Below, piece after piece: positions 1 through 49,260 of a stretch of DNA of 49,260 nucleotides (positions are counted from its first letter, which is position 1; every line of letters begins with the position of its first letter). Position numbers and translations under genes: made by a program. Source of the stretch: a virus; IMG/VR virus record IMGVR_UViG_3300033149_001239, positions 1 to 49,260 of that record; one strand, 5' to 3'. A model generated the notes under the pieces. It saw only the letters and a program-made list of their open reading frames with translations. It had not been told where the DNA came from and ran no database searches.

Positions 1-108
1 AATTAGTTTTTCTTTTCCACCTTCACAGGCTTTAACCATTTTCTTTTTGCCCGGTCTTGTACTCGGTCTCACCGAGTTACACTTCATATTCTTTTTGCTT
101 ACCGCCAT
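1..108 (-). CDS. Small basic protein, DUF5754-like (partial, runs off left edge)
   Basis: Only the first 36 codons are in the window. The start ATG (106-108) overlaps the TAA of the upstream gene as TAATG, so it continues the translationally coupled chain at 108-954. The visible N-terminus is rich in Lys and Arg and contains the string RPGKKKMVKACEGGKEKLI. That matches my memory of the start of the DUF5754 family, small basic proteins seen in marine phages and large viruses, function unknown. The family assignment is from memory and rests on an incomplete protein. The gene must continue past base 1 on the minus strand. Confidence 0.6.
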   Translation of the reverse strand, partial: MAVSKKNMKCNSVRPSTRPGKKKMVKACEGGKEKLI

Positions 109-467
109 TATGATTGTGCTTTCTTATTAAAACGATTTTGCTGCTTATTAAACCTTTCAGTCATATTAGCTAATTTTTTTGCTGCTCGTTTTTTATTTCT
201 TATTTTTCTTGTTTTCCCTACAGGATTAGAAGAACTATTTGTTGCGATAACTAAACTACCATCATCTTGAAGAGTAGCAGATTTTCTTTTTATCTTCGCT
301 CCCTTTACCTTTTTTTTAGATATACGATTACTGCTTTCAATAGTAGAGTGGCTACTTCTTTTTACCTTTCCATTCTTTTCCCTCTTTACTGAAGCAGAAG
401 TTACTGTTGCTTTTTGTCTTGCCCTGCAATCCATTAAAGCATCTCCTTTTAATCCTTTACAACTCAT
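108..467 (-). CDS. Small highly basic hypothetical protein (119 aa)
   Basis: Not recognised as a family. The 119-residue product is dominated by Lys, Arg, Ser and Asn, with runs such as KKKVKGAKIKRK and RKIRNKKRAAKK, and has no hydrophobic segment. Both ends join neighbours by TAATG overlaps (at 465-469 and 106-110), a strong sign of real coding and coupled translation. Two cysteines near the N-terminus (MSCKG, MDCRAR) are conspicuous in an otherwise Cys-poor protein. The composition suits nucleic-acid binding or condensation, possibly as a minor virion component, but that is inference only. Confidence 0.7.
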   Translation of the reverse strand: MSCKGLKGDALMDCRARQKATVTSASVKREKNGKVKRSSHSTIESSNRISKKKVKGAKIKRKSATLQDDGSLVIATNSSSNPVGKTRKIRNKKRAAKKLANMTERFNKQQNRFNKKAQS

Positions 468-826
468 TAGTTCTTTTTTCTAACTGATTTAACTTTTCTT
501 CCTCCGGCTCCTTGTTTTCCAATTCTTGCCTTTTCAGATTGTTTCTTTTTCAAAGTACCTCTTGACATTTCCGATTTTGTTACCGGTGTCTTTGAAGACA
601 CTCTTCTTGATGGTCTACAATATTCACTCTTACCTCCTGTGCCGCAAGGTTTGTTTGTTCGAGTATCTATCCATCTTTCTTTAGTCCATCTTTTTAAATT
701 AGAACCTGCCTTAGTCTTTCTTACCTTGCCTTTCTTTTTACGGCACTTAGCAGTTGCTTGTGCAGCACGAGCCGACCACTTCCCGTAACTCTTCATTACC
801 TTTCTGTAACAAGCATCTTTTGGCAT
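467..826 (-). CDS. Small basic protein, DUF5872-like (119 aa)
   Basis: The product is strongly basic. It carries in order a K-x-R-W-x-K-E-R-W-I-D-T segment, CGTGGKSEYCRPSRR, and VSSKTPVTKSEMS, followed by a Lys-rich tail. The W-x-D, CG and CRPS-x-R-V-x-x-x-TP-x-T pattern matches my memory of DUF5872, a small viral family of unknown function. One copy of the dispersed palindrome (586-601) lies in the gene and encodes V-S-S-K-T at a position where that family often has a similar string. The gene is coupled to both neighbours through TAATG overlaps. Family assignment is from memory; no biochemical role is known to me. Confidence 0.65.
   Translation of the reverse strand: MPKDACYRKVMKSYGKWSARAAQATAKCRKKKGKVRKTKAGSNLKRWTKERWIDTRTNKPCGTGGKSEYCRPSRRVSSKTPVTKSEMSRGTLKKKQSEKARIGKQGAGGRKVKSVRKKN
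586..601 (-). repeat. Dispersed palindrome copy 1 (TG centre on plus strand)
   Basis: GTGTCTTTGAAGACAC, inside the DUF5872-like gene; reads V-S-S-K-T on the coding strand. Confidence 0.95.
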
Positions 827-954
827 TACTTCTTTATTTTTTTATAAGGACTGTTGTCTATATATTTTTGTTTAGCCTGTCCTGACCACTTATCGGGATT
901 GCCATTCTTTTTTATAGCTGCAGTGAAATATGGTACAGGTTTATTTTTCATCAT
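826..954 (-). CDS. Very small basic hypothetical protein (42 aa)
   Basis: Start chosen at the ATG ending at 954 (M-M-K-N-K-P), because it falls on the stop region of the upstream gene (stop 941-943). A longer frame opens at 1038 but overlaps that gene by about 100 bases. The stop overlaps the next ATG as TAATG at 824-828. The peptide is Lys-rich and contains NPDKWSGQAKQKY. An adjacent ATG ending at 951 is an equally good start. Unrecognised family; placement in the tight chain is the main support. Confidence 0.5.
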   Translation of the reverse strand: MMKNKPVPYFTAAIKKNGNPDKWSGQAKQKYIDNSPYKKIKK

Positions 955-1207
955 CAAATTTTGAATCTGACAATGGCTTTGACATATCTCTACCTCTTTT
1001 CTCAAGTTGCTTTGCTCTTTTTGTTTTAAGTCTGTCAAGCTTGATTTCTGCTTTAACTTGTTTGACTTCGTTACCTGTAAGCCTACCTAAAGTTTCTTTA
1101 CTCTTGGCTCTTCTTACTTTCTTTTTGTAACGAACATCTTGTCTTGCAACTTTTCTTTTTTGTTTCGCTGCTTTTTTCTTGGCTTTTAAATCTGTTTTAT
1201 CAGGCAT
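941..1207 (-). CDS. Lys/Arg-rich helical hypothetical protein (88 aa)
   Basis: Start placed at the ATG ending at 1207 (MPDKTDLKAKKKAAKQKRK), 10 bases after the stop of the upstream gene. Extending to 1285 would overlap that gene heavily. The sequence is almost entirely charged and predicted helical or coiled, with basic runs around residues 8-35 and an acidic end (SKFDDEK). I recognise no family. Like its neighbours it could bind DNA or RNA. It overlaps the start of the following small gene by 14 bases. Confidence 0.6.
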   Translation of the reverse strand: MPDKTDLKAKKKAAKQKRKVARQDVRYKKKVRRAKSKETLGRLTGNEVKQVKAEIKLDRLKTKRAKQLEKRGRDMSKPLSDSKFDDEK

Positions 1208-1217
1208 ACTAATATAT

Positions 1218-1472
1218 TTAAGATGATGTTCTATTATTCTTTTTTCTATGAAGACGCATTTTTGTTCCGAGTCTTGAACCTCCAAAGTTCACCTTACCAC
1301 CTGAAGAAACCTTTCTATTGTTTCTGTCACTTCTTGTGTTCTTTGACCACTTCATAACATCTTTAGGTTTAAAGATATTTAAGTTTGCAGTTGTGCTTTC
1401 TTTTGCCTTACCCTCTTTGTACTTATTCTCTTCAGTTTGAGCGTTAGGTCTTGATTTAGTTTCATCACCCAT
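1218..1472 (-). CDS. Small basic hypothetical protein, first gene of the chain (84 aa)
   Basis: Start chosen at the ATG ending at 1472 (MGDETKSRPNAQTEENKYK). An upstream in-frame ATG at 1493 would lie inside the promoter box at 1491-1498, so it would not be transcribed. The protein has an acidic/polar first third and a basic last third ending KMRLHRKKNNRTSS. No family recognised. It heads the leftward small-basic-protein operon and is served by the minus-strand half of the divergent promoter. Confidence 0.6.
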   Translation of the reverse strand: MGDETKSRPNAQTEENKYKEGKAKESTTANLNIFKPKDVMKWSKNTRSDRNNRKVSSGGKVNFGGSRLGTKMRLHRKKNNRTSS

Positions 1473-1480
1473 AATAAATG

Positions 1481-1498
1481 TATCTTTGTACAAAGATA
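1481..1498. promoter_or_regulatory. Palindromic divergent promoter -7 boxes
   Basis: TATCTTTG at 1481-1488 on the plus strand and the same box on the minus strand (1498-1491) form an 18-bp perfect palindrome, TATCTTTGTACAAAGATA. Each half matches the Bacteroidota -7 element TAnnTTTG. One faces the winged-helix gene at 1513, the other faces the basic-protein chain starting at 1472. I see no TTG at ideal -33 spacing on either side. The two polymerase sites overlap, so they should exclude each other or be co-regulated. Confidence 0.6.
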
Positions 1499-1512
1499 TT
1501 AAATTTAATTGA

Positions 1513-1944
1513 ATGGTTGATTACCTCAAATATTGGCGAGTAATACGGTACTATGTCAAAAAGAAATATGACATAACTCAAGCAGAATTGGAAATGCTTC
1601 TCTTTTTGAGAAGCGAAAAATATTTTTCAAAAGATAACTTTGATGAGTTTGACGAACTCTTAAGTTGGGATAAAAATAGATTTGAAAAATTAAGAAAGGA
1701 AGGTTGGATAGATTCTTTTAGAAAGAAAGAAGGAAAGCGTAGAGCCATATACCAATTATCTTATAAGGCTCAAAGAATGATAACATCTTTATATAAAAAA
1801 TTAGAGGGAGAAGAACTACCTGAAAGTAAATCTTCAAACCCTCTATTCTTGGAAGGAGCAAACTATACAGATAAAGTGTATAGGAATTACATTAAAAAGT
1901 TAAACAAAACTATTCGACAACAACGACATCCCTCTCAGAGATAA
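1513..1944 (+). CDS. Winged-helix (MarR-like) DNA-binding protein (143 aa)
   Basis: Residues about 10-95 read like a winged helix: helices VIRYYVKKKY and TQAELEMLLFLRSEKYFSK, a recognition-helix region SWDKNRFEKLRKEGWIDSFR, then a wing around RKKEGKRRAIYQLSYKAQRMI. This pattern suits MarR/PadR-type regulators, which usually bind palindromic operators as dimers. The C-terminal 40 residues are basic. It is the only plus-strand gene inside the left minus-strand block, and its promoter is shared back-to-back with the leftward chain. Its 3' end overlaps groES convergently by 35 bases. It is a candidate reader of the dispersed palindrome, but nothing in the sequence proves that. Fold call by eye. 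Confidence 0.6.
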   Translation: MVDYLKYWRVIRYYVKKKYDITQAELEMLLFLRSEKYFSKDNFDEFDELLSWDKNRFEKLRKEGWIDSFRKKEGKRRAIYQLSYKAQRMITSLYKKLEGEELPESKSSNPLFLEGANYTDKVYRNYIKKLNKTIRQQRHPSQR

Positions 1945-2167
1945 CTGTATATTGTTCGTCTTTGATTACCATTGTATGTCCTGCTCTTGAGTCATAGTAA
2001 ATTATATCTTCTGCTGCAATGTGAGAAACATCTGTTCCCGGCTTTACAACTTTAGCTTTCTTGTATCTTATATTAGATACATCATCCGCAGATAATAACA
2101 AACCTGACTCTGTCTTAATCTCTTCTTTTATTTGTCTAATTAATATGTAGTGTCCTATTGGTTTCAT
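1910..2167 (-). CDS. groES: Phage GroES co-chaperonin (85 aa)
   Basis: Starts MKPIGHYILIRQI, matching the first GroES strand (usually KPL-x-DRV). A mobile-loop-like segment follows (KTESGLLLSADD, residues about 18-29), where GLLL replaces the usual G-I-V/I-L that contacts GroEL. The C-terminal half keeps the GroES core pattern (AKVVKPG, then EDIIYYDSRAGH near the usual YxKYxG position, then a terminal VVVVE). It is 85 residues, slightly shorter than bacterial GroES (about 95). It lies directly downstream of groEL with an ATGA overlap, the reverse of the usual bacterial groES-groEL order. It presumably caps the phage GroEL during folding of capsid or other virion proteins. Confidence 0.85.
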   Translation of the reverse strand: MKPIGHYILIRQIKEEIKTESGLLLSADDVSNIRYKKAKVVKPGTDVSHIAAEDIIYYDSRAGHTMVIKDEQYTVISERDVVVVE

Positions 2168-3759
2168 TTCTGTTCGTATGTTCTTGCCATTGTTATAATA
2201 GCATTGGTTGATAAAATAGTTACTGCAACCGACACTGCATTTTGTAATGCAGACTTAGTTACCTTTAGTGGGTCAATGATTCCCATCTTATACATATCTC
2301 CCCACTTTCTTTCCTTTACATCAAAGCCGTCATTGTATTCTACTTTTGAAGCTTCATACTGACCTTCATATTTAATTCCTGCATTTTCCCATATCTGAAC
2401 CATTGGAGCACGAAGTGCTTTCTCTAAAATTTGTTGAGCAACTGTAGGTTCACCTTTGCTGAAATCAATACGGTGTGCTTCTTGCATTAATGCTGAACCA
2501 CCTCCCGGAAGTATACCTTCCTCTAAAGCTGAACGTACTGCACATACTGCATCATCAACTCTATCGTATAGTTCTTTTTGTTCTAAGTCTGTTTGACCTC
2601 CAACGTATATTACACCAACACCACCATTTAGCGTAGCGATTCTACTTAAGATAAATTCCTTTTCCTCTTTACGCTTTTCATTTTTCATAGCCACCTTTAG
2701 TTCCTCTACTCTTTTTTGTAAAGAATCATTAACCTCTTCATCATCTTTAATGATGACTGTTGAGTCACGACTAACTATCACCTTAGCACAGTGACCCAAA
2801 TCTTTTTCTGTCATCAATGATAAATCATCTCCGGTCTTCTCACTAAAGTAAGTTGCTCCAACACTGACTGCAATGTCTTGCATTAGTTCGTGTTGTTTGT
2901 ATCCGAATGATGGTGGACCTATGGTACATAACTTTAAGTTACTCTTCATAACGTTAGCGGCTAAAGTGTTGGTTACGTTTTGCGAGGTTGGTGCTATAAT
3001 GAGTAACTTTTTATTTCCTTGTATAATTGGCTTAAGTATATTTTCTATGCTTAATATATTTTCAATTGGTGCATCACTAACTAATACATAACAATCCTCA
3101 AGAAGACATTCATCCTTCTTTTGATTGTTTACGAATAGTGGTGATTCATAACCACGTTGAATCTTTAATCCGTTTGTGGTTTCATAATATGTCTTTGATG
3201 TTTGAGATTTGTCTACGGCTACAATACCATCTTTACCAACCTTCTTATAAACTGATGCTATAATAGAACCTAAACCCTCATCGTTGTTTGCAGATATAGT
3301 GGCTACATCTTTCAGCATCTTATTAGTTACCTTCTTGGCTTTAGCCTTCAGGTTAGAAACAATCAAGTTCGTTTCTTTAATTAAGTCTCTAAGAACATCT
3401 GTCTTATTAGAGTCATTAATAATATGTTTAGCAGCATCTACAATTGCTTCAGTTAAAACAATAGCAGTAGTTGTTCCGTCACCTGCTTGTGTTGCGGTAC
3501 GCTCAGAAGCTTGTTTCATTATCTTGACTGCTAAGTGTTCTGTAGGGTCAAGTAGTGCAACTGCTTTAGCAACTGTTACTCCGTCTTTAGTTACGGTTAT
3601 TCCGTTTGTGTGATGAGGTGATTCAATGAGAACAGTTTGACCGGAAGGTCCTAATGTTGACTTAACTGCTTTAGCAATTTGTTCTATTCCTTTGAATAGT
3701 TTGTCTCTACCTTCGTTATCGAACTGTAAGTTCTTTGGTGTGTATCCTATGTCTGACAT
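2164..3759 (-). CDS. groEL: Phage GroEL chaperonin (531 aa)
   Basis: Full-length chaperonin-60. Conserved features: TLGPSG (35-40), DGVTVAK (59-65), GDGTTT (93-98, nucleotide-binding Asp94), ISANND (156-161), GGVGVIYVGG (379-388), RVDDA (400-404, with the Asp equivalent to the ATPase catalytic Asp398 of E. coli at about 403) and PGGGSAL (418-424). The apical domain (about 190-375) is divergent. The C-terminus ends MARTYEQK, without the Gly-Gly-Met tail of host GroELs. It is transcribed leftward from its own promoter (3781-3812) and overlaps groES by 4 bases. The intact catalytic positions suggest an active foldase, likely for virion proteins. Divergence and gene order argue it is a phage gene rather than a recent host pickup. 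Confidence 0.95.
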   Translation of the reverse strand: MSDIGYTPKNLQFDNEGRDKLFKGIEQIAKAVKSTLGPSGQTVLIESPHHTNGITVTKDGVTVAKAVALLDPTEHLAVKIMKQASERTATQAGDGTTTAIVLTEAIVDAAKHIINDSNKTDVLRDLIKETNLIVSNLKAKAKKVTNKMLKDVATISANNDEGLGSIIASVYKKVGKDGIVAVDKSQTSKTYYETTNGLKIQRGYESPLFVNNQKKDECLLEDCYVLVSDAPIENILSIENILKPIIQGNKKLLIIAPTSQNVTNTLAANVMKSNLKLCTIGPPSFGYKQHELMQDIAVSVGATYFSEKTGDDLSLMTEKDLGHCAKVIVSRDSTVIIKDDEEVNDSLQKRVEELKVAMKNEKRKEEKEFILSRIATLNGGVGVIYVGGQTDLEQKELYDRVDDAVCAVRSALEEGILPGGGSALMQEAHRIDFSKGEPTVAQQILEKALRAPMVQIWENAGIKYEGQYEASKVEYNDGFDVKERKWGDMYKMGIIDPLKVTKSALQNAVSVAVTILSTNAIITMARTYEQK

Positions 3760-3780
3760 TTTAATTTAATTTAATTTGCT

Positions 3781-3812
3781 CAAAGATACGAATTATATTT
3801 ATCTTAGCACAA
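3781..3812 (-). promoter_or_regulatory. Promoter of groEL-groES
   Basis: On the minus strand a TTG (3812-3810) is followed after 21 bases by TATCTTTG (3788-3781), the Bacteroidota -33/-7 arrangement. The leader before the groEL ATG (3759) is a thrice-repeated TTAAA/TTAAT-type A/T stretch without a Shine-Dalgarno motif. Confidence 0.7.
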
Positions 3813-3905
3813 GAACACTAATGTATATATTTTGTCTAAATTACTTTATGAAGAAACATTGACTCTCTATACTACTACTACTACTTTATTAATATTTTTT
3901 AAATA

Positions 3906-3968
3906 CTATCTATGATAGAATATTTTTAACATAATCAACATAAATAAAATAAGTAACTGATAATCAAT
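3906..3968. repeat. AT-rich leader repeat block, copy 1, with small hairpin
   Basis: In the 258-base gap between groEL and the tRNA. It holds a 5-bp hairpin CTATC-TAT-GATAG (3906-3918), then AACATAATCAACATAA (3928-3943), then ACTGATAATCA (3956-3966). The last two recur in the same order at 13280-13308, upstream of the primase-helicase. AAGTAACTGATAATCAAT (3951-3968) recurs with one change at 4839-4856. No ORF is supported here. It may be a promoter/leader or an initiator-binding region. Confidence 0.5.
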
Positions 3969-4017
3969 AAATTAAGTAAAATTAAATAACATAGGAAATA
4001 ACATCTCTATGTTGAAT

Positions 4018-4091
4018 GCACCCATAGTTCAGTTGGATAGAACAACTCACTTCTAATGAGTAGGTCTCAGGTTCGAATCCTGATGGGTGTA
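4018..4091 (+). tRNA. tRNA-Arg (anticodon TCT)
   Basis: Complete cloverleaf. Acceptor GCACCCA (4018-4024) pairs with TGGGTGT (4084-4090), the first pair being G-U. D arm GTTC/GAAC (4027-4043). Anticodon stem ACTCA/TGAGT (4045-4061) with loop CTTCTAA and anticodon TCT at 4052-4054. Variable loop AGGTC. T arm TCAGG/CCTGA around TTCGAAT. Discriminator base A4091. CCA is not encoded. The tRNA would read AGA, a codon used heavily in these AT-rich genes. It is the only tRNA I found and lies alone on the plus strand inside the leftward block. Confidence 0.95.
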
Positions 4092-4092
4092 C

Positions 4093-4125
4093 AAAAAAAA
4101 AGAGGAACATATTATGCTCCCCTCT
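4093..4125 (-). terminator. Rho-independent terminator after the 4154 gene
   Basis: In minus-strand RNA, AGAGG/CCUCU and AGCA/UGUU stems (with a GG bulge) are followed by nine U residues (plus-strand A run 4093-4101). It would end leftward transcription from the gene at 4154-4348 just before it runs antisense through the tRNA. Confidence 0.65.
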
Positions 4126-4153
4126 TTCCATCAATCAATCAAATCAAAATCAA

Positions 4154-4348
4154 CTACATTCTGTAGAAGTTCTTTCTGCCTTCAGCAAGTTCTATGCCGT
4201 CAGCCATCATATCAACTTTCTTTGCTCTATGTAAAGTCTTTCGCAATTGAGCAGCTTGTGCGATACCTGTAATACCATTGGGTCTATCATTGATAAGTCT
4301 TCCCTTCTCAACTCTAAGACCTCCCATACTTTGAAATTTCATTTTCAT
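4154..4348 (-). CDS. Small hypothetical protein (64 aa)
   Basis: Start set at the ATG ending at 4348 (MKMKFQSMGGLRVEKGRL); the ATG at 4342 is equally possible. An upstream frame extension to 4375 would lie in the -7 box at 4365-4372. The peptide carries GITGIAQAAQLRKTLHRAKKVDMMADGI-like helix-forming sequence (about residues 23-50) and is moderately basic. No family recognised. It forms a single-gene leftward unit with its own promoter box and terminator. Confidence 0.6.
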   Translation of the reverse strand: MKMKFQSMGGLRVEKGRLINDRPNGITGIAQAAQLRKTLHRAKKVDMMADGIELAEGRKNFYRM

Positions 4349-4364
4349 ATCTAATGCTTTTGTA

Positions 4365-4372
4365 CAAAGATA
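4365..4372 (-). promoter_or_regulatory. Promoter -7 box for the 4348 gene
   Basis: TATCTTTG on the minus strand, about 17 bases before the chosen ATG. Like the 1481 promoter it is embedded in TTTGTACAAA (4358-4367). No clear TTG at -33. Confidence 0.5.
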
Positions 4373-4403
4373 CAAAAATTTTATTAGGTGTATTCACTAT
4401 TTA

Positions 4404-4465
4404 GGTTCCCCCCGGGCACACGCAGCCGGACCCCAAACCGAAAACCGATTTTTTTTCGAGGGGTG
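4404..4465. other. GC-rich intergenic island
   Basis: Between the leftward 4348 gene and the polyglutamine ORF lies a short island that is GC-rich against AT-rich surroundings: CCCCCCGGGCACACGCAGCC (from about 4407), GGACCCC, then an eight-T run and CGAGGGGTGGGGTAGCG (about 4456-4472). No ORF or clear hairpin explains it. The gap 4376-4498 holds nothing else I can support. Confidence 0.4.
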
Positions 4466-4498
4466 GGGTAGCGTTTTCTGTGTCGCATCTCGATTTTT

Positions 4499-4762
4499 TT
4501 AGCTTTTTTTTAGCTGCTGCTGCTGCTGCTGCTGCAATACATATTGCTGCTGCTGCTGCTGCCGGTTAACGTCTCGCATTCCTGTTGCATCTCCTCCTGT
4601 TCCTGTGTTCCTCCTCTCCTTTCCTCCATTCCTTGAGTAAAAGCGATTACATCGTGTCTTTGAAGACACAAAGAGACTTTGCTTAACATCTGTGCGAAGA
4701 TTTATTACACCAAACAAAACTGCGTAAATAGAAAGAGAAAAGAGTGCGACAAAGTTTATCAT
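4499..4762 (-). CDS. Hypothetical membrane-anchored polyglutamine protein (87 aa)
   Basis: The frame begins MINFVALFSLSIYAVLFGVI, one N-terminal hydrophobic segment (about residues 3-20) that could be a signal anchor. A basic middle follows, then a tail with six Gln, Y-V-L, and seven Gln encoded by CAG repeats. A copy of the dispersed palindrome (4654-4669) lies in frame as V-S-S-K-T. The anchor plus long polar tail is the general shape of a small spanin or holin accessory, but no family is recognised. The ORF may also be a by-product of the repeat-rich zone. Confidence 0.4.
   Translation of the reverse strand: MINFVALFSLSIYAVLFGVINLRTDVKQSLFVSSKTRCNRFYSRNGGKERRNTGTGGDATGMRDVNRQQQQQQYVLQQQQQQQLKKS
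4513..4562. repeat. CTG/CAG trinucleotide repeats around a small palindrome
   Basis: GCT repeats (4513-4535, 7.7 units) and again (4546-4562, 5.7 units) flank AATACATATT, giving GCAATA-CA-TATTGC at the junction. Such repeats are prone to slippage and hairpins and are unusual in a compact phage genome. Confidence 0.8.
4654..4669 (-). repeat. Dispersed palindrome copy 2 (TG centre on plus strand)
   Basis: GTGTCTTTGAAGACAC, in the polyglutamine ORF; reads V-S-S-K-T if that ORF is translated. Confidence 0.95.
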
Positions 4763-4838
4763 AGAATTAGACTAATATTAGAAAAGAATTGTGTATATTG
4801 CAGTATGCAAAGGGAACGAGAGAGTCTCGAACAACCCT

Positions 4839-4856
4839 AAGTAACTGAAAATCAAT
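4839..4856 (+). repeat. Leader repeat, copy preceding the 4881 gene
   Basis: AAGTAACTGAAAATCAAT matches 3951-3968 at 17 of 18 positions and sits 25 bases before the ATG at 4881. A small hairpin CGAGA-GAG-TCTCG (4817-4829) lies just upstream. The 4763-4880 gap otherwise holds only AT-rich sequence, presumably the main rightward early promoter, which I could not place. Confidence 0.55.
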
Positions 4857-4880
4857 TATTTAACTTAAAATTAACAGACA

Positions 4881-5525
4881 ATGAGTCAATTATTAGAAAT
4901 CGAAAATGCATTCTTAAGAATGCCATCAGTGAAAGAATCACTGAAACTAAATGAAGTAAAACGCATTCAGCGTTCAATCGACAATGCTCACAAGAGCAAA
5001 TTCAATCATACAACAAAACTTGCTAAGCTAATTGGCGAGGCAGTAGAATGGTTCGTAAGTGATGAAGCAAAAGCAATCTTTCGTGAAGAGGGCATTGAAT
5101 GGAACAAAGAAGAGTTCGGTAAAAAAGTATTCGGATATCAGAAGTCATTCTTCTACAAGCTAATCAAGGTAGCTAACCTTGACCAAAGAATAGTAGATGC
5201 ATTCAATACACAATGTGATGCAATCGGAACAGATGCAAATCGTTCTATTGCCGGATTGCTTGAGTTCAGCAGAACAATAGATTTGACTGCTATTGAAGTT
5301 AGCGAAGATGCTACAGAAGAAGAGATTGCTGAAGCAGAAGCAGAAGTGATTGCTGAAGCATCTGTTGAAACGGAAAGAGTTAACTATCAATTTGTGATGA
5401 CATACAAGAATCCAAACGGAACAAATCTATCCATTAGAATTGATGACCAAGGAAATGTTTCCGGTAACAATTTAGAAGAGATTGCAAACGCAATTCAGTT
5501 TTTACAAAATTCAATTAATCAATAA
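4881..5525 (+). CDS. Hypothetical protein with possible helix-turn-helix, first rightward early gene (214 aa)
   Basis: Residues about 72-100 (WNKEEFGKKVFGYQKSFFYK and the following LIKVANL) resemble the helix-turn-helix of ParB-like proteins, where a partner helix is followed by a recognition helix and a Leu-rich stretch. Residues 140-158 are an acidic Glu/Ala run, and the C-terminal 60 residues look like a small beta domain (FVMTYKNPNGTNLSIRIDD). As the first gene of the plus-strand block it is well placed to be an early regulator or initiator. Its stop is followed after two bases by a palindrome copy. Family not recognised; the DNA-binding call is tentative. Confidence 0.55.
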   Translation: MSQLLEIENAFLRMPSVKESLKLNEVKRIQRSIDNAHKSKFNHTTKLAKLIGEAVEWFVSDEAKAIFREEGIEWNKEEFGKKVFGYQKSFFYKLIKVANLDQRIVDAFNTQCDAIGTDANRSIAGLLEFSRTIDLTAIEVSEDATEEEIAEAEAEVIAEASVETERVNYQFVMTYKNPNGTNLSIRIDDQGNVSGNNLEEIANAIQFLQNSINQ

Positions 5526-5527
5526 AA

Positions 5528-5543
5528 GTGTCTTCAAAGACAC
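5528..5543 (+). repeat. Dispersed palindrome copy 3 (CA centre)
   Basis: GTGTCTTCAAAGACAC, intergenic; two bases after the 4881 gene stop and 20 before the amidoligase ATG. No T-run follows, so it is not a terminator. Confidence 0.95.
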
Positions 5544-5563
5544 AATCTAAAACCACAGATATT

Positions 5564-6514
5564 ATGAGTACAGAAATTCAATACACAACAGAGGGAAGAA
5601 GAGATAGAGGAGTTATGTCTTCGTACCACAGAAAGCCATCTTTCAGAGATATGTCGAAAGGTGCTAAGTCTTCAGATATTAAAGCATTGAAGTCTTCACA
5701 GAAACGTAATCTTGTCGATTTAGGCGATGGTAACTACGATTCCAAATTCACTATCGGAATGGAAGTAGAGAAGAACAGATTGCACAGAGGTGCAGTAAAA
5801 GAATACGCATTGTTTTGCGGATTCGAAAGAGATTCTTCTTGTGGCTATGAAGCAGTGACAAACATTCTTCCATTACTACCAAGTGGTAAGTGGAGAAACA
5901 AAGTTTTCAATATGATGTTTGAAGCAAGAAAGGTAATCGAGGACCAATACTCACCGAGTTCAATGAATTGTGGTGGACATATCACAATCGCAGTTCAAGG
6001 AATGAGTGGAGATGATTTGCTTGAAGCAGTTCGTAAGAATGCCGGAATCATTATGTCTTTATTCCGTAAGAGATTAAACAATTCTTACTGCCGAGGTAAT
6101 ATGACATTGATGCCATCAGACACAACAGAATCAATGATGTGGGGTGGTGGTAGATACAAAGTTATCCTTGTGAAAGGTAACTGCATCGAGTTTAGATTGC
6201 CAAGCAGATTTCAATCTGTAAAGCAGATGATGAGAAGATACGAGTTGATGTATGAGTTACTTGATTTCTCAATCAACAATCCTAACGGAAGCCACAATAC
6301 ATTCCTTAAAAGAGTTACACCAATCGTGAAGTCAATGTACAACAATGATGAAACGAAAGTGGCTGAGATAATCTCTTTAGCGAAATCATTCCGCAAGATG
6401 ATTATTACTCACAAAGTGAATCGTGATGTAATTCCATTCTGTGACCCAATGCGAAGATTAGATGCACAGAAATGGTACGACAGAGATTTGTTAAGAAACG
6501 GATACAGACCATAA
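5564..6514 (+). CDS. Amidoligase-like enzyme (glutamine-synthetase-fold COOH-NH2 ligase, 316 aa)
   Basis: Start placed at the ATG at 5564 (MSTEIQY), because the in-frame GTG at 5528 is the first base triplet of a palindrome copy. Motifs fit the Amidoligase_2 family: IGMEVE (64-69, for G-x-E-x-E), DSSCGYEAV (90-98), NCGGHITIAV (135-144, for CG-x-H-x-H) and CIEFRLPSR (207-215, for E-F-R). In that family these acidic and His residues bind metal and ATP for joining a carboxylate to an amine. The second His of CG-x-H-x-H is replaced by Thr here, so chemistry may differ. The natural substrate is unknown. The GAT-II/GGCT fusion lies 1.3 kb downstream, and amidoligases are often found near such genes. 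Confidence 0.75.
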   Translation: MSTEIQYTTEGRRDRGVMSSYHRKPSFRDMSKGAKSSDIKALKSSQKRNLVDLGDGNYDSKFTIGMEVEKNRLHRGAVKEYALFCGFERDSSCGYEAVTNILPLLPSGKWRNKVFNMMFEARKVIEDQYSPSSMNCGGHITIAVQGMSGDDLLEAVRKNAGIIMSLFRKRLNNSYCRGNMTLMPSDTTESMMWGGGRYKVILVKGNCIEFRLPSRFQSVKQMMRRYELMYELLDFSINNPNGSHNTFLKRVTPIVKSMYNNDETKVAEIISLAKSFRKMIITHKVNRDVIPFCDPMRRLDAQKWYDRDLLRNGYRP

Positions 6515-6546
6515 CAAACAATATCCTAAGCAAGATGTAAAACTGC

Positions 6547-6601
6547 TTTCTGTATCGGAATGTGTATTCCGGCTGATGATTCCAAAAGGATGAAACAGAA
6601 A
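6547..6601 (+). ncRNA. Type III hammerhead-ribozyme-like RNA
   Basis: In the 109-base gap before the 6624 gene. Stem III TTTCTGT (6547-6553) pairs perfectly with ACAGAAA (6595-6601). The cleavage triplet is GUA, with cleavage predicted after A6554. Stem I TCGGAAT (6555-6561) / ATTCCGG (6566-6572) is 7 bp (one U-G) with loop GTGT. The core CTGATGA is at 6573-6579. Stem II TCC/GGA (6581-6583/6588-6590) has loop AAAA. GAA (6592-6594) and A6595 complete the core. Both conserved core strings are present in the right order and frame. The weak point is U6580-U6591 at position 10.1-11.1, normally G-C, leaving stem II at 3 bp. It is read in the same direction as the flanking early genes, so it could cut the early mRNA. 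Confidence 0.7.
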
Positions 6602-6623
6602 CATTAATTTAATTTATAGTAAA

Positions 6624-6860
6624 ATGAAAAATCAAATCAAAAATTACGCAGAATCAGTTCTGTACATCGCAATCACTTTAGGAGTTTTCTCAATGGTTGG
6701 AAGACTATTAGTTCACATTGTTTTTAATGATGCAAGAAGTTTATTACAGACCATCAGTGGTGCATTCTCAATGTTCATTGTATTTGCATTCTTGTTGTTC
6801 TGTATGTGGGCAACAATAGGTTTAATTGTAGCGGACATAAAAGAAAGACACAATGCATAG
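6624..6860 (+). CDS. Small membrane protein, two transmembrane segments (78 aa)
   Basis: Two hydrophobic stretches, about residues 11-30 (VLYIAITLGVFSMVGRLLV) and 44-68 (ISGAFSMFIVFAFLLFCMW and onward), separated by a short polar loop with NDAR, and a charged end (DIKERHNA). Size and topology suit a small holin, and a lysozyme-like gene lies 350 bases downstream, but holins cannot be recognised by sequence alone. It starts 22 bases after the hammerhead-like RNA, so it is the first gene on any cleaved 3' product. The next gene overlaps its end. Confidence 0.6.
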   Translation: MKNQIKNYAESVLYIAITLGVFSMVGRLLVHIVFNDARSLLQTISGAFSMFIVFAFLLFCMWATIGLIVADIKERHNA

Positions 6861-7020
6861 AGAAGTCCAACACTACTACAAAGTTAGATATGCAGGTAAG
6901 CTAATTAAAGTCTTACCTGCTCATTCTAAGTGGGAAGCAATCGATAGAGTTTATAACGATAACATAAGCAAGTTCCCTTGGATAATAAGAGCGAAGTTTA
7001 ACGCAGTAAAATCAAGATAA
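6853..7020 (+). CDS. Small hypothetical protein (55 aa)
   Basis: ATG at 6853 overlaps the stop of the membrane-protein gene (TAG 6858-6860), and the frame stays open to TAA at 7018-7020, one base before the next ATG. The product begins MHREVQHYYKVRYAGKLIKV and includes SKWEAIDRVYN and FPWIIRAKF. This looks like a small alpha-beta domain of the sort that maps short phage peptides, but I recognise no family. The tight packing on both sides supports it as real. Confidence 0.6.
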   Translation: MHREVQHYYKVRYAGKLIKVLPAHSKWEAIDRVYNDNISKFPWIIRAKFNAVKSR

Positions 7021-7021
7021 T

Positions 7022-7210
7022 ATGAAAGCAACATTACAATTCGAAACCGGCAAGATTCCTTACGGAAGAGGCAAGTCTCTTTGGACATTGACCAAGGAGT
7101 TTAAAGACCAAAAGCATATGGATAATTTCATAGCTTACATACACAGAACAAAAGGATATTACTTAGATGAAGTATTCTTAGAAGAAGATAACCAAATCAA
7201 ATCAAAATGA
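7022..7210 (+). CDS. Small hypothetical protein (62 aa)
   Basis: Sequence MKATLQFETGKIPYGRGKSL, then a helix KDQKHMDNFIAYIHRTKG and an acidic end. No family recognised. It sits one base after the preceding stop and overlaps the lysozyme-like gene by ATGA (7207-7210), so it belongs to the same translationally coupled run. Confidence 0.6.
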   Translation: MKATLQFETGKIPYGRGKSLWTLTKEFKDQKHMDNFIAYIHRTKGYYLDEVFLEEDNQIKSK

Positions 7211-7749
7211 AAAAATTTATATTACTATCAGCATTATCTGTGGTTGGATATGTGGGCAGTGATGTGTCTTCAAAGACACAAACTGCAGAAGTCGGGAGGG
7301 AAGAAATTCCTTCCCTTCTTTTACAATCAGCAGACACCGTAGCAAATACCGTAGACATAGTCCCGGTAACATTGGAACATAAAATAACGTGGGATGATTT
7401 CGTTAACGCAGTCATCTATGTAGAATCAAGAGGTAATGATTCGGCATATCACAAAAAAGAAAAGGCAGTCGGTTGTCTACAAATTAGACCAATAATGGTC
7501 AGGGAAGTAAACAGAATTCTCAGGAAGCACAAGGTCAATATCAAGTTCGAAATGGATGACAGATGGAACAGACAGAAGTCAATTGATATGTTTGACATAA
7601 TGGCTGAAGAGGTTGAATGTTGTTTAGGGTTGACTCAATTAGAGTTCTTCGAAATCGTTGCAAGAAAATGGAATGGTGGACCAAGAGGACACAAGAAGCA
7701 GTCAACAGAAATCTATTGGGAAAGAGTTCAAAAAGAATTATTAGATTAA
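7207..7749 (+). CDS. Exported lysozyme / lytic transglycosylase-like protein (180 aa)
   Basis: An N-terminal signal sequence (MKKFILLSALSVVGYVGS) is followed by a polar linker of about 40 residues, then a lysozyme-like domain. VIYVESRGN (69-77) carries the candidate catalytic Glu73, and AVGCLQIRP (87-95) matches the G-x-x-Q-I motif of GH23-type transglycosylases. These enzymes cut peptidoglycan glycan strands. The signal suggests export by the host, so it may act as the endolysin or in a later cell-wall role. A palindrome copy (7264-7279) encodes V-S-S-K-T (20-24) exactly at the signal/linker junction. The adjacent two-TM protein at 6624 could be its holin. Confidence 0.75.
   Translation: MKKFILLSALSVVGYVGSDVSSKTQTAEVGREEIPSLLLQSADTVANTVDIVPVTLEHKITWDDFVNAVIYVESRGNDSAYHKKEKAVGCLQIRPIMVREVNRILRKHKVNIKFEMDDRWNRQKSIDMFDIMAEEVECCLGLTQLEFFEIVARKWNGGPRGHKKQSTEIYWERVQKELLD
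7264..7279 (+). repeat. Dispersed palindrome copy 4 (CA centre)
   Basis: Inside the lysozyme-like gene at the signal/linker junction; reads V-S-S-K-T. Confidence 0.95.
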
Positions 7750-7761
7750 ATTAGGTTATGT

Positions 7762-7782
7762 CTAAATTTAGTCTTATATTTG
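7762..7782 (+). promoter_or_regulatory. Candidate promoter with palindromic operator, upstream of the 7846 gene
   Basis: TATATTTG (7775-7782) fits TAnnTTTG. It directly follows the perfect 10-bp palindrome CTAAATTTAG (7762-7771), which would overlap the polymerase footprint. No TTG at -33 was found. A palindrome copy of the dispersed family (7809-7824) lies in the leader between this box and the ATG. Confidence 0.45.
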
Positions 7783-7808
7783 TACAATCAATTATAAATC
7801 AGAGGTCA

Positions 7809-7824
7809 GTGTCTTCAAAGACAC
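7809..7824 (+). repeat. Dispersed palindrome copy 5 (CA centre)
   Basis: Intergenic, in the leader of the GAT-II/GGCT gene. The stem extends with GAGG/CCTC across a two-base bulge, but no T-run follows. Confidence 0.95.
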
Positions 7825-7845
7825 TCCTCGCAAATTCAAATCACT

Positions 7846-8925
7846 ATGTGTGTAATTATTATTAAACAGAAGAACAATGTGATGTCTGAAGAGATAGCAA
7901 AGACATCATCAAAAATTAATCCTCACGGATTAGGAATCATTTGGTTGGATACCTTTGAGGTAACTTACCACAAATCAAAAGACTATCGCAAACTATTAAC
8001 CGAGAGACCATTCATTGCTCACTTTAGATATGCAACAGTAGGTGCAATCAACAGAGCAAACACTCATCCATTTGTATGTGGTAACAACAAAGATGAATAC
8101 CTTATGATGAATGGAACAATCAAAGGTCTTGGTAGTGCAGAGTTATGTGATTCAAAAGCATTAGCTATTCAGCTTGGCTCAATGAATCGCAGAAATTGGA
8201 AGACACATCTTGAGCAGTACGATTCAAGATTCGTTTCAGTAAATGTTCGTACTCGTTCATTCCAAATTTACAATCGTAATATGTATACATATCGTGATGG
8301 CATTTGGTATTCAAAAGCAAATGTGTTACAAGACAACTTGATTGCAGTGTATGGAACATTAAAGAAAGGATTCAACAACTATTACTCTTACCTTACAAAT
8401 GCAAAGCACATTGGTAGAGGCAAGACACAAGACAAATATCCTTTAATCGTTGATGGGTTACCATTCTTAGTAAACAAGAAAGGTGTAGGTCACAATGTTG
8501 TGGTTGATGTATTCAAGGTTAGTGATATGCAACTTAAAAAGGTTGACCAACTTGAGGGACATCCACAATGGTACAAGAGAGTTCAGATACCGGTCAAGTT
8601 AAAGAATCGCACATTGAATTGTTGGATATACTTTAATCCAAAAGATATTCATCCGGACACAGAGTTACATAGCGAGTACAAACAGACAAGGATTTATCCG
8701 CAGCGAAGTTTTACTTTCGATGATGTTCAGCCAACTTACGATGCAACTGAGAATCATCAAGCAATAGACATCGGTTGGGATGATAATGATTTCCCAACAT
8801 CAGAGACACCAACTTGTATTGATTGTTTCAATGATGTTGAACACGATATGTTTCACAACTACTACTGCTCTTCTTGTGGTGGTTGGTTTAAGGAAGATGA
8901 GATATTAAATTTCAACAAACAATAA
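7846..8925 (+). CDS. Class II glutamine amidotransferase - gamma-glutamylcyclotransferase - zinc ribbon fusion (359 aa)
   Basis: Three parts. Residues 1-160: class II amidotransferase (Ntn hydrolase) with catalytic Cys2 exposed after Met removal, AHFRYAT (58-64), NTHPF (72-76) and MMNGT (87-91). Residues 163-270: gamma-glutamylcyclotransferase/AIG2-like domain with AVYGTLKKG (167-175) and candidate catalytic Glu237 in DQLEG. C-terminus: a zinc ribbon with C-x2-C (324, 327) and C-x2-C (341, 344). Class II amidotransferases release ammonia from glutamine. GGCT domains cleave gamma-glutamyl amines to 5-oxoproline. No synthetase domain follows the amidotransferase. With the amidoligase at 5564 it suggests making and breaking of amide-linked Glu adducts on an unknown target. 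Confidence 0.8.
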   Translation: MCVIIIKQKNNVMSEEIAKTSSKINPHGLGIIWLDTFEVTYHKSKDYRKLLTERPFIAHFRYATVGAINRANTHPFVCGNNKDEYLMMNGTIKGLGSAELCDSKALAIQLGSMNRRNWKTHLEQYDSRFVSVNVRTRSFQIYNRNMYTYRDGIWYSKANVLQDNLIAVYGTLKKGFNNYYSYLTNAKHIGRGKTQDKYPLIVDGLPFLVNKKGVGHNVVVDVFKVSDMQLKKVDQLEGHPQWYKRVQIPVKLKNRTLNCWIYFNPKDIHPDTELHSEYKQTRIYPQRSFTFDDVQPTYDATENHQAIDIGWDDNDFPTSETPTCIDCFNDVEHDMFHNYYCSSCGGWFKEDEILNFNKQ

Positions 8926-8942
8926 ATTAATTAATAACCCGA

Positions 8943-8974
8943 GGGGTGTGTCTTCAAAGACACATCCCTTTTTT
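8943..8974 (+). terminator. Rho-independent terminator built on a palindrome copy
   Basis: The dispersed palindrome (8948-8963) is extended to a 12-bp stem: GGGGTGTGTCTT (8943-8954) with AAGACACATCCC (8957-8968), one G-U pair, followed by six T (8969-8974). It lies 17 bases after the stop of the 7846 gene and ends 12 bases before the next ATG (8987), so it would attenuate that gene. Confidence 0.8.
8948..8963 (+). repeat. Dispersed palindrome copy 6 (CA centre, terminator)
   Basis: Forms the core of the terminator at 8943-8974. Confidence 0.95.
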
Positions 8975-8986
8975 AAATCCAATAAA

Positions 8987-9220
8987 ATGAAAATAGAATT
9001 AAACAGAATCAAAAGAATAGCAGAAGACATAAAGTCAGATGATGAATGGGTAAACGATAGCCATTCATCAGCAGAGCATCAAGGAATTAAATATGGACTT
9101 GATATGTTAATCAGACATCTCGAACAGACAAACCATCCAAGAGAGAAATGGTTCCACAAGGCAGACAAGAAGTTAATCAACGGATATTGGTACGCTAAAA
9201 TAACAGACATAAAGTTTTGA
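8987..9220 (+). CDS. Small hypothetical protein (77 aa)
   Basis: Start at ATG 8987 (MKIELNRIKRIAEDIKSDDE). The in-frame GTG at 8948 belongs to the palindrome/terminator and would be in a hairpin. The sequence is mostly helical and charged, with SSAEHQGIKYGLDMLIRHLE in the middle and HKADKKLINGYWYAKI near the end. No family recognised. It is the first gene beyond the 8943 terminator. Confidence 0.6.
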   Translation: MKIELNRIKRIAEDIKSDDEWVNDSHSSAEHQGIKYGLDMLIRHLEQTNHPREKWFHKADKKLINGYWYAKITDIKF

Positions 9221-9246
9221 AACGTCTAATAAAATTCGTACTTTCG
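9217..9246 (+). promoter_or_regulatory. Promoter upstream of the 9268 gene
   Basis: TTG (9217-9219), 19 bases, TACTTTCG (9239-9246): one mismatch from TAnnTTTG at canonical spacing. The predicted transcript starts about 15 bases before ATG 9268. Confidence 0.6.
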
Positions 9247-9267
9247 TATAAATCAAATTAAATTATT

Positions 9268-9507
9268 ATGGCAAGATTAATCAAATCAAGCGGTGAGGTG
9301 ATACCAAATGTAGACATCTCATCACTAAAGAAAATGCAGGACTTAGTTCAGGGATACATAGAGTTCGTTTACTTAAATGAAAAACTATTAGTCGTGAATG
9401 AAGAAGGTCTCATTATGAATCTCCCACTAAATGAACAAGCAACTGAAATCGCAGGGCATCCAATCGTGGGGGATGCAATTGAATGTGGTATCAGTGAAGT
9501 AAAATAA
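9268..9507 (+). CDS. DUF3846-like protein (79 aa)
   Basis: Pattern SSLKKMQDLVQGYIEFVYL, then LLVVNEEGLIMNLPLNEQAT, then HPIVGDAIECG. This follows the DUF3846 family: an N-terminal helix, G-x-I-E beta strand, N-E-x-G, N-x-x-A-T and a terminal I-x-G-D. The family is common in phages and plasmids; its function is unknown. It starts a new transcription unit from the 9217 promoter. Confidence 0.7.
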   Translation: MARLIKSSGEVIPNVDISSLKKMQDLVQGYIEFVYLNEKLLVVNEEGLIMNLPLNEQATEIAGHPIVGDAIECGISEVK

Positions 9508-9513
9508 TCTATT

Positions 9514-9891
9514 ATGGATATGAAACATTTGATGCGAGAGCATCTACTTGAGTTAAAGCTTGACTCAGGAACAGACAACAAGGTTGCTATTCAGAAAGTT
9601 CAACAAGCAATGGATAGCGAAACATACGGAGCGAAAGAATATCGTATGACAAGAAGAAAGCTAAAGCCATCAATCTTTTTAAACACCTATGCTAATCCAC
9701 CAAAGCTTAATGATTTTGTGGTTGAGGTTTATCTCTACTTAGGTTTAAATTATATTGAAAAGATTCAGCCAAACAAAGAAGAAAAGGAATACAAATATCT
9801 TTGGAGCGGAATCACGGGAGACAAACCAAAACTATACAAAACCTTAGCAGGTGCTGAAAAAGTTATGTGTAATCAATTATTTAAAAATTAA
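9514..9891 (+). CDS. Hypothetical protein, paralogue of the next gene (125 aa)
   Basis: Residues about 60-125 (VVEVYLYLGLNYIEKIQP ... YLWSGITG ... AEKVMCNQLFKN) align with the whole of the 9893 product (TTDVIMYAGEHYIEML ... FLYRPSGIG ... VEEFMYNQIVK). Both share a strand, NYIE/HYIE, a Tyr-rich strand, and a last helix ending N-Q-x-x-K. The N-terminal 55 residues (helical, MKHLMREHLLELKLDSG...) are unique to this copy. No family recognised. The gene begins 6 bases after the DUF3846 gene. Confidence 0.55.
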   Translation: MDMKHLMREHLLELKLDSGTDNKVAIQKVQQAMDSETYGAKEYRMTRRKLKPSIFLNTYANPPKLNDFVVEVYLYLGLNYIEKIQPNKEEKEYKYLWSGITGDKPKLYKTLAGAEKVMCNQLFKN

Positions 9892-9892
9892 A

Positions 9893-10129
9893 ATGGAATC
9901 AATTAAATCATTTATAAACACCGGGCAAATTCAAAAGATACAAGCGGTCCCGGATGTATCAATTCTACATCAACATACAACAGATGTTATTATGTACGCA
10001 GGAGAACATTACATTGAGATGCTAAAGAATGGAAAGTTTTTATACAGACCATCAGGCATTGGAAGAGGTAAACGTTCAAACGATTTGAATTTGGTAGAAG
10101 AATTTATGTATAATCAAATAGTAAAATGA
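9893..10129 (+). CDS. Hypothetical protein, short paralogue of the 9514 product (78 aa)
   Basis: Start at ATG 9893 (MESIKSFINTGQIQKIQAVP), one base after the preceding stop; an earlier frame start at 9851 would lie inside the upstream gene. It is the short version of the tandem pair described at 9514, which points to a local duplication followed by divergence. It overlaps the DUF1599 gene as ATGA (10126-10129). Function unknown. Confidence 0.6.
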   Translation: MESIKSFINTGQIQKIQAVPDVSILHQHTTDVIMYAGEHYIEMLKNGKFLYRPSGIGRGKRSNDLNLVEEFMYNQIVK

Positions 10130-10395
10130 AAACAGAAGAATTAATTAAAGAGGTAGGCAGGGAGGTAGTTATGCTCCTGCTTGAAAAAAATAAAGCATAC
10201 GGAGACACGGCTAACAAGCCACCAAAAATATTCTCAAAGCTATCTGCTAAGGAGGGAATCCTTGCGAGAATAGATGACAAGCTGAGCAGGATAAAGACGG
10301 TAGGAATTAATGACAAGACGGAGGATACTCTTCTTGACTTGATAGGCTACTTAATTTTATACAGAGTTCAGTGTAAAAAAGAAGATAAAAGTTAG
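10126..10395 (+). CDS. DUF1599 (Nmad1)-like protein (89 aa)
   Basis: The pattern LLLEKNKAYGDTANKP, then ILARIDDKLSRIKT, then EDTLLDLIGYLILYR corresponds to DUF1599: K-N-x-x-Y-G near the start, R-I-x-D-K-x-x-R-I in the middle, and D-T-L-L-D-L-x-x-Y at the end. As I recall, this family has been grouped as Nmad1, a MazG-related all-helical domain proposed to handle modified nucleotides in phages. That raises the possibility of base modification here, but the fold alone does not show it. Confidence 0.7.
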   Translation: MKTEELIKEVGREVVMLLLEKNKAYGDTANKPPKIFSKLSAKEGILARIDDKLSRIKTVGINDKTEDTLLDLIGYLILYRVQCKKEDKS

Positions 10396-10402
10396 ACAAA
10401 AT

Positions 10403-10433
10403 TTGGTCAAACCATATACTTTTACTATCTTTA
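10403..10433 (+). promoter_or_regulatory. Promoter upstream of the 10460 gene
   Basis: TTG (10403-10405), 20 bases, TATCTTTA (10426-10433): one mismatch from the -7 consensus with ideal spacing. It starts 7 bases after the stop of the DUF1599 gene and would drive the recombination/replication genes that follow. Confidence 0.65.
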
Positions 10434-10459
10434 CCATTCAATCAATTAAATTAAATCAT

Positions 10460-10672
10460 ATGTCAAAATCAAAAGAAATGTTCCAAGAGGAGCGTGAAAA
10501 AGAATCTCAAAACTTTGGAGATTTTTTAGATGATGAGTACCAACAAATCGAAAGTACACACATCAAACAAAAGCAAGTGTTAAACGAAATCTTTGAAGCG
10601 TGGGCTGAAATATTTTCAGGCAGTTCGAAAGATAATTTAAAATCAAAATCAAGTGAAGGCAACAATTTTTAA
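10460..10672 (+). CDS. Small acidic helical hypothetical protein (70 aa)
   Basis: Start at ATG 10460 (MSKSKEMFQEEREKESQNFG), downstream of the 10403 promoter; a longer frame to 10403 would begin inside the promoter. The protein is a charged helix-rich peptide ending in a Ser/Lys-rich tail. No family recognised. It overlaps the next gene by 20 bases. Confidence 0.6.
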   Translation: MSKSKEMFQEEREKESQNFGDFLDDEYQQIESTHIKQKQVLNEIFEAWAEIFSGSSKDNLKSKSSEGNNF

Positions 10673-10955
10673 TAAGTATGTAGACAAGGTTTGCTACCTT
10701 TTTGGGATTGACAAAGAAATGTTATTTACCAAAACAAAGCGAAGAGATGTAGTAGATGCAAGACATCTTCTATATTATCTCTGTCACGTTAGACCAATGA
10801 GGTTGGTTTATATTCAAGAGTATATGGCAGAGAATGGATATGTTATTCCACATTCATCTATACATCACGGAATCTCACAAGTAAAAAGTAAACTTGAAAG
10901 TGATGTTGATTATATCGAAACAATAGAATCAGTATTAAACGAAGATGAAGTATAG
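10653..10955 (+). CDS. DnaA domain IV-like DNA-binding protein (100 aa)
   Basis: Reads like the C-terminal DNA-binding domain of DnaA without the AAA+ ATPase: LFGIDKEMLFTKTKRRDVVDAR (about 17-38; in DnaA, F-x-I-x-x-x-x-L-x-S-x-x-R-x-x-x-x-x-x-A-R), then LLYYLCH, then PHSSIHHGISQVKSKL (about 66-81) at the place of the DnaA-box signature D-H-S-T-V-x-x-A. It starts with GTG at 10653, because no in-frame ATG precedes the domain. The role could be replication initiation or transcription control. A second, longer protein of the same type is at 18473. Confidence 0.65.
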   Translation: MKATIFNKYVDKVCYLFGIDKEMLFTKTKRRDVVDARHLLYYLCHVRPMRLVYIQEYMAENGYVIPHSSIHHGISQVKSKLESDVDYIETIESVLNEDEV

Positions 10956-11388
10956 TTTGGAAGATATATTTGCTCAGGCAATGGAAGATGATTATGCAAT
11001 CTCCTTAGATGGAGATGGATACCAATCTAAAATGGTGTATGGGACTAAGATTGTAAAGGACCAAGAGACCGGTACAATTCAAATACTAAACACTATGAAA
11101 GGAGGGGATTATTACATATCAATAACTAAAGATGAATTAGAATCTTTTACAGAAAAAGGTTGGAGGTATGGAGTTTTTGTCTTATCTTTGTCTAACTATC
11201 GTTCAAAGCTTGATGTCATTGAGCAACGAATCAAAGAATATATCAATGATAAAAAGTCTGAGAAGCAGATAGGAATTTTAAAATCAAGTAGAGAAAGAAT
11301 ACTAAGTAAGTATTCAGAAATCAATTCAAAATTAAATCAATTAAATTATGGCAACAAAGTCAACAGAGAAGAAGCAGACAACGTTTGA
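10945..11388 (+). CDS. Hypothetical protein with C-terminal coiled coil (147 aa)
   Basis: The first 75 residues look like a small mixed domain (EDDYAISLDGDGYQSKMVYG, ISITKDELESFTEKGWRYG). The remaining 70 are a likely coiled coil (DVIEQRIKEYINDKKSEKQ to SKYSEINSKLNQLN). No family recognised. It overlaps its upstream neighbour by 11 bases and the DUF1071 gene by 41, typical of the dense early operon. Confidence 0.6.
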   Translation: MKYSLEDIFAQAMEDDYAISLDGDGYQSKMVYGTKIVKDQETGTIQILNTMKGGDYYISITKDELESFTEKGWRYGVFVLSLSNYRSKLDVIEQRIKEYINDKKSEKQIGILKSSRERILSKYSEINSKLNQLNYGNKVNREEADNV

Positions 11389-12016
11389 GAAACTATCTGC
11401 AATCAACGTAAACAAGTACGTTGAAAAGAAAAACGGATTAACTTATTTATCTTGGGCATTCGCTTGGAGCGAAACAAAAAAAGTATGTCCGGATGCAACT
11501 TATGAAATCGTTAAAGATGAACAAGGAAATCCTTACGTCTATGATGAAGCATTAGGTTTTATGTGTGAGACTAACGTAACTATTAACGGAGAAACATTAT
11601 CAATGTGGTTGCCGGTAATGGATAGTAAGAATCAGGCAATGAAGAAAGTTCCTTATTCATATCAAACAAGATACGGTGAGAAACAAGTAGCAGCAGCAAC
11701 ATCTTTTGATATAAACAAAACTCTTATGAGATGTTTGGTTAAGAATCTTGCAATGTTCGGTATGGGAATTTATATCTATGCAGGAGAAGATATGCCAACT
11801 ACTACAAGCGAACCTCAGCCAACTACTAAGAAAGCAGTGTCTTCAAAGACACCAAGCAAACCTAAGTTAGATGTGTCTGATGAGAAGTGGAGTGCAATGG
11901 CAAACTTTTGTGTAGAAAATAAATCATTAGGTTTTAAGAAGCTATGTGATAAGGTTGGCACAAAGTATACATTGAGTGCAGCAGCTAAGAATGAAATCAA
12001 AAATCTAATCAAATGA
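11348..12016 (+). CDS. DUF1071/Sak3-like single-strand annealing protein (222 aa)
   Basis: LTYLSWAFAWSETKKVCPDA (31-50) is the hallmark of DUF1071, followed by MWLPVMDSKNQAM and the segment INKTLMRCLVKNLAMFGMGI (about 121-140). This family is placed, as I recall, among Rad52-like phage recombinases (Sak3). It anneals complementary single strands during recombination-dependent replication or repair. A linker at about 150-172 contains V-S-S-K-T (164-168), encoded by palindrome copy 11837-11852, and precedes a small helical C-terminal domain. It overlaps the RecE-like exonuclease gene by ATGA, the classic annealase/exonuclease pair. Confidence 0.75.
   Translation: MATKSTEKKQTTFEKLSAINVNKYVEKKNGLTYLSWAFAWSETKKVCPDATYEIVKDEQGNPYVYDEALGFMCETNVTINGETLSMWLPVMDSKNQAMKKVPYSYQTRYGEKQVAAATSFDINKTLMRCLVKNLAMFGMGIYIYAGEDMPTTTSEPQPTTKKAVSSKTPSKPKLDVSDEKWSAMANFCVENKSLGFKKLCDKVGTKYTLSAAAKNEIKNLIK
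11837..11852 (+). repeat. Dispersed palindrome copy 7 (CA centre)
   Basis: Inside the DUF1071 gene, in the linker before its C-terminal domain; reads V-S-S-K-T. Confidence 0.95.
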
Positions 12017-12735
12017 AAGAGTTAATAGAAAAACTAAAAGATGACACCCAATACTACGGGGAGTTCGGTAAGCAGTTCTTATCTAATTCAGACATCGGTA
12101 CGCTATTGAGTAACCCAACTATGTTTGGTAAACCTCAAGATGATAATGTAAACTTTCACAAAGGAAGATACTTTCATCAACTAATCCTTGAGCCGGAGAA
12201 GGCAGAAGAAACTGAGTTCATTTCAGTGTCATCAAGAAATACGAAGGCATACAAAGAACAAGCATCTAATGGTATTATAATGTTAGAGAAGGAGGGACAA
12301 GAGATTCGTGACTGCGTTCAAGCAATGATGGGTAACTTACCATTCTTTGAAGGTATTCGTCAGGAAGGTAATGAATATGAAGTTCCATCTATTATGGAGA
12401 TAAAAGGAATGAAGTGGAAAGGAAAGGCAGACATCGTTTGTGATGACAAACTAATTGACCTGAAAACTACAAGTTCAATCTCTGATTTTAAATGGAGTGC
12501 AAGAAAGTATAATTATGACAGTCAATGCTACATCTACCAAAAACTATTTGGTAAGCCGTTAGTGTTTTATGTTGTAGATAAGACTAACTTGCAACTCGGA
12601 ATCTTTAAACCATCAGAAGAATTTCTTCAACGTGGGGAAGAGAAAGTAGATAGAGCAATTGAAGTTTACAAAAAGTTTTTTGGAGAGAATCCTGAATATG
12701 ATATCAATGAATATTATGTGGAAGCTACTCTTTAA
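12013..12735 (+). CDS. RecE/Exo VIII-like PD-(D/E)XK exonuclease (240 aa)
   Basis: Catalytic elements of the RecE/RecB-type nuclease fold: GRYFHQLILEP (51-61, conserved His55), MKWKGKADIV (133-142, Asp140), LIDLKTTSS (147-155, Asp149 and Lys151) and YDSQCYIYQ (168-176, the Q-x-x-x-Y motif). Enzymes of this type resect one strand of duplex DNA so that the annealing protein can load. Start ATG 12013 overlaps the stop of the DUF1071 gene. All catalytic residues appear intact. Confidence 0.8.
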   Translation: MKELIEKLKDDTQYYGEFGKQFLSNSDIGTLLSNPTMFGKPQDDNVNFHKGRYFHQLILEPEKAEETEFISVSSRNTKAYKEQASNGIIMLEKEGQEIRDCVQAMMGNLPFFEGIRQEGNEYEVPSIMEIKGMKWKGKADIVCDDKLIDLKTTSSISDFKWSARKYNYDSQCYIYQKLFGKPLVFYVVDKTNLQLGIFKPSEEFLQRGEEKVDRAIEVYKKFFGENPEYDINEYYVEATL

Positions 12736-12853
12736 AAAAAGAAAGCGAGTGATGTGGTTGGAAGTTCCAATCAACTGCATTAGTCGTGGGGAAAAAGATA
12801 ACGTTATCCTCGGTATAATTAATCATTTGGAACAAACAATTAAAATCAATTAA
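12716..12853 (+). CDS. Very small hypothetical protein (45 aa)
   Basis: ATG at 12716 overlaps the end of the exonuclease gene, and the frame closes 2 bases before the SSB-like gene. It begins MWKLLFKKRKRVMWLEVPIN; an internal ATG at 12752 is an alternative start. A short basic N-terminus is followed by a helix. Support is only its position filling the gap exactly. Confidence 0.35.
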   Translation: MWKLLFKKRKRVMWLEVPINCISRGEKDNVILGIINHLEQTIKIN

Positions 12854-12855
12854 AA

Positions 12856-13128
12856 ATGGCAGAAGAAAAAGTTTTTGCAGATGGTTTCTCATTTAAGAGA
12901 AACGACAATGCTCCTGAATTTGTAGTAGGGAAGCAATCAATTAAGGTCGATGAGGCTATAGCTTTCTTGAAAGCTAATGCTAAAAACGGTTGGGTAAATC
13001 TTGATATTAAACGAGCAAAAGGAGGCAACTACTATTGTGAGTTAGATACTTGGGAAGCTAAACCAAAAGCAGACACCGCACCTAAGCAGGAAGCTGCTAA
13101 GGAGGTTGATGCCGACTTACCATTCTAA
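12856..13128 (+). CDS. Single-stranded-DNA-binding-like protein with SSB-type tail (90 aa)
   Basis: The body has aromatic-rich strands (FADGFSFKRNDNAPEFVVG, GWVNLDIKRAKGGNYYCELD). A disordered Lys/Ala/Pro linker follows, and the protein ends DADLPF, nearly the acidic C-terminal tip D-D-x-I/L-P-F by which SSBs recruit replication and repair proteins. It is much shorter than bacterial SSB (about 170 aa). It lies directly after the annealase and exonuclease genes and before the primase-helicase. The role is inferred from tail and context. Its stop codon abuts a palindrome copy. Confidence 0.6.
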   Translation: MAEEKVFADGFSFKRNDNAPEFVVGKQSIKVDEAIAFLKANAKNGWVNLDIKRAKGGNYYCELDTWEAKPKADTAPKQEAAKEVDADLPF

Positions 13129-13144
13129 GTGTCTTCAAAGACAC
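13129..13144 (+). repeat. Dispersed palindrome copy 8 (CA centre)
   Basis: Starts at the base after the SSB-like gene's stop codon; an independent terminator follows at 13155. Confidence 0.95.
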
Positions 13145-13154
13145 AAGGTTTAAA

Positions 13155-13181
13155 GAGGGGAGCGTTGCTCCCTTCTTTTTT
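13155..13181 (+). terminator. Rho-independent terminator after the SSB-like gene
   Basis: Stem AGAGGGGAGC/GCTCCCTTCT (10 bp with one G-U) around loop GTT, ending in a T-rich run TTCTTTTTT (13173-13181). It closes the 10460-13128 unit. It is separate from, and just downstream of, the palindrome copy at 13129-13144. Confidence 0.8.
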
Positions 13182-13279
13182 ATACCTACTATGTCATAGT
13201 GAAGTAAAAAAACTTTTGTACTACTATATTTTTTTATTAACAATAATTTTCTTTTCTTTACATTAAAGGAAAAATAATC

Positions 13280-13308
13280 AACATAATCAACATAACCACT
13301 GATAATCA
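13280..13308 (+). repeat. AT-rich leader repeat block, copy 2, before the primase-helicase
   Basis: AACATAATCAACATAA (13280-13295) is identical to 3928-3943, and ACTGATAATCA (13298-13308) to 3956-3966. Here ACTGAT-A-ATCAGT (13298-13310) is a perfect palindrome. The preceding TACTACTA and T-rich stretch also resembles 3870-3900. The 13182-13349 gap has no gene; it is very AT-rich and could be an origin or promoter region. Confidence 0.55.
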
Positions 13309-13349
13309 GTTAGTTATAAAAATCAAATCATCATTTAATCAACATATCA

Positions 13350-15761
13350 ATGACAGAAACAGTAACTATATTCAAAAACATTAAGGAAACGGAGACACCT
13401 TTCCACAGAGAAGTGCAGGTTGTATTAGAGAGAATCAAGGATGGAGCCACTAAGAAACTTGTAAAGCAAATCAGAATCACCAAGGACAAGACAGAGCGTA
13501 ATGAATTAAAAAAATTATTACCTGCTATTTGTTTTTCAGGAACATTCACCAAAAGAAAAGACTCAGCATTGGTTGAGCATTCGGGTTTAATTTGTTTAGA
13601 CTTTGATGGATACGAGAAAAAGAAACTATTACTCGAACACAAAGAGAACCTAACCAAAGACCCATACACATACAGTGTGTTTATATCTCCATCGGGAAAT
13701 GGACTAAAGGTATTAGTTAAGATACCTGCTCTCCCGGAAAATCATATTAAGTATTTTAATTCACTGCAGAAATATTATGACTCACCTTACTTTGATAAGA
13801 TGTGTAAGAATGTTTCAAGAGTTTGTTACGAATCGTATGACCCATTACTTTTTAGAAATGTAAACTCTCAGGTTTGGGATACAATAGCTGAGCCTGAGTA
13901 CCAAGAGGTAAGTAAGTATAATGACCAACAAACTATACCAATCACAGACGAAAACAAAATAGTAGAAATACTTGTGAAGTGGTGGGAGAAAAAATATCCA
14001 ATGACTGAAGGTCAAAGAAATCAAAACTGTTTTGTATTAGCTATGGCTTTTAATGATTATGGTGTAGCTAAATCATTAGCAGGTTACATACTAAACAGAT
14101 ATGTTACTAATGGATTTTCACAAGCTGAAGTAACAAGGACTATTGATAGTGCCTATAGTAATACCACTAACCACGGAACAAAATACTATCAAGATGATGA
14201 GAGACTGCAGCAGATAAAAGATAAAATAAGAAAGGGTGTATCAAAGAAAGAAATCAAAAGTCAACTAAGTGAAACGGGATTAGACTCTGATTCAATTGAA
14301 ACAATTGTAAGTAACATAGAGAAAGAACAAGCAAAGAAAACATTTTGGGAGAAGAGTGATAAAGGTGTTATAAAGATTGTTCACTTTTCATTTAAAAAGT
14401 TTTTAGAAGATAATGGTTTCTATAAGTATTGCCCGGAAGGTAGTAAGAACTATGTATTCGTTAAGGTAACTAACAATCTAATAGACCACACATCTGAAAA
14501 AGAAATAAAAGATTATGTGTTGAACTACCTACAAGAGATTGAGGACTTAAGTGTTTACAATTATTTTGCTGACCAAGTTAGATTTTTTCGAGAAGAGTTT
14601 CTTACTCTACTATCAACCATAGACATCTACTTTATAGAAGATACCAAAGACTCAGCATATTTATATTATCAAAACTGTGCGGTCAAAATAACAAAAGAAA
14701 ACATAGAGCCAATTGATTACCTTGATTTAGGTGGGTATGTTTGGAAGGACCATATCATTAATCGCAAGTTTAAAATTTGTGATGAAAAGAAATGTGATTA
14801 CTCTGTGTTCATTGGAAATATTTGTGGCAATGACCGAGACAGAACTAAGACAATGGAAAGTACCATTGGATATATGATGCACGGATATAAAAATCTAAGC
14901 TATTGCCCGGCAATCATATTGAATGATGAGGTAATATCAGACAATCCTGAAGGAGGTACGGGTAAAGGTTTGTTTATGAATGCACTTTCACAAATGAAAA
15001 AACTCGTGGTCATTGATGGTAAGGCATTCGCTTTTGAAAAATCATTTCCATATCAATTGGTATCAGCAGACACGCAGATACTTTGTTTCGATGATGTAAA
15101 GAAGCACTTTGATTTTGAAAGACTATTTAGTGTGGTTACTGAAGGACTTACTCTTGAAAAGAAAAACAAAGATGCTATTAAAATACCATTTAGTAAATCA
15201 CCAAAGATTGCTATTACAACTAACTACGCAATCAAGGGAGCAGGTAATTCTTTTGAAAGAAGAAAATGGGAAATAGAACTTCACCAACATTATAACAAGA
15301 ACTTCACTCCTCTTGATGAGTTTGATAAACACTTCTTTGCAGAATGGAATGAAGATGAATGGTGTTTGTTCGATAACTATATGACATACTGCTTACAAGA
15401 TTACTTAAACACGGGGTTAGTTAAAAGTAAGTTTGTCAACCTAAAAATCAGACAACTCTCAGCACAAACTTCACACGACTTCATTGAGTGGTGTGGACTT
15501 ATTGAAGGTCATCAAAAGAATGATAGGTTAAGGGTAGACACAAAACTTATGATGCAGGATTTATACTTCGACTTCATAGGAGAGTATCCTGACTACGGAC
15601 CAAAGGCTAAGATGACAATTAGTAGAACAAGATTCTACAGATGGTTAGTCGCTTATGGCTCATTCACAACAGGTGTTCAACCTTTGGAAGGTAGGGATAT
15701 GAATGGAAGATGGTTCACCATTGTAAAACCAAAAGTTAAACAAGCATCTATGGACCTATGA
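13350..15761 (+). CDS. Primase - SF3 helicase replication protein (803 aa)
   Basis: The N-terminal 175 residues read as the BT4734/VirE-type primase-like domain, with CLDFDG (82-87, candidate metal-binding acids), SPSGNGLKVLVK (113-124) and RVCYESYDP. A primase C-terminal-like helical part follows at about 200-280 (EGQRNQNCFVLAMAFNDYG ... FSQAEVTRTIDSAYSN). The C-terminal half is a superfamily 3 helicase: Walker A EGGTGKG (about 535-541), Walker B ILCFDDVK (about 577-584), and motif C KIAITTNY (about 616-623). It should both lay primers and unwind at the phage fork. It opens a new unit after the 13155 terminator and overlaps the next gene by ATGA. Confidence 0.85.
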   Translation: MTETVTIFKNIKETETPFHREVQVVLERIKDGATKKLVKQIRITKDKTERNELKKLLPAICFSGTFTKRKDSALVEHSGLICLDFDGYEKKKLLLEHKENLTKDPYTYSVFISPSGNGLKVLVKIPALPENHIKYFNSLQKYYDSPYFDKMCKNVSRVCYESYDPLLFRNVNSQVWDTIAEPEYQEVSKYNDQQTIPITDENKIVEILVKWWEKKYPMTEGQRNQNCFVLAMAFNDYGVAKSLAGYILNRYVTNGFSQAEVTRTIDSAYSNTTNHGTKYYQDDERLQQIKDKIRKGVSKKEIKSQLSETGLDSDSIETIVSNIEKEQAKKTFWEKSDKGVIKIVHFSFKKFLEDNGFYKYCPEGSKNYVFVKVTNNLIDHTSEKEIKDYVLNYLQEIEDLSVYNYFADQVRFFREEFLTLLSTIDIYFIEDTKDSAYLYYQNCAVKITKENIEPIDYLDLGGYVWKDHIINRKFKICDEKKCDYSVFIGNICGNDRDRTKTMESTIGYMMHGYKNLSYCPAIILNDEVISDNPEGGTGKGLFMNALSQMKKLVVIDGKAFAFEKSFPYQLVSADTQILCFDDVKKHFDFERLFSVVTEGLTLEKKNKDAIKIPFSKSPKIAITTNYAIKGAGNSFERRKWEIELHQHYNKNFTPLDEFDKHFFAEWNEDEWCLFDNYMTYCLQDYLNTGLVKSKFVNLKIRQLSAQTSHDFIEWCGLIEGHQKNDRLRVDTKLMMQDLYFDFIGEYPDYGPKAKMTISRTRFYRWLVAYGSFTTGVQPLEGRDMNGRWFTIVKPKVKQASMDL

Positions 15762-15988
15762 TAGACACGGTCCATATTGCTATGGTTAATTCATTTAATG
15801 TTATCATACTCGGATATGATTGGGAAGAAATTGTGGATGGTAAACATCCATACTTTGCCCACAACATAGCTAAAAGGTTTCCGAGTATGAGAGACTTAGA
15901 AAAAATTTTAAATTATTTTATAGAACAAGAAGACTACAAAAGATGTGCTGCGTTACAAAGATATATTCAGGAAAAACAAATTATGTAA
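15758..15988 (+). CDS. Small hypothetical protein (76 aa)
   Basis: Begins MIDTVHIAMVNSFNVIILGY and ends with a helix containing DYKRCAALQRYIQEKQ; the C-terminal pattern resembles UvrB/UvrC-interaction-like helical hairpins (E-D-Y-x-R-A-A-x-L-R) but is too short for a firm call. It overlaps the primase-helicase gene by ATGA and the SF2 helicase gene by TAATG, so it is translated as part of the replication set. Confidence 0.6.
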   Translation: MIDTVHIAMVNSFNVIILGYDWEEIVDGKHPYFAHNIAKRFPSMRDLEKILNYFIEQEDYKRCAALQRYIQEKQIM

Positions 15989-17424
15989 TGGATAGAATAC
16001 CGGGATACACTGATGAGATGATGTATCGTCAATCAAAATTACTACACGGTATAGTATTCAAAACTAAATTAGTAAAAACGGGAAGAGGAAAGAATGCCGT
16101 TATGGTTGAGCAGAGATGCTACAAACACACAGAAGATGTGGAACGCAGAGCAATTGAAAGTCTTAAATATTATAAAGACAGGATGGAAAATAAAAAATCA
16201 AAAATTAAATACAGAGAATATCAAAGAAAAATTATTGTTAAAGGAAGCGAGATACTTTTATTAAAAGGATTTTTATACCTAACTATGGAGGTTAGAACAG
16301 GCAAGACATTAACAAGTTTAGGCATAGCTAAACTACAAAACAAAAAAAATGTTTTGTTTGTCACTAAGAAAAAAGCAATCAGTAGTATAGAGAATGATTA
16401 TGATTTACTCAACCCGGACTTCAGTATTACAATTATAAACTATGAATCATTGCATAAAGTAGAGGGTGTATTTGATTTGGTAATATTAGATGAAGCACAT
16501 AGTATGGGTGCATTCCCTAAACCAAGTAAACGTGCTAAGCAAGTAAAAGAACTATTACAAAAATCAGACAACCCAAATGTAATTCTGCTATCAGGTACAC
16601 CAACTCCTGAATCTTATAGTCAGATGTATCATCAAGTTTATGGAATAAAGGGGAATCCTTTCTCAAGCTTTGTAAACTTTTATAAGTTTTCTAAACAGTA
16701 TGTAAACGTTAAGCAAAGAAAAATCAATTCTCTTTACATAAACGATTACCACGATGGTCATCAAAAGATTATTGACGAGATGAAACCATATACTATTTCT
16801 TACTCACAAAAAGAGGCAGGGTTTAAAGTAGATACTCGTGAACACATACTTGAGGTAGACGTTGAGCCAATTACAAAGAAGCTTACGGCTCAATTAAAAA
16901 AACATAGGGTAGTGGAAGGTAAGGAAGAAGTTATACTTGGAGACACTCCCGTAAAGCTTATGATGAAACTTCATCAACTATACTCAGGGACCATTAAGTT
17001 TGAATCAGGCAACTCAACCATTATAGATTATTCTAAAGCACAATTTATACACGACAACTTTTCAGATGTAAAGATTGGAATCTTCTATAAGTTTAAAGAA
17101 GAATTGAATGCACTTAAGAAGATATACGGAGACCAACTATGTACGGAACTTAGTGTCTTTGAAGACACAAGTAAGTCTATAGCCTTACAAATTGTATCAG
17201 GTCGTGAGGGTATATCCTTACGAAAAGCCAAGGCACTTGTATATTATAACATAGACTTTAGTGCTACAAGTTATTGGCAGTCAAGAGATAGGATGACCAC
17301 TAAGGATAGATTAGAGTCAGATGTATATTGGGTATTTGCAAAAGATGGAATAGAAAAAGATATCTATAAAGCGGTATCAAAGAAGAAGGACTTTACAGTA
17401 AATCATTTTAAAAAGATAATATGA
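15988..17424 (+). CDS. SF2 (SNF2/DEAD-type) DNA helicase (478 aa)
   Basis: Start at ATG 15988, which forms TAATG with the previous stop. Motifs: YREYQRKII (75-83, Q-motif-like), EVRTGKTLTS (101-110, Walker A), DLVILDEAHS (163-172, motif II), LLSGTPTP (200-207, motif III) and, near the C-terminus, IVSGREGISLRKA and YWQSRDRM (motifs V and VI, with the arginine finger). An SF2 translocase of this kind could remodel forks or recombination intermediates. A palindrome copy (17153-17168) lies in the second helicase lobe, encoding V-F-E-D-T, the only in-gene copy in the opposite orientation. Confidence 0.85.
   Translation: MDRIPGYTDEMMYRQSKLLHGIVFKTKLVKTGRGKNAVMVEQRCYKHTEDVERRAIESLKYYKDRMENKKSKIKYREYQRKIIVKGSEILLLKGFLYLTMEVRTGKTLTSLGIAKLQNKKNVLFVTKKKAISSIENDYDLLNPDFSITIINYESLHKVEGVFDLVILDEAHSMGAFPKPSKRAKQVKELLQKSDNPNVILLSGTPTPESYSQMYHQVYGIKGNPFSSFVNFYKFSKQYVNVKQRKINSLYINDYHDGHQKIIDEMKPYTISYSQKEAGFKVDTREHILEVDVEPITKKLTAQLKKHRVVEGKEEVILGDTPVKLMMKLHQLYSGTIKFESGNSTIIDYSKAQFIHDNFSDVKIGIFYKFKEELNALKKIYGDQLCTELSVFEDTSKSIALQIVSGREGISLRKAKALVYYNIDFSATSYWQSRDRMTTKDRLESDVYWVFAKDGIEKDIYKAVSKKKDFTVNHFKKII
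17153..17168 (+). repeat. Dispersed palindrome copy 9 (TG centre on plus strand)
   Basis: Inside the SF2 helicase gene; reads V-F-E-D-T. Sense strand carries TG, opposite to most copies. Confidence 0.95.
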
Positions 17425-17738
17425 ATAAAGAAATAGCCAAACAATTAAAATCTTTTACTGATGAGGTGTGTAGAAGGTATTCCAATAAAGAAAGAAAAAA
17501 CAATTATAATAACGAGACCTTTACTGTGCAGGAAATTATACCAACAAGTGACCATACTGCAACTGTTATTTATGAAAAGAACACGGGGAAAAGAGCAGCG
17601 TTTTTTTTCTACTACATCCCCGGCATAAAAAGGTGGCACTACTTTGTCCCTACTGATAGTCACATAAATGGAATGACTTGCTTCGCAAATCAAAAGATAG
17701 AAGTTGAAAGGCACAACTATAGATATAACTTCCAATAA
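17421..17738 (+). CDS. Hypothetical protein (105 aa)
   Basis: ATGA overlap with the helicase gene. A helical N-terminus (IAKQLKSFTDEVCRRYSN) leads into an apparent beta-rich part (ETFTVQEIIPTSDHTATVIY, AAFFFYYIPGIKRWHYFVP), suggesting a small all-beta or alpha-beta fold. No family recognised. Confidence 0.6.
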   Translation: MNKEIAKQLKSFTDEVCRRYSNKERKNNYNNETFTVQEIIPTSDHTATVIYEKNTGKRAAFFFYYIPGIKRWHYFVPTDSHINGMTCFANQKIEVERHNYRYNFQ

Positions 17739-17757
17739 AATATTTTATATTTGTTAT

Positions 17758-17940
17758 ATGAGGTTCTTAAGATTTCTACTGATTTGGATTAGTCAAAACT
17801 TAGCAATACCTTTTTGGGTAGTAGGTCACATACACCTGTCTATTCACAACTATCACGATGTAATAGAGATTGCATCATCATTAAGTATGAACCTTATTGT
17901 TGCCATAGGCTTCTTTGAGGATTACAGAAAGAACGGATGA
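17758..17940 (+). CDS. Small hydrophobic hypothetical protein (60 aa)
   Basis: Start at ATG 17758 (MRFLRFLLIWISQNLAIPFW); longer frames overlap the previous gene. One or two membrane helices are likely (RFLLIWISQNLAIPFWVVGH and SMNLIVAIGFF). The end overlaps the VRR-NUC gene by ATGA. No family recognised. Confidence 0.5.
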   Translation: MRFLRFLLIWISQNLAIPFWVVGHIHLSIHNYHDVIEIASSLSMNLIVAIGFFEDYRKNG

Positions 17941-18176
17941 CTGAACAACAAATACAATCAAAAAGAATAAAGCAGTTAGAAGCTGAAGGATATTATGTAT
18001 TGAAATTAGTTAAGACAAACAAGAATGGTATACCGGATATACTTGCTATACCACCCAACTCTAATGTAATCTTTAGTGAAGTTAAGACACCAAAAGGAAA
18101 AGTGTCCGAACTACAAAAGTATCGACTAAAAGAATTAGAGAAATATGGATTTACAACTGAAGTTTTTAGAGGATGA
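17937..18176 (+). CDS. VRR-NUC domain nuclease (79 aa)
   Basis: Stand-alone VRR-NUC: GIPDILAIPP (31-40, Asp34), VIFSEVKTPKGK (44-55, Glu48 and Lys50), and VSELQKYRLKEL (56-67, Gln60). These are the PD-(D/E)XK positions of the family, with the minimal phage length. Stand-alone phage VRR-NUC proteins are reported to cut Holliday junctions, which suits the recombination genes upstream. Overlaps both neighbours. Confidence 0.85.
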   Translation: MTEQQIQSKRIKQLEAEGYYVLKLVKTNKNGIPDILAIPPNSNVIFSEVKTPKGKVSELQKYRLKELEKYGFTTEVFRG

Positions 18177-18555
18177 GTTAGCGTATGAAGTTGATGATTG
18201 GTTTTATCAGCAGCTTGGCTACTACAGTATTGATGATGCATCTCGAATCATTGGACAAACTGTATCTGTAATGGAGTTTCTTCCAATAAAAAATGGATGG
18301 ACCCAAGAAGTTGCAGGTGTAATAAAAAAAGAAGAACCCATATTTTTTGTTGTAGAATATTTAAAACAAGAAACCGAAAGACCTATATTAGTAGACCTTA
18401 ATGAAATAGAAGTAGATGAATACTTAGATTTCATATCAGATAACAACTCAATCAAATCATATATAATAAATAATGAGCCAATTCGAAACTTTATACTTGA
18501 AGCAGGAACAATTCAGTCACCTGAGAACAATAGTGAAGACTCTCTTAGGAGTTGA
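18145..18555 (+). CDS. Hypothetical acidic protein (136 aa)
   Basis: Starts inside the VRR-NUC gene (32-base overlap) and ends inside the next gene (83-base overlap). The central part SVMEFLPIKNGWTQEVAGVI to RPILVDLNEIEVDEYLDFI looks like a small beta domain with an acidic end. Overlaps this long are unusual even here, so an internal start is possible. No family recognised. Confidence 0.5.
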   Translation: MDLQLKFLEDELAYEVDDWFYQQLGYYSIDDASRIIGQTVSVMEFLPIKNGWTQEVAGVIKKEEPIFFVVEYLKQETERPILVDLNEIEVDEYLDFISDNNSIKSYIINNEPIRNFILEAGTIQSPENNSEDSLRS

Positions 18556-19021
18556 TGTACGAAAAGACAGAAGCAGAGTACAACATAATGTAAACGCTAA
18601 AATGATTTATGCCACCATATTAAATGAAGCAGGATATGGTTGTAGTGTTATAGCGAAGTCGATGTTAATGAACCACGCTACTATACTGCACTACTTTAAA
18701 AACTTTAAGTGGTATGTAAAAACAGATGTTCAACTGCGTAATAATTACGAGAGAATCAAATCAGAATTCAACAAAGAATATGACCCCGTTTATTATTTGT
18801 CAGAAAATGAACTAAAAAAAGAAGTAATTTCTTTGAGAATTAGAAACAAAGAGTTATCTTCGGAAACAGAAAAGGTTAGCTTACGTCTAAAAGAATTCCA
18901 AGAAAAAGACAAAAGGTTCAAAGACTTATTTAAAGTAATACAAGAACGAACCCGACTCGGAACTGAAGACTTAATCTTACATAAATTAAATCAATTCTAC
19001 AATGGTGTTTACGACAAGTGA
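18473..19021 (+). CDS. DnaA domain IV-like protein with coiled-coil tail (182 aa)
   Basis: Residues about 10-75 have the DnaA DNA-binding pattern: LLGVDVRKDRSRVQHNVNAK, MIYATILNE, then SMLMNHATILHYFKN, where NHATILHY replaces D-H-S-T-V-x-H-A. No ATPase domain is present. The rest (about 105-165) is a coiled coil (ENELKKEVISLRIRNKELSS ...), suggesting oligomerisation. It may bind repeated sites in the genome as an initiator or regulator. Second protein of this type after 10653, not closely similar to it. Confidence 0.6.
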   Translation: MSQFETLYLKQEQFSHLRTIVKTLLGVDVRKDRSRVQHNVNAKMIYATILNEAGYGCSVIAKSMLMNHATILHYFKNFKWYVKTDVQLRNNYERIKSEFNKEYDPVYYLSENELKKEVISLRIRNKELSSETEKVSLRLKEFQEKDKRFKDLFKVIQERTRLGTEDLILHKLNQFYNGVYDK

Positions 19022-19259
19022 AATAGATAAGGTACTTTCGTATAAGACTTGGTCCAATAAAAGAAAGCAAGACAGACTTCTTGAAATGGACTGTAGTATG
19101 CATTGTCATCTCGGTACAGACTCTACAAAAAAAGAGAAAGACGAAGTTAAAAAGATGTCTCGTAGAATTTATTTAGCAATTAAAACAATTAATAATAGTA
19201 TGGGGACTTTGTTCTTGCAAACAATGGACTCAAAAAACACATTAAAAGAACCCTTATAG
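19002..19259 (+). CDS. Small hypothetical protein (85 aa)
   Basis: Begins MVFTTSEIDKVLSYKTWSNK and overlaps the preceding gene by 20 bases. Contains a Cys/His cluster MDCSMHCHLG near residue 30 and a Lys-rich helix. No family recognised. Confidence 0.5.
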   Translation: MVFTTSEIDKVLSYKTWSNKRKQDRLLEMDCSMHCHLGTDSTKKEKDEVKKMSRRIYLAIKTINNSMGTLFLQTMDSKNTLKEPL

Positions 19260-19260
19260 A

Positions 19261-19455
19261 ATGGCTCCTGACCCATCAGCGTATGACAAAGAACGTATCG
19301 CTCACATCAACTACCTGATGGATAACATTCACGACTCTACTACTGAAATCTACGAGGCTCTAATGGATAGAGACTTTGAGGTTTTGAAATCACAAATTAA
19401 ATTGTTGCAGTCTATCTTAAAGGATATTTCAATATCGATTGAGGATGACATATGA
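19261..19455 (+). CDS. Small acidic helical hypothetical protein (64 aa)
   Basis: ATG one base after the previous stop. Sequence MAPDPSAYDKERIAHINYLM followed by two amphipathic helices and an acidic end (SISIEDDI). Such small helical acidic proteins are common in early phage operons; no family recognised. Confidence 0.55.
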   Translation: MAPDPSAYDKERIAHINYLMDNIHDSTTEIYEALMDRDFEVLKSQIKLLQSILKDISISIEDDI

Positions 19456-19876
19456 CTATCAAGAGATTGCTTCGGAGCAGCAGCTATTTGCATTTATAAA
19501 AAAAAATTTTATACAAGACTTAAACCCTACTAAGTTTACAAACAGTAGGTATGATTGTTACTCTTCTAAATACAATTTAGATATAGAGTTAAAATGCAGA
19601 AGAAAACACTATGATGAATTAATTATAGAAAGAAAAAAATACGACTCTCTAATGGAGCGTAGTAAAACTTATGGTACAATACCTGTTTATATAAACTCCA
19701 CACCGAAAGGTGTTTGGGGTTTTTATTTGCAACAATATGAAATAGAATGGTCGTATAAAGACCTGCCTAAACAAACAGATTTCTCAGATAGGAAAACCAT
19801 ATCAAAAGAAGTAGGCTACCTAAAAGTATTAGAAGGTGTAGACCTAATCCTTCTTCTTTCTTCTTCTTTTCCTTGA
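19445..19876 (+). CDS. PD-(D/E)XK-like nuclease-fold protein, last rightward gene (143 aa)
   Basis: Start at ATG 19445, overlapping the previous gene by 11 bases. RYDCYSSKYNLDIELKCRRK (35-54) gives an aspartate, a strand with D-I-E-L-K (46-50) and a basic patch, the core layout of PD-(D/E)XK enzymes; VYINSTPKGVWGFYL follows as the next strands. That is enough for a tentative nuclease-fold call only. It ends convergently with the leftward late genes, overlapping the small gene at 19844 by 33 bases. Confidence 0.5.
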   Translation: MTYDYQEIASEQQLFAFIKKNFIQDLNPTKFTNSRYDCYSSKYNLDIELKCRRKHYDELIIERKKYDSLMERSKTYGTIPVYINSTPKGVWGFYLQQYEIEWSYKDLPKQTDFSDRKTISKEVGYLKVLEGVDLILLLSSSFP

Positions 19877-19999
19877 ACTCTTTGATAGCTTAGATTTTTT
19901 AAATCCATCAGTTGCGTAGTAGAGTTTCACTTGTTTATCAGTGAACACCCTACCACTTGGACTTACGTTTTTATTTGGACCAACTTTCTTAAATGGCAT
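19844..19999 (-). CDS. Small very basic protein, last gene of the late block (51 aa)
   Basis: ATG (19997-19999) overlaps the stop of the giant virion protein gene as TAATG. The product is MPFKKVGPNKNVSPSGRVFT, then a helix with QVKLYYATDGFK, then a tail of almost pure Lys/Arg/Ser (KSSRKRRRKKKD). It resembles in style the basic proteins at the left end and may likewise bind DNA. Coupling to a virion gene suggests late expression. No family recognised with certainty. Confidence 0.65.
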   Translation of the reverse strand: MPFKKVGPNKNVSPSGRVFTDKQVKLYYATDGFKKSKLSKSSRKRRRKKKD

Positions 20000-22900
20000 T
20001 AGTTATATATGTCTTTAAGTTCATCTTTAACTTCTTTATTCATCTGTTTTAACTCCTGCTCGATTTCATATGTAGGTCTTTCTTTCCCGTATAGTTCTTC
20101 GTACAACTCAGGGTCAATAGCCTTTATTGCTCTCTTATCTTGTGCAGTAGTTGACTTCTTTTTAGTTTTACTCTTTGGTTTAGTTTGCCCATAACCCGGT
20201 CTGTAAGATGGTGTTATACCAAGTGCATCATACATATCATCTGAATCACCACTACCTCCGAGAAGCTTTATTAATCCTATTGGTGCATCAAGTTGCATTC
20301 CTGAATAAATTTCTAACAACACTCTCGTTGCTTGAACTAAACTATCAGGACCACTGACATCTTTAATACTCTTGAATACTTTCCTAACTACAGATGTTAA
20401 TGGGTTTACAACATCAGAGATTGGCTTTCTATCTTTCTCAGCGTATGCTATTGCCGTTTCAATTGCAGAACCCATAATAGGTATAGCATAGATTAAGTTA
20501 AGTCCTAACGCTGCATCTCTTAATGCTTTGTATGCTCTGTCTTTCTCGCCATCTTTACCTTGAAGTAATGCAGGTGCGTATGACACTGCGGTAAACGCAA
20601 CGTTTGCTAATGAATAATTTAAAAGCAATTTACGAACCTCTTCCATCTTAGGTTTCTTGCCACTCATAATGTCGTTTGTTACATTCATAGAAGATTGATA
20701 AACATTGTTCATCATTAGAAATAAAGAACTACCAAACATTGTAAATGTTCTGTTAAGAGCATCTGTGCTTTGCTGAAGTCCTACTTTTTCTGTTGCTCTT
20801 CTTGATTGCTGAGTAGAGTTGTAATCATTGAAATCTCTAAGTGCTTTATTTTTATCTACACCATTTCTGATTTGCCTGTTGTATAAAGCTTTGTATCCGA
20901 GTACACCAAGGATATCCCCTGCTACTGTAGTAAAACCTTTTACTTTTGTAAATGCTCTTGCAGCACGACCTCTTCTACCTTGTTGTGCTTTTGTTTTCTT
21001 AAAAGTTCTACCACCTGATTCAATACCAAATACATCACCCTCTAAACCTTGCTTGATACGATTATCAAAAGTTGCTGATATTTCTCTTGCTTCCTTAATA
21101 TTTGTTCTTAAGAACATCAATACCTCAGCATAGTCTTTCATAAAACCAAGTGTGTCTAACCCCGGAATATATTTACCTGATGGCAATGCTTTATACTTTT
21201 GCCACGCAAATATAAATGAAGACATCTGCTTTGGAACCTGAACCAATTTAAGTGCTAAAGCAAAACCTGTAAATAAAGATTGTAGTTTTGTAACCACATC
21301 TGCACTTTCTACTTGTGGTCCCGAATCAGGATTAATAGCATAATTAAGTGACCTTGAAAACAGTTGCTTCAGACCTGTTTCGTCTAAAAGGTTTTGTATC
21401 CCTTGGTCCTGAAGTATTGCATTCATTTCTTTAACACCTAAGGCATATGCTTTATATTTCTCCATAGACTTAACGTGCTCTTCCATAACCTCACTGAAAG
21501 ACAAACCTAATATAACATCTCCTGTTAAATCAACACGCTCTTTAAGTGCAGGTGAAAACTCCGCAGTAAACACCTTATTAAACTCTCCTTCAAGAATCAT
21601 ATCGTTGGTGATTGCTCCTTTACTAATTGTTCTTGTAGGAAAGTAATTTTCTACATAACCAAGACTAACATCATTTACTTGTTGGTAAACTGCATTGGTC
21701 TCTTCAAAATATTTATTACTTAAAAAATCTACGGTTTGCTCTACCAACTCTTGATTGTCTTTACCAATAAATCTTTTAACTAATTCTAAATCCACCTCCA
21801 TCTTAGCCAACTTTTCTGCCTGAATTGGGTTTAGAGATAACGCATAGATTCTCATTGCTTGGTCTTTATTGAAAACATTTGAGGTTCTATTACCTGTTTC
21901 TGTATCTATAAATGACAACTCTTGAACATCTGTTCCTAATGAATACTTCCACTCGGTCCATTTTTTACCGTGAGTAGAATTAGTCATAGCATTCATATCA
22001 CCTTCGGTTCTTCTAACACCTTGAAGATTTCTTTCATCGAAGTCGTTCAATACATTATAAAATGTTTCAGTAAACATTCCGTCTTTAAATCCGTCAAGCA
22101 TTCTTGTAAACGTACCAAGGTGAGTAACATAGTTTTGCATAAACTTAGCTACACCATTTGATGTCAATTTTTTTACACCATCTTCTTTAAACTGATTAAA
22201 GAATGCAGTGACTGCTCCAAATAATCCTTTTTCTTTAAATGCTTTTCTAATAAATTGACGATTCTTCTGTAGACCGTTCTCGTTTAATGGATTACCGTTC
22301 TCATCATATAGCTGACCAAAGTCGTCTTGTATTTGTTCGTTAAACTCTTTTTGTTTTTCTTCTACTTTCTGTCTTCTTTCTTCTTTCCTGTTGTTTAATC
22401 TTTGAATTGATTCCTTTCTTGCACTCTTGACATCTTCAAGTAATTCCTGAACATCTTCGAGTTCCATTGTCATAACGTCTCCAAAAGAATCAAGTGCAAT
22501 TCTTCTATCAAGAAGTAACCTTTCTTTTGATGTAAGCTTCTCGCCTTGCTCTTGTTTCTGAAGTATTTCTGTAATCCTTTCATCTCTAACACTATCTGCT
22601 AATTCCTGTAATGCTTCGAAGTCTTGTTTCATAACGGCATCTAAAACTTCTTTTACTTGAGAGAAATAAGCTTGACCTATTGCATCTAATCCTGCTGCTC
22701 TTACCTTGCCTGAAGATGTTTTAGATTTTCTTGATTTCTTTTTTACTATAGTTAGGATGTCTTTTATTACTCTGTTCTTTTCATTATTTCTTTCAATCTC
22801 AACTTCTTTTAAAACCTCAGACATTTTACCTATGAAGTTTTTAGGTGTAGTTGTGTTGACTGTTTTTAGTAATCTGTTGATTACTGTTTTAGAATAATTC

Positions 22901-25900
22901 TTACCTGCAGGTAGAAGCTTACGAATAATCATTCTCATTCTTCTTTGTGCATCTGTAAGATTATCTGCACTTATCTTTCTTTGCTTAAGATTTTTCTTAA
23001 TGTTATTTATTTCTCTTGCAACTTTAGCATTTCCTCTAATACCAAGTGCTCTGTCAAATGCAACAAGTAATTCATTCTGTAATTGTTCAGTTTGAATTTT
23101 AAATATTGGGTCGGCTTTTAAAGTATCAAATGCTTTTTCTCTTATCTCAGAAAAAGTTTTAATTCTTCCCGTCTTGTCAAATGCAAATTTATTTACTGCA
23201 GTTCTTACATTATTAAATAATCTAAAACCAACCTTCGCACCTTCGTTGACATCTCCAAAAACTCTTGGCATAGGAACTCTTAAGCCTATGTTTACTACCA
23301 TTGCTTTGTTGATGTCAGTTGCACTAAAGCCTCTGTTTTTTAATACCACTCTAATTGATTCATCAGGGATACCTTGGTCTCTTCCTTTCTGAATAATACT
23401 ATCTATACTCATCCCGGAACTAAACATAGCTTCAGGATTTTTTAAAGCTTTAGTTTGAGCCTCCGTCATCTTTAATGGCTTCCCTGCAAAAATGTCTGCC
23501 AATGCAGTCCCTAAGAATTCATCAAGAGTTAAGTTCTGAATCTCTTCTGCTGATAGGTCCTTAGACATTTTAAATTGAGACTTAATGTAGTTCCACATAC
23601 CAATCAACCACTCGCTGAATTTGGACTTAATAGAACCATTAACTATTGTCTCACCTTTATTACCAATAAGAATAGCCATAGCTTCTCTCGTGGCTTTATC
23701 TACATCACCGTCAAATCTTTTTAATTGTTTTTTAAACTCATCAGTTTCTTGAACAACCTCAGCACCCTTCTTATAAATCTCTCTACCTTTCTTTGTGGTC
23801 TGTAAGTAATCTGTCCAAACGTGACCCATCTCGTGTATAGATGTGTTGTATAGTGATGACTTAGTTTCGTGTACCTCAGGATTAATGTAGATGTCTCCGT
23901 CTACTGTAACACCATAAATAATCTCATCACCTTTTAGATACGCTCTAACGTTGTCTTGAGACATTACATTATTAAATGTATCTACGTCTGAATTAATTAC
24001 TACAGACGGGAACGCTAAGTTCATAAATGCATTTAGTTTGGTAGACTCATCAGGATTGATGGCTGCCATAATACCAATGTAATCTTTATCCGGAACACCA
24101 ATACCTACACCTGTTGTTTGAGTTCTTTTAGTTTTAGCTGCAAACTTTTTACCACCTGCTTCTGAGGTAATCATCTTAGCCATTATTTTTTCGAATGCCT
24201 TAGGATATACCGTCTCCATTGATTGTGGATTTTCAAGTATACCTATTGACTTTCCTCTAACTCCATACTTATAATTCGGATGTGTTGTTTCTATAATACC
24301 CGGATTCAAAACATCAACACCAACTAAAGCAACAACGTTACCAATAGGTACGTTCTTTAGTTGTGGGTCTGTAAGTAAATTAGTTATCTGAGCCAAGTTT
24401 AATTTTACCGCATCTTCTTCAACACCTTTCAAAAGTTCTTTTACTGTAACCTTTGTGCTTTTAGTTACCCCTCCAACTTTCTTTTCTTTACCCTTAGCTT
24501 CTTGAATGACTCCTGTGGTTAGGTATCCAACCAACTTTGCTCTCATAGGGAGAGACATATTCTCTACAAATTCAGGAGTAAGTGCTTGGTCCATAGTTGT
24601 AACCTTGCCTTCTCTAAATCTTTTTAATAAGTCAGTTAAGTTTCTGATGTTCTTTTTGTCAGTAGCATTCTTTTTAGGCTTAGCCTTTAACTTCACTAAG
24701 TCCTGCTTCATCTGTGTTTTTAAAACACGAACTGCTGACCTTCTGTTTCTTTTAGGTAACGTAGTTATATTATCTGCTAACACTCTTACAACTGCTTCGT
24801 TAGATTGCATAGCATCTTGACCCATCTTAACAATGTTCATTGGAACCAACCCATTGTACTCAGGATTCTTTGCCCAAAAATCTTTAAATATTTCTTGGTT
24901 TTCTTGGTAGATTTTTTCTGCTCTACTTATAATAGTCTGAGCCTCTTTCTCTTCCACATTTGCCCAAGCTGCTTGTTCATTGCCTACAGTTCCATTAAAA
25001 CCAATCGCACCCTTAAGGTCTTCAATTACATTACCTGTAACAGGATTAGTAACAGTACCTGTTGTAAGTTGGTCTGTAATACTAAACATAGTAGGAACTC
25101 CTTTAACAACCTTAAGATTAGTAATCTTCAGTGGTTTATCTGTTCTGCTATTTAGTTCTTCAACATCAATCTTTTCTGATGTCATTTCATCAGGTGTAAT
25201 CTTAACATCAACGTTTGGACTTTCCATTGCGTTTATAGCATTGGTCACTTCATCTTCAGCTTCTTGCTTTGCATTTTCATCAGTAGTCTCATCTATCTCT
25301 AATCTAAAATCAACCTTTGGTTTTTTTCCTGACTCCTCTTCTTTAAGTGAAGCTTCAAAGTCTTCTGCTGCTTGTTGAGTTTCTGTTTCTTTTGTTTCTT
25401 CTATAACACCAACACTTGCTTGACCTTGACCTTGACTAATAGCAGGAGTTGTTTGAGTACCCTCAGGTAAACCCGGTGTAGTTTCTTCGGTTTGTGTCTT
25501 TGAAGACACTTCTTCTGTTGTTGTAGGAACAACACCTGTTTCTGTGGGAACTTCACTTTGTTCTTCGCTTACCTCTGTTTGAGTATCAGGTGTATCTTTT
25601 ACCTCCGTTTCAGTTTCCGTAGTAGTTTGAGTACCTCCTCTTGCTTCTTCGACCTTTGCTTCAACTAACTTTCGGGAAACCAACTTAGATACCTCATCAT
25701 CATTATCTACAGTTGCACTCATACGAAGCAACTCATTAGGACTAAGTCCATTTATAAACTTAACAAATTCTTCTTTAGAAACTTGTTGTAATCTTCCAAA
25801 TCTATTTTTCTTAATTCTATAAGATGGCAACCCTTCTCTTATATCAGAAACGTTTGCTTGTTCTCCAATAGAAAAAACACCTGTACCTGCAAGAATAGTC

Positions 25901-28884
25901 TGCTCGTTTAGTGGTCTTGTTTTTCGAGTAGTAATTATGTCCTCTAACTCTTTATTTATTTCACCAATCTTATTACTGAAAATTGATTTTCTATTTGTTG
26001 TTGATGACATTTCTTCTTTAGCTGCAAGAAGTTCCATAACTCTTGTTTCTACTTCGCCATTTCTTTTAATTCTTGAAAATGCTCCTGTGTTATTTAACAG
26101 TTCCCTTGCAGTCTTTCTTAAACCAACGTTCATTTGTATACGCTGATTAGTCTCAGCATCTATCTGACCAAGACGTTCCATATTATTTGCCCAAGCAGAA
26201 ATCTTAGTTCCTGAGGACAACTCGTCAGACATAAACTTTATATCTGTAAATGCTGATGCTAACTCTAAGTTGTTTCTACTTCTTGCTTCCATAGCAAGAT
26301 TAATTGCCATATTAGATGTGTTGTTACCCATAGCACCACCCATCTCAGCCATTATCTCTTTAATGTTTATATCATCACCAACTGTTATTTGAGCAGCAAG
26401 TTCACCAAAGCCTTCACCAATTGGGTCAGCTATCATACGTTCTGCAGTTAAAGCTGCAACTCTCGCTCCTTTTCCTGATACATTTCCAACCCTTATAAGG
26501 TTACCTGCTAATTTTGCAGTAAGTAAATCTACAATAGCAATTGGAACACCTCTTTTAAACCCACGCTCCTTACCTTCTGCCCAAACCTTTTCATCGTTTA
26601 AGGCTTTTGCTACAGAATCGGGGTCTGTCATATCGTATCCTTGATTTGTAATAGCCTCAAGAACTGCGTTAGTATATTCCATTGCCAATGAGGTAGCTGC
26701 AAATCCCGTTCTTGTACCCCAAGTAAATCCTGTTGCTGCACCTGCTGACGTAGTAACTACACCACCGGGTCCTGTGACAAAACCTGATGCACCTATTGCT
26801 GCACCTGTTGCGGTACCTGCAGCCATAGATAGAGGAATAATCTTTTTACCATATGGCAACATCATAGAAATACTATGTGCTGCTAATGATGTCATCCACT
26901 CAAATGGGTCATCTAAAATAACATCCCAATTCTCATCCATATTGGATGCTTTCTCCCATCTATTTAAAACTCTTGACCTTTTATCAGAAGTTCGATTCAT
27001 ATAGTCTACAATCTTCTCTGCCATTAACGCAGTAGACTCAGGGTCTTCAAGGTCAATACCATTCATAAAACCCGGGTACATTGTAGCGGCTAAAATTAAA
27101 TCACCTGCTTTACCCATATTGGTTCCGTTCTCTAAGGCTACTTGAAACCCTTCCCAATTTTCAGCATACTCTTTTTCAGCATACTTGTCGTACTTTAAAT
27201 CATAGTATGTTGAAGCTTCCTTATAAGCATCTGCAGCAATCTGAGATTTGTATTGTTGAGCACCATACTCTAATTCAATAACTTTTTTAATCTGAACCTC
27301 TCTTTCATTTTGTGGTTCGTAAAGACTTAATTCACTTGGCTTCACACCAAAATATCTTAAGCTTTTATTTTCGATTGCTTGTTCAGCTTCTTTTGCAGCA
27401 AGGTTTATTTTTATTGCATCTCCAATAGTAGCCTTTCTTCTTTTTTCAAGATAAAGGTCTGCTTCTTCCCTAACAAACATTGCTTGGTCATCAAGATATG
27501 CATCTGCTAATTCCTCTCTTCTTTTTGTAGCAGCATTTTTAAGTTCATAAGAATCATCCCTTAATTTACCGTTGATATAAAATTTATCATATTTTACTTG
27601 GTCCTGAGGACTAAGGTCTTCTTGTCTAAACGGAGCACCACTTAAAAAGTTTTCTGTGTCTTTAGCTTCGTCATAATCAGATAAAAGTTTTCTTTCAGTA
27701 GAATAATCAAGACCTCTCTCTTGATAGTATTTTTCCATCTCTGCCTCTGCAGTAGCCACATCCTTCCAACTGCCCTGAGCAAAAGCTTCTGCTTCCTCTT
27801 TGGTGTCGAATTCAAAAACCTCATCTCTTTCTCTTGCTAATTTTAAAGCCTCATCAAAAGTTAATTCTTGATGCCACCACATCGCATCTGATGTATAGTG
27901 GTCAGGATTAACAGGATGCAGCATAGGTATAACCTTATGCTTTCCGTCTTCCTCAAACGAAGTCATTTTAACAGTTGATACTGTTCCGTCTTCGTTCTTT
28001 AAAGGAATCTTTCTTAATGTTTTTGCTTTGATTGCTTTTTGAACTTCAGATGATAAAGGTTTTTTAGCAGCACCACCAAGGTTTCCTTTTATAAAGTTTC
28101 TTAATTTATCTGCTCCTTGTCTTTCCCCGTCAGATGTGAACGGGTCTAAATCAATTGTAGTTGTAGTTTTTCCATCAGGTGCAGTTACAGTAACGTTATC
28201 ACCAATACCTGATTCAACAAACCTAAACCCATATTTTTTAAAATTCTTTATTAAAAAAGGAACAACTTCTTCCTCTGCTTTATCTATAAGAGAAGCATCT
28301 ATTTGTGATATTTCATTTATAAAAGTTTCGTCTTGCAGTACACCTAATATCTCTGCATTCTTTAACTCTCTTTCTATTTCTTTAGCTTTAGCCTCTTGCT
28401 CTTGTTGTAGTCTTAGGTCCGGTAAATCTTTATTTCTTTGCTCTGTCGTAAAAGCAAAGTCTGCTGCCATTTGGTTTTGTGCTCTTTCAAGAACATTCTT
28501 ATCAGGATACATACCCATATTTTGGGTAGACATAGGACTCACATAACCATCTTCTCTTGTGTCTTGTGGAGCACCCGGTGCAGTTGGGTCAAACTTAAAT
28601 GTACTTGGGTCAAATTCAGGAATGTCGGACAAATCCGAAGAACCATCTTCCGAAGAAGAAACCATATCTTCTTGTGGTTGGTCTTTTTTTTTTACTTCAC
28701 CAAAGTATGCGTTAAAGAAATCAGCTTCGTTTAAGTCTGTCATATCCTCTCCTTTTACGAAGTCATAAACATCCTTTGCTTTATACACATCGTTGCCGTA
28801 TGCTTCGGCAAACTGTTCAATTGACAAGTCAGTTGCTCCTTGTGATTTAATATACGAATATAATTCTTGTAGCTTTTCGTTCAT
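19999..28884 (-). CDS. Giant internal virion protein with zincin motif (2961 aa)
   Basis: One uninterrupted frame of 2961 codons. The N-terminus (MNEKLQELYSYIKSQGATDL) is followed by a Pro/Asp-rich linker. A Gly/Ala-rich hydrophobic stretch lies near residues 685-720 (e.g. GAAIGASGFVTGPGG). A Thr/Glu/Gln-rich linker at about 1085-1190 contains V-S-S-K-T from palindrome copy 25494-25509. A gluzincin-type motif H-E-M-G-H begins at residue 1684. Long Lys/Glu coiled-coil regions follow (about 1900-2250), and a helical C-terminal third. Position at the end of the tail genes and size suit an ejected internal protein like T7 gp16 or the giant proteins of crAss-like and marine podoviruses. The HExxH could process virion proteins or open the cell envelope. 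No RNA polymerase motif was seen. Confidence 0.8.
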   Translation of the reverse strand: MNEKLQELYSYIKSQGATDLSIEQFAEAYGNDVYKAKDVYDFVKGEDMTDLNEADFFNAYFGEVKKKDQPQEDMVSSSEDGSSDLSDIPEFDPSTFKFDPTAPGAPQDTREDGYVSPMSTQNMGMYPDKNVLERAQNQMAADFAFTTEQRNKDLPDLRLQQEQEAKAKEIERELKNAEILGVLQDETFINEISQIDASLIDKAEEEVVPFLIKNFKKYGFRFVESGIGDNVTVTAPDGKTTTTIDLDPFTSDGERQGADKLRNFIKGNLGGAAKKPLSSEVQKAIKAKTLRKIPLKNEDGTVSTVKMTSFEEDGKHKVIPMLHPVNPDHYTSDAMWWHQELTFDEALKLARERDEVFEFDTKEEAEAFAQGSWKDVATAEAEMEKYYQERGLDYSTERKLLSDYDEAKDTENFLSGAPFRQEDLSPQDQVKYDKFYINGKLRDDSYELKNAATKRREELADAYLDDQAMFVREEADLYLEKRRKATIGDAIKINLAAKEAEQAIENKSLRYFGVKPSELSLYEPQNEREVQIKKVIELEYGAQQYKSQIAADAYKEASTYYDLKYDKYAEKEYAENWEGFQVALENGTNMGKAGDLILAATMYPGFMNGIDLEDPESTALMAEKIVDYMNRTSDKRSRVLNRWEKASNMDENWDVILDDPFEWMTSLAAHSISMMLPYGKKIIPLSMAAGTATGAAIGASGFVTGPGGVVTTSAGAATGFTWGTRTGFAATSLAMEYTNAVLEAITNQGYDMTDPDSVAKALNDEKVWAEGKERGFKRGVPIAIVDLLTAKLAGNLIRVGNVSGKGARVAALTAERMIADPIGEGFGELAAQITVGDDINIKEIMAEMGGAMGNNTSNMAINLAMEARSRNNLELASAFTDIKFMSDELSSGTKISAWANNMERLGQIDAETNQRIQMNVGLRKTARELLNNTGAFSRIKRNGEVETRVMELLAAKEEMSSTTNRKSIFSNKIGEINKELEDIITTRKTRPLNEQTILAGTGVFSIGEQANVSDIREGLPSYRIKKNRFGRLQQVSKEEFVKFINGLSPNELLRMSATVDNDDEVSKLVSRKLVEAKVEEARGGTQTTTETETEVKDTPDTQTEVSEEQSEVPTETGVVPTTTEEVSSKTQTEETTPGLPEGTQTTPAISQGQGQASVGVIEETKETETQQAAEDFEASLKEEESGKKPKVDFRLEIDETTDENAKQEAEDEVTNAINAMESPNVDVKITPDEMTSEKIDVEELNSRTDKPLKITNLKVVKGVPTMFSITDQLTTGTVTNPVTGNVIEDLKGAIGFNGTVGNEQAAWANVEEKEAQTIISRAEKIYQENQEIFKDFWAKNPEYNGLVPMNIVKMGQDAMQSNEAVVRVLADNITTLPKRNRRSAVRVLKTQMKQDLVKLKAKPKKNATDKKNIRNLTDLLKRFREGKVTTMDQALTPEFVENMSLPMRAKLVGYLTTGVIQEAKGKEKKVGGVTKSTKVTVKELLKGVEEDAVKLNLAQITNLLTDPQLKNVPIGNVVALVGVDVLNPGIIETTHPNYKYGVRGKSIGILENPQSMETVYPKAFEKIMAKMITSEAGGKKFAAKTKRTQTTGVGIGVPDKDYIGIMAAINPDESTKLNAFMNLAFPSVVINSDVDTFNNVMSQDNVRAYLKGDEIIYGVTVDGDIYINPEVHETKSSLYNTSIHEMGHVWTDYLQTTKKGREIYKKGAEVVQETDEFKKQLKRFDGDVDKATREAMAILIGNKGETIVNGSIKSKFSEWLIGMWNYIKSQFKMSKDLSAEEIQNLTLDEFLGTALADIFAGKPLKMTEAQTKALKNPEAMFSSGMSIDSIIQKGRDQGIPDESIRVVLKNRGFSATDINKAMVVNIGLRVPMPRVFGDVNEGAKVGFRLFNNVRTAVNKFAFDKTGRIKTFSEIREKAFDTLKADPIFKIQTEQLQNELLVAFDRALGIRGNAKVAREINNIKKNLKQRKISADNLTDAQRRMRMIIRKLLPAGKNYSKTVINRLLKTVNTTTPKNFIGKMSEVLKEVEIERNNEKNRVIKDILTIVKKKSRKSKTSSGKVRAAGLDAIGQAYFSQVKEVLDAVMKQDFEALQELADSVRDERITEILQKQEQGEKLTSKERLLLDRRIALDSFGDVMTMELEDVQELLEDVKSARKESIQRLNNRKEERRQKVEEKQKEFNEQIQDDFGQLYDENGNPLNENGLQKNRQFIRKAFKEKGLFGAVTAFFNQFKEDGVKKLTSNGVAKFMQNYVTHLGTFTRMLDGFKDGMFTETFYNVLNDFDERNLQGVRRTEGDMNAMTNSTHGKKWTEWKYSLGTDVQELSFIDTETGNRTSNVFNKDQAMRIYALSLNPIQAEKLAKMEVDLELVKRFIGKDNQELVEQTVDFLSNKYFEETNAVYQQVNDVSLGYVENYFPTRTISKGAITNDMILEGEFNKVFTAEFSPALKERVDLTGDVILGLSFSEVMEEHVKSMEKYKAYALGVKEMNAILQDQGIQNLLDETGLKQLFSRSLNYAINPDSGPQVESADVVTKLQSLFTGFALALKLVQVPKQMSSFIFAWQKYKALPSGKYIPGLDTLGFMKDYAEVLMFLRTNIKEAREISATFDNRIKQGLEGDVFGIESGGRTFKKTKAQQGRRGRAARAFTKVKGFTTVAGDILGVLGYKALYNRQIRNGVDKNKALRDFNDYNSTQQSRRATEKVGLQQSTDALNRTFTMFGSSLFLMMNNVYQSSMNVTNDIMSGKKPKMEEVRKLLLNYSLANVAFTAVSYAPALLQGKDGEKDRAYKALRDAALGLNLIYAIPIMGSAIETAIAYAEKDRKPISDVVNPLTSVVRKVFKSIKDVSGPDSLVQATRVLLEIYSGMQLDAPIGLIKLLGGSGDSDDMYDALGITPSYRPGYGQTKPKSKTKKKSTTAQDKRAIKAIDPELYEELYGKERPTYEIEQELKQMNKEVKDELKDIYN
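25494..25509 (-). repeat. Dispersed palindrome copy 10 (TG centre on plus strand)
   Basis: Inside the giant virion protein gene, in the Thr/Glu-rich linker; reads V-S-S-K-T. Confidence 0.95.
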
Positions 28885-28885
28885 T

Positions 28886-30868
28886 TTATTGACCGTTTAA
28901 TTTCTTTTTCTTTTGATTAATTGCGGCTTGTTTCTTACTTGTTCTTTGTGTTGCCTTTATGGTTTGTCTTTTTCCTTGTGTAATTAAACCCTTATCCTCC
29001 ATTGAGGTTTGATTAGAAGACAAATCATAAATAGATTGCCACCAAGAATCAGGTGGCATTTTTGAACTAAAATCAGGAGATTTAACCACCACATTACCTT
29101 TTGAGTCTACTATTTCAATATAATCATCTGTACCCCATCCTCCTGCTCTAACAGTATAGTTACCTGAAAGACCCGGAAGTGAATTTACAAATGCTTGTAC
29201 ACCCGGCACAGAAGCGTTTTTGTCATCAAGTTTAATTGCACCTTTTGGAATAGGATTCTCTGTCTTTATAACTCGTTCAAACGCTTTCTGAAGAGGTTCC
29301 TTAGTATCTGCTGCAGTACCTGCACTAAACCCTACTGATGTTTCATTAAACTCTTTGTCTTTGTCAAATTTAGATTTTGAAAGAGTAGCATCTACATCAG
29401 TAATTTTATTGTCCTTGGACAATATTTTATTTACGTTACCTTTTATAAATGAAGCTTGGTCTATTTGTACCCCTGCATCATCAGTAAAACTCATTTCTTC
29501 TGTAGTTCCGTCACTAAACGTTACAACAACACTTGTTCCATCCCTGTCGAAAGATACGATGTCAGAATTAAGACCTCTTAAGAAATCTTCTGCTTCCTTA
29601 ACCTCTGTATCATTACCATACCAAAGCTTAGCAAAGTTACCTACTACAGATTGGTCTTCTATTGCTTTTTTAGCATTCGCATCTTCGGTTGGATTCTTAG
29701 GTCTTGCCTCAAACTTCATTCTTTCTGTATCTACCTTTTCCTTGTAGTCAATTTGCATCTCTGCTTGAGCAGCTAATGTTCTTGCAGCAACTGCATTTTG
29801 TTCGTCTGTCATATCTGTAACAGTACGACCATTTTCTGACTTCAACAAAATTACATTTTGCTTTCTCTTGCCGTTAGCATCTAAAGTCTCAGCCTCATCA
29901 AACGTGGTTGTATACTGCTCACCATCGGGAGTAGCTTTATTAAAATCCATAAGGATAGATGCTCCATTGAAAGAACCGTTTTGCAATTGACCTTGTGCCC
30001 AAGTTTTAGAAGACTCTTCCCATAAACTTAATGCCTTTAAATCACTTGGCTTGACTCCCATTTCTGCAGCAAGTGCTGCTAATTTTTTGTCATCCATTCC
30101 TGCATAGCCACCTTCTCTTTGTCTTATGTCTTCAATTGTTTTTAAAGTACCTGCAGTATATGTTGTACCCATACTTTCTACGGTTGCTTTTATATCTTGA
30201 CCTAAAGAGTTTGTCCACTCCTTAGCGTTACCAACAACATCATATTTAGTAATTGATGTTTTTATTCTGTTTTTTAGATTTTGTACTGAAACCAAATTGT
30301 TCCTATTAGGGTCAAGCATTTTTCCACCCTTGCCATCGTCAATCATTTTACCCATAGATACCAAACCTGTTTCAGGATTGATAACTAATTTGGCATCATT
30401 AAAGTTTGAGAACCCTTCAACATTTGCCATAATCTGCAAATCAATTTCAGATAACTGCTCACCATACGGAAGTTCTGATGATAGCATATCCATCTTTTTG
30501 GTATACTCATCATTATAATCTTGAAGTAAACTAAAACCTTGGTCAGTTCCATCGGTTAAGTTTTGCCTCATCATCGTGTATTTCTTAGGACTTAATTGAC
30601 CACTCTTTAACAAAGTCTCTTGCATCAACATTTGTTTTTGTAGGTCATCAGAAAATTGAATTGCAAATCCATTTAAGTCTTGGTTTTCACCTTGAGGAAC
30701 ATTATTTAAAACTCTCTGATATTCTCTTGAGGCTTCATCAATGGCAGCTTTCTTCTCCTCTCGGACACGCATTTCCTCTTTGAGCATATTATTAAAGTTG
30801 CTACCAACTTCTGCCCAATTTATGTTATCCTCTGCTTGTCTTTCAACGTATTTATATGCTGTTGCCAT
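28886..30868 (-). CDS. Internal virion-type protein (660 aa)
   Basis: Ends one base before the giant gene. A helical N-terminal part is rich in Glu/Lys/Gln (NFNNMLKEEMRVREEKKAAI), and Asn/Asp-rich central repeats lead to a small C-terminal domain (VPGVQAFVNSLPGLSGNYTV, GGWGTDDYIEIVDSKGNVV) and a basic end with QKKKKLNGQ. No enzyme motif. Location between the gp14-like protein and the giant protein parallels the T7 gp15 slot, but no sequence similarity can be claimed by eye. Confidence 0.65.
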   Translation of the reverse strand: MATAYKYVERQAEDNINWAEVGSNFNNMLKEEMRVREEKKAAIDEASREYQRVLNNVPQGENQDLNGFAIQFSDDLQKQMLMQETLLKSGQLSPKKYTMMRQNLTDGTDQGFSLLQDYNDEYTKKMDMLSSELPYGEQLSEIDLQIMANVEGFSNFNDAKLVINPETGLVSMGKMIDDGKGGKMLDPNRNNLVSVQNLKNRIKTSITKYDVVGNAKEWTNSLGQDIKATVESMGTTYTAGTLKTIEDIRQREGGYAGMDDKKLAALAAEMGVKPSDLKALSLWEESSKTWAQGQLQNGSFNGASILMDFNKATPDGEQYTTTFDEAETLDANGKRKQNVILLKSENGRTVTDMTDEQNAVAARTLAAQAEMQIDYKEKVDTERMKFEARPKNPTEDANAKKAIEDQSVVGNFAKLWYGNDTEVKEAEDFLRGLNSDIVSFDRDGTSVVVTFSDGTTEEMSFTDDAGVQIDQASFIKGNVNKILSKDNKITDVDATLSKSKFDKDKEFNETSVGFSAGTAADTKEPLQKAFERVIKTENPIPKGAIKLDDKNASVPGVQAFVNSLPGLSGNYTVRAGGWGTDDYIEIVDSKGNVVVKSPDFSSKMPPDSWWQSIYDLSSNQTSMEDKGLITQGKRQTIKATQRTSKKQAAINQKKKKLNGQ

Positions 30869-30882
30869 TTCTTAGTTTTAGT

Positions 30883-31695
30883 TTATTTTGGTGCTCCTGT
30901 AACTGCAGCAGTATTTCCAAGATATGCATTATAAGGATTAGAGTATGCGTTTATATATTGTTGGTTTTGAAACAACATATTATTCTGAGCCTCACTCAAA
31001 CTTCTTTTGTATACTCTAAAGTCTTTGTTGGTCATAGCAGCAATCGCAGTAGGGTCATAAGTTGCTCCTGTCCCTGCTTTTGCAAATGCATCCGCATCTA
31101 TATTATCAATTTGACCAACTGCCGCTCTTTGTGCTGAAGTGTTTTGACCATATAAAGGAACAAACGCTGCTGCTTGTTGTGCGGTGTTCATAATACCCTG
31201 AATACCTTGTTGCTTAGCCATCTCTGCTGCTCTCTGAGCATCAGCCGCTTTTTGTTGATTACCTGCTACCTCTTCTAAATCTAATGCTACATCTAAATCT
31301 CTTAGCCTTGAATCTTCTTCTATAATAGCGTTTTCAATGTTTGTCATTTCATCAGCCATAGCACCTCTTACCTGTGCTTGACCTGCTTGTTGTGCAGCAT
31401 AAACTCTACCTGCAGAAGCAGCCGAGCCTCTTTCACTTTCGATACCTGCTTGAGTTGCCATAGCACCTTGTACCAATAAAGCCTCACGCTCATTATCATA
31501 AGCTTCTTTTTTAATAGACATTTGCTCCGCAAAATTTACATCGAGTTTTCCTCTTGCTTCTGCCATTGCTTTGTCTGCATCAATTTCTGCTTGTTGTTGA
31601 GCCTTTCTTTGTTTACTTGCTTGAGAGAAGGATACCGCAGTAGTTCCTATGGATACTGCTAAACCTGCTGCTGCTATTGCCGTTGCTGCTGCCAT
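30883..31695 (-). CDS. Ala/Gln-rich internal virion protein, gp14-like position (270 aa)
   Basis: An N-terminal small-residue hydrophobic segment (MAAATAIAAAGLAVSIGTTA) could insert in membrane. A long Ala/Gln/Glu coiled coil follows (QASKQRKAQQQAEIDADKAM to about 175), then a Tyr/Asn-rich end (QYINAYSNPYNAYLG). This build is typical of the first internal protein of podoviruses, which is ejected into the outer membrane. It starts 3 bases after the acetyltransferase stop. Confidence 0.7.
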   Translation of the reverse strand: MAAATAIAAAGLAVSIGTTAVSFSQASKQRKAQQQAEIDADKAMAEARGKLDVNFAEQMSIKKEAYDNEREALLVQGAMATQAGIESERGSAASAGRVYAAQQAGQAQVRGAMADEMTNIENAIIEEDSRLRDLDVALDLEEVAGNQQKAADAQRAAEMAKQQGIQGIMNTAQQAAAFVPLYGQNTSAQRAAVGQIDNIDADAFAKAGTGATYDPTAIAAMTNKDFRVYKRSLSEAQNNMLFQNQQYINAYSNPYNAYLGNTAAVTGAPK

Positions 31696-31698
31696 AAT

Positions 31699-32112
31699 TT
31701 ATAAATTTTTTATCATTTCATAAGTATTAGAATCTCCTTTAACATATCCCAATGATTCAAAAGTGCCCATTAAAGATTTATGTTTTAACAAAGAGTAGCA
31801 ATATTTAGCACCATTTCTTTTACTTACATTTGTTAACGTTTCAATTAACAAACCCATAGCATTTTTCCTATGTGGTTTTTTTCTATATTTTTTACTTGAC
31901 ACCATAAACTCTATAAGACTTACATTCGAATTAGTTATGTATATAAAACCTGCACAAATTGGTGTTCCGTCAGGGTCTAATACCATCATCCCACCTGTTC
32001 CTTCTTGAGGTAGAAAGTCTTTTGGAGGAGGTGTCCATCCCCAATCTTTCCACCAATCTACAAGGATGGTGTCATAATCATCTGAATTAAGTGGTCTTAT
32101 ATCAAATATCAT
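31699..32112 (-). CDS. GNAT-family N-acetyltransferase-like protein (137 aa)
   Basis: GNAT layout: IRPLNSDDYDTILVDWWKDW at the start, strands around GGMMVLDPDGTPICAGFIYI (40-59), VSLIEFMVSSKKYRKK (63-78), the acetyl-CoA-loop region RKKPHRKNAMGLLIETLTNV (the usual Q/R-x-x-G-x-G/A is replaced by R-K-N-A-M-G), then YCYSLLKHKSLMGTFESLGY (105-124), matching the closing L-x-x-x-x-G-F/Y. Such genes recur among tail genes of marine podoviruses; substrate unknown. Confidence 0.75.
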   Translation of the reverse strand: MIFDIRPLNSDDYDTILVDWWKDWGWTPPPKDFLPQEGTGGMMVLDPDGTPICAGFIYITNSNVSLIEFMVSSKKYRKKPHRKNAMGLLIETLTNVSKRNGAKYCYSLLKHKSLMGTFESLGYVKGDSNTYEMIKNL

Positions 32113-32119
32113 TCAACAA

Positions 32120-32127
32120 CAAAGATA
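32120..32127 (-). promoter_or_regulatory. Promoter -7 box upstream of the acetyltransferase gene
   Basis: TATCTTTG on the minus strand, 8 bases before the ATG at 32112, which would give a leaderless or near-leaderless transcript. No TTG at -33. It sits in one of the few gaps of the late block. Confidence 0.4.
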
Positions 32128-32133
32128 AGAAAT

Positions 32134-32955
32134 TTAAGGGAATGATTTCATTACTTCGCTTTCTACTGAAAACAATTCTACCTTATCTGTATTATTATTA
32201 GTTAATGTGAATACACCATAGTGTCCAAGTATTCCGTGAGACTCAGCAACTGAGTTTTTTATATATAAAATATATTCAGTTGTGCTTGGAGCAGGAACAC
32301 CTATTGAGTTGTCTACAACTATATTATTTATACCTGCAGGAAAGTCTTGATTGACTTCAATTATTCTACCTAATAACGTTGGTAAAGGTGCACCAAAATA
32401 AAGCATATCACCATCATTGTTTAGTGGAGAACCTACAGATATTATACTACCTATAGGCATAGTTACAGGAAAAGAAACAGTTGTTGTTGAACCTGTTACA
32501 ACAATGTCTGCACTTGTACCTATACCATTTAGAGAACGTAAAGCATACTCGCTTAACTGAGCAGGTGTTGTTCCGTTGTTTCTAACAAAAGCAAAATAAG
32601 CACCTTCTTTTTCTTCGTACCAATCTTTTAATATAAAGCCATCATCTTGTTGGTCACTAACTAATATTGTACCCCAACTATCATCTCCCTCTAAGTTTAT
32701 TGTTTTAAAAAGTTTATTTTCTAAGGGTATGTCATTAAATACAGATTGCATTATAGATGGATAGTTTACACCATAGTATCTATTTCTTACAGGGTTTGTA
32801 TTATGTCGATAAAGATTGCCTCCCTTAAACGTATAGAAATAATTATTCATACCAATCATCCAATCCGGATAATATGAATAAAAAGATGGAAATCCTTTAA
32901 CTCCATTATCATAGGTTAATGTGTATATCGTATCCTTATTTACTTGATTACTCAT
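32134..32955 (-). CDS. Putative tail protein (273 aa)
   Basis: All-beta-looking sequence with many aromatic residues early on (SFYSYYPDWMIGMNNYFYTF, about 24-43), then strands with Val/Ile and Gly turns (IVVTGSTTTVSFPVTMPIGS). Aromatic-rich receptor- or nozzle-associated proteins have this look. Eleven bases separate it from the upstream Cys-rich tail protein. No family recognised; structural role inferred from position. Confidence 0.6.
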   Translation of the reverse strand: MSNQVNKDTIYTLTYDNGVKGFPSFYSYYPDWMIGMNNYFYTFKGGNLYRHNTNPVRNRYYGVNYPSIMQSVFNDIPLENKLFKTINLEGDDSWGTILVSDQQDDGFILKDWYEEKEGAYFAFVRNNGTTPAQLSEYALRSLNGIGTSADIVVTGSTTTVSFPVTMPIGSIISVGSPLNNDGDMLYFGAPLPTLLGRIIEVNQDFPAGINNIVVDNSIGVPAPSTTEYILYIKNSVAESHGILGHYGVFTLTNNNTDKVELFSVESEVMKSFP

Positions 32956-32965
32956 ATTTTATATT

Positions 32966-34123
32966 TTATGGACAGTGCACTGTGTCATCACAGGCTCTGC
33001 TTATTGGACTTACTTGTTGTGCATTTGTTGTTGTGCCTGTAAAAGATGTTATTGTACCACAATAAACCGTTTGCTCAACCTCTTGAGTTACTGCGTTTAT
33101 TCTCTTGTATTGAATAACTTCATTAAGAACATTACTATTAAACCTGTCATTCATAGTCCAATTTTGTCCTGTAGTACAATCAGTTAAAGTAATCCTTCCA
33201 CATAAGCTTGTTTCTTTTTGTGTAACAACTCCACTTTCTACTTTGTATACATAACCTGTAGGGTGTAAATACCATCCATCATTTACTGATACTGCACCAT
33301 TTTTATCTGCAAAAATATAATCGTGAATATTTACGTTGTTTTGAGTTGTGCCGCTTACGGGAACGTGATAAACATACTCGTCTAAAATTTCAGCACAAAC
33401 TAATTCTTTACTCGAATTATAACCTGCAAGAAGTCGAGGTATTTCTACAGGACACTTAACATCAATATTCCAAGCAGTACCTCCACAAGGACCTATCACC
33501 TCTACGTTTACAACGGTAGGGGATGGATTAGGTTTTGGTATAACCATAACACAATCACCCGGAGCACTTGAGGTTAGTTGGTTTTGAGGTGCATTTATAA
33601 TTACAGTCTCATTGTTCCCTGTATTAACAAATGAGTTGTTGGAGTATTCATAAACATCAAGATTATAAGTACCCTCTATTGCACCGCCACAACCACTTTG
33701 ACTTCCTGTTGAACCTATGAATGTTGGAACTGCCGCAGTTCCTGACTGTAACAACCCAAAATTCGGTGAACTTAATTTATTATAAGAAGTACCATCATAA
33801 ATAACTCTAATACCGTCAGGTACATTTACGGGGTCAAACGTTATAACTATAGCACCCGTATCTGTAGAAGTACCTCCTGTGTCTACATCTAATCTGTAAA
33901 TACCTTCACCACCTGATGCTGCTATTGAAGTTCCGCAAGGAGTAGCACAAGTAGGGCAAAGTTGAGGAGGTAATAATTCAAAAACATTACCAAAAGGAAC
34001 TTGCTCTCTTGAAACCACACCGTCTGAATAAAAAGCAGCAGGTGCATAATTACTCAATGTAGGGTCTGTGTATACTGCAGTTGAGTTACTTAATGTTGTT
34101 CCGTCTATGTAATATATTGCCAT
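32966..34123 (-). CDS. Cys-rich putative tail appendage protein (385 aa)
   Basis: Mostly beta-type, Ser/Thr/Gly/Asn-rich sequence with well over a dozen cysteines. These include CPTCATPCGTS (37-47), SGCGG, GPCGGT, KCPVEIP, LCGRITLTDCTTG and a C-terminal RACDDTVHCP. The pattern suggests an extracellular fibre or adhesin stabilised by disulfides or metal. The C-terminal half has strand-turn repeats (GCYVYKVESG-like). It follows the nozzle-like protein closely. No family recognised; appendage role inferred. Confidence 0.6.
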   Translation of the reverse strand: MAIYYIDGTTLSNSTAVYTDPTLSNYAPAAFYSDGVVSREQVPFGNVFELLPPQLCPTCATPCGTSIAASGGEGIYRLDVDTGGTSTDTGAIVITFDPVNVPDGIRVIYDGTSYNKLSSPNFGLLQSGTAAVPTFIGSTGSQSGCGGAIEGTYNLDVYEYSNNSFVNTGNNETVIINAPQNQLTSSAPGDCVMVIPKPNPSPTVVNVEVIGPCGGTAWNIDVKCPVEIPRLLAGYNSSKELVCAEILDEYVYHVPVSGTTQNNVNIHDYIFADKNGAVSVNDGWYLHPTGYVYKVESGVVTQKETSLCGRITLTDCTTGQNWTMNDRFNSNVLNEVIQYKRINAVTQEVEQTVYCGTITSFTGTTTNAQQVSPISRACDDTVHCP

Positions 34124-34134
34124 AATATTTAATT

Positions 34135-37100
34135 TTAATCAGGTGATTCGTTACAACCACAACAAGCATCTAATAGGTCGTTACCTTTACATAAATCTAT
34201 TGCAGTTGGTTTTCTTAAATCCCACACTAAATACAAATAATCTCCATCACTACCACCCGGCATTGTAAATTCACTTTGATAAATATTTGGCTGACCTGAA
34301 GTGTCAGTAGTCAAAGTAGTACACTGTGGTATTAAAGCAGCTATTGATTGAGGTGTGTTTGCAAAGTTATCAGCAGTTCTCAGATATCTAAATTTATTAG
34401 TGTTGTTATCCCAAACTGCAGTATCTGTAACAAACTTGTTCCATAACATTTTCACAGTAGAACCTGTTGTTGGAATTGCTCCATTACCTTGTTGACCTGA
34501 AACTACATTATAATAACTAACTACAGGGTTTCCTGCACCTGAGTCAAACTGAACTAATGTAGATGTTAAAGGAGAAACAAAACCTCCGTCAATGTATCTA
34601 AATTGAGTATGAATATCCAACCCTGATTCATTTGCACTTGTAGCAACAACCTCTATAACAGTTATTGTTTTTGCATCAGGACAAGGAACATTTAGAGTTA
34701 AGGTTACTGCATTAGTAGGTCTTATTGTTACATTGATTTCGGTAACTGCAATTACATCTTTTTGAATAACCACACTTCCGCTTGAATTCTCATTAGACAC
34801 AGTTGTGGTGTTACCATTATATTCAATAATAACATCAAACGTTCCACTGATTTGAGCAACATCCCAAACTATTTCAACAGGTCCTATAACTTCTCCCATC
34901 TCAAAACAAGCATCAAAATCTTGTGTGGCAAGAATTGTAAGTTGTTGTGATACACCACAAGCTACACATTCTTTATCTATAGGAATTAAATCTTTATTTG
35001 AATTTAAAACATACTCATTCATATAAGGGTCAAACCCTCCCAACTTTTGAGTTTCAAATTGTGTATTAAATAAATCCCTAAACCAAGTTCGCATACCATA
35101 TCCTGATATAGTTTCAAGGCTATCGTTTTGGTAGCTTGTTCCACTTAGTTTTAAAACTGCACCACGTTTTGCATCAGTAAAGTATTTATCAGGACCCCAT
35201 TGAGCAAAGCTTTCGGGGTTATGACTAATACCAAATTCTTCTATTCTCGCTATTTGAGTTCCTAAAACCTCAGGTACTGACTGTAGTAAATTACCTGCAC
35301 CTGCATCTGACAATAAATTTTTTCCCTGAAGAACATAAGATATCTTGTCTTCTTGTAATGTTAGTACATCGGTCTCTCTTGCAAATAGTTTTTGAATAGG
35401 TCCAAATGATTCCTCTAAAGCTTTAAAGTTTAGCAATCCTGTATTAAACTCATTAAGTCTATTTACATTTGATTCATCATTGTAAATACCACTGTAAGTA
35501 ATGTCTGCTCCTCTTCGAACTCTTGAATAATCTATAGCTTCCGTAGAAGTTACTCTGTTACCAAGTTTAAAATCCTTGCCAATTACACTGTCTCTAATTT
35601 TATAGCTTTCAACACCATTTCCAAACGCATAACAATTAAAAAACTTTGAATCAATTATTGCAGGTTGATTAGCCGACATAACTTGGTTTTGGATATTACC
35701 CAAATGTGTACCTGCCGGTATTGGAGTTGAACCTATATTTATATCTGTTGGGTCAAACGGGGGTGTTGAAGGGTTTATACTAACACTACCACATTCTGCA
35801 GCTAATGTTATTGTAGTTCCTGAACCTGCTGAATTACCCGTAACTAAAACTTGTTGAGGTGCTCCGTTAATATCAATGTAGTCAAATACTACATCGTTTA
35901 TATCATCATTCTCTATTGTGTAATTACATATGTTATTTCCTCTAATAACATCAAACGTTTCTGAACCTTCATACCAAATATCCGGTGCTGAATCAAGTGG
36001 CTCACTTTCAAAAACACAAGTATTCTCTGCTCTAAAAACAGTAATACAAACTTTTAAAGATGACCTTCTTTTCTTTGTGCTACCACAGGCTCTTGTACCT
36101 CTTGTTTGAAAAAACAATTGATTTGTAGTTGGGTTTCTATAAAACCCAAAATATACTGTACATAAATCTTGAGGAAGACTTCCTGTAGTTGTACCTACAT
36201 AATCTGTATCAAAATCACAACCACTTCCCGGATTACCAATACTACTAACACCAAGTGCTAATACATCTTTTATATTATCTCCTTCAAACCATTCTTGAAA
36301 ATTATCATAATCTTGAGAGGCAACTGCAGTTTTTTCTAAGTTCCATCTTCTACCCTCACATTTATTACCCGAACCTCTTCTTTTAACCTCTATTTCAAAA
36401 GTGATTCTTGAGTTTGCAGGAATCGTGTAATCTGTTTGTGTAGAACCGGGAATGTTGGGGTCCGGTTGAGGTAAACTTACTGTATAATTAACTTGTGGGT
36501 AACTTCCTGAACTCTTTCTCGTAGAACTTTTACAACCATAATCTATAATAGCATTCTCTCCCTGTTGAACCGAAAAAGAATTAGCTTTAATCTTCATATA
36601 AGTTCCTGAAGGAATAGGAAGATTAGTAGTTGGGTCTGCCTCAGATGCTACTTCTATAAAATCTTTTTGCTTAGCATCTTTTTCAAGAACAGTAGCAAAA
36701 ACACATCCCGAAGTTGCACCATCAACATCTCTCTTTACAATTAATCTTTGACCCTCTGTAATCTTTTGAGAGTTCTCTCCTTGAAGTAAAAAGTAAGTTT
36801 GACTGTCTTGTGGGTCAGTAAAGAATATACTTGAATAAATTGTTTCGTATGTTTCTCTATCAGGTTTTATAGCAAACTTATAATTTGTTGCCCAAAACGG
36901 AGCAATTTGTGTTGTTGGTATATTAATAAATATACTGTTAGCGGTATCAGAGTCGTCACAAGAAAAATGAGTTGTATTATATTGGCTAACTAATGCAGGG
37001 GTTGAACGATTAAACTCATCCATATAAATAATACCAACCTCATATCCTCTGTTACTATGTAGGCTTTCTCCCGAACCTAATTTATTATACAAAAGTTCTA

Positions 37101-38784
37101 CGTCAACTGCTTTAAAATATTCAGTTGTTATACTTGTAGGTGCTACAATATCAGGTGAAGCATATTGAGCAGCAGGAAATCTAAATTTAACAATATTAGA
37201 ACCCGGATTCACATCAAGCTGAATTGCTTGTTCTATTACACTTATACCACTTTGATATATTAACTCTGTTCCATCTAAATCGGGTTTAAATAATCTGTTG
37301 AAAGCATCAGTCATTGTGCTACCATCATCTCGGGTAGCCATAGGTTGAATATTACCACCGGGTAATGAAGTACCTAATTGACCTAATGTAATACTACTTA
37401 TTCCCCATTCATACACACTTGCATAATCTTGTTGTAACAAGAACGTATATTGAAATAGTAGTTCTTCATTTGTTTCAACAGGTGTTGTTCCACCACTAAA
37501 GGATGCGTGTTCAAATGTACATAACACTGTTATTGTAGCACCCTCTACTAAATCAACTCCTTGAAAATCATATTCTAAACCTGCATCGTTAATTGTTTGA
37601 GAACCATCTATTGTATAGTTAACGTTAAACGAATCTCCCTCAACATCTGTGTCATCAAAAGATTCTCGAACCGCTTCGGTTGTATAGTCAAGTCTAACAG
37701 GATTACCATCATTGGTAATCATATCATATCCTTCAACATAGTTACCATACATAATTCTATTACCCATCAAAGTCTGTGCTTTGGCAAGTAAAGGAACGTT
37801 GTCATAAAGTCTTAATACCTCAGCTTCAGGTAATATTGTAAAAATTTTACTATTAGTAAAAGAATATGTTACATCCTGAAAGTCTGAATAGCCTTGGTCG
37901 TTTTTATTAAGTTTTTCAATAATTTTTATTACAGGACTATTCGCTTCTTTAAACAAAAGGTCAACTCCTTTTACTAAAGGTCCACCCGTATTAAACGTAA
38001 CTAAAGCCGTGTTATAAATATTAACCACACCTTCATTAAGATAACTTTCACCGGAGAACATAAAAGGACCCGGATTAAAAGCAGGTGGTGTAAATTGTGA
38101 TGTTGCTGAATACTCATCATCATCATATTTATATCTATACCCAAAACAAATAAACCTTTCTTCTAAAAAGTTTTCTTGACTACCCGTTTGCAACAAGAGA
38201 ATATCAGGTGCATTAGTAGGGGGTTTTTTAATTACTAATATGTCTTCTGCAGGAAATCCATCTACCCCACTTGCATCAGGGTTTGCATAATTTTTTTGTA
38301 CATTTATCTTTCTTGGAGGATTATAATTATCTGTAAAAAATAACAAGTTTTCTACCTTGTCAACTCCTGTAAATAAATAATCATCATTAAAGTTTAATGT
38401 AGTATCTACACCACCACCATCGTCTTTACTAATAACGTGGTATACAACTATATTATTATTTGAATTCCAAGAAACTATTAAGTCCAACTTACCTGTGTTG
38501 CTATCAGTAAACGCAGGGTCGTGTATCATCCAATAAATGGTTTCAAAAGCACCATCTTCAAAAGCACCTATACATTTGGCTTGAGCAGATAACGCAACAC
38601 CATCAACTTGAATATTGGTTATTAACAGATTACCCTTTGAGTTTTCTATAACCCCTATTTCAGCACCTTCCGTTGAACCCATACGAACATTTAATGCATC
38701 AATGTACTCCCCGTTTGGAACGAGTCGCTCATCAACCATTTTGTTCATTTTACCTTGGGTAAAGTTTCTTGTTATATTCGCCAT
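34135..38784 (-). CDS. Tail nozzle / stabilization-type protein with long insertions (1549 aa)
   Basis: The N-terminus (MANITRNFTQGKMNKMVDER, then LVPNGEYIDALNVRMG) matches how P22 gp10-like and crAss-type tail stabilization or nozzle proteins begin: a short basic start, L-x-P-x-G-E-Y and a beta propeller-like set of strands. The protein is about twice the usual length and contains Cys-bearing beta domains from about residue 760 onward, with a terminal DACCGCNE cluster. It likely builds the distal tail tube and carries adhesive or capping domains. It comes directly after the adaptor gene (one base apart) and before the Cys-rich appendage gene. Confidence 0.7.
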   Translation of the reverse strand: MANITRNFTQGKMNKMVDERLVPNGEYIDALNVRMGSTEGAEIGVIENSKGNLLITNIQVDGVALSAQAKCIGAFEDGAFETIYWMIHDPAFTDSNTGKLDLIVSWNSNNNIVVYHVISKDDGGGVDTTLNFNDDYLFTGVDKVENLLFFTDNYNPPRKINVQKNYANPDASGVDGFPAEDILVIKKPPTNAPDILLLQTGSQENFLEERFICFGYRYKYDDDEYSATSQFTPPAFNPGPFMFSGESYLNEGVVNIYNTALVTFNTGGPLVKGVDLLFKEANSPVIKIIEKLNKNDQGYSDFQDVTYSFTNSKIFTILPEAEVLRLYDNVPLLAKAQTLMGNRIMYGNYVEGYDMITNDGNPVRLDYTTEAVRESFDDTDVEGDSFNVNYTIDGSQTINDAGLEYDFQGVDLVEGATITVLCTFEHASFSGGTTPVETNEELLFQYTFLLQQDYASVYEWGISSITLGQLGTSLPGGNIQPMATRDDGSTMTDAFNRLFKPDLDGTELIYQSGISVIEQAIQLDVNPGSNIVKFRFPAAQYASPDIVAPTSITTEYFKAVDVELLYNKLGSGESLHSNRGYEVGIIYMDEFNRSTPALVSQYNTTHFSCDDSDTANSIFINIPTTQIAPFWATNYKFAIKPDRETYETIYSSIFFTDPQDSQTYFLLQGENSQKITEGQRLIVKRDVDGATSGCVFATVLEKDAKQKDFIEVASEADPTTNLPIPSGTYMKIKANSFSVQQGENAIIDYGCKSSTRKSSGSYPQVNYTVSLPQPDPNIPGSTQTDYTIPANSRITFEIEVKRRGSGNKCEGRRWNLEKTAVASQDYDNFQEWFEGDNIKDVLALGVSSIGNPGSGCDFDTDYVGTTTGSLPQDLCTVYFGFYRNPTTNQLFFQTRGTRACGSTKKRRSSLKVCITVFRAENTCVFESEPLDSAPDIWYEGSETFDVIRGNNICNYTIENDDINDVVFDYIDINGAPQQVLVTGNSAGSGTTITLAAECGSVSINPSTPPFDPTDINIGSTPIPAGTHLGNIQNQVMSANQPAIIDSKFFNCYAFGNGVESYKIRDSVIGKDFKLGNRVTSTEAIDYSRVRRGADITYSGIYNDESNVNRLNEFNTGLLNFKALEESFGPIQKLFARETDVLTLQEDKISYVLQGKNLLSDAGAGNLLQSVPEVLGTQIARIEEFGISHNPESFAQWGPDKYFTDAKRGAVLKLSGTSYQNDSLETISGYGMRTWFRDLFNTQFETQKLGGFDPYMNEYVLNSNKDLIPIDKECVACGVSQQLTILATQDFDACFEMGEVIGPVEIVWDVAQISGTFDVIIEYNGNTTTVSNENSSGSVVIQKDVIAVTEINVTIRPTNAVTLTLNVPCPDAKTITVIEVVATSANESGLDIHTQFRYIDGGFVSPLTSTLVQFDSGAGNPVVSYYNVVSGQQGNGAIPTTGSTVKMLWNKFVTDTAVWDNNTNKFRYLRTADNFANTPQSIAALIPQCTTLTTDTSGQPNIYQSEFTMPGGSDGDYLYLVWDLRKPTAIDLCKGNDLLDACCGCNESPD

Positions 38785-38785
38785 A

Positions 38786-39709
38786 TTATTTTAGCCACTT
38801 ATCTCTACCCCTTAAGTTTTGTAATAGTCTTCCGGGATGTATGTTACTAATTCTAATTTTTGCATTTCTTAAAAGTGCAGCTTTACGCTTTCTCTTTCTT
38901 GCAACAATATATTCTTGAGTATTAAGTTTAGTGCTAAGTATTGCAAACTCAATGTATGCATAAATAAACTCTTCAAATAATTTATTCACTGTAACTAAAC
39001 TGTCATCACCATTCTCCATACCATCAGAAACATATTCAAGAACACATAACTCACCTGCCATACCTGAACTGAAATTAATTACACCTGCTTTTGGGTTAAT
39101 TTTAAAAGTAGGATTAGCGTTTGCAGTCTCTGTATTTAAACCATAACGAGCACCAATTCCATATTCAAAGTACCAAGCACCATCCACACAATGACCTGCT
39201 TTTCCATAATACTCTGAGTTTTGATTTAAGTATATGCTTTGTTTAGTTCCTTTTATTCTGTCGTAATCTAAATCCGAATATTGTGGAGACAAAGCGTTAC
39301 CGTCTAAGTCAAACAATATCCTACATTCATTATCCTGTAGATAAGCACCGGACCAATTAGTCTGAATGTTTTCTGTTAAAGGCATTAACAACCCATCTCT
39401 ATACAAAGAGATTCTCACCCAATTAACGTAGTCTGATGGAAGAACATATCTTAATGTGTCACAGACACTTAGTTCTAATATTTTTATTTCTTTAAATGCA
39501 TCGTAGTTTAATTCTTGAATTGCTCTTTTTGCGTGAAACAAAACTTTAAACCTTTCTTCGTTGTTTACCAAGTTATGATTCCCTGCATACATTAACATAA
39601 AATTGTTAACTATATCTTCAAGAGAGACATATTGATATGAACCCCAATTTGCATTTTCAGGAGGTAGTCCCCCATTTTCATAATACTGATATTGTGATAT
39701 ATAACTCAT
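38786..39709 (-). CDS. Tail adaptor / tubular A-like protein (307 aa)
   Basis: Helical first part (ERFKVLFHAKRAIQELNYDA, 48-67), then a beta region (LELSVCDTLRYVLPSDYVNW, MPLTENIQTNWSG), and a basic helical end (ARKRKRKAALLRNAKIRISN). The arrangement, including V-L-P-x-D-Y, is that of gp11-type adaptor proteins of podoviruses, which join portal to nozzle. It lies between the ring-type protein and the nozzle gene with gaps of two and one bases. Confidence 0.65.
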   Translation of the reverse strand: MSYISQYQYYENGGLPPENANWGSYQYVSLEDIVNNFMLMYAGNHNLVNNEERFKVLFHAKRAIQELNYDAFKEIKILELSVCDTLRYVLPSDYVNWVRISLYRDGLLMPLTENIQTNWSGAYLQDNECRILFDLDGNALSPQYSDLDYDRIKGTKQSIYLNQNSEYYGKAGHCVDGAWYFEYGIGARYGLNTETANANPTFKINPKAGVINFSSGMAGELCVLEYVSDGMENGDDSLVTVNKLFEEFIYAYIEFAILSTKLNTQEYIVARKRKRKAALLRNAKIRISNIHPGRLLQNLRGRDKWLK

Positions 39710-39711
39710 AA

Positions 39712-40677
39712 TTATTTCTCTTCTTGGTTATTGGCTTGTTCTTCAGCCTGAGCGAATTGAACTGCACCTATTTCTCTTATAGACATACCTGCATATTGCA
39801 GTATTTTATTTATTAAATTAACCTCATCATCGTTTGGTAATTCAAAATCCTGATAATCAGAAGCACTCTCATCAAACGAAGGTTCTCCATTAATCAATGT
39901 AACGTATGTCCAATTTGGTGTATAAGGGAACCTTATGTATTGACATACAACTTGACCCGGGTTACTTATGGTATAAGGGAACATATCGCCCACCAATGCC
40001 TCTTGCGTATAAGCAGGGTATGTTAGGTTAGGAGATGTAAGAATAGAGTTGTTAAGCATAGTTATTTTACTATGTGTAACTTTCTCTGCTTCTTTTACAG
40101 TTCTTCCTTTATAAACAGTATACTGAAGAGGAAAAGTGTTTACTACATTTGGAGCAACAGTAAGTTCTGTTCCCGTTGTGTTTATTGCAGTTACAACTAA
40201 ATTGTAAGCAACGTTTCCTATTTCTACACCAACTATATCTCCTATCTCTACACCATCTGCATTAAAGTCTGCCGATGCATCTACTATTTTATTTTGACCA
40301 CCAACATTACTTGTAGTGGTTCCACTTACAACTACCTTGTTGTTAATAAGCATTTTATTAATTAGGTAGTAATCATTATTAGTGGTCAATAGAGATGGTA
40401 AAAAATACCCATTAGTCTTTACAACACTTTGAGTTAAAGGTAGAGTTTCAGAAAATGTATCAATAACCTCCTCTAATCCTTTGGTAATATCAGCATAACC
40501 CGTACCTGATTTACGAGCATTCTCTTTGTTAATCTGATAGTTGTAAGAATAAAAATAATCTTCAAATAAATCTAACTGTGCTTGTTTTGCAAATAAGTTA
40601 AAATCCGATGGGGATATATATCCGTAGTTATTCTTATTCAGTACCGACATTACTGTTTGTCTAACTGAATTTATCAT
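39712..40677 (-). CDS. Putative portal-ring / head-completion protein (321 aa)
   Basis: An N-terminal helix set (RQTVMSVLNKNNYGYISPSD, FNLFAKQAQLDLFEDYFY) is followed by a beta-rich middle (GDIVGVEIGNVAYNLVVTAI) and an acidic C-terminal helix ending in Gln/Glu. Location between the head proteins and the adaptor, with its own -7 box at 40694, suits a ring protein that closes the portal. No sequence motif proves it. Confidence 0.6.
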   Translation of the reverse strand: MINSVRQTVMSVLNKNNYGYISPSDFNLFAKQAQLDLFEDYFYSYNYQINKENARKSGTGYADITKGLEEVIDTFSETLPLTQSVVKTNGYFLPSLLTTNNDYYLINKMLINNKVVVSGTTTSNVGGQNKIVDASADFNADGVEIGDIVGVEIGNVAYNLVVTAINTTGTELTVAPNVVNTFPLQYTVYKGRTVKEAEKVTHSKITMLNNSILTSPNLTYPAYTQEALVGDMFPYTISNPGQVVCQYIRFPYTPNWTYVTLINGEPSFDESASDYQDFELPNDDEVNLINKILQYAGMSIREIGAVQFAQAEEQANNQEEK

Positions 40678-40693
40678 CTGTCATTCTTTTCTA

Positions 40694-40701
40694 CAAAGAT
40701 A
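40694..40701 (-). promoter_or_regulatory. Promoter -7 box restarting transcription for the tail genes
   Basis: TATCTTTG on the minus strand, 16 bases before the ATG at 40677 and directly after the terminator at 40705-40737. No clear TTG at -33. Confidence 0.5.
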
Positions 40702-40704
40702 ATG

Positions 40705-40737
40705 AAAAAAAAAGAGGAGTCAGAAAACTGACCCCTC
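40705..40737 (-). terminator. Rho-independent terminator between head and tail genes
   Basis: In minus-strand RNA, GAGGGGUCAG (40737-40728) pairs fully with CUGACUCCUC (40723-40714), one G-U pair, around UUUU, followed by nine U (plus-strand A run 40705-40713). It ends the unit that includes the 40762 gene. Confidence 0.85.
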
Positions 40738-40761
40738 TCTTAGAATAAGTGATTATTAATA

Positions 40762-41514
40762 CTAATCCAATAATCCCTCTAAGTGTTTTAATGCTTCTAA
40801 GCCATCATCACTTTGTAAAAATGAACCTGCCATATCTTCAGCCTCTGCTCCAAACGGAACATTTAACATCTTAGTTTTATTAGTTGGTGTATTGTACCAA
40901 ACTTCTTTACCACTCTTTCGAGTTGTTAGTAAACCTTGGTCAAATAATCTTTGTATAGTTCCCTGAAATTTCAAATCAGGGTCATTGATAACCTCTAAGA
41001 AATCAGAAGGATTATTTCTTGCGAATACTAATACATCTCTTTTTAGTTCAGCAGTTGATAGTTTAGAGGTATCAGTGCCAAACAATACTCTACATACATT
41101 TTCAAGTTGCTCAATAGATAGTTTCTTAGCTTCACTTAAAGCATCTGCTTCCACCATAAGGTCTTCAACCTCTTGTGCTGCATCTTTAGCTTTGTCCATT
41201 TCAACAAATTTCTTACCGTTTAAAGGATGGTAATGAAGAAATTCTTGTAAAACTTGATTCTCCTTAGCAACGTGCAAAAACCCATCTTCAAAAATAATAG
41301 GTTCTAACAATGCATTATTATCTTGTTCATCTACAAAACAAGACTTTTGGTTCCTCGCATAACGAAGTTCCCTGTTGGTTCCTGTGTTGTCATCAAAATG
41401 TAATAGTGAAAATCTTTTTGAATGTCTAACCGGCAGCATAAAAGATAAAGGTGCTCGGTTTCTTGTAAGCTTGTAACTCTTAGATACAAATTGCTTGTTT
41501 GTTTTTTTTGCCAT
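40762..41514 (-). CDS. Putative head-associated structural protein (250 aa)
   Basis: Basic N-terminus (MAKKTNKQFVSKSYKLTRNR), a beta part (SFMLPVRHSKRFSLLHFDDN), a central coiled region (KAKDAAQEVEDLMVEADALS, about 106-125) and a C-terminal part that looks like a winged or small alpha-beta domain (FQGTIQRLFDQGLLTTRKSG). It is bracketed by terminators on both sides, just downstream of the capsid gene. A decoration or capsid-stabilising role is possible; family not recognised. Confidence 0.6.
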   Translation of the reverse strand: MAKKTNKQFVSKSYKLTRNRAPLSFMLPVRHSKRFSLLHFDDNTGTNRELRYARNQKSCFVDEQDNNALLEPIIFEDGFLHVAKENQVLQEFLHYHPLNGKKFVEMDKAKDAAQEVEDLMVEADALSEAKKLSIEQLENVCRVLFGTDTSKLSTAELKRDVLVFARNNPSDFLEVINDPDLKFQGTIQRLFDQGLLTTRKSGKEVWYNTPTNKTKMLNVPFGAEAEDMAGSFLQSDDGLEALKHLEGLLD

Positions 41515-41538
41515 TATTATAAAATTTAATTAAAGTTT

Positions 41539-41573
41539 AAAAAAAGGGAGAGTGTCTTCAAAGACACTCCCCC
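41539..41573 (-). terminator. Terminator after the capsid gene, built on a palindrome copy
   Basis: The palindrome (41552-41567) is extended by A-T and G-C pairs (41550-41551 with 41568-41569), one mismatch, and GGG/CCC. In minus-strand RNA it is followed by seven U (plus-strand A run 41539-41545). It would reduce transcription past the highly needed capsid gene. Confidence 0.8.
41552..41567. repeat. Dispersed palindrome copy 11 (CA centre on plus strand, terminator)
   Basis: Core of the post-capsid terminator. Relative to the leftward genes its centre is TG, the second orientation exception. Confidence 0.95.
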
Positions 41574-41585
41574 AATATAATCATC

Positions 41586-43037
41586 TTAGTCTTGGAATAA
41601 GAAGAAGTTGTTAGCACCTAAAGTACATACTGCTCTTTCAGATAAGAAGTGAACCTCCATAGCATCTAAGCTTGAAGTTTCTGCTCCACCTGCAGAACCT
41701 GTAATCCAAGTCTTGTAACGTCTGTCTTCAGTTTCAGAAGCTCTATATCTAACGTGCAAGAATGGTCTCTTAGCGTTTTTACCTAACACTTGGTCGTATA
41801 CTGAAGTAGAACCTGCAGGAACTAAAAGTCCGTTAACTCTACCTGAGCCACCAACACCTGCCGGTCCTGATGCTAAACCACCTCTCATAGTTGGGTCGTT
41901 TAGATATTTCCAATCAGACTTGTAGAAGTCATATCCTCTTCTGAATCCTGTGAATCCTAAATTCAATGCCATTTCTTTTTCATTGTCAAATAGACCGTAA
42001 GAAACACCACCTGCTGCATTAGAAGATTGCTCAGAAAGCATATCGTCAATGTCGAAAGAGAAATCTCTATCTACAAATACTACGTTTTCTTCGATTGCTC
42101 CTTGCTTGTCAAGTCTTGAAATAACTGTATCCCACTCAGGAAGAGTAGTTGGGTTTCCACCACCCCATACGTTACCTCTATTCTCTACAACATAGAAGAT
42201 ACCTTCAGAACCTTTGTTACCTACATCTTCAGCACCTACAACTGCTTGAGTTGCAACACCACCTGCTGCATCAGCAGGAACTGCTTCAATCATAGAAGTT
42301 TCCAAGTAGTCATCAAATCTAAGTCTTGTTTCGTGCTCAGACTTCAAATACCATAGGTATCCGTTTGCTCCGTTTTCAGTTGTAATTTCTACCCAACCGA
42401 TTTGAGCCATATCTGAACCTGATACTGCATACTTATCTTTAATGATAATTGGAGAGTTCTCGAAGATAAAGTCATCAGCCTCAAGAGAACCTTTCATTCC
42501 GTGAGTACCTTTTTTAAATTCAGAACCGTAAATGAATACAGTAAACTTCGCATTTGCACCTGCAACAGGAAGACCTGTATCAGGGTAAGTTGCAACCTTG
42601 AAAGTTTGTGCTGCGTAATCTACTTCAGTTACAATACATTTAACTGAACCACCACCTGCATTGTCACTAACCATTACGGTTTGTCCAATACGAATAGCAA
42701 TACTGTTACTTGCACTGAAAGCAGGATTACCTGCATCATTCACTGTTAATGTAAACTCAATATCTCCTGCAAGTGCAGCAGTAGTACAGTCTACATATTT
42801 AGTGTGAAGTCTTCCTTGTTCTGCCCATTTGATAAGGTCAGAGTTAGAAGGCATTTCTGCTCCTACCATTCTAAGGAATGAGGAGATTGTTCTATTACCA
42901 TATCTTTCGAATTCCTTTTCATAAGTATCAGGAAGATACTGATTCAAGAAATCAAAATTAGTAATGTAGTTTGACTTAAGCGGTACTCTTTGAGCACTTG
43001 GTTGTAAGTCAAAACCGGGAGTTGCTTGTACACTCAT
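41586..43037 (-). CDS. Major capsid protein (483 aa)
   Basis: Called from context and build: it follows portal and scaffold in the usual order, is close to the length of crAss-like and other podovirus capsid proteins, and has the balanced alpha-beta, Gly/Ala-rich composition of HK97-fold proteins. Parts such as NFDFLNQYLPDTYEKEFERY (27-46) form the N-arm/E-loop region, and LGANNFFLFQD ends the chain. No RBS stands out; the leader is A-rich. A terminator lies directly downstream, as expected for a gene needing more transcript than its neighbours. Confidence 0.8.
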   Translation of the reverse strand: MSVQATPGFDLQPSAQRVPLKSNYITNFDFLNQYLPDTYEKEFERYGNRTISSFLRMVGAEMPSNSDLIKWAEQGRLHTKYVDCTTAALAGDIEFTLTVNDAGNPAFSASNSIAIRIGQTVMVSDNAGGGSVKCIVTEVDYAAQTFKVATYPDTGLPVAGANAKFTVFIYGSEFKKGTHGMKGSLEADDFIFENSPIIIKDKYAVSGSDMAQIGWVEITTENGANGYLWYLKSEHETRLRFDDYLETSMIEAVPADAAGGVATQAVVGAEDVGNKGSEGIFYVVENRGNVWGGGNPTTLPEWDTVISRLDKQGAIEENVVFVDRDFSFDIDDMLSEQSSNAAGGVSYGLFDNEKEMALNLGFTGFRRGYDFYKSDWKYLNDPTMRGGLASGPAGVGGSGRVNGLLVPAGSTSVYDQVLGKNAKRPFLHVRYRASETEDRRYKTWITGSAGGAETSSLDAMEVHFLSERAVCTLGANNFFLFQD

Positions 43038-43060
43038 AATTTTACTTTTTTTTTTAAACG

Positions 43061-44191
43061 TTATTTATTTCTATTCCTAATCTTTAAGCCACGACCCGAG
43101 TCATTACTTAAAGATTTTATTTGCATCCCTCCTTTTGATGTTACTTCAGGAGCACTACGAGTCGTCATATTTACATTTTTTAACTTCTTCATAGTGTCTT
43201 CAGCAGCAGCAGATTTACCTTGTTCATAAAAGAACTTAGCAAATTTGTCGGGGTGCATCGCCATCGCTAATGACCTGTGATAACCACTTGCATCATTCAT
43301 TAACCCATTGTCATCTAAAAACTTTTTTATAAAGTTAGAAGGGTCCATTTGGGTCTTCTTGATTTCAGCAGCATCACCGGGAGAAAAATAAACTTTATTG
43401 TCGTCTAACGTAAACTCAAAACCTTTGAACTCACTAAACACATTGTCAGTCTTCTTCGTGAACATATCTCTTTTTAAAGCATTCTGTTCATTAACTGTCT
43501 TCGCTTCAGCTATATATTGTTTATATGCCTTGTAGTCTTCGTTTTCCGCTTCAGGATTATCACTCCTTCTCGACTCGAGAGGAACTTTATATGTTTCCTG
43601 TTGCTTCTCAAAAAACTCTTTGGCTTTCGCAATAGTCTTTTTCTTTGCTAATTTTATTTTCTTAATGGATTTTTCATCATCTATATCTTCATCATAATGA
43701 TAATCTTCCATTAAGTCTTCAATATCTTCTGCATCCAAACCTTTTTCTGTTGCAGATAAATATTCTCTTAGCAAGTTATCAGGTTCCATTTCATCGTAAT
43801 TCTTTTGCAATTTTGCAAAGTCATCGAATCCACGACCTGTATCTTTTTTGTACTGTAGATATTTAGAAACATCCTCAGGTAGAGGCTCTTCCTCTCTCTG
43901 TTGATTGAGTTCGTCAATAGACTTAAACTCTTTCCCATATCTATTACCAATAAATTTAAGAACATCTTCCTCTGTTAACTCTGAGGATTGAGTTTTAATT
44001 TCTTCTTTTGCTTTAGGCTCCTCAGCCTTAGGCTCTTCTTTTGAAACTACTTCTTCCTTAACGCTTACCGGTTCAGGTGTTTGAGTAGCTTCAGTATTTT
44101 GTTGTGCTTCGTGTTTATCTAACAACTCTTGCTCAACTTGTTGTACAGACTTTTCTTCATTGCCGTCAACTGCTCTTACTTTTATTTCCAT
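43061..44191 (-). CDS. Scaffolding-type protein (376 aa)
   Basis: Glu/Lys/Gln/Asp-rich and almost wholly helical (SVQQVEQELLDKHEAQQNTE, repeated EEPKAEEPKAKEE, QYKKDTGRGFDDFAKLQKNY), with a basic C-terminus (NDSGRGLKIRNRNK) that in scaffolds binds the capsid. It lies between portal and capsid genes, the standard scaffold position. It has no protease motif, so maturation would rely on exit or another protease. Confidence 0.75.
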   Translation of the reverse strand: MEIKVRAVDGNEEKSVQQVEQELLDKHEAQQNTEATQTPEPVSVKEEVVSKEEPKAEEPKAKEEIKTQSSELTEEDVLKFIGNRYGKEFKSIDELNQQREEEPLPEDVSKYLQYKKDTGRGFDDFAKLQKNYDEMEPDNLLREYLSATEKGLDAEDIEDLMEDYHYDEDIDDEKSIKKIKLAKKKTIAKAKEFFEKQQETYKVPLESRRSDNPEAENEDYKAYKQYIAEAKTVNEQNALKRDMFTKKTDNVFSEFKGFEFTLDDNKVYFSPGDAAEIKKTQMDPSNFIKKFLDDNGLMNDASGYHRSLAMAMHPDKFAKFFYEQGKSAAAEDTMKKLKNVNMTTRSAPEVTSKGGMQIKSLSNDSGRGLKIRNRNK

Positions 44192-44214
44192 ATTTAATTG
44201 AATTTAATTTTATA

Positions 44215-44222
44215 CAAAGTTA
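44215..44222 (-). promoter_or_regulatory. Promoter -7 box upstream of the scaffold-capsid pair
   Basis: TAACTTTG on the minus strand fits TAnnTTTG. It lies 24 bases before the scaffold ATG (44191) in the 58-base gap after the portal gene. No TTG at -33 spacing. Confidence 0.5.
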
Positions 44223-44249
44223 CACAAAAATTATTATAGTTTTAGACGA

Positions 44250-46685
44250 TTACCTTGGGTTAAATTCTGCAAGGTCAAACCCATCTAAACTATCCTCGTT
44301 TGATTCAAAGTTAATCGGAGGTAAATTATTTTTACGTTGGTTAATCATTTTAGATTGTTCTGTATTAGCTTGAGAAATTCTTTTTGCTTTTGCATCTTCT
44401 CTTTGAGTCTCTCTGCTTTGTAGTAATTCTGCATCTGCATTTCTTAATTGCATATTTAAGTCAAACTCTTGTTGCATTAATTGAGATTTCAATTCAGCTT
44501 CAGCTTTTAGCTTCTCTATTTCAAAAGCAATGTCGGCTTGTCTAAACTCCATTTTTGCTTTTGTCTCCATCTGCACTTTCATCTGTGCTGCCTGAACCGC
44601 CATCTCTTGAGACTTAAGTTGTTGTTGCGACTGCATAGCTTGTTTCTGCATAGCCATTTTTTCATCTCTCTCTTGCTTAGAAACCCTTTTCATTTTAAGA
44701 AGTTGGTTAGCAAGTTTAAGATTTTTTATCTCACGAATATCAATAGCATCTTCCAAATTAATATCACCTTTAGATAAAGCCATTTGGATATTTTGTTCCA
44801 ATTGTTGTTTTTGTTCTTCATCCGGTGCTAATTCAATAAATATTCCGAAATCATATATATACAAATCATTTATATCATTTAATATAGAGACGTTGTATTT
44901 ACCGATTTGGTTTATAAATTCTTCTTTAAAATCAGCGTATTGCAAAATGTCCGCTACTCTATATGTAGTTGCCTCAGCAAGACTACGATATATGTATAAG
45001 CTTCCATCTAAAATATGCCTTGTAGCTACGTTTGAATTTAGTGCAGCTAACTTTTGTAACCCAACCAAAGAGTTAGGGTCAGGTGTGCTTCCATCTCTTG
45101 CTTCGTTTAACCCCGTTACTAATCTAATTTGATTTAGATAATGATTGTAGTTACTTAAAAGCATTTGAGTTTTTGATGCACCTGAAGATGATTGTAACTC
45201 TTTTATAGGAGTTCTTGCTTGATTAAAGTCTCCTTCCTGAGTATAGCTTCTACCAATAACAGAACCTGTTTGAAAATATAACCTTAAAGCATCCTCGGGA
45301 TTATAAGCATTTCCTGTACCAAGGTCTACTTCATTCAATCCATCAGCATCAATAAACACACCATCAGGCACAACTCTCGCTATAACCTGTTGTAGTTTTA
45401 AATGTGTAATCTGAATTAAATCAGCGAAAGGTATCATTCTTCTTACTAAAGATTCAATAACACCTTTATACATTCTTGGTGCAACTGCTACATAATTTGG
45501 TATAGCGTGTTGAGTAGCTGATTGAGGTCTAACCATATTTTCCATCAAGTCCCACTTGAGAATAATATTAGTACCCATAACCATTACTCCTTCATACCAT
45601 ACGTCAACTGTTTTTTGAACCTTTTCAAAGTTTCCTTCTTCCTGCATTTCAATAGGTGGATTAAAAGTGTCATCCTTCTCCACCATAGTTACATTACCAT
45701 TATCTTTTACTTTTCTTTTATAAGTAACTTTTTTAGTAGACTTATAATTAAAGTACATTAACGTAGCAGTGTCTTTATAGAAAATATCATTTTGATAATA
45801 TTGTGCTACATTAAAATAATCAAACCAACTTTGTGCATATGAAGATATTTCTTCTAAGTCGTTGTTAGTTAGAGTTGGGTCAATTTTAATTAACTCAGTA
45901 ATTGGTACTGTTTTAATTTCTCCCCAATAGAAACAATCTTTAAAATGTGGGTCTTCTGTATAGCTATAGACAACATTAGCAGGGTCAACATATTTAAGTC
46001 TAACCCCATCACCGGGTAAAAATTCGTGCTTTGCTACTGAAACACCTAAAACAGTTAAATCATAATCTAACTGCTTTCTTATATCATTATATTTATTGCT
46101 TTCAAATATTGTTGAAATTGCCTCTTCCTCTGCTATTTCAATTGCAGGTTTATAGTTCAACTGCATATATAACTTTAACTCATCATCAGTTTGAGGAAGT
46201 TCATCCGGTTCCATAGTAAAAGGATTAACACCGGTTTTCTTTTGTATAGTTTCAAGCATTGGTTTAGCTACCATTTGCCCTTCAATCATTTGCTGATACT
46301 TACTTCTTTTGGATTGAGACAGTGCATCTTGTGCGTAAGCCTTAACGCTAAATTCTCTATCTTGCATACCGTTAACTACGATATCTACAAACTTAGGTAA
46401 TACAGGAACGGGGGTCCAATCTAAATTTAGATAAGACAAATCTCCGTCAACTGCTAATTCGTTTTTATATTTTCCTGTACCCTGTTCTCCTCTTGCGTAC
46501 AATCTTAGTCTATTGAAGTCTCTCCACTGACTAAAGTATCTGCAACCACTACCGTCTTTTTTAAACCATTCGTATTGAATAGCCTGTCCTATTTGTAATC
46601 CAAATTCATCAGTAGCTTTCTCTGAATCAGATACAAATTGACTTGGAAATCCGGCAGATGATATATTTATGTTTACTTTTTTCAT
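44250..46685 (-). CDS. Portal protein (811 aa)
   Basis: Long P22-type portal by size and context. An N-terminal wing/stem region (SQWRDFNRLRLYARGEQGTG, 52-71) and a central alpha-beta part (IEIAEEEAISTIFESNKYND, VPDGVFIDADGLNEVDLGTG) are followed from about residue 640 by a 150-residue Gln/Lys/Glu coiled coil (KMAMQKQAMQSQQQLKSQEM), as in portals with a C-terminal barrel. It overlaps the terminase gene by ATGA (46682-46685). It forms the DNA entry channel at one capsid vertex. Confidence 0.85.
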   Translation of the reverse strand: MKKVNINISSAGFPSQFVSDSEKATDEFGLQIGQAIQYEWFKKDGSGCRYFSQWRDFNRLRLYARGEQGTGKYKNELAVDGDLSYLNLDWTPVPVLPKFVDIVVNGMQDREFSVKAYAQDALSQSKRSKYQQMIEGQMVAKPMLETIQKKTGVNPFTMEPDELPQTDDELKLYMQLNYKPAIEIAEEEAISTIFESNKYNDIRKQLDYDLTVLGVSVAKHEFLPGDGVRLKYVDPANVVYSYTEDPHFKDCFYWGEIKTVPITELIKIDPTLTNNDLEEISSYAQSWFDYFNVAQYYQNDIFYKDTATLMYFNYKSTKKVTYKRKVKDNGNVTMVEKDDTFNPPIEMQEEGNFEKVQKTVDVWYEGVMVMGTNIILKWDLMENMVRPQSATQHAIPNYVAVAPRMYKGVIESLVRRMIPFADLIQITHLKLQQVIARVVPDGVFIDADGLNEVDLGTGNAYNPEDALRLYFQTGSVIGRSYTQEGDFNQARTPIKELQSSSGASKTQMLLSNYNHYLNQIRLVTGLNEARDGSTPDPNSLVGLQKLAALNSNVATRHILDGSLYIYRSLAEATTYRVADILQYADFKEEFINQIGKYNVSILNDINDLYIYDFGIFIELAPDEEQKQQLEQNIQMALSKGDINLEDAIDIREIKNLKLANQLLKMKRVSKQERDEKMAMQKQAMQSQQQLKSQEMAVQAAQMKVQMETKAKMEFRQADIAFEIEKLKAEAELKSQLMQQEFDLNMQLRNADAELLQSRETQREDAKAKRISQANTEQSKMINQRKNNLPPINFESNEDSLDGFDLAEFNPR

Positions 46686-48910
46686 CTAATAATTTCGCTA
46701 TATTTGCCCTTGTTACTATACCTTGCAAAGTTAACCTTTATTTTTGAAACTTTTTTCTCAGGTAAATAAAGGTGTTTCTGTGTTGCCATAATTGCTAAGC
46801 CTGAACTAATAGAAGCATCATACTTAGTTCTATTGCTAATATCAAACTTTGCCCAATCTTCTAAAGTTCTTGAAAAAACCATATCCCCAACTTCCATATC
46901 ATCTTTAAAACCTATATTAGTTTCAATGTAAGATTCAATTGCAGAAGCGTGTGCTTGTTTTACTGCCTCACTTGAGTTAGGTATTCCACCCAACTCTCTT
47001 TCAGTTTTTGATAATTTGGTATATGCCTTATCAGGTCTGTTCATACAAAACCCTCTATACCCTCTGTTTTTAAAATGATATAATAATCGAGGTTTATTGT
47101 TTTCTATTAATATAGGCATACCATAAAACACACAAGCCATCAAAACATCTTCAAAAAATATTTCTGCAGTTTGTGGTCTTGCTATGTATTCTAAGAAAAA
47201 TTCATTACTTGGTGCTTCAGCCATACTAAACATAGTCTTTCCGTGCAGTGCTCCATTAGAGCCACCGCCACCAACTACACCTGATATGTCATAGCTATCA
47301 CAACCAAATGCACCTATGTGTTCATTACCGGGATACTTAACACCTCTTCTTATATCAACCCTGTTTTGTAAAGACTTATTAGGAGTCCAAGAAACTAAAA
47401 ACCTTCCTCTATTGTTTGGAGAAAATATTACCTCAGTATCTTTAACTCCATTCTTCCAACTCAAAGACCCTCTCGTAATATGATGGTCAATAATTAATGA
47501 ATCATTGTAATCTATTTGCTGATATATTTTAGTTAGATTAAAAAGAGACTGTTTACTTTCATCTCTAAATGCGTGGGACTCGGTTCTTGGAAATTGTCTG
47601 TAATATTCATTTAATGCATCAGGGTCATTTTTTAAAGACTCAACTTCGTTTTTCCAATAATCAATTGCTCCTTGATGTATTAATTCATTATCTATTCCAA
47701 CAACAGGTTTTTCCGGTGTATCAAAAACAGGCATACCATACCTGTCTATAAACCCTTCCATATTCCATTCCATAGGGATGAAAAGTGAATACATACCACT
47801 TTTAGTTTGACCATTGGCATTTCGTTTTCCCACATCAGAATCTGTGTATAGTTTTTTAAAATTATCACCACCCTTTTCAAGTGCATTTGATGTAGACCCC
47901 ATCATACATTTTCCTATAATTTTACTACCTAACCTTAAACAAGTTTTGGTAACTCTCCAATTATTTAAAATGTTATTAGGCTTTATCCATTTACCACTTT
48001 CATCGTGAACTAATAATAATAATTTTTCACCATCATAACTGTTGTCATCTGTATTCTTCCAATCTATAGTGGTGTCTAATCCATACAACTCATCATTAGT
48101 TGTATCGTACATATTTTTCTTTGTAATCTTTGCTGCAGGAATTCTAAAAGCCAACTCTGTTTTTGGCTTATCCATACCATCCATAATAGGTTTAAAGAAA
48201 AACGGTAGCCTACTATTTATAGGAACTACCTTATCTGTAAACATTTTTTTAGCATCAGAACCTGTCTTAGATAAGATACCTACTCTTGAATCTTTTGCAA
48301 GTGTTCCTGTATTAACACATTCAGATGATGACATAAAAGAAAAGCCTGAACGTCTTATCTTTAAGTATATCATTCCAAAACTCCTTGTGTCTGCCTTTGA
48401 TGCTTCCCAATAAAGAAACAATATTCTATTAGCTTCTCTAAAGTCCGGATACCCCACATCTATACTTGTCCATTGCAAATACATATAATGTGCTCCGGTT
48501 ATGTATGTTGGTTTACCATTAGACATAAACCATAAACCTTGTTCTCTTCTGTCAAACTCTTCCTCAATATAATCTACCCATCTGTCTTTAAATTCAGATG
48601 ACATTTCATTCCACTGAAATATAGATTGTATTTTATTTAATGGCTTAGGAAGGTCTTCTCTTTCCCAATATTGTTCTTCAGGATTTTTGTGTCTTTGAAG
48701 ACACTTTTTTGGTTCTAATGGTAACGCTATCTTTAATCCACTTATACTAATAACCTCACCAATCTGACCTGTCTTAGAAATAACTACAAACTCATACTTA
48801 GTGTCATACCCATATTTCCACGTTTTAGCCTTGTTCTTAGACTTTAAAACGTTTTTTGGTACAACACCATTAAGGGTTATAAATAAGTTATTTAGACCTT
48901 CTTTCTGCAA
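46682..48910 (-). CDS. terL: Terminase large subunit (742 aa)
   Basis: ATPase domain: a degenerate Walker A-like KIRRSGFSF (184-192) and Walker B LLLLVHDE (297-304), followed by SGKW. The RNase H-like nuclease half has GCDSYDIS (536-543, acidic pair Asp538/Asp541) and PILIENN (599-605, Glu603). It cuts concatemeric DNA and drives packaging into the portal. A palindrome copy (48689-48704) sits in the N-terminal region, encoding K-C-L-Q-R-H (69-74) and not the usual V-S-S-K-T. The start overlaps the small upstream gene by 23 bases. The D-E-S-G-K-W string resembles crAss-like terminases as I remember them. Confidence 0.85.
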   Translation of the reverse strand: MQKEGLNNLFITLNGVVPKNVLKSKNKAKTWKYGYDTKYEFVVISKTGQIGEVISISGLKIALPLEPKKCLQRHKNPEEQYWEREDLPKPLNKIQSIFQWNEMSSEFKDRWVDYIEEEFDRREQGLWFMSNGKPTYITGAHYMYLQWTSIDVGYPDFREANRILFLYWEASKADTRSFGMIYLKIRRSGFSFMSSSECVNTGTLAKDSRVGILSKTGSDAKKMFTDKVVPINSRLPFFFKPIMDGMDKPKTELAFRIPAAKITKKNMYDTTNDELYGLDTTIDWKNTDDNSYDGEKLLLLVHDESGKWIKPNNILNNWRVTKTCLRLGSKIIGKCMMGSTSNALEKGGDNFKKLYTDSDVGKRNANGQTKSGMYSLFIPMEWNMEGFIDRYGMPVFDTPEKPVVGIDNELIHQGAIDYWKNEVESLKNDPDALNEYYRQFPRTESHAFRDESKQSLFNLTKIYQQIDYNDSLIIDHHITRGSLSWKNGVKDTEVIFSPNNRGRFLVSWTPNKSLQNRVDIRRGVKYPGNEHIGAFGCDSYDISGVVGGGGSNGALHGKTMFSMAEAPSNEFFLEYIARPQTAEIFFEDVLMACVFYGMPILIENNKPRLLYHFKNRGYRGFCMNRPDKAYTKLSKTERELGGIPNSSEAVKQAHASAIESYIETNIGFKDDMEVGDMVFSRTLEDWAKFDISNRTKYDASISSGLAIMATQKHLYLPEKKVSKIKVNFARYSNKGKYSEIIR
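48689..48704 (-). repeat. Dispersed palindrome copy 12 (TG centre on plus strand)
   Basis: Inside terL near codons 69-74; reads C-L-Q-R-H, a frame not used by other in-gene copies. Confidence 0.95.
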
Positions 48911-49169
48911 ATCCTTGTTTTGTATCAGTTTTACTTGCTCCTTTTTCTAATGAATCTATTGCATCCTTTTCAGCTTCTATACGATTAAGTATTTCAAAAG
49001 CATCAAAGATTGCTAATTTTTTAGTAGCTGCTGCATTCTTTAACCTATCAGCAGAAAGGTCATCCTCAGGGTCGTGTTTAATAATCGCTTCCTTCGCTAC
49101 CTTTATCAGTTGTTCCACTGCCCTGTGACCTGCTTCTATTATTTTTAATTTTATTTCTTTTGATTTCAT
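48888..49169 (-). CDS. Small helical protein upstream of TerL, possible small terminase (93 aa)
   Basis: Start at ATG ending at 49169 (MKSKEIKLKIIEAGHRAVEQ); a longer frame starts at 49220. The protein is helical throughout, with a central acidic part (KHDPEDDLSADRLKNAAATK) and a basic end (KQGFAERRSK). Its position directly before terL and its helical build suit a small terminase subunit, but no HTH is obvious, so this is a weak inference. Confidence 0.55.
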   Translation of the reverse strand: MKSKEIKLKIIEAGHRAVEQLIKVAKEAIIKHDPEDDLSADRLKNAAATKKLAIFDAFEILNRIEAEKDAIDSLEKGASKTDTKQGFAERRSK

Positions 49170-49254
49170 TTTTAAATCTTTTAGATTTTCTAATTGGAAT
49201 CGGTGAACCATCGTGTTCATTCCACTCGTCTTCCCAATAAATATACTTACTCAT
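49078..49254 (-). CDS. Possible small overlapping ORF (58 aa)
   Basis: ATG at 49252-49254, open to TAA at 49078-49080: MSKYIYWEDEWNEHDGSPIP, then a Lys/Arg/Asn-rich tail. The first half looks like real protein (aromatic and acidic), while the second half overlaps the 48888 gene by about 90 bases in another frame. Either the real stop region has been overrun or the two genes overlap. Confidence 0.35.
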   Translation of the reverse strand: MSKYIYWEDEWNEHDGSPIPIRKSKRFKNEIKRNKIKNNRSRSQGSGTTDKGSEGSDY

Positions 49255-49260
49255 AATATT

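Follow-up and report, generated by a model that had tools for sequence, protein, structure and literature searches.

Hammerhead ribozymes occur in phages, and their purpose there has been described as open or unknown (PMC6155905, PMC10085705). The system closest to the locus analyzed here is the hammerhead of Pseudomonas phage PaP3, which Perreault et al. 2011 (PMC3088659) include among active natural variants with core variations and discuss for its U10.1-U11.1 mismatch; the same paper provides natural, active U-U exceptions to G10.1-C11.1, a strong consensus that is not strictly defining. Also covered there are hammerhead clusters of Agrobacterium prophages, for instance around ardA, which, like the element described below, part phage-operon genes and for which processing into gene-length mRNAs has been proposed (PMC3088659). 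The Agrobacterium clusters vary in hammerhead type and the identity of their genes is not constant, whereas in the present case a single slot, directly behind the same gene, persists across a phage group and is taken by other RNA structures where the hammerhead is missing. The novelty of this locus would lie in such a conserved, exchangeable slot, the hammerhead type itself (PaP3-type) being already known.

The window analyzed here is a 49,260-base stretch of IMG/VR record IMGVR_UViG_3300033149_001239, which is probably a fragment, since its relatives measure roughly 60 kb. It belongs to a phage that infects Flavobacterium-type bacteria, with a terminase that matches that of MW202828 at 76% and those of Flavobacterium elemoviruses at 47%. 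An earlier note on this DNA had read a type III hammerhead with all its parts in order, and the coordinates it gave for those parts are right (Table 1). Three helices surround the junction; stems I and II each terminate in a loop and the element begins and ends in stem III, as defines type III, and the catalytic core C3UGANGA9...G12AA14 is intact at 6573-6579 and 6592-6594. Stem III comprises seven pairs, including U16.1-A15.1 (U6553-A6595), and runs into an NUH cleavage triplet (G6552-U6553-A6554); stem I begins with a U-G pair and carries the loop GUGU (6562-6565). The consensus G10.1-C11.1 opening of stem II is replaced by U6580-U6591. One of the mutation targets named in the earlier note, G6577, was mis-numbered: position 6577 is U7, a non-conserved core position, and the core guanines are 6575 (G5), 6578 (G8) and 6592 (G12).

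Table 1. Coordinates of the hammerhead element, its neighboring genes and the alternative slot motif (window positions unless a contig is given).
Feature	Position	Strand	Basis or remark
Upstream gene, amidoligase-like according to the earlier note, no Pfam match	5528..6514	+	Hammerhead directly behind it in 31/37 related loci
Type III hammerhead ribozyme, entire element	6547..6601	+	Sequence, Rfam, model R2
Stem III 5' strand, UUUCUGU (16.7-16.1), partner of 6595-6601	6547..6553	+	Sequence; covariation
A17, final base of the GUA triplet; predicted cut 6554/6555	6554	+	Predicted from homology to PaP3 and Hammerhead_3
Stem-loop I, 7 bp, 6555-6561 UCGGAAU / 6566-6572 AUUCCGG	6555..6572	+	Sequence; compensatory pairs versus L144/L145
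Core CUGAUGA (C3 U4 G5 A6 U7 G8 A9)	6573..6579	+	Invariant in 75 relatives
Stem-loop II, U10.1 (6580)-U11.1 (6591) mismatch, UCC 6581-6583 / GGA 6588-6590, loop AAAA	6580..6591	+	Covariation
Core G12 A13 A14 and A15.1 (GAA + A15.1)	6592..6595	+	Invariant in alignment A1
Stem III 3' strand, ACAGAAA (15.1-15.7)	6595..6601	+	Sequence
Downstream gene, 78-aa small membrane protein	6624..6860	+	ATG 23 nt past ribozyme
Lysozyme-like (SLT) gene, downstream message	7207..7749	+	PF01464, E 7e-4, below cut-off
GGACT/class-II GATase protein gene	7846-8925		
Slot motif ACCA..CC-helix-loop AGAAAC-helix-GGAUUUGGUGGU	L153:4974-5012, L158:4970-5009, L268:about 1380-1430		

Comparison of 301 bases around the site with phage genomes by blastn returned as best matches 57-nt segments at 86-88% identity in PaP3-type Pseudomonas phages (E 9e-11 to one of them), which span almost exactly the element and are intergenic in the annotated Pseudomonas phage records listed. 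The PaP3 hammerhead, UUUGUCGUA/UCGGGAU GUGU GUCCCGG CUGAUGA UUCC UAAA GGAU GAAACGAC, has homologues in 71 further Pseudomonas phage records (72 with PaP3), and it shares with the window element the GUA triplet, the U10.1-U11.1 mismatch, loops of the GUGU and NAAA type, a 7-bp stem I and an intergenic position just 5' of a gene. The sequences of stems III and I differ between the two through compensatory change, and stem III has seven pairs in the window but five in PaP3. Host group and neighboring genes differ as well, and stem II of PaP3 overlaps the ribosome-binding sequence (AAGGA), whereas the start codon in the window lies 23 nt further on. PaP3 also contains a weak second hammerhead-like match (AY078382.2:44071-44124, minus strand, 19.2 bits).

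The half-pattern CUGAUGA-N12-GAAACAGAAA, with up to two mismatches, occurs once in the window against 0.05 occurrences expected. The minimum-free-energy fold of 6540-6606 is the hammerhead structure, but its energy is just 1.4 standard deviations below that of shuffled sequences, ordinary for the composition and not discriminating, so energy alone is no proof of a hammerhead. The covariance-model search called for in the earlier note yielded a significant match, with Rfam RF00008 (Hammerhead_3) aligning end to end over 6547-6601 (34.4 bits, E 1.5e-6, 71 nt searched), below the gathering score of 48.5. A canonical relative in L004 likewise falls below that score (45.3 bits). The window element agrees with RF00008 in core and helix order, but has U-U in place of G10.1-C11.1 and a stem II shorter than that of the model. 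At the gathering threshold Rfam reported a tRNA only and no hammerhead, and in a permissive search of 501 nt the hammerhead was absent from the list, presumably because of filters; some hammerheads of this group, with their short stem II, escape detection at the current Rfam gathering threshold. A covariance model (R2) derived from 38 canonical relatives with C17 and G-C, the window and all U-U members being left out, scored the window element at 58.2 bits (E 9.5e-16). A separate search for further copies in the window found none, the next best match reaching 9.8 bits. We define a PaP3-like group of phage hammerheads by a 7-bp stem I with a GWGU-type loop and a stem II of 3-4 bp with an NAAA loop, and the R2 score and blastn match place the window element in it, with homology to other members above chance.

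A complete hammerhead is present in all 30 IMG/VR contigs that contain the pattern GGCUGAUGANNCC-N4-GGNNGAAAC, type III in 27 and type I in 3, although this pattern leaves the 5' part and stem III almost unconstrained; a second, looser pattern scan revealed many more. An alignment of 75 non-redundant type III elements (A1), across which the catalytic core bases are invariant, shows changes on both sides in 14 of 16 pairs and 378 double-change cells versus 106 in shuffles; slid structures collapse in this test, and the U-U subset covaries alike. Elements in A1 were stem-filtered by the scanner, which inflates the pairing percentage, a bias mostly avoided by R2 and by A4, a set defined by synteny that contains 116 double-change cells versus 36 in shuffles. 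The covariation in related phages that the earlier note asked for is thus strong. Related phages harbor one to five hammerheads each, often clustered within a few kilobases; a type III model match is absent in 4 of 16 related contigs searched whole, and the ribozyme is therefore not indispensable.

The same loose pattern also recovered numerous type I hammerheads from phage contigs (L034-L143), several per contig in L127 and L142. Of 86 pattern sites on bacterial genome contigs (L181-L257), 77 carry a type III hammerhead of the same construction, largely in Patescibacteria and in some cases beside ordinary cellular-type genes, as between ABC transporter genes in L199; these contigs may be misbinned phage, and the open-access literature searched held nothing specific on hammerheads in Patescibacteria. 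The cultured Flavobacterium phage elemoA (MT497017.1:19084-19138, minus strand, L264) carries a type III hammerhead 15 nt before a gene, with a CUGAAGA core and a GUCA/UGAC stem II.

The strongest signal outside the helices, 10.1 with 11.1 itself aside, links position 17 with the first position of stem II. Among 140 distinct type III elements (L002-L180), C17 occurs with G10.1-C11.1 in 79 of 79 cases, A17 with U-U in 38 of 51, and U17 in 8 of 10 with either A-A or U-U. The association also holds between copies of a single locus (0/10000 permutations). Exceptions are some contigs of bacteria and L154/L155, which lie outside the 140, have a stem II of only 2 bp and combine C17 with U-U. This suggests contact or mutual compensation between position 17 and the 10.1-11.1 pair within the active site.

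The position of the element is conserved together with its structure. Among 37 viral contigs with a relative of the upstream gene, the slot directly 3' of its stop codon keeps its position across 49-98% protein identity of that gene and usually contains the hammerhead (Table 1). The nearest relatives, L144 and L145, show 96% identity over 2.5 kb around the element. Between the genes, their DNA has hardly changed outside stem-loop I, which differs at 9 of its 18 bases yet keeps every pair, four pairs having changed on both sides and one from U-G to U-A. The window element thus lies at a place kept between co-directional genes and near the next start codon, as the positional definition of an intercistronic processing element requires. 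The relative MW202828 possesses a homologue of the upstream gene, with no convincing match to the hammerhead model.

In the six slots that lack a hammerhead, we identified a tRNA-like structure with a T-arm (L160, L165, L169, L179) and a shared hairpin motif (L153, L158). The former combine an acceptor-like stem with the T-loop of a tRNA (UUCGANU), but ARAGORN detected no tRNA in any of the four, which rules out an ordinary tRNA; a plain energy fold recovers T-arm and acceptor clearly in L165 and L169 but not in L160 and L179, which are weaker cases. Their minimal form, consisting of a 7-bp acceptor, a linker of about 11 nt with AUGGU or similar, and a T-arm without an anticodon arm, is also found elsewhere in hammerhead phages at the same kind of intergenic site, such as before the upstream gene in L166. 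Such elements were noted at L165:5012, L166:3937, L170:5941, L172:5642, L173:5647, L175:3318, L160:3906, L096:5201 and L064:4850, mostly intergenic where read, and among the matches listed from the viral-contig scan (at least 125 sites), 58 of 125 have at least six of the seven acceptor pairs. They are possible substrates of RNase P, which may also cut the tRNA-like forms in the slot; the open-access literature searched contained nothing specific on phage tRNA-like cleavage slots. The hairpin motif, AGAAACGG...GAUUUGGUGGU, is also present in L268; it had no meaningful Rfam match in L153, and is possibly another ribozyme. Because a different RNA structure fills the slot when the hammerhead is absent, these data point to intercistronic RNA cutting as its conserved function. 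A more specific proposal, which we offer as a speculative one, is that of a fixed operon cleavage slot filled by mechanistically unrelated cutters: a hammerhead, a minimal tRNA mimic cut by the RNase P of the host, or a third motif, perhaps a ribozyme not yet described.

The genes flanking these elements show recurrent features. The gene upstream of 162 elements is amidoligase-like in 49 and encodes a GATase/GGACT protein in 28 (23 and 15, respectively, for 112 elements obtained from the DNA pattern alone), while the downstream genes are short and diverse, and in most relatives the next AUG follows GAAA by 10-55 nt. The names that the earlier note gave to the neighboring genes have fared less well than its ribozyme: the amidoligase designation found no Pfam match, the lysozyme call has a sub-threshold SLT match only, and PHROGs assigned the flanking proteins no function. 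Within the 40 nt preceding stem III, 118 of the 162 elements have a hairpin of 6 bp or more (31 in shuffles), which after cleavage would sit close to the 3' terminus of the upstream RNA; this hairpin is missing at the window element and in L144 and L145. No Bacteroidota-type promoter (TAnnTTTG) was found in the intergenic gap of the window, a candidate being located before 7846, and hence the element is probably transcribed from upstream.

The window also contains a phage-borne GroEL (Pfam Cpn60) and an adjoining GroES-sized protein, at 2164-3759 and 1910-2167 (-), and 12 occurrences, both strands counted, of the hairpin-forming 16-mer GTGTCTTCAAAGACAC, at positions 586, 4654, 5528, 7264, 7809, 8948, 11837, 13129, 17153, 25494, 41552 and 48689. 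This 16-mer lies partly within reading frames as SSKT, resembles a terminator core at 8948, and stands just 5' of the hammerhead in many relatives.

Taken as a chance or decayed hammerhead-like sequence, the element would be inactive, as its unremarkable folding energy and its Rfam score below gathering might allow; homology, however, already contradicts a chance origin, and with a held-out model matching at E about 1e-15 and a stem I replaced with compensation inside 96% identical flanks, we consider this reading extremely improbable. The short stem II with its U-U would also suit a structured leader or RNA hairpin acting on stability or translation, with cleavage slow or incidental in the window copy, and in PaP3 the location of the ribosome-binding AAGGA inside stem II implies that folding and ribosome binding would compete there. 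A plain hairpin would nonetheless have no need for some of the core bases that are invariant in the 75 A1 relatives, and PaP3 is active despite the same mismatch (PMC3088659); we judge a leader of this kind distinctly unlikely.

A genuine ribozyme could, alternatively, be a selfish or passenger element that hops between phage intergenic sites and is tolerated as little harmful. The same element is indeed found in very distant Pseudomonas podoviruses, Flavobacterium-type podoviruses and Patescibacteria contigs, in up to five copies per phage, and other genes adjoin hammerheads too. This explanation does not account for the place kept behind the upstream gene over 49-98% protein divergence, nor for the unrelated structures that substitute where the hammerhead is missing, and the stretches read showed neither a mobile-element gene nor flanking repeats; we regard it as unlikely. 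The element is very probably a PaP3-type, self-cleaving type III hammerhead that is transcribed in a plus-strand operon, and it probably serves intercistronic mRNA processing. PaP3 homology, the covariance models, compensatory change and synteny together uphold the earlier reading of the fold, of the GUA triplet with a short, U-U-bearing stem II, and of a predicted cut after A6554.

The window copy is, in our judgment, highly likely to cleave itself. Its RNA would fold co-transcriptionally once the polymerase has passed 6601, with the conserved GUGU and AAAA loops bringing stem-loops I and II into contact. The 2'-OH of A6554 would then attack the phosphate to 6555. Cleavage would give the upstream mRNA a terminal 2',3'-cyclic phosphate, and the membrane-protein/lysozyme mRNA would start at stem-loop I with a 5'-OH; these ends may influence mRNA stability. 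The earlier note had suspected weak activity on account of the U-U: the listing of PaP3, with the same mismatch, as active partly answers this concern, but a short stem II that opens with U-U may still slow the window ribozyme.

Intercistronic processing is the probable role of the element. The repeated presence of the same gene upstream hints at 3'-end formation, and the short distance to start codons at leader trimming; both are compatible with a natural insulator standing between small genes that can be exchanged and genes that stay constant. Without any stop in transcription, cleavage would fix where the downstream message begins and where the upstream message ends, so that neighboring genes could be exchanged without altering each other's leader or tail. 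RiboJ-type insulators of synthetic biology, man-made from sTRSV, likewise place a hammerhead just 5' of a start codon and give the mRNA a fixed 5' end, whereas the window element is natural and intercistronic, and insulation is here a tentative candidate for the selected benefit.

The recurrence of one slot across many phages, occupied sometimes by tRNA-like structures instead, predicts that selection keeps mRNA cutting there and makes the purpose of these phage hammerheads testable, with elemoA, an isolate that carries a hammerhead, as an experimental system. If the exchangeable slot is real, these natural cutting elements would be insulators that let phages shuffle small genes.
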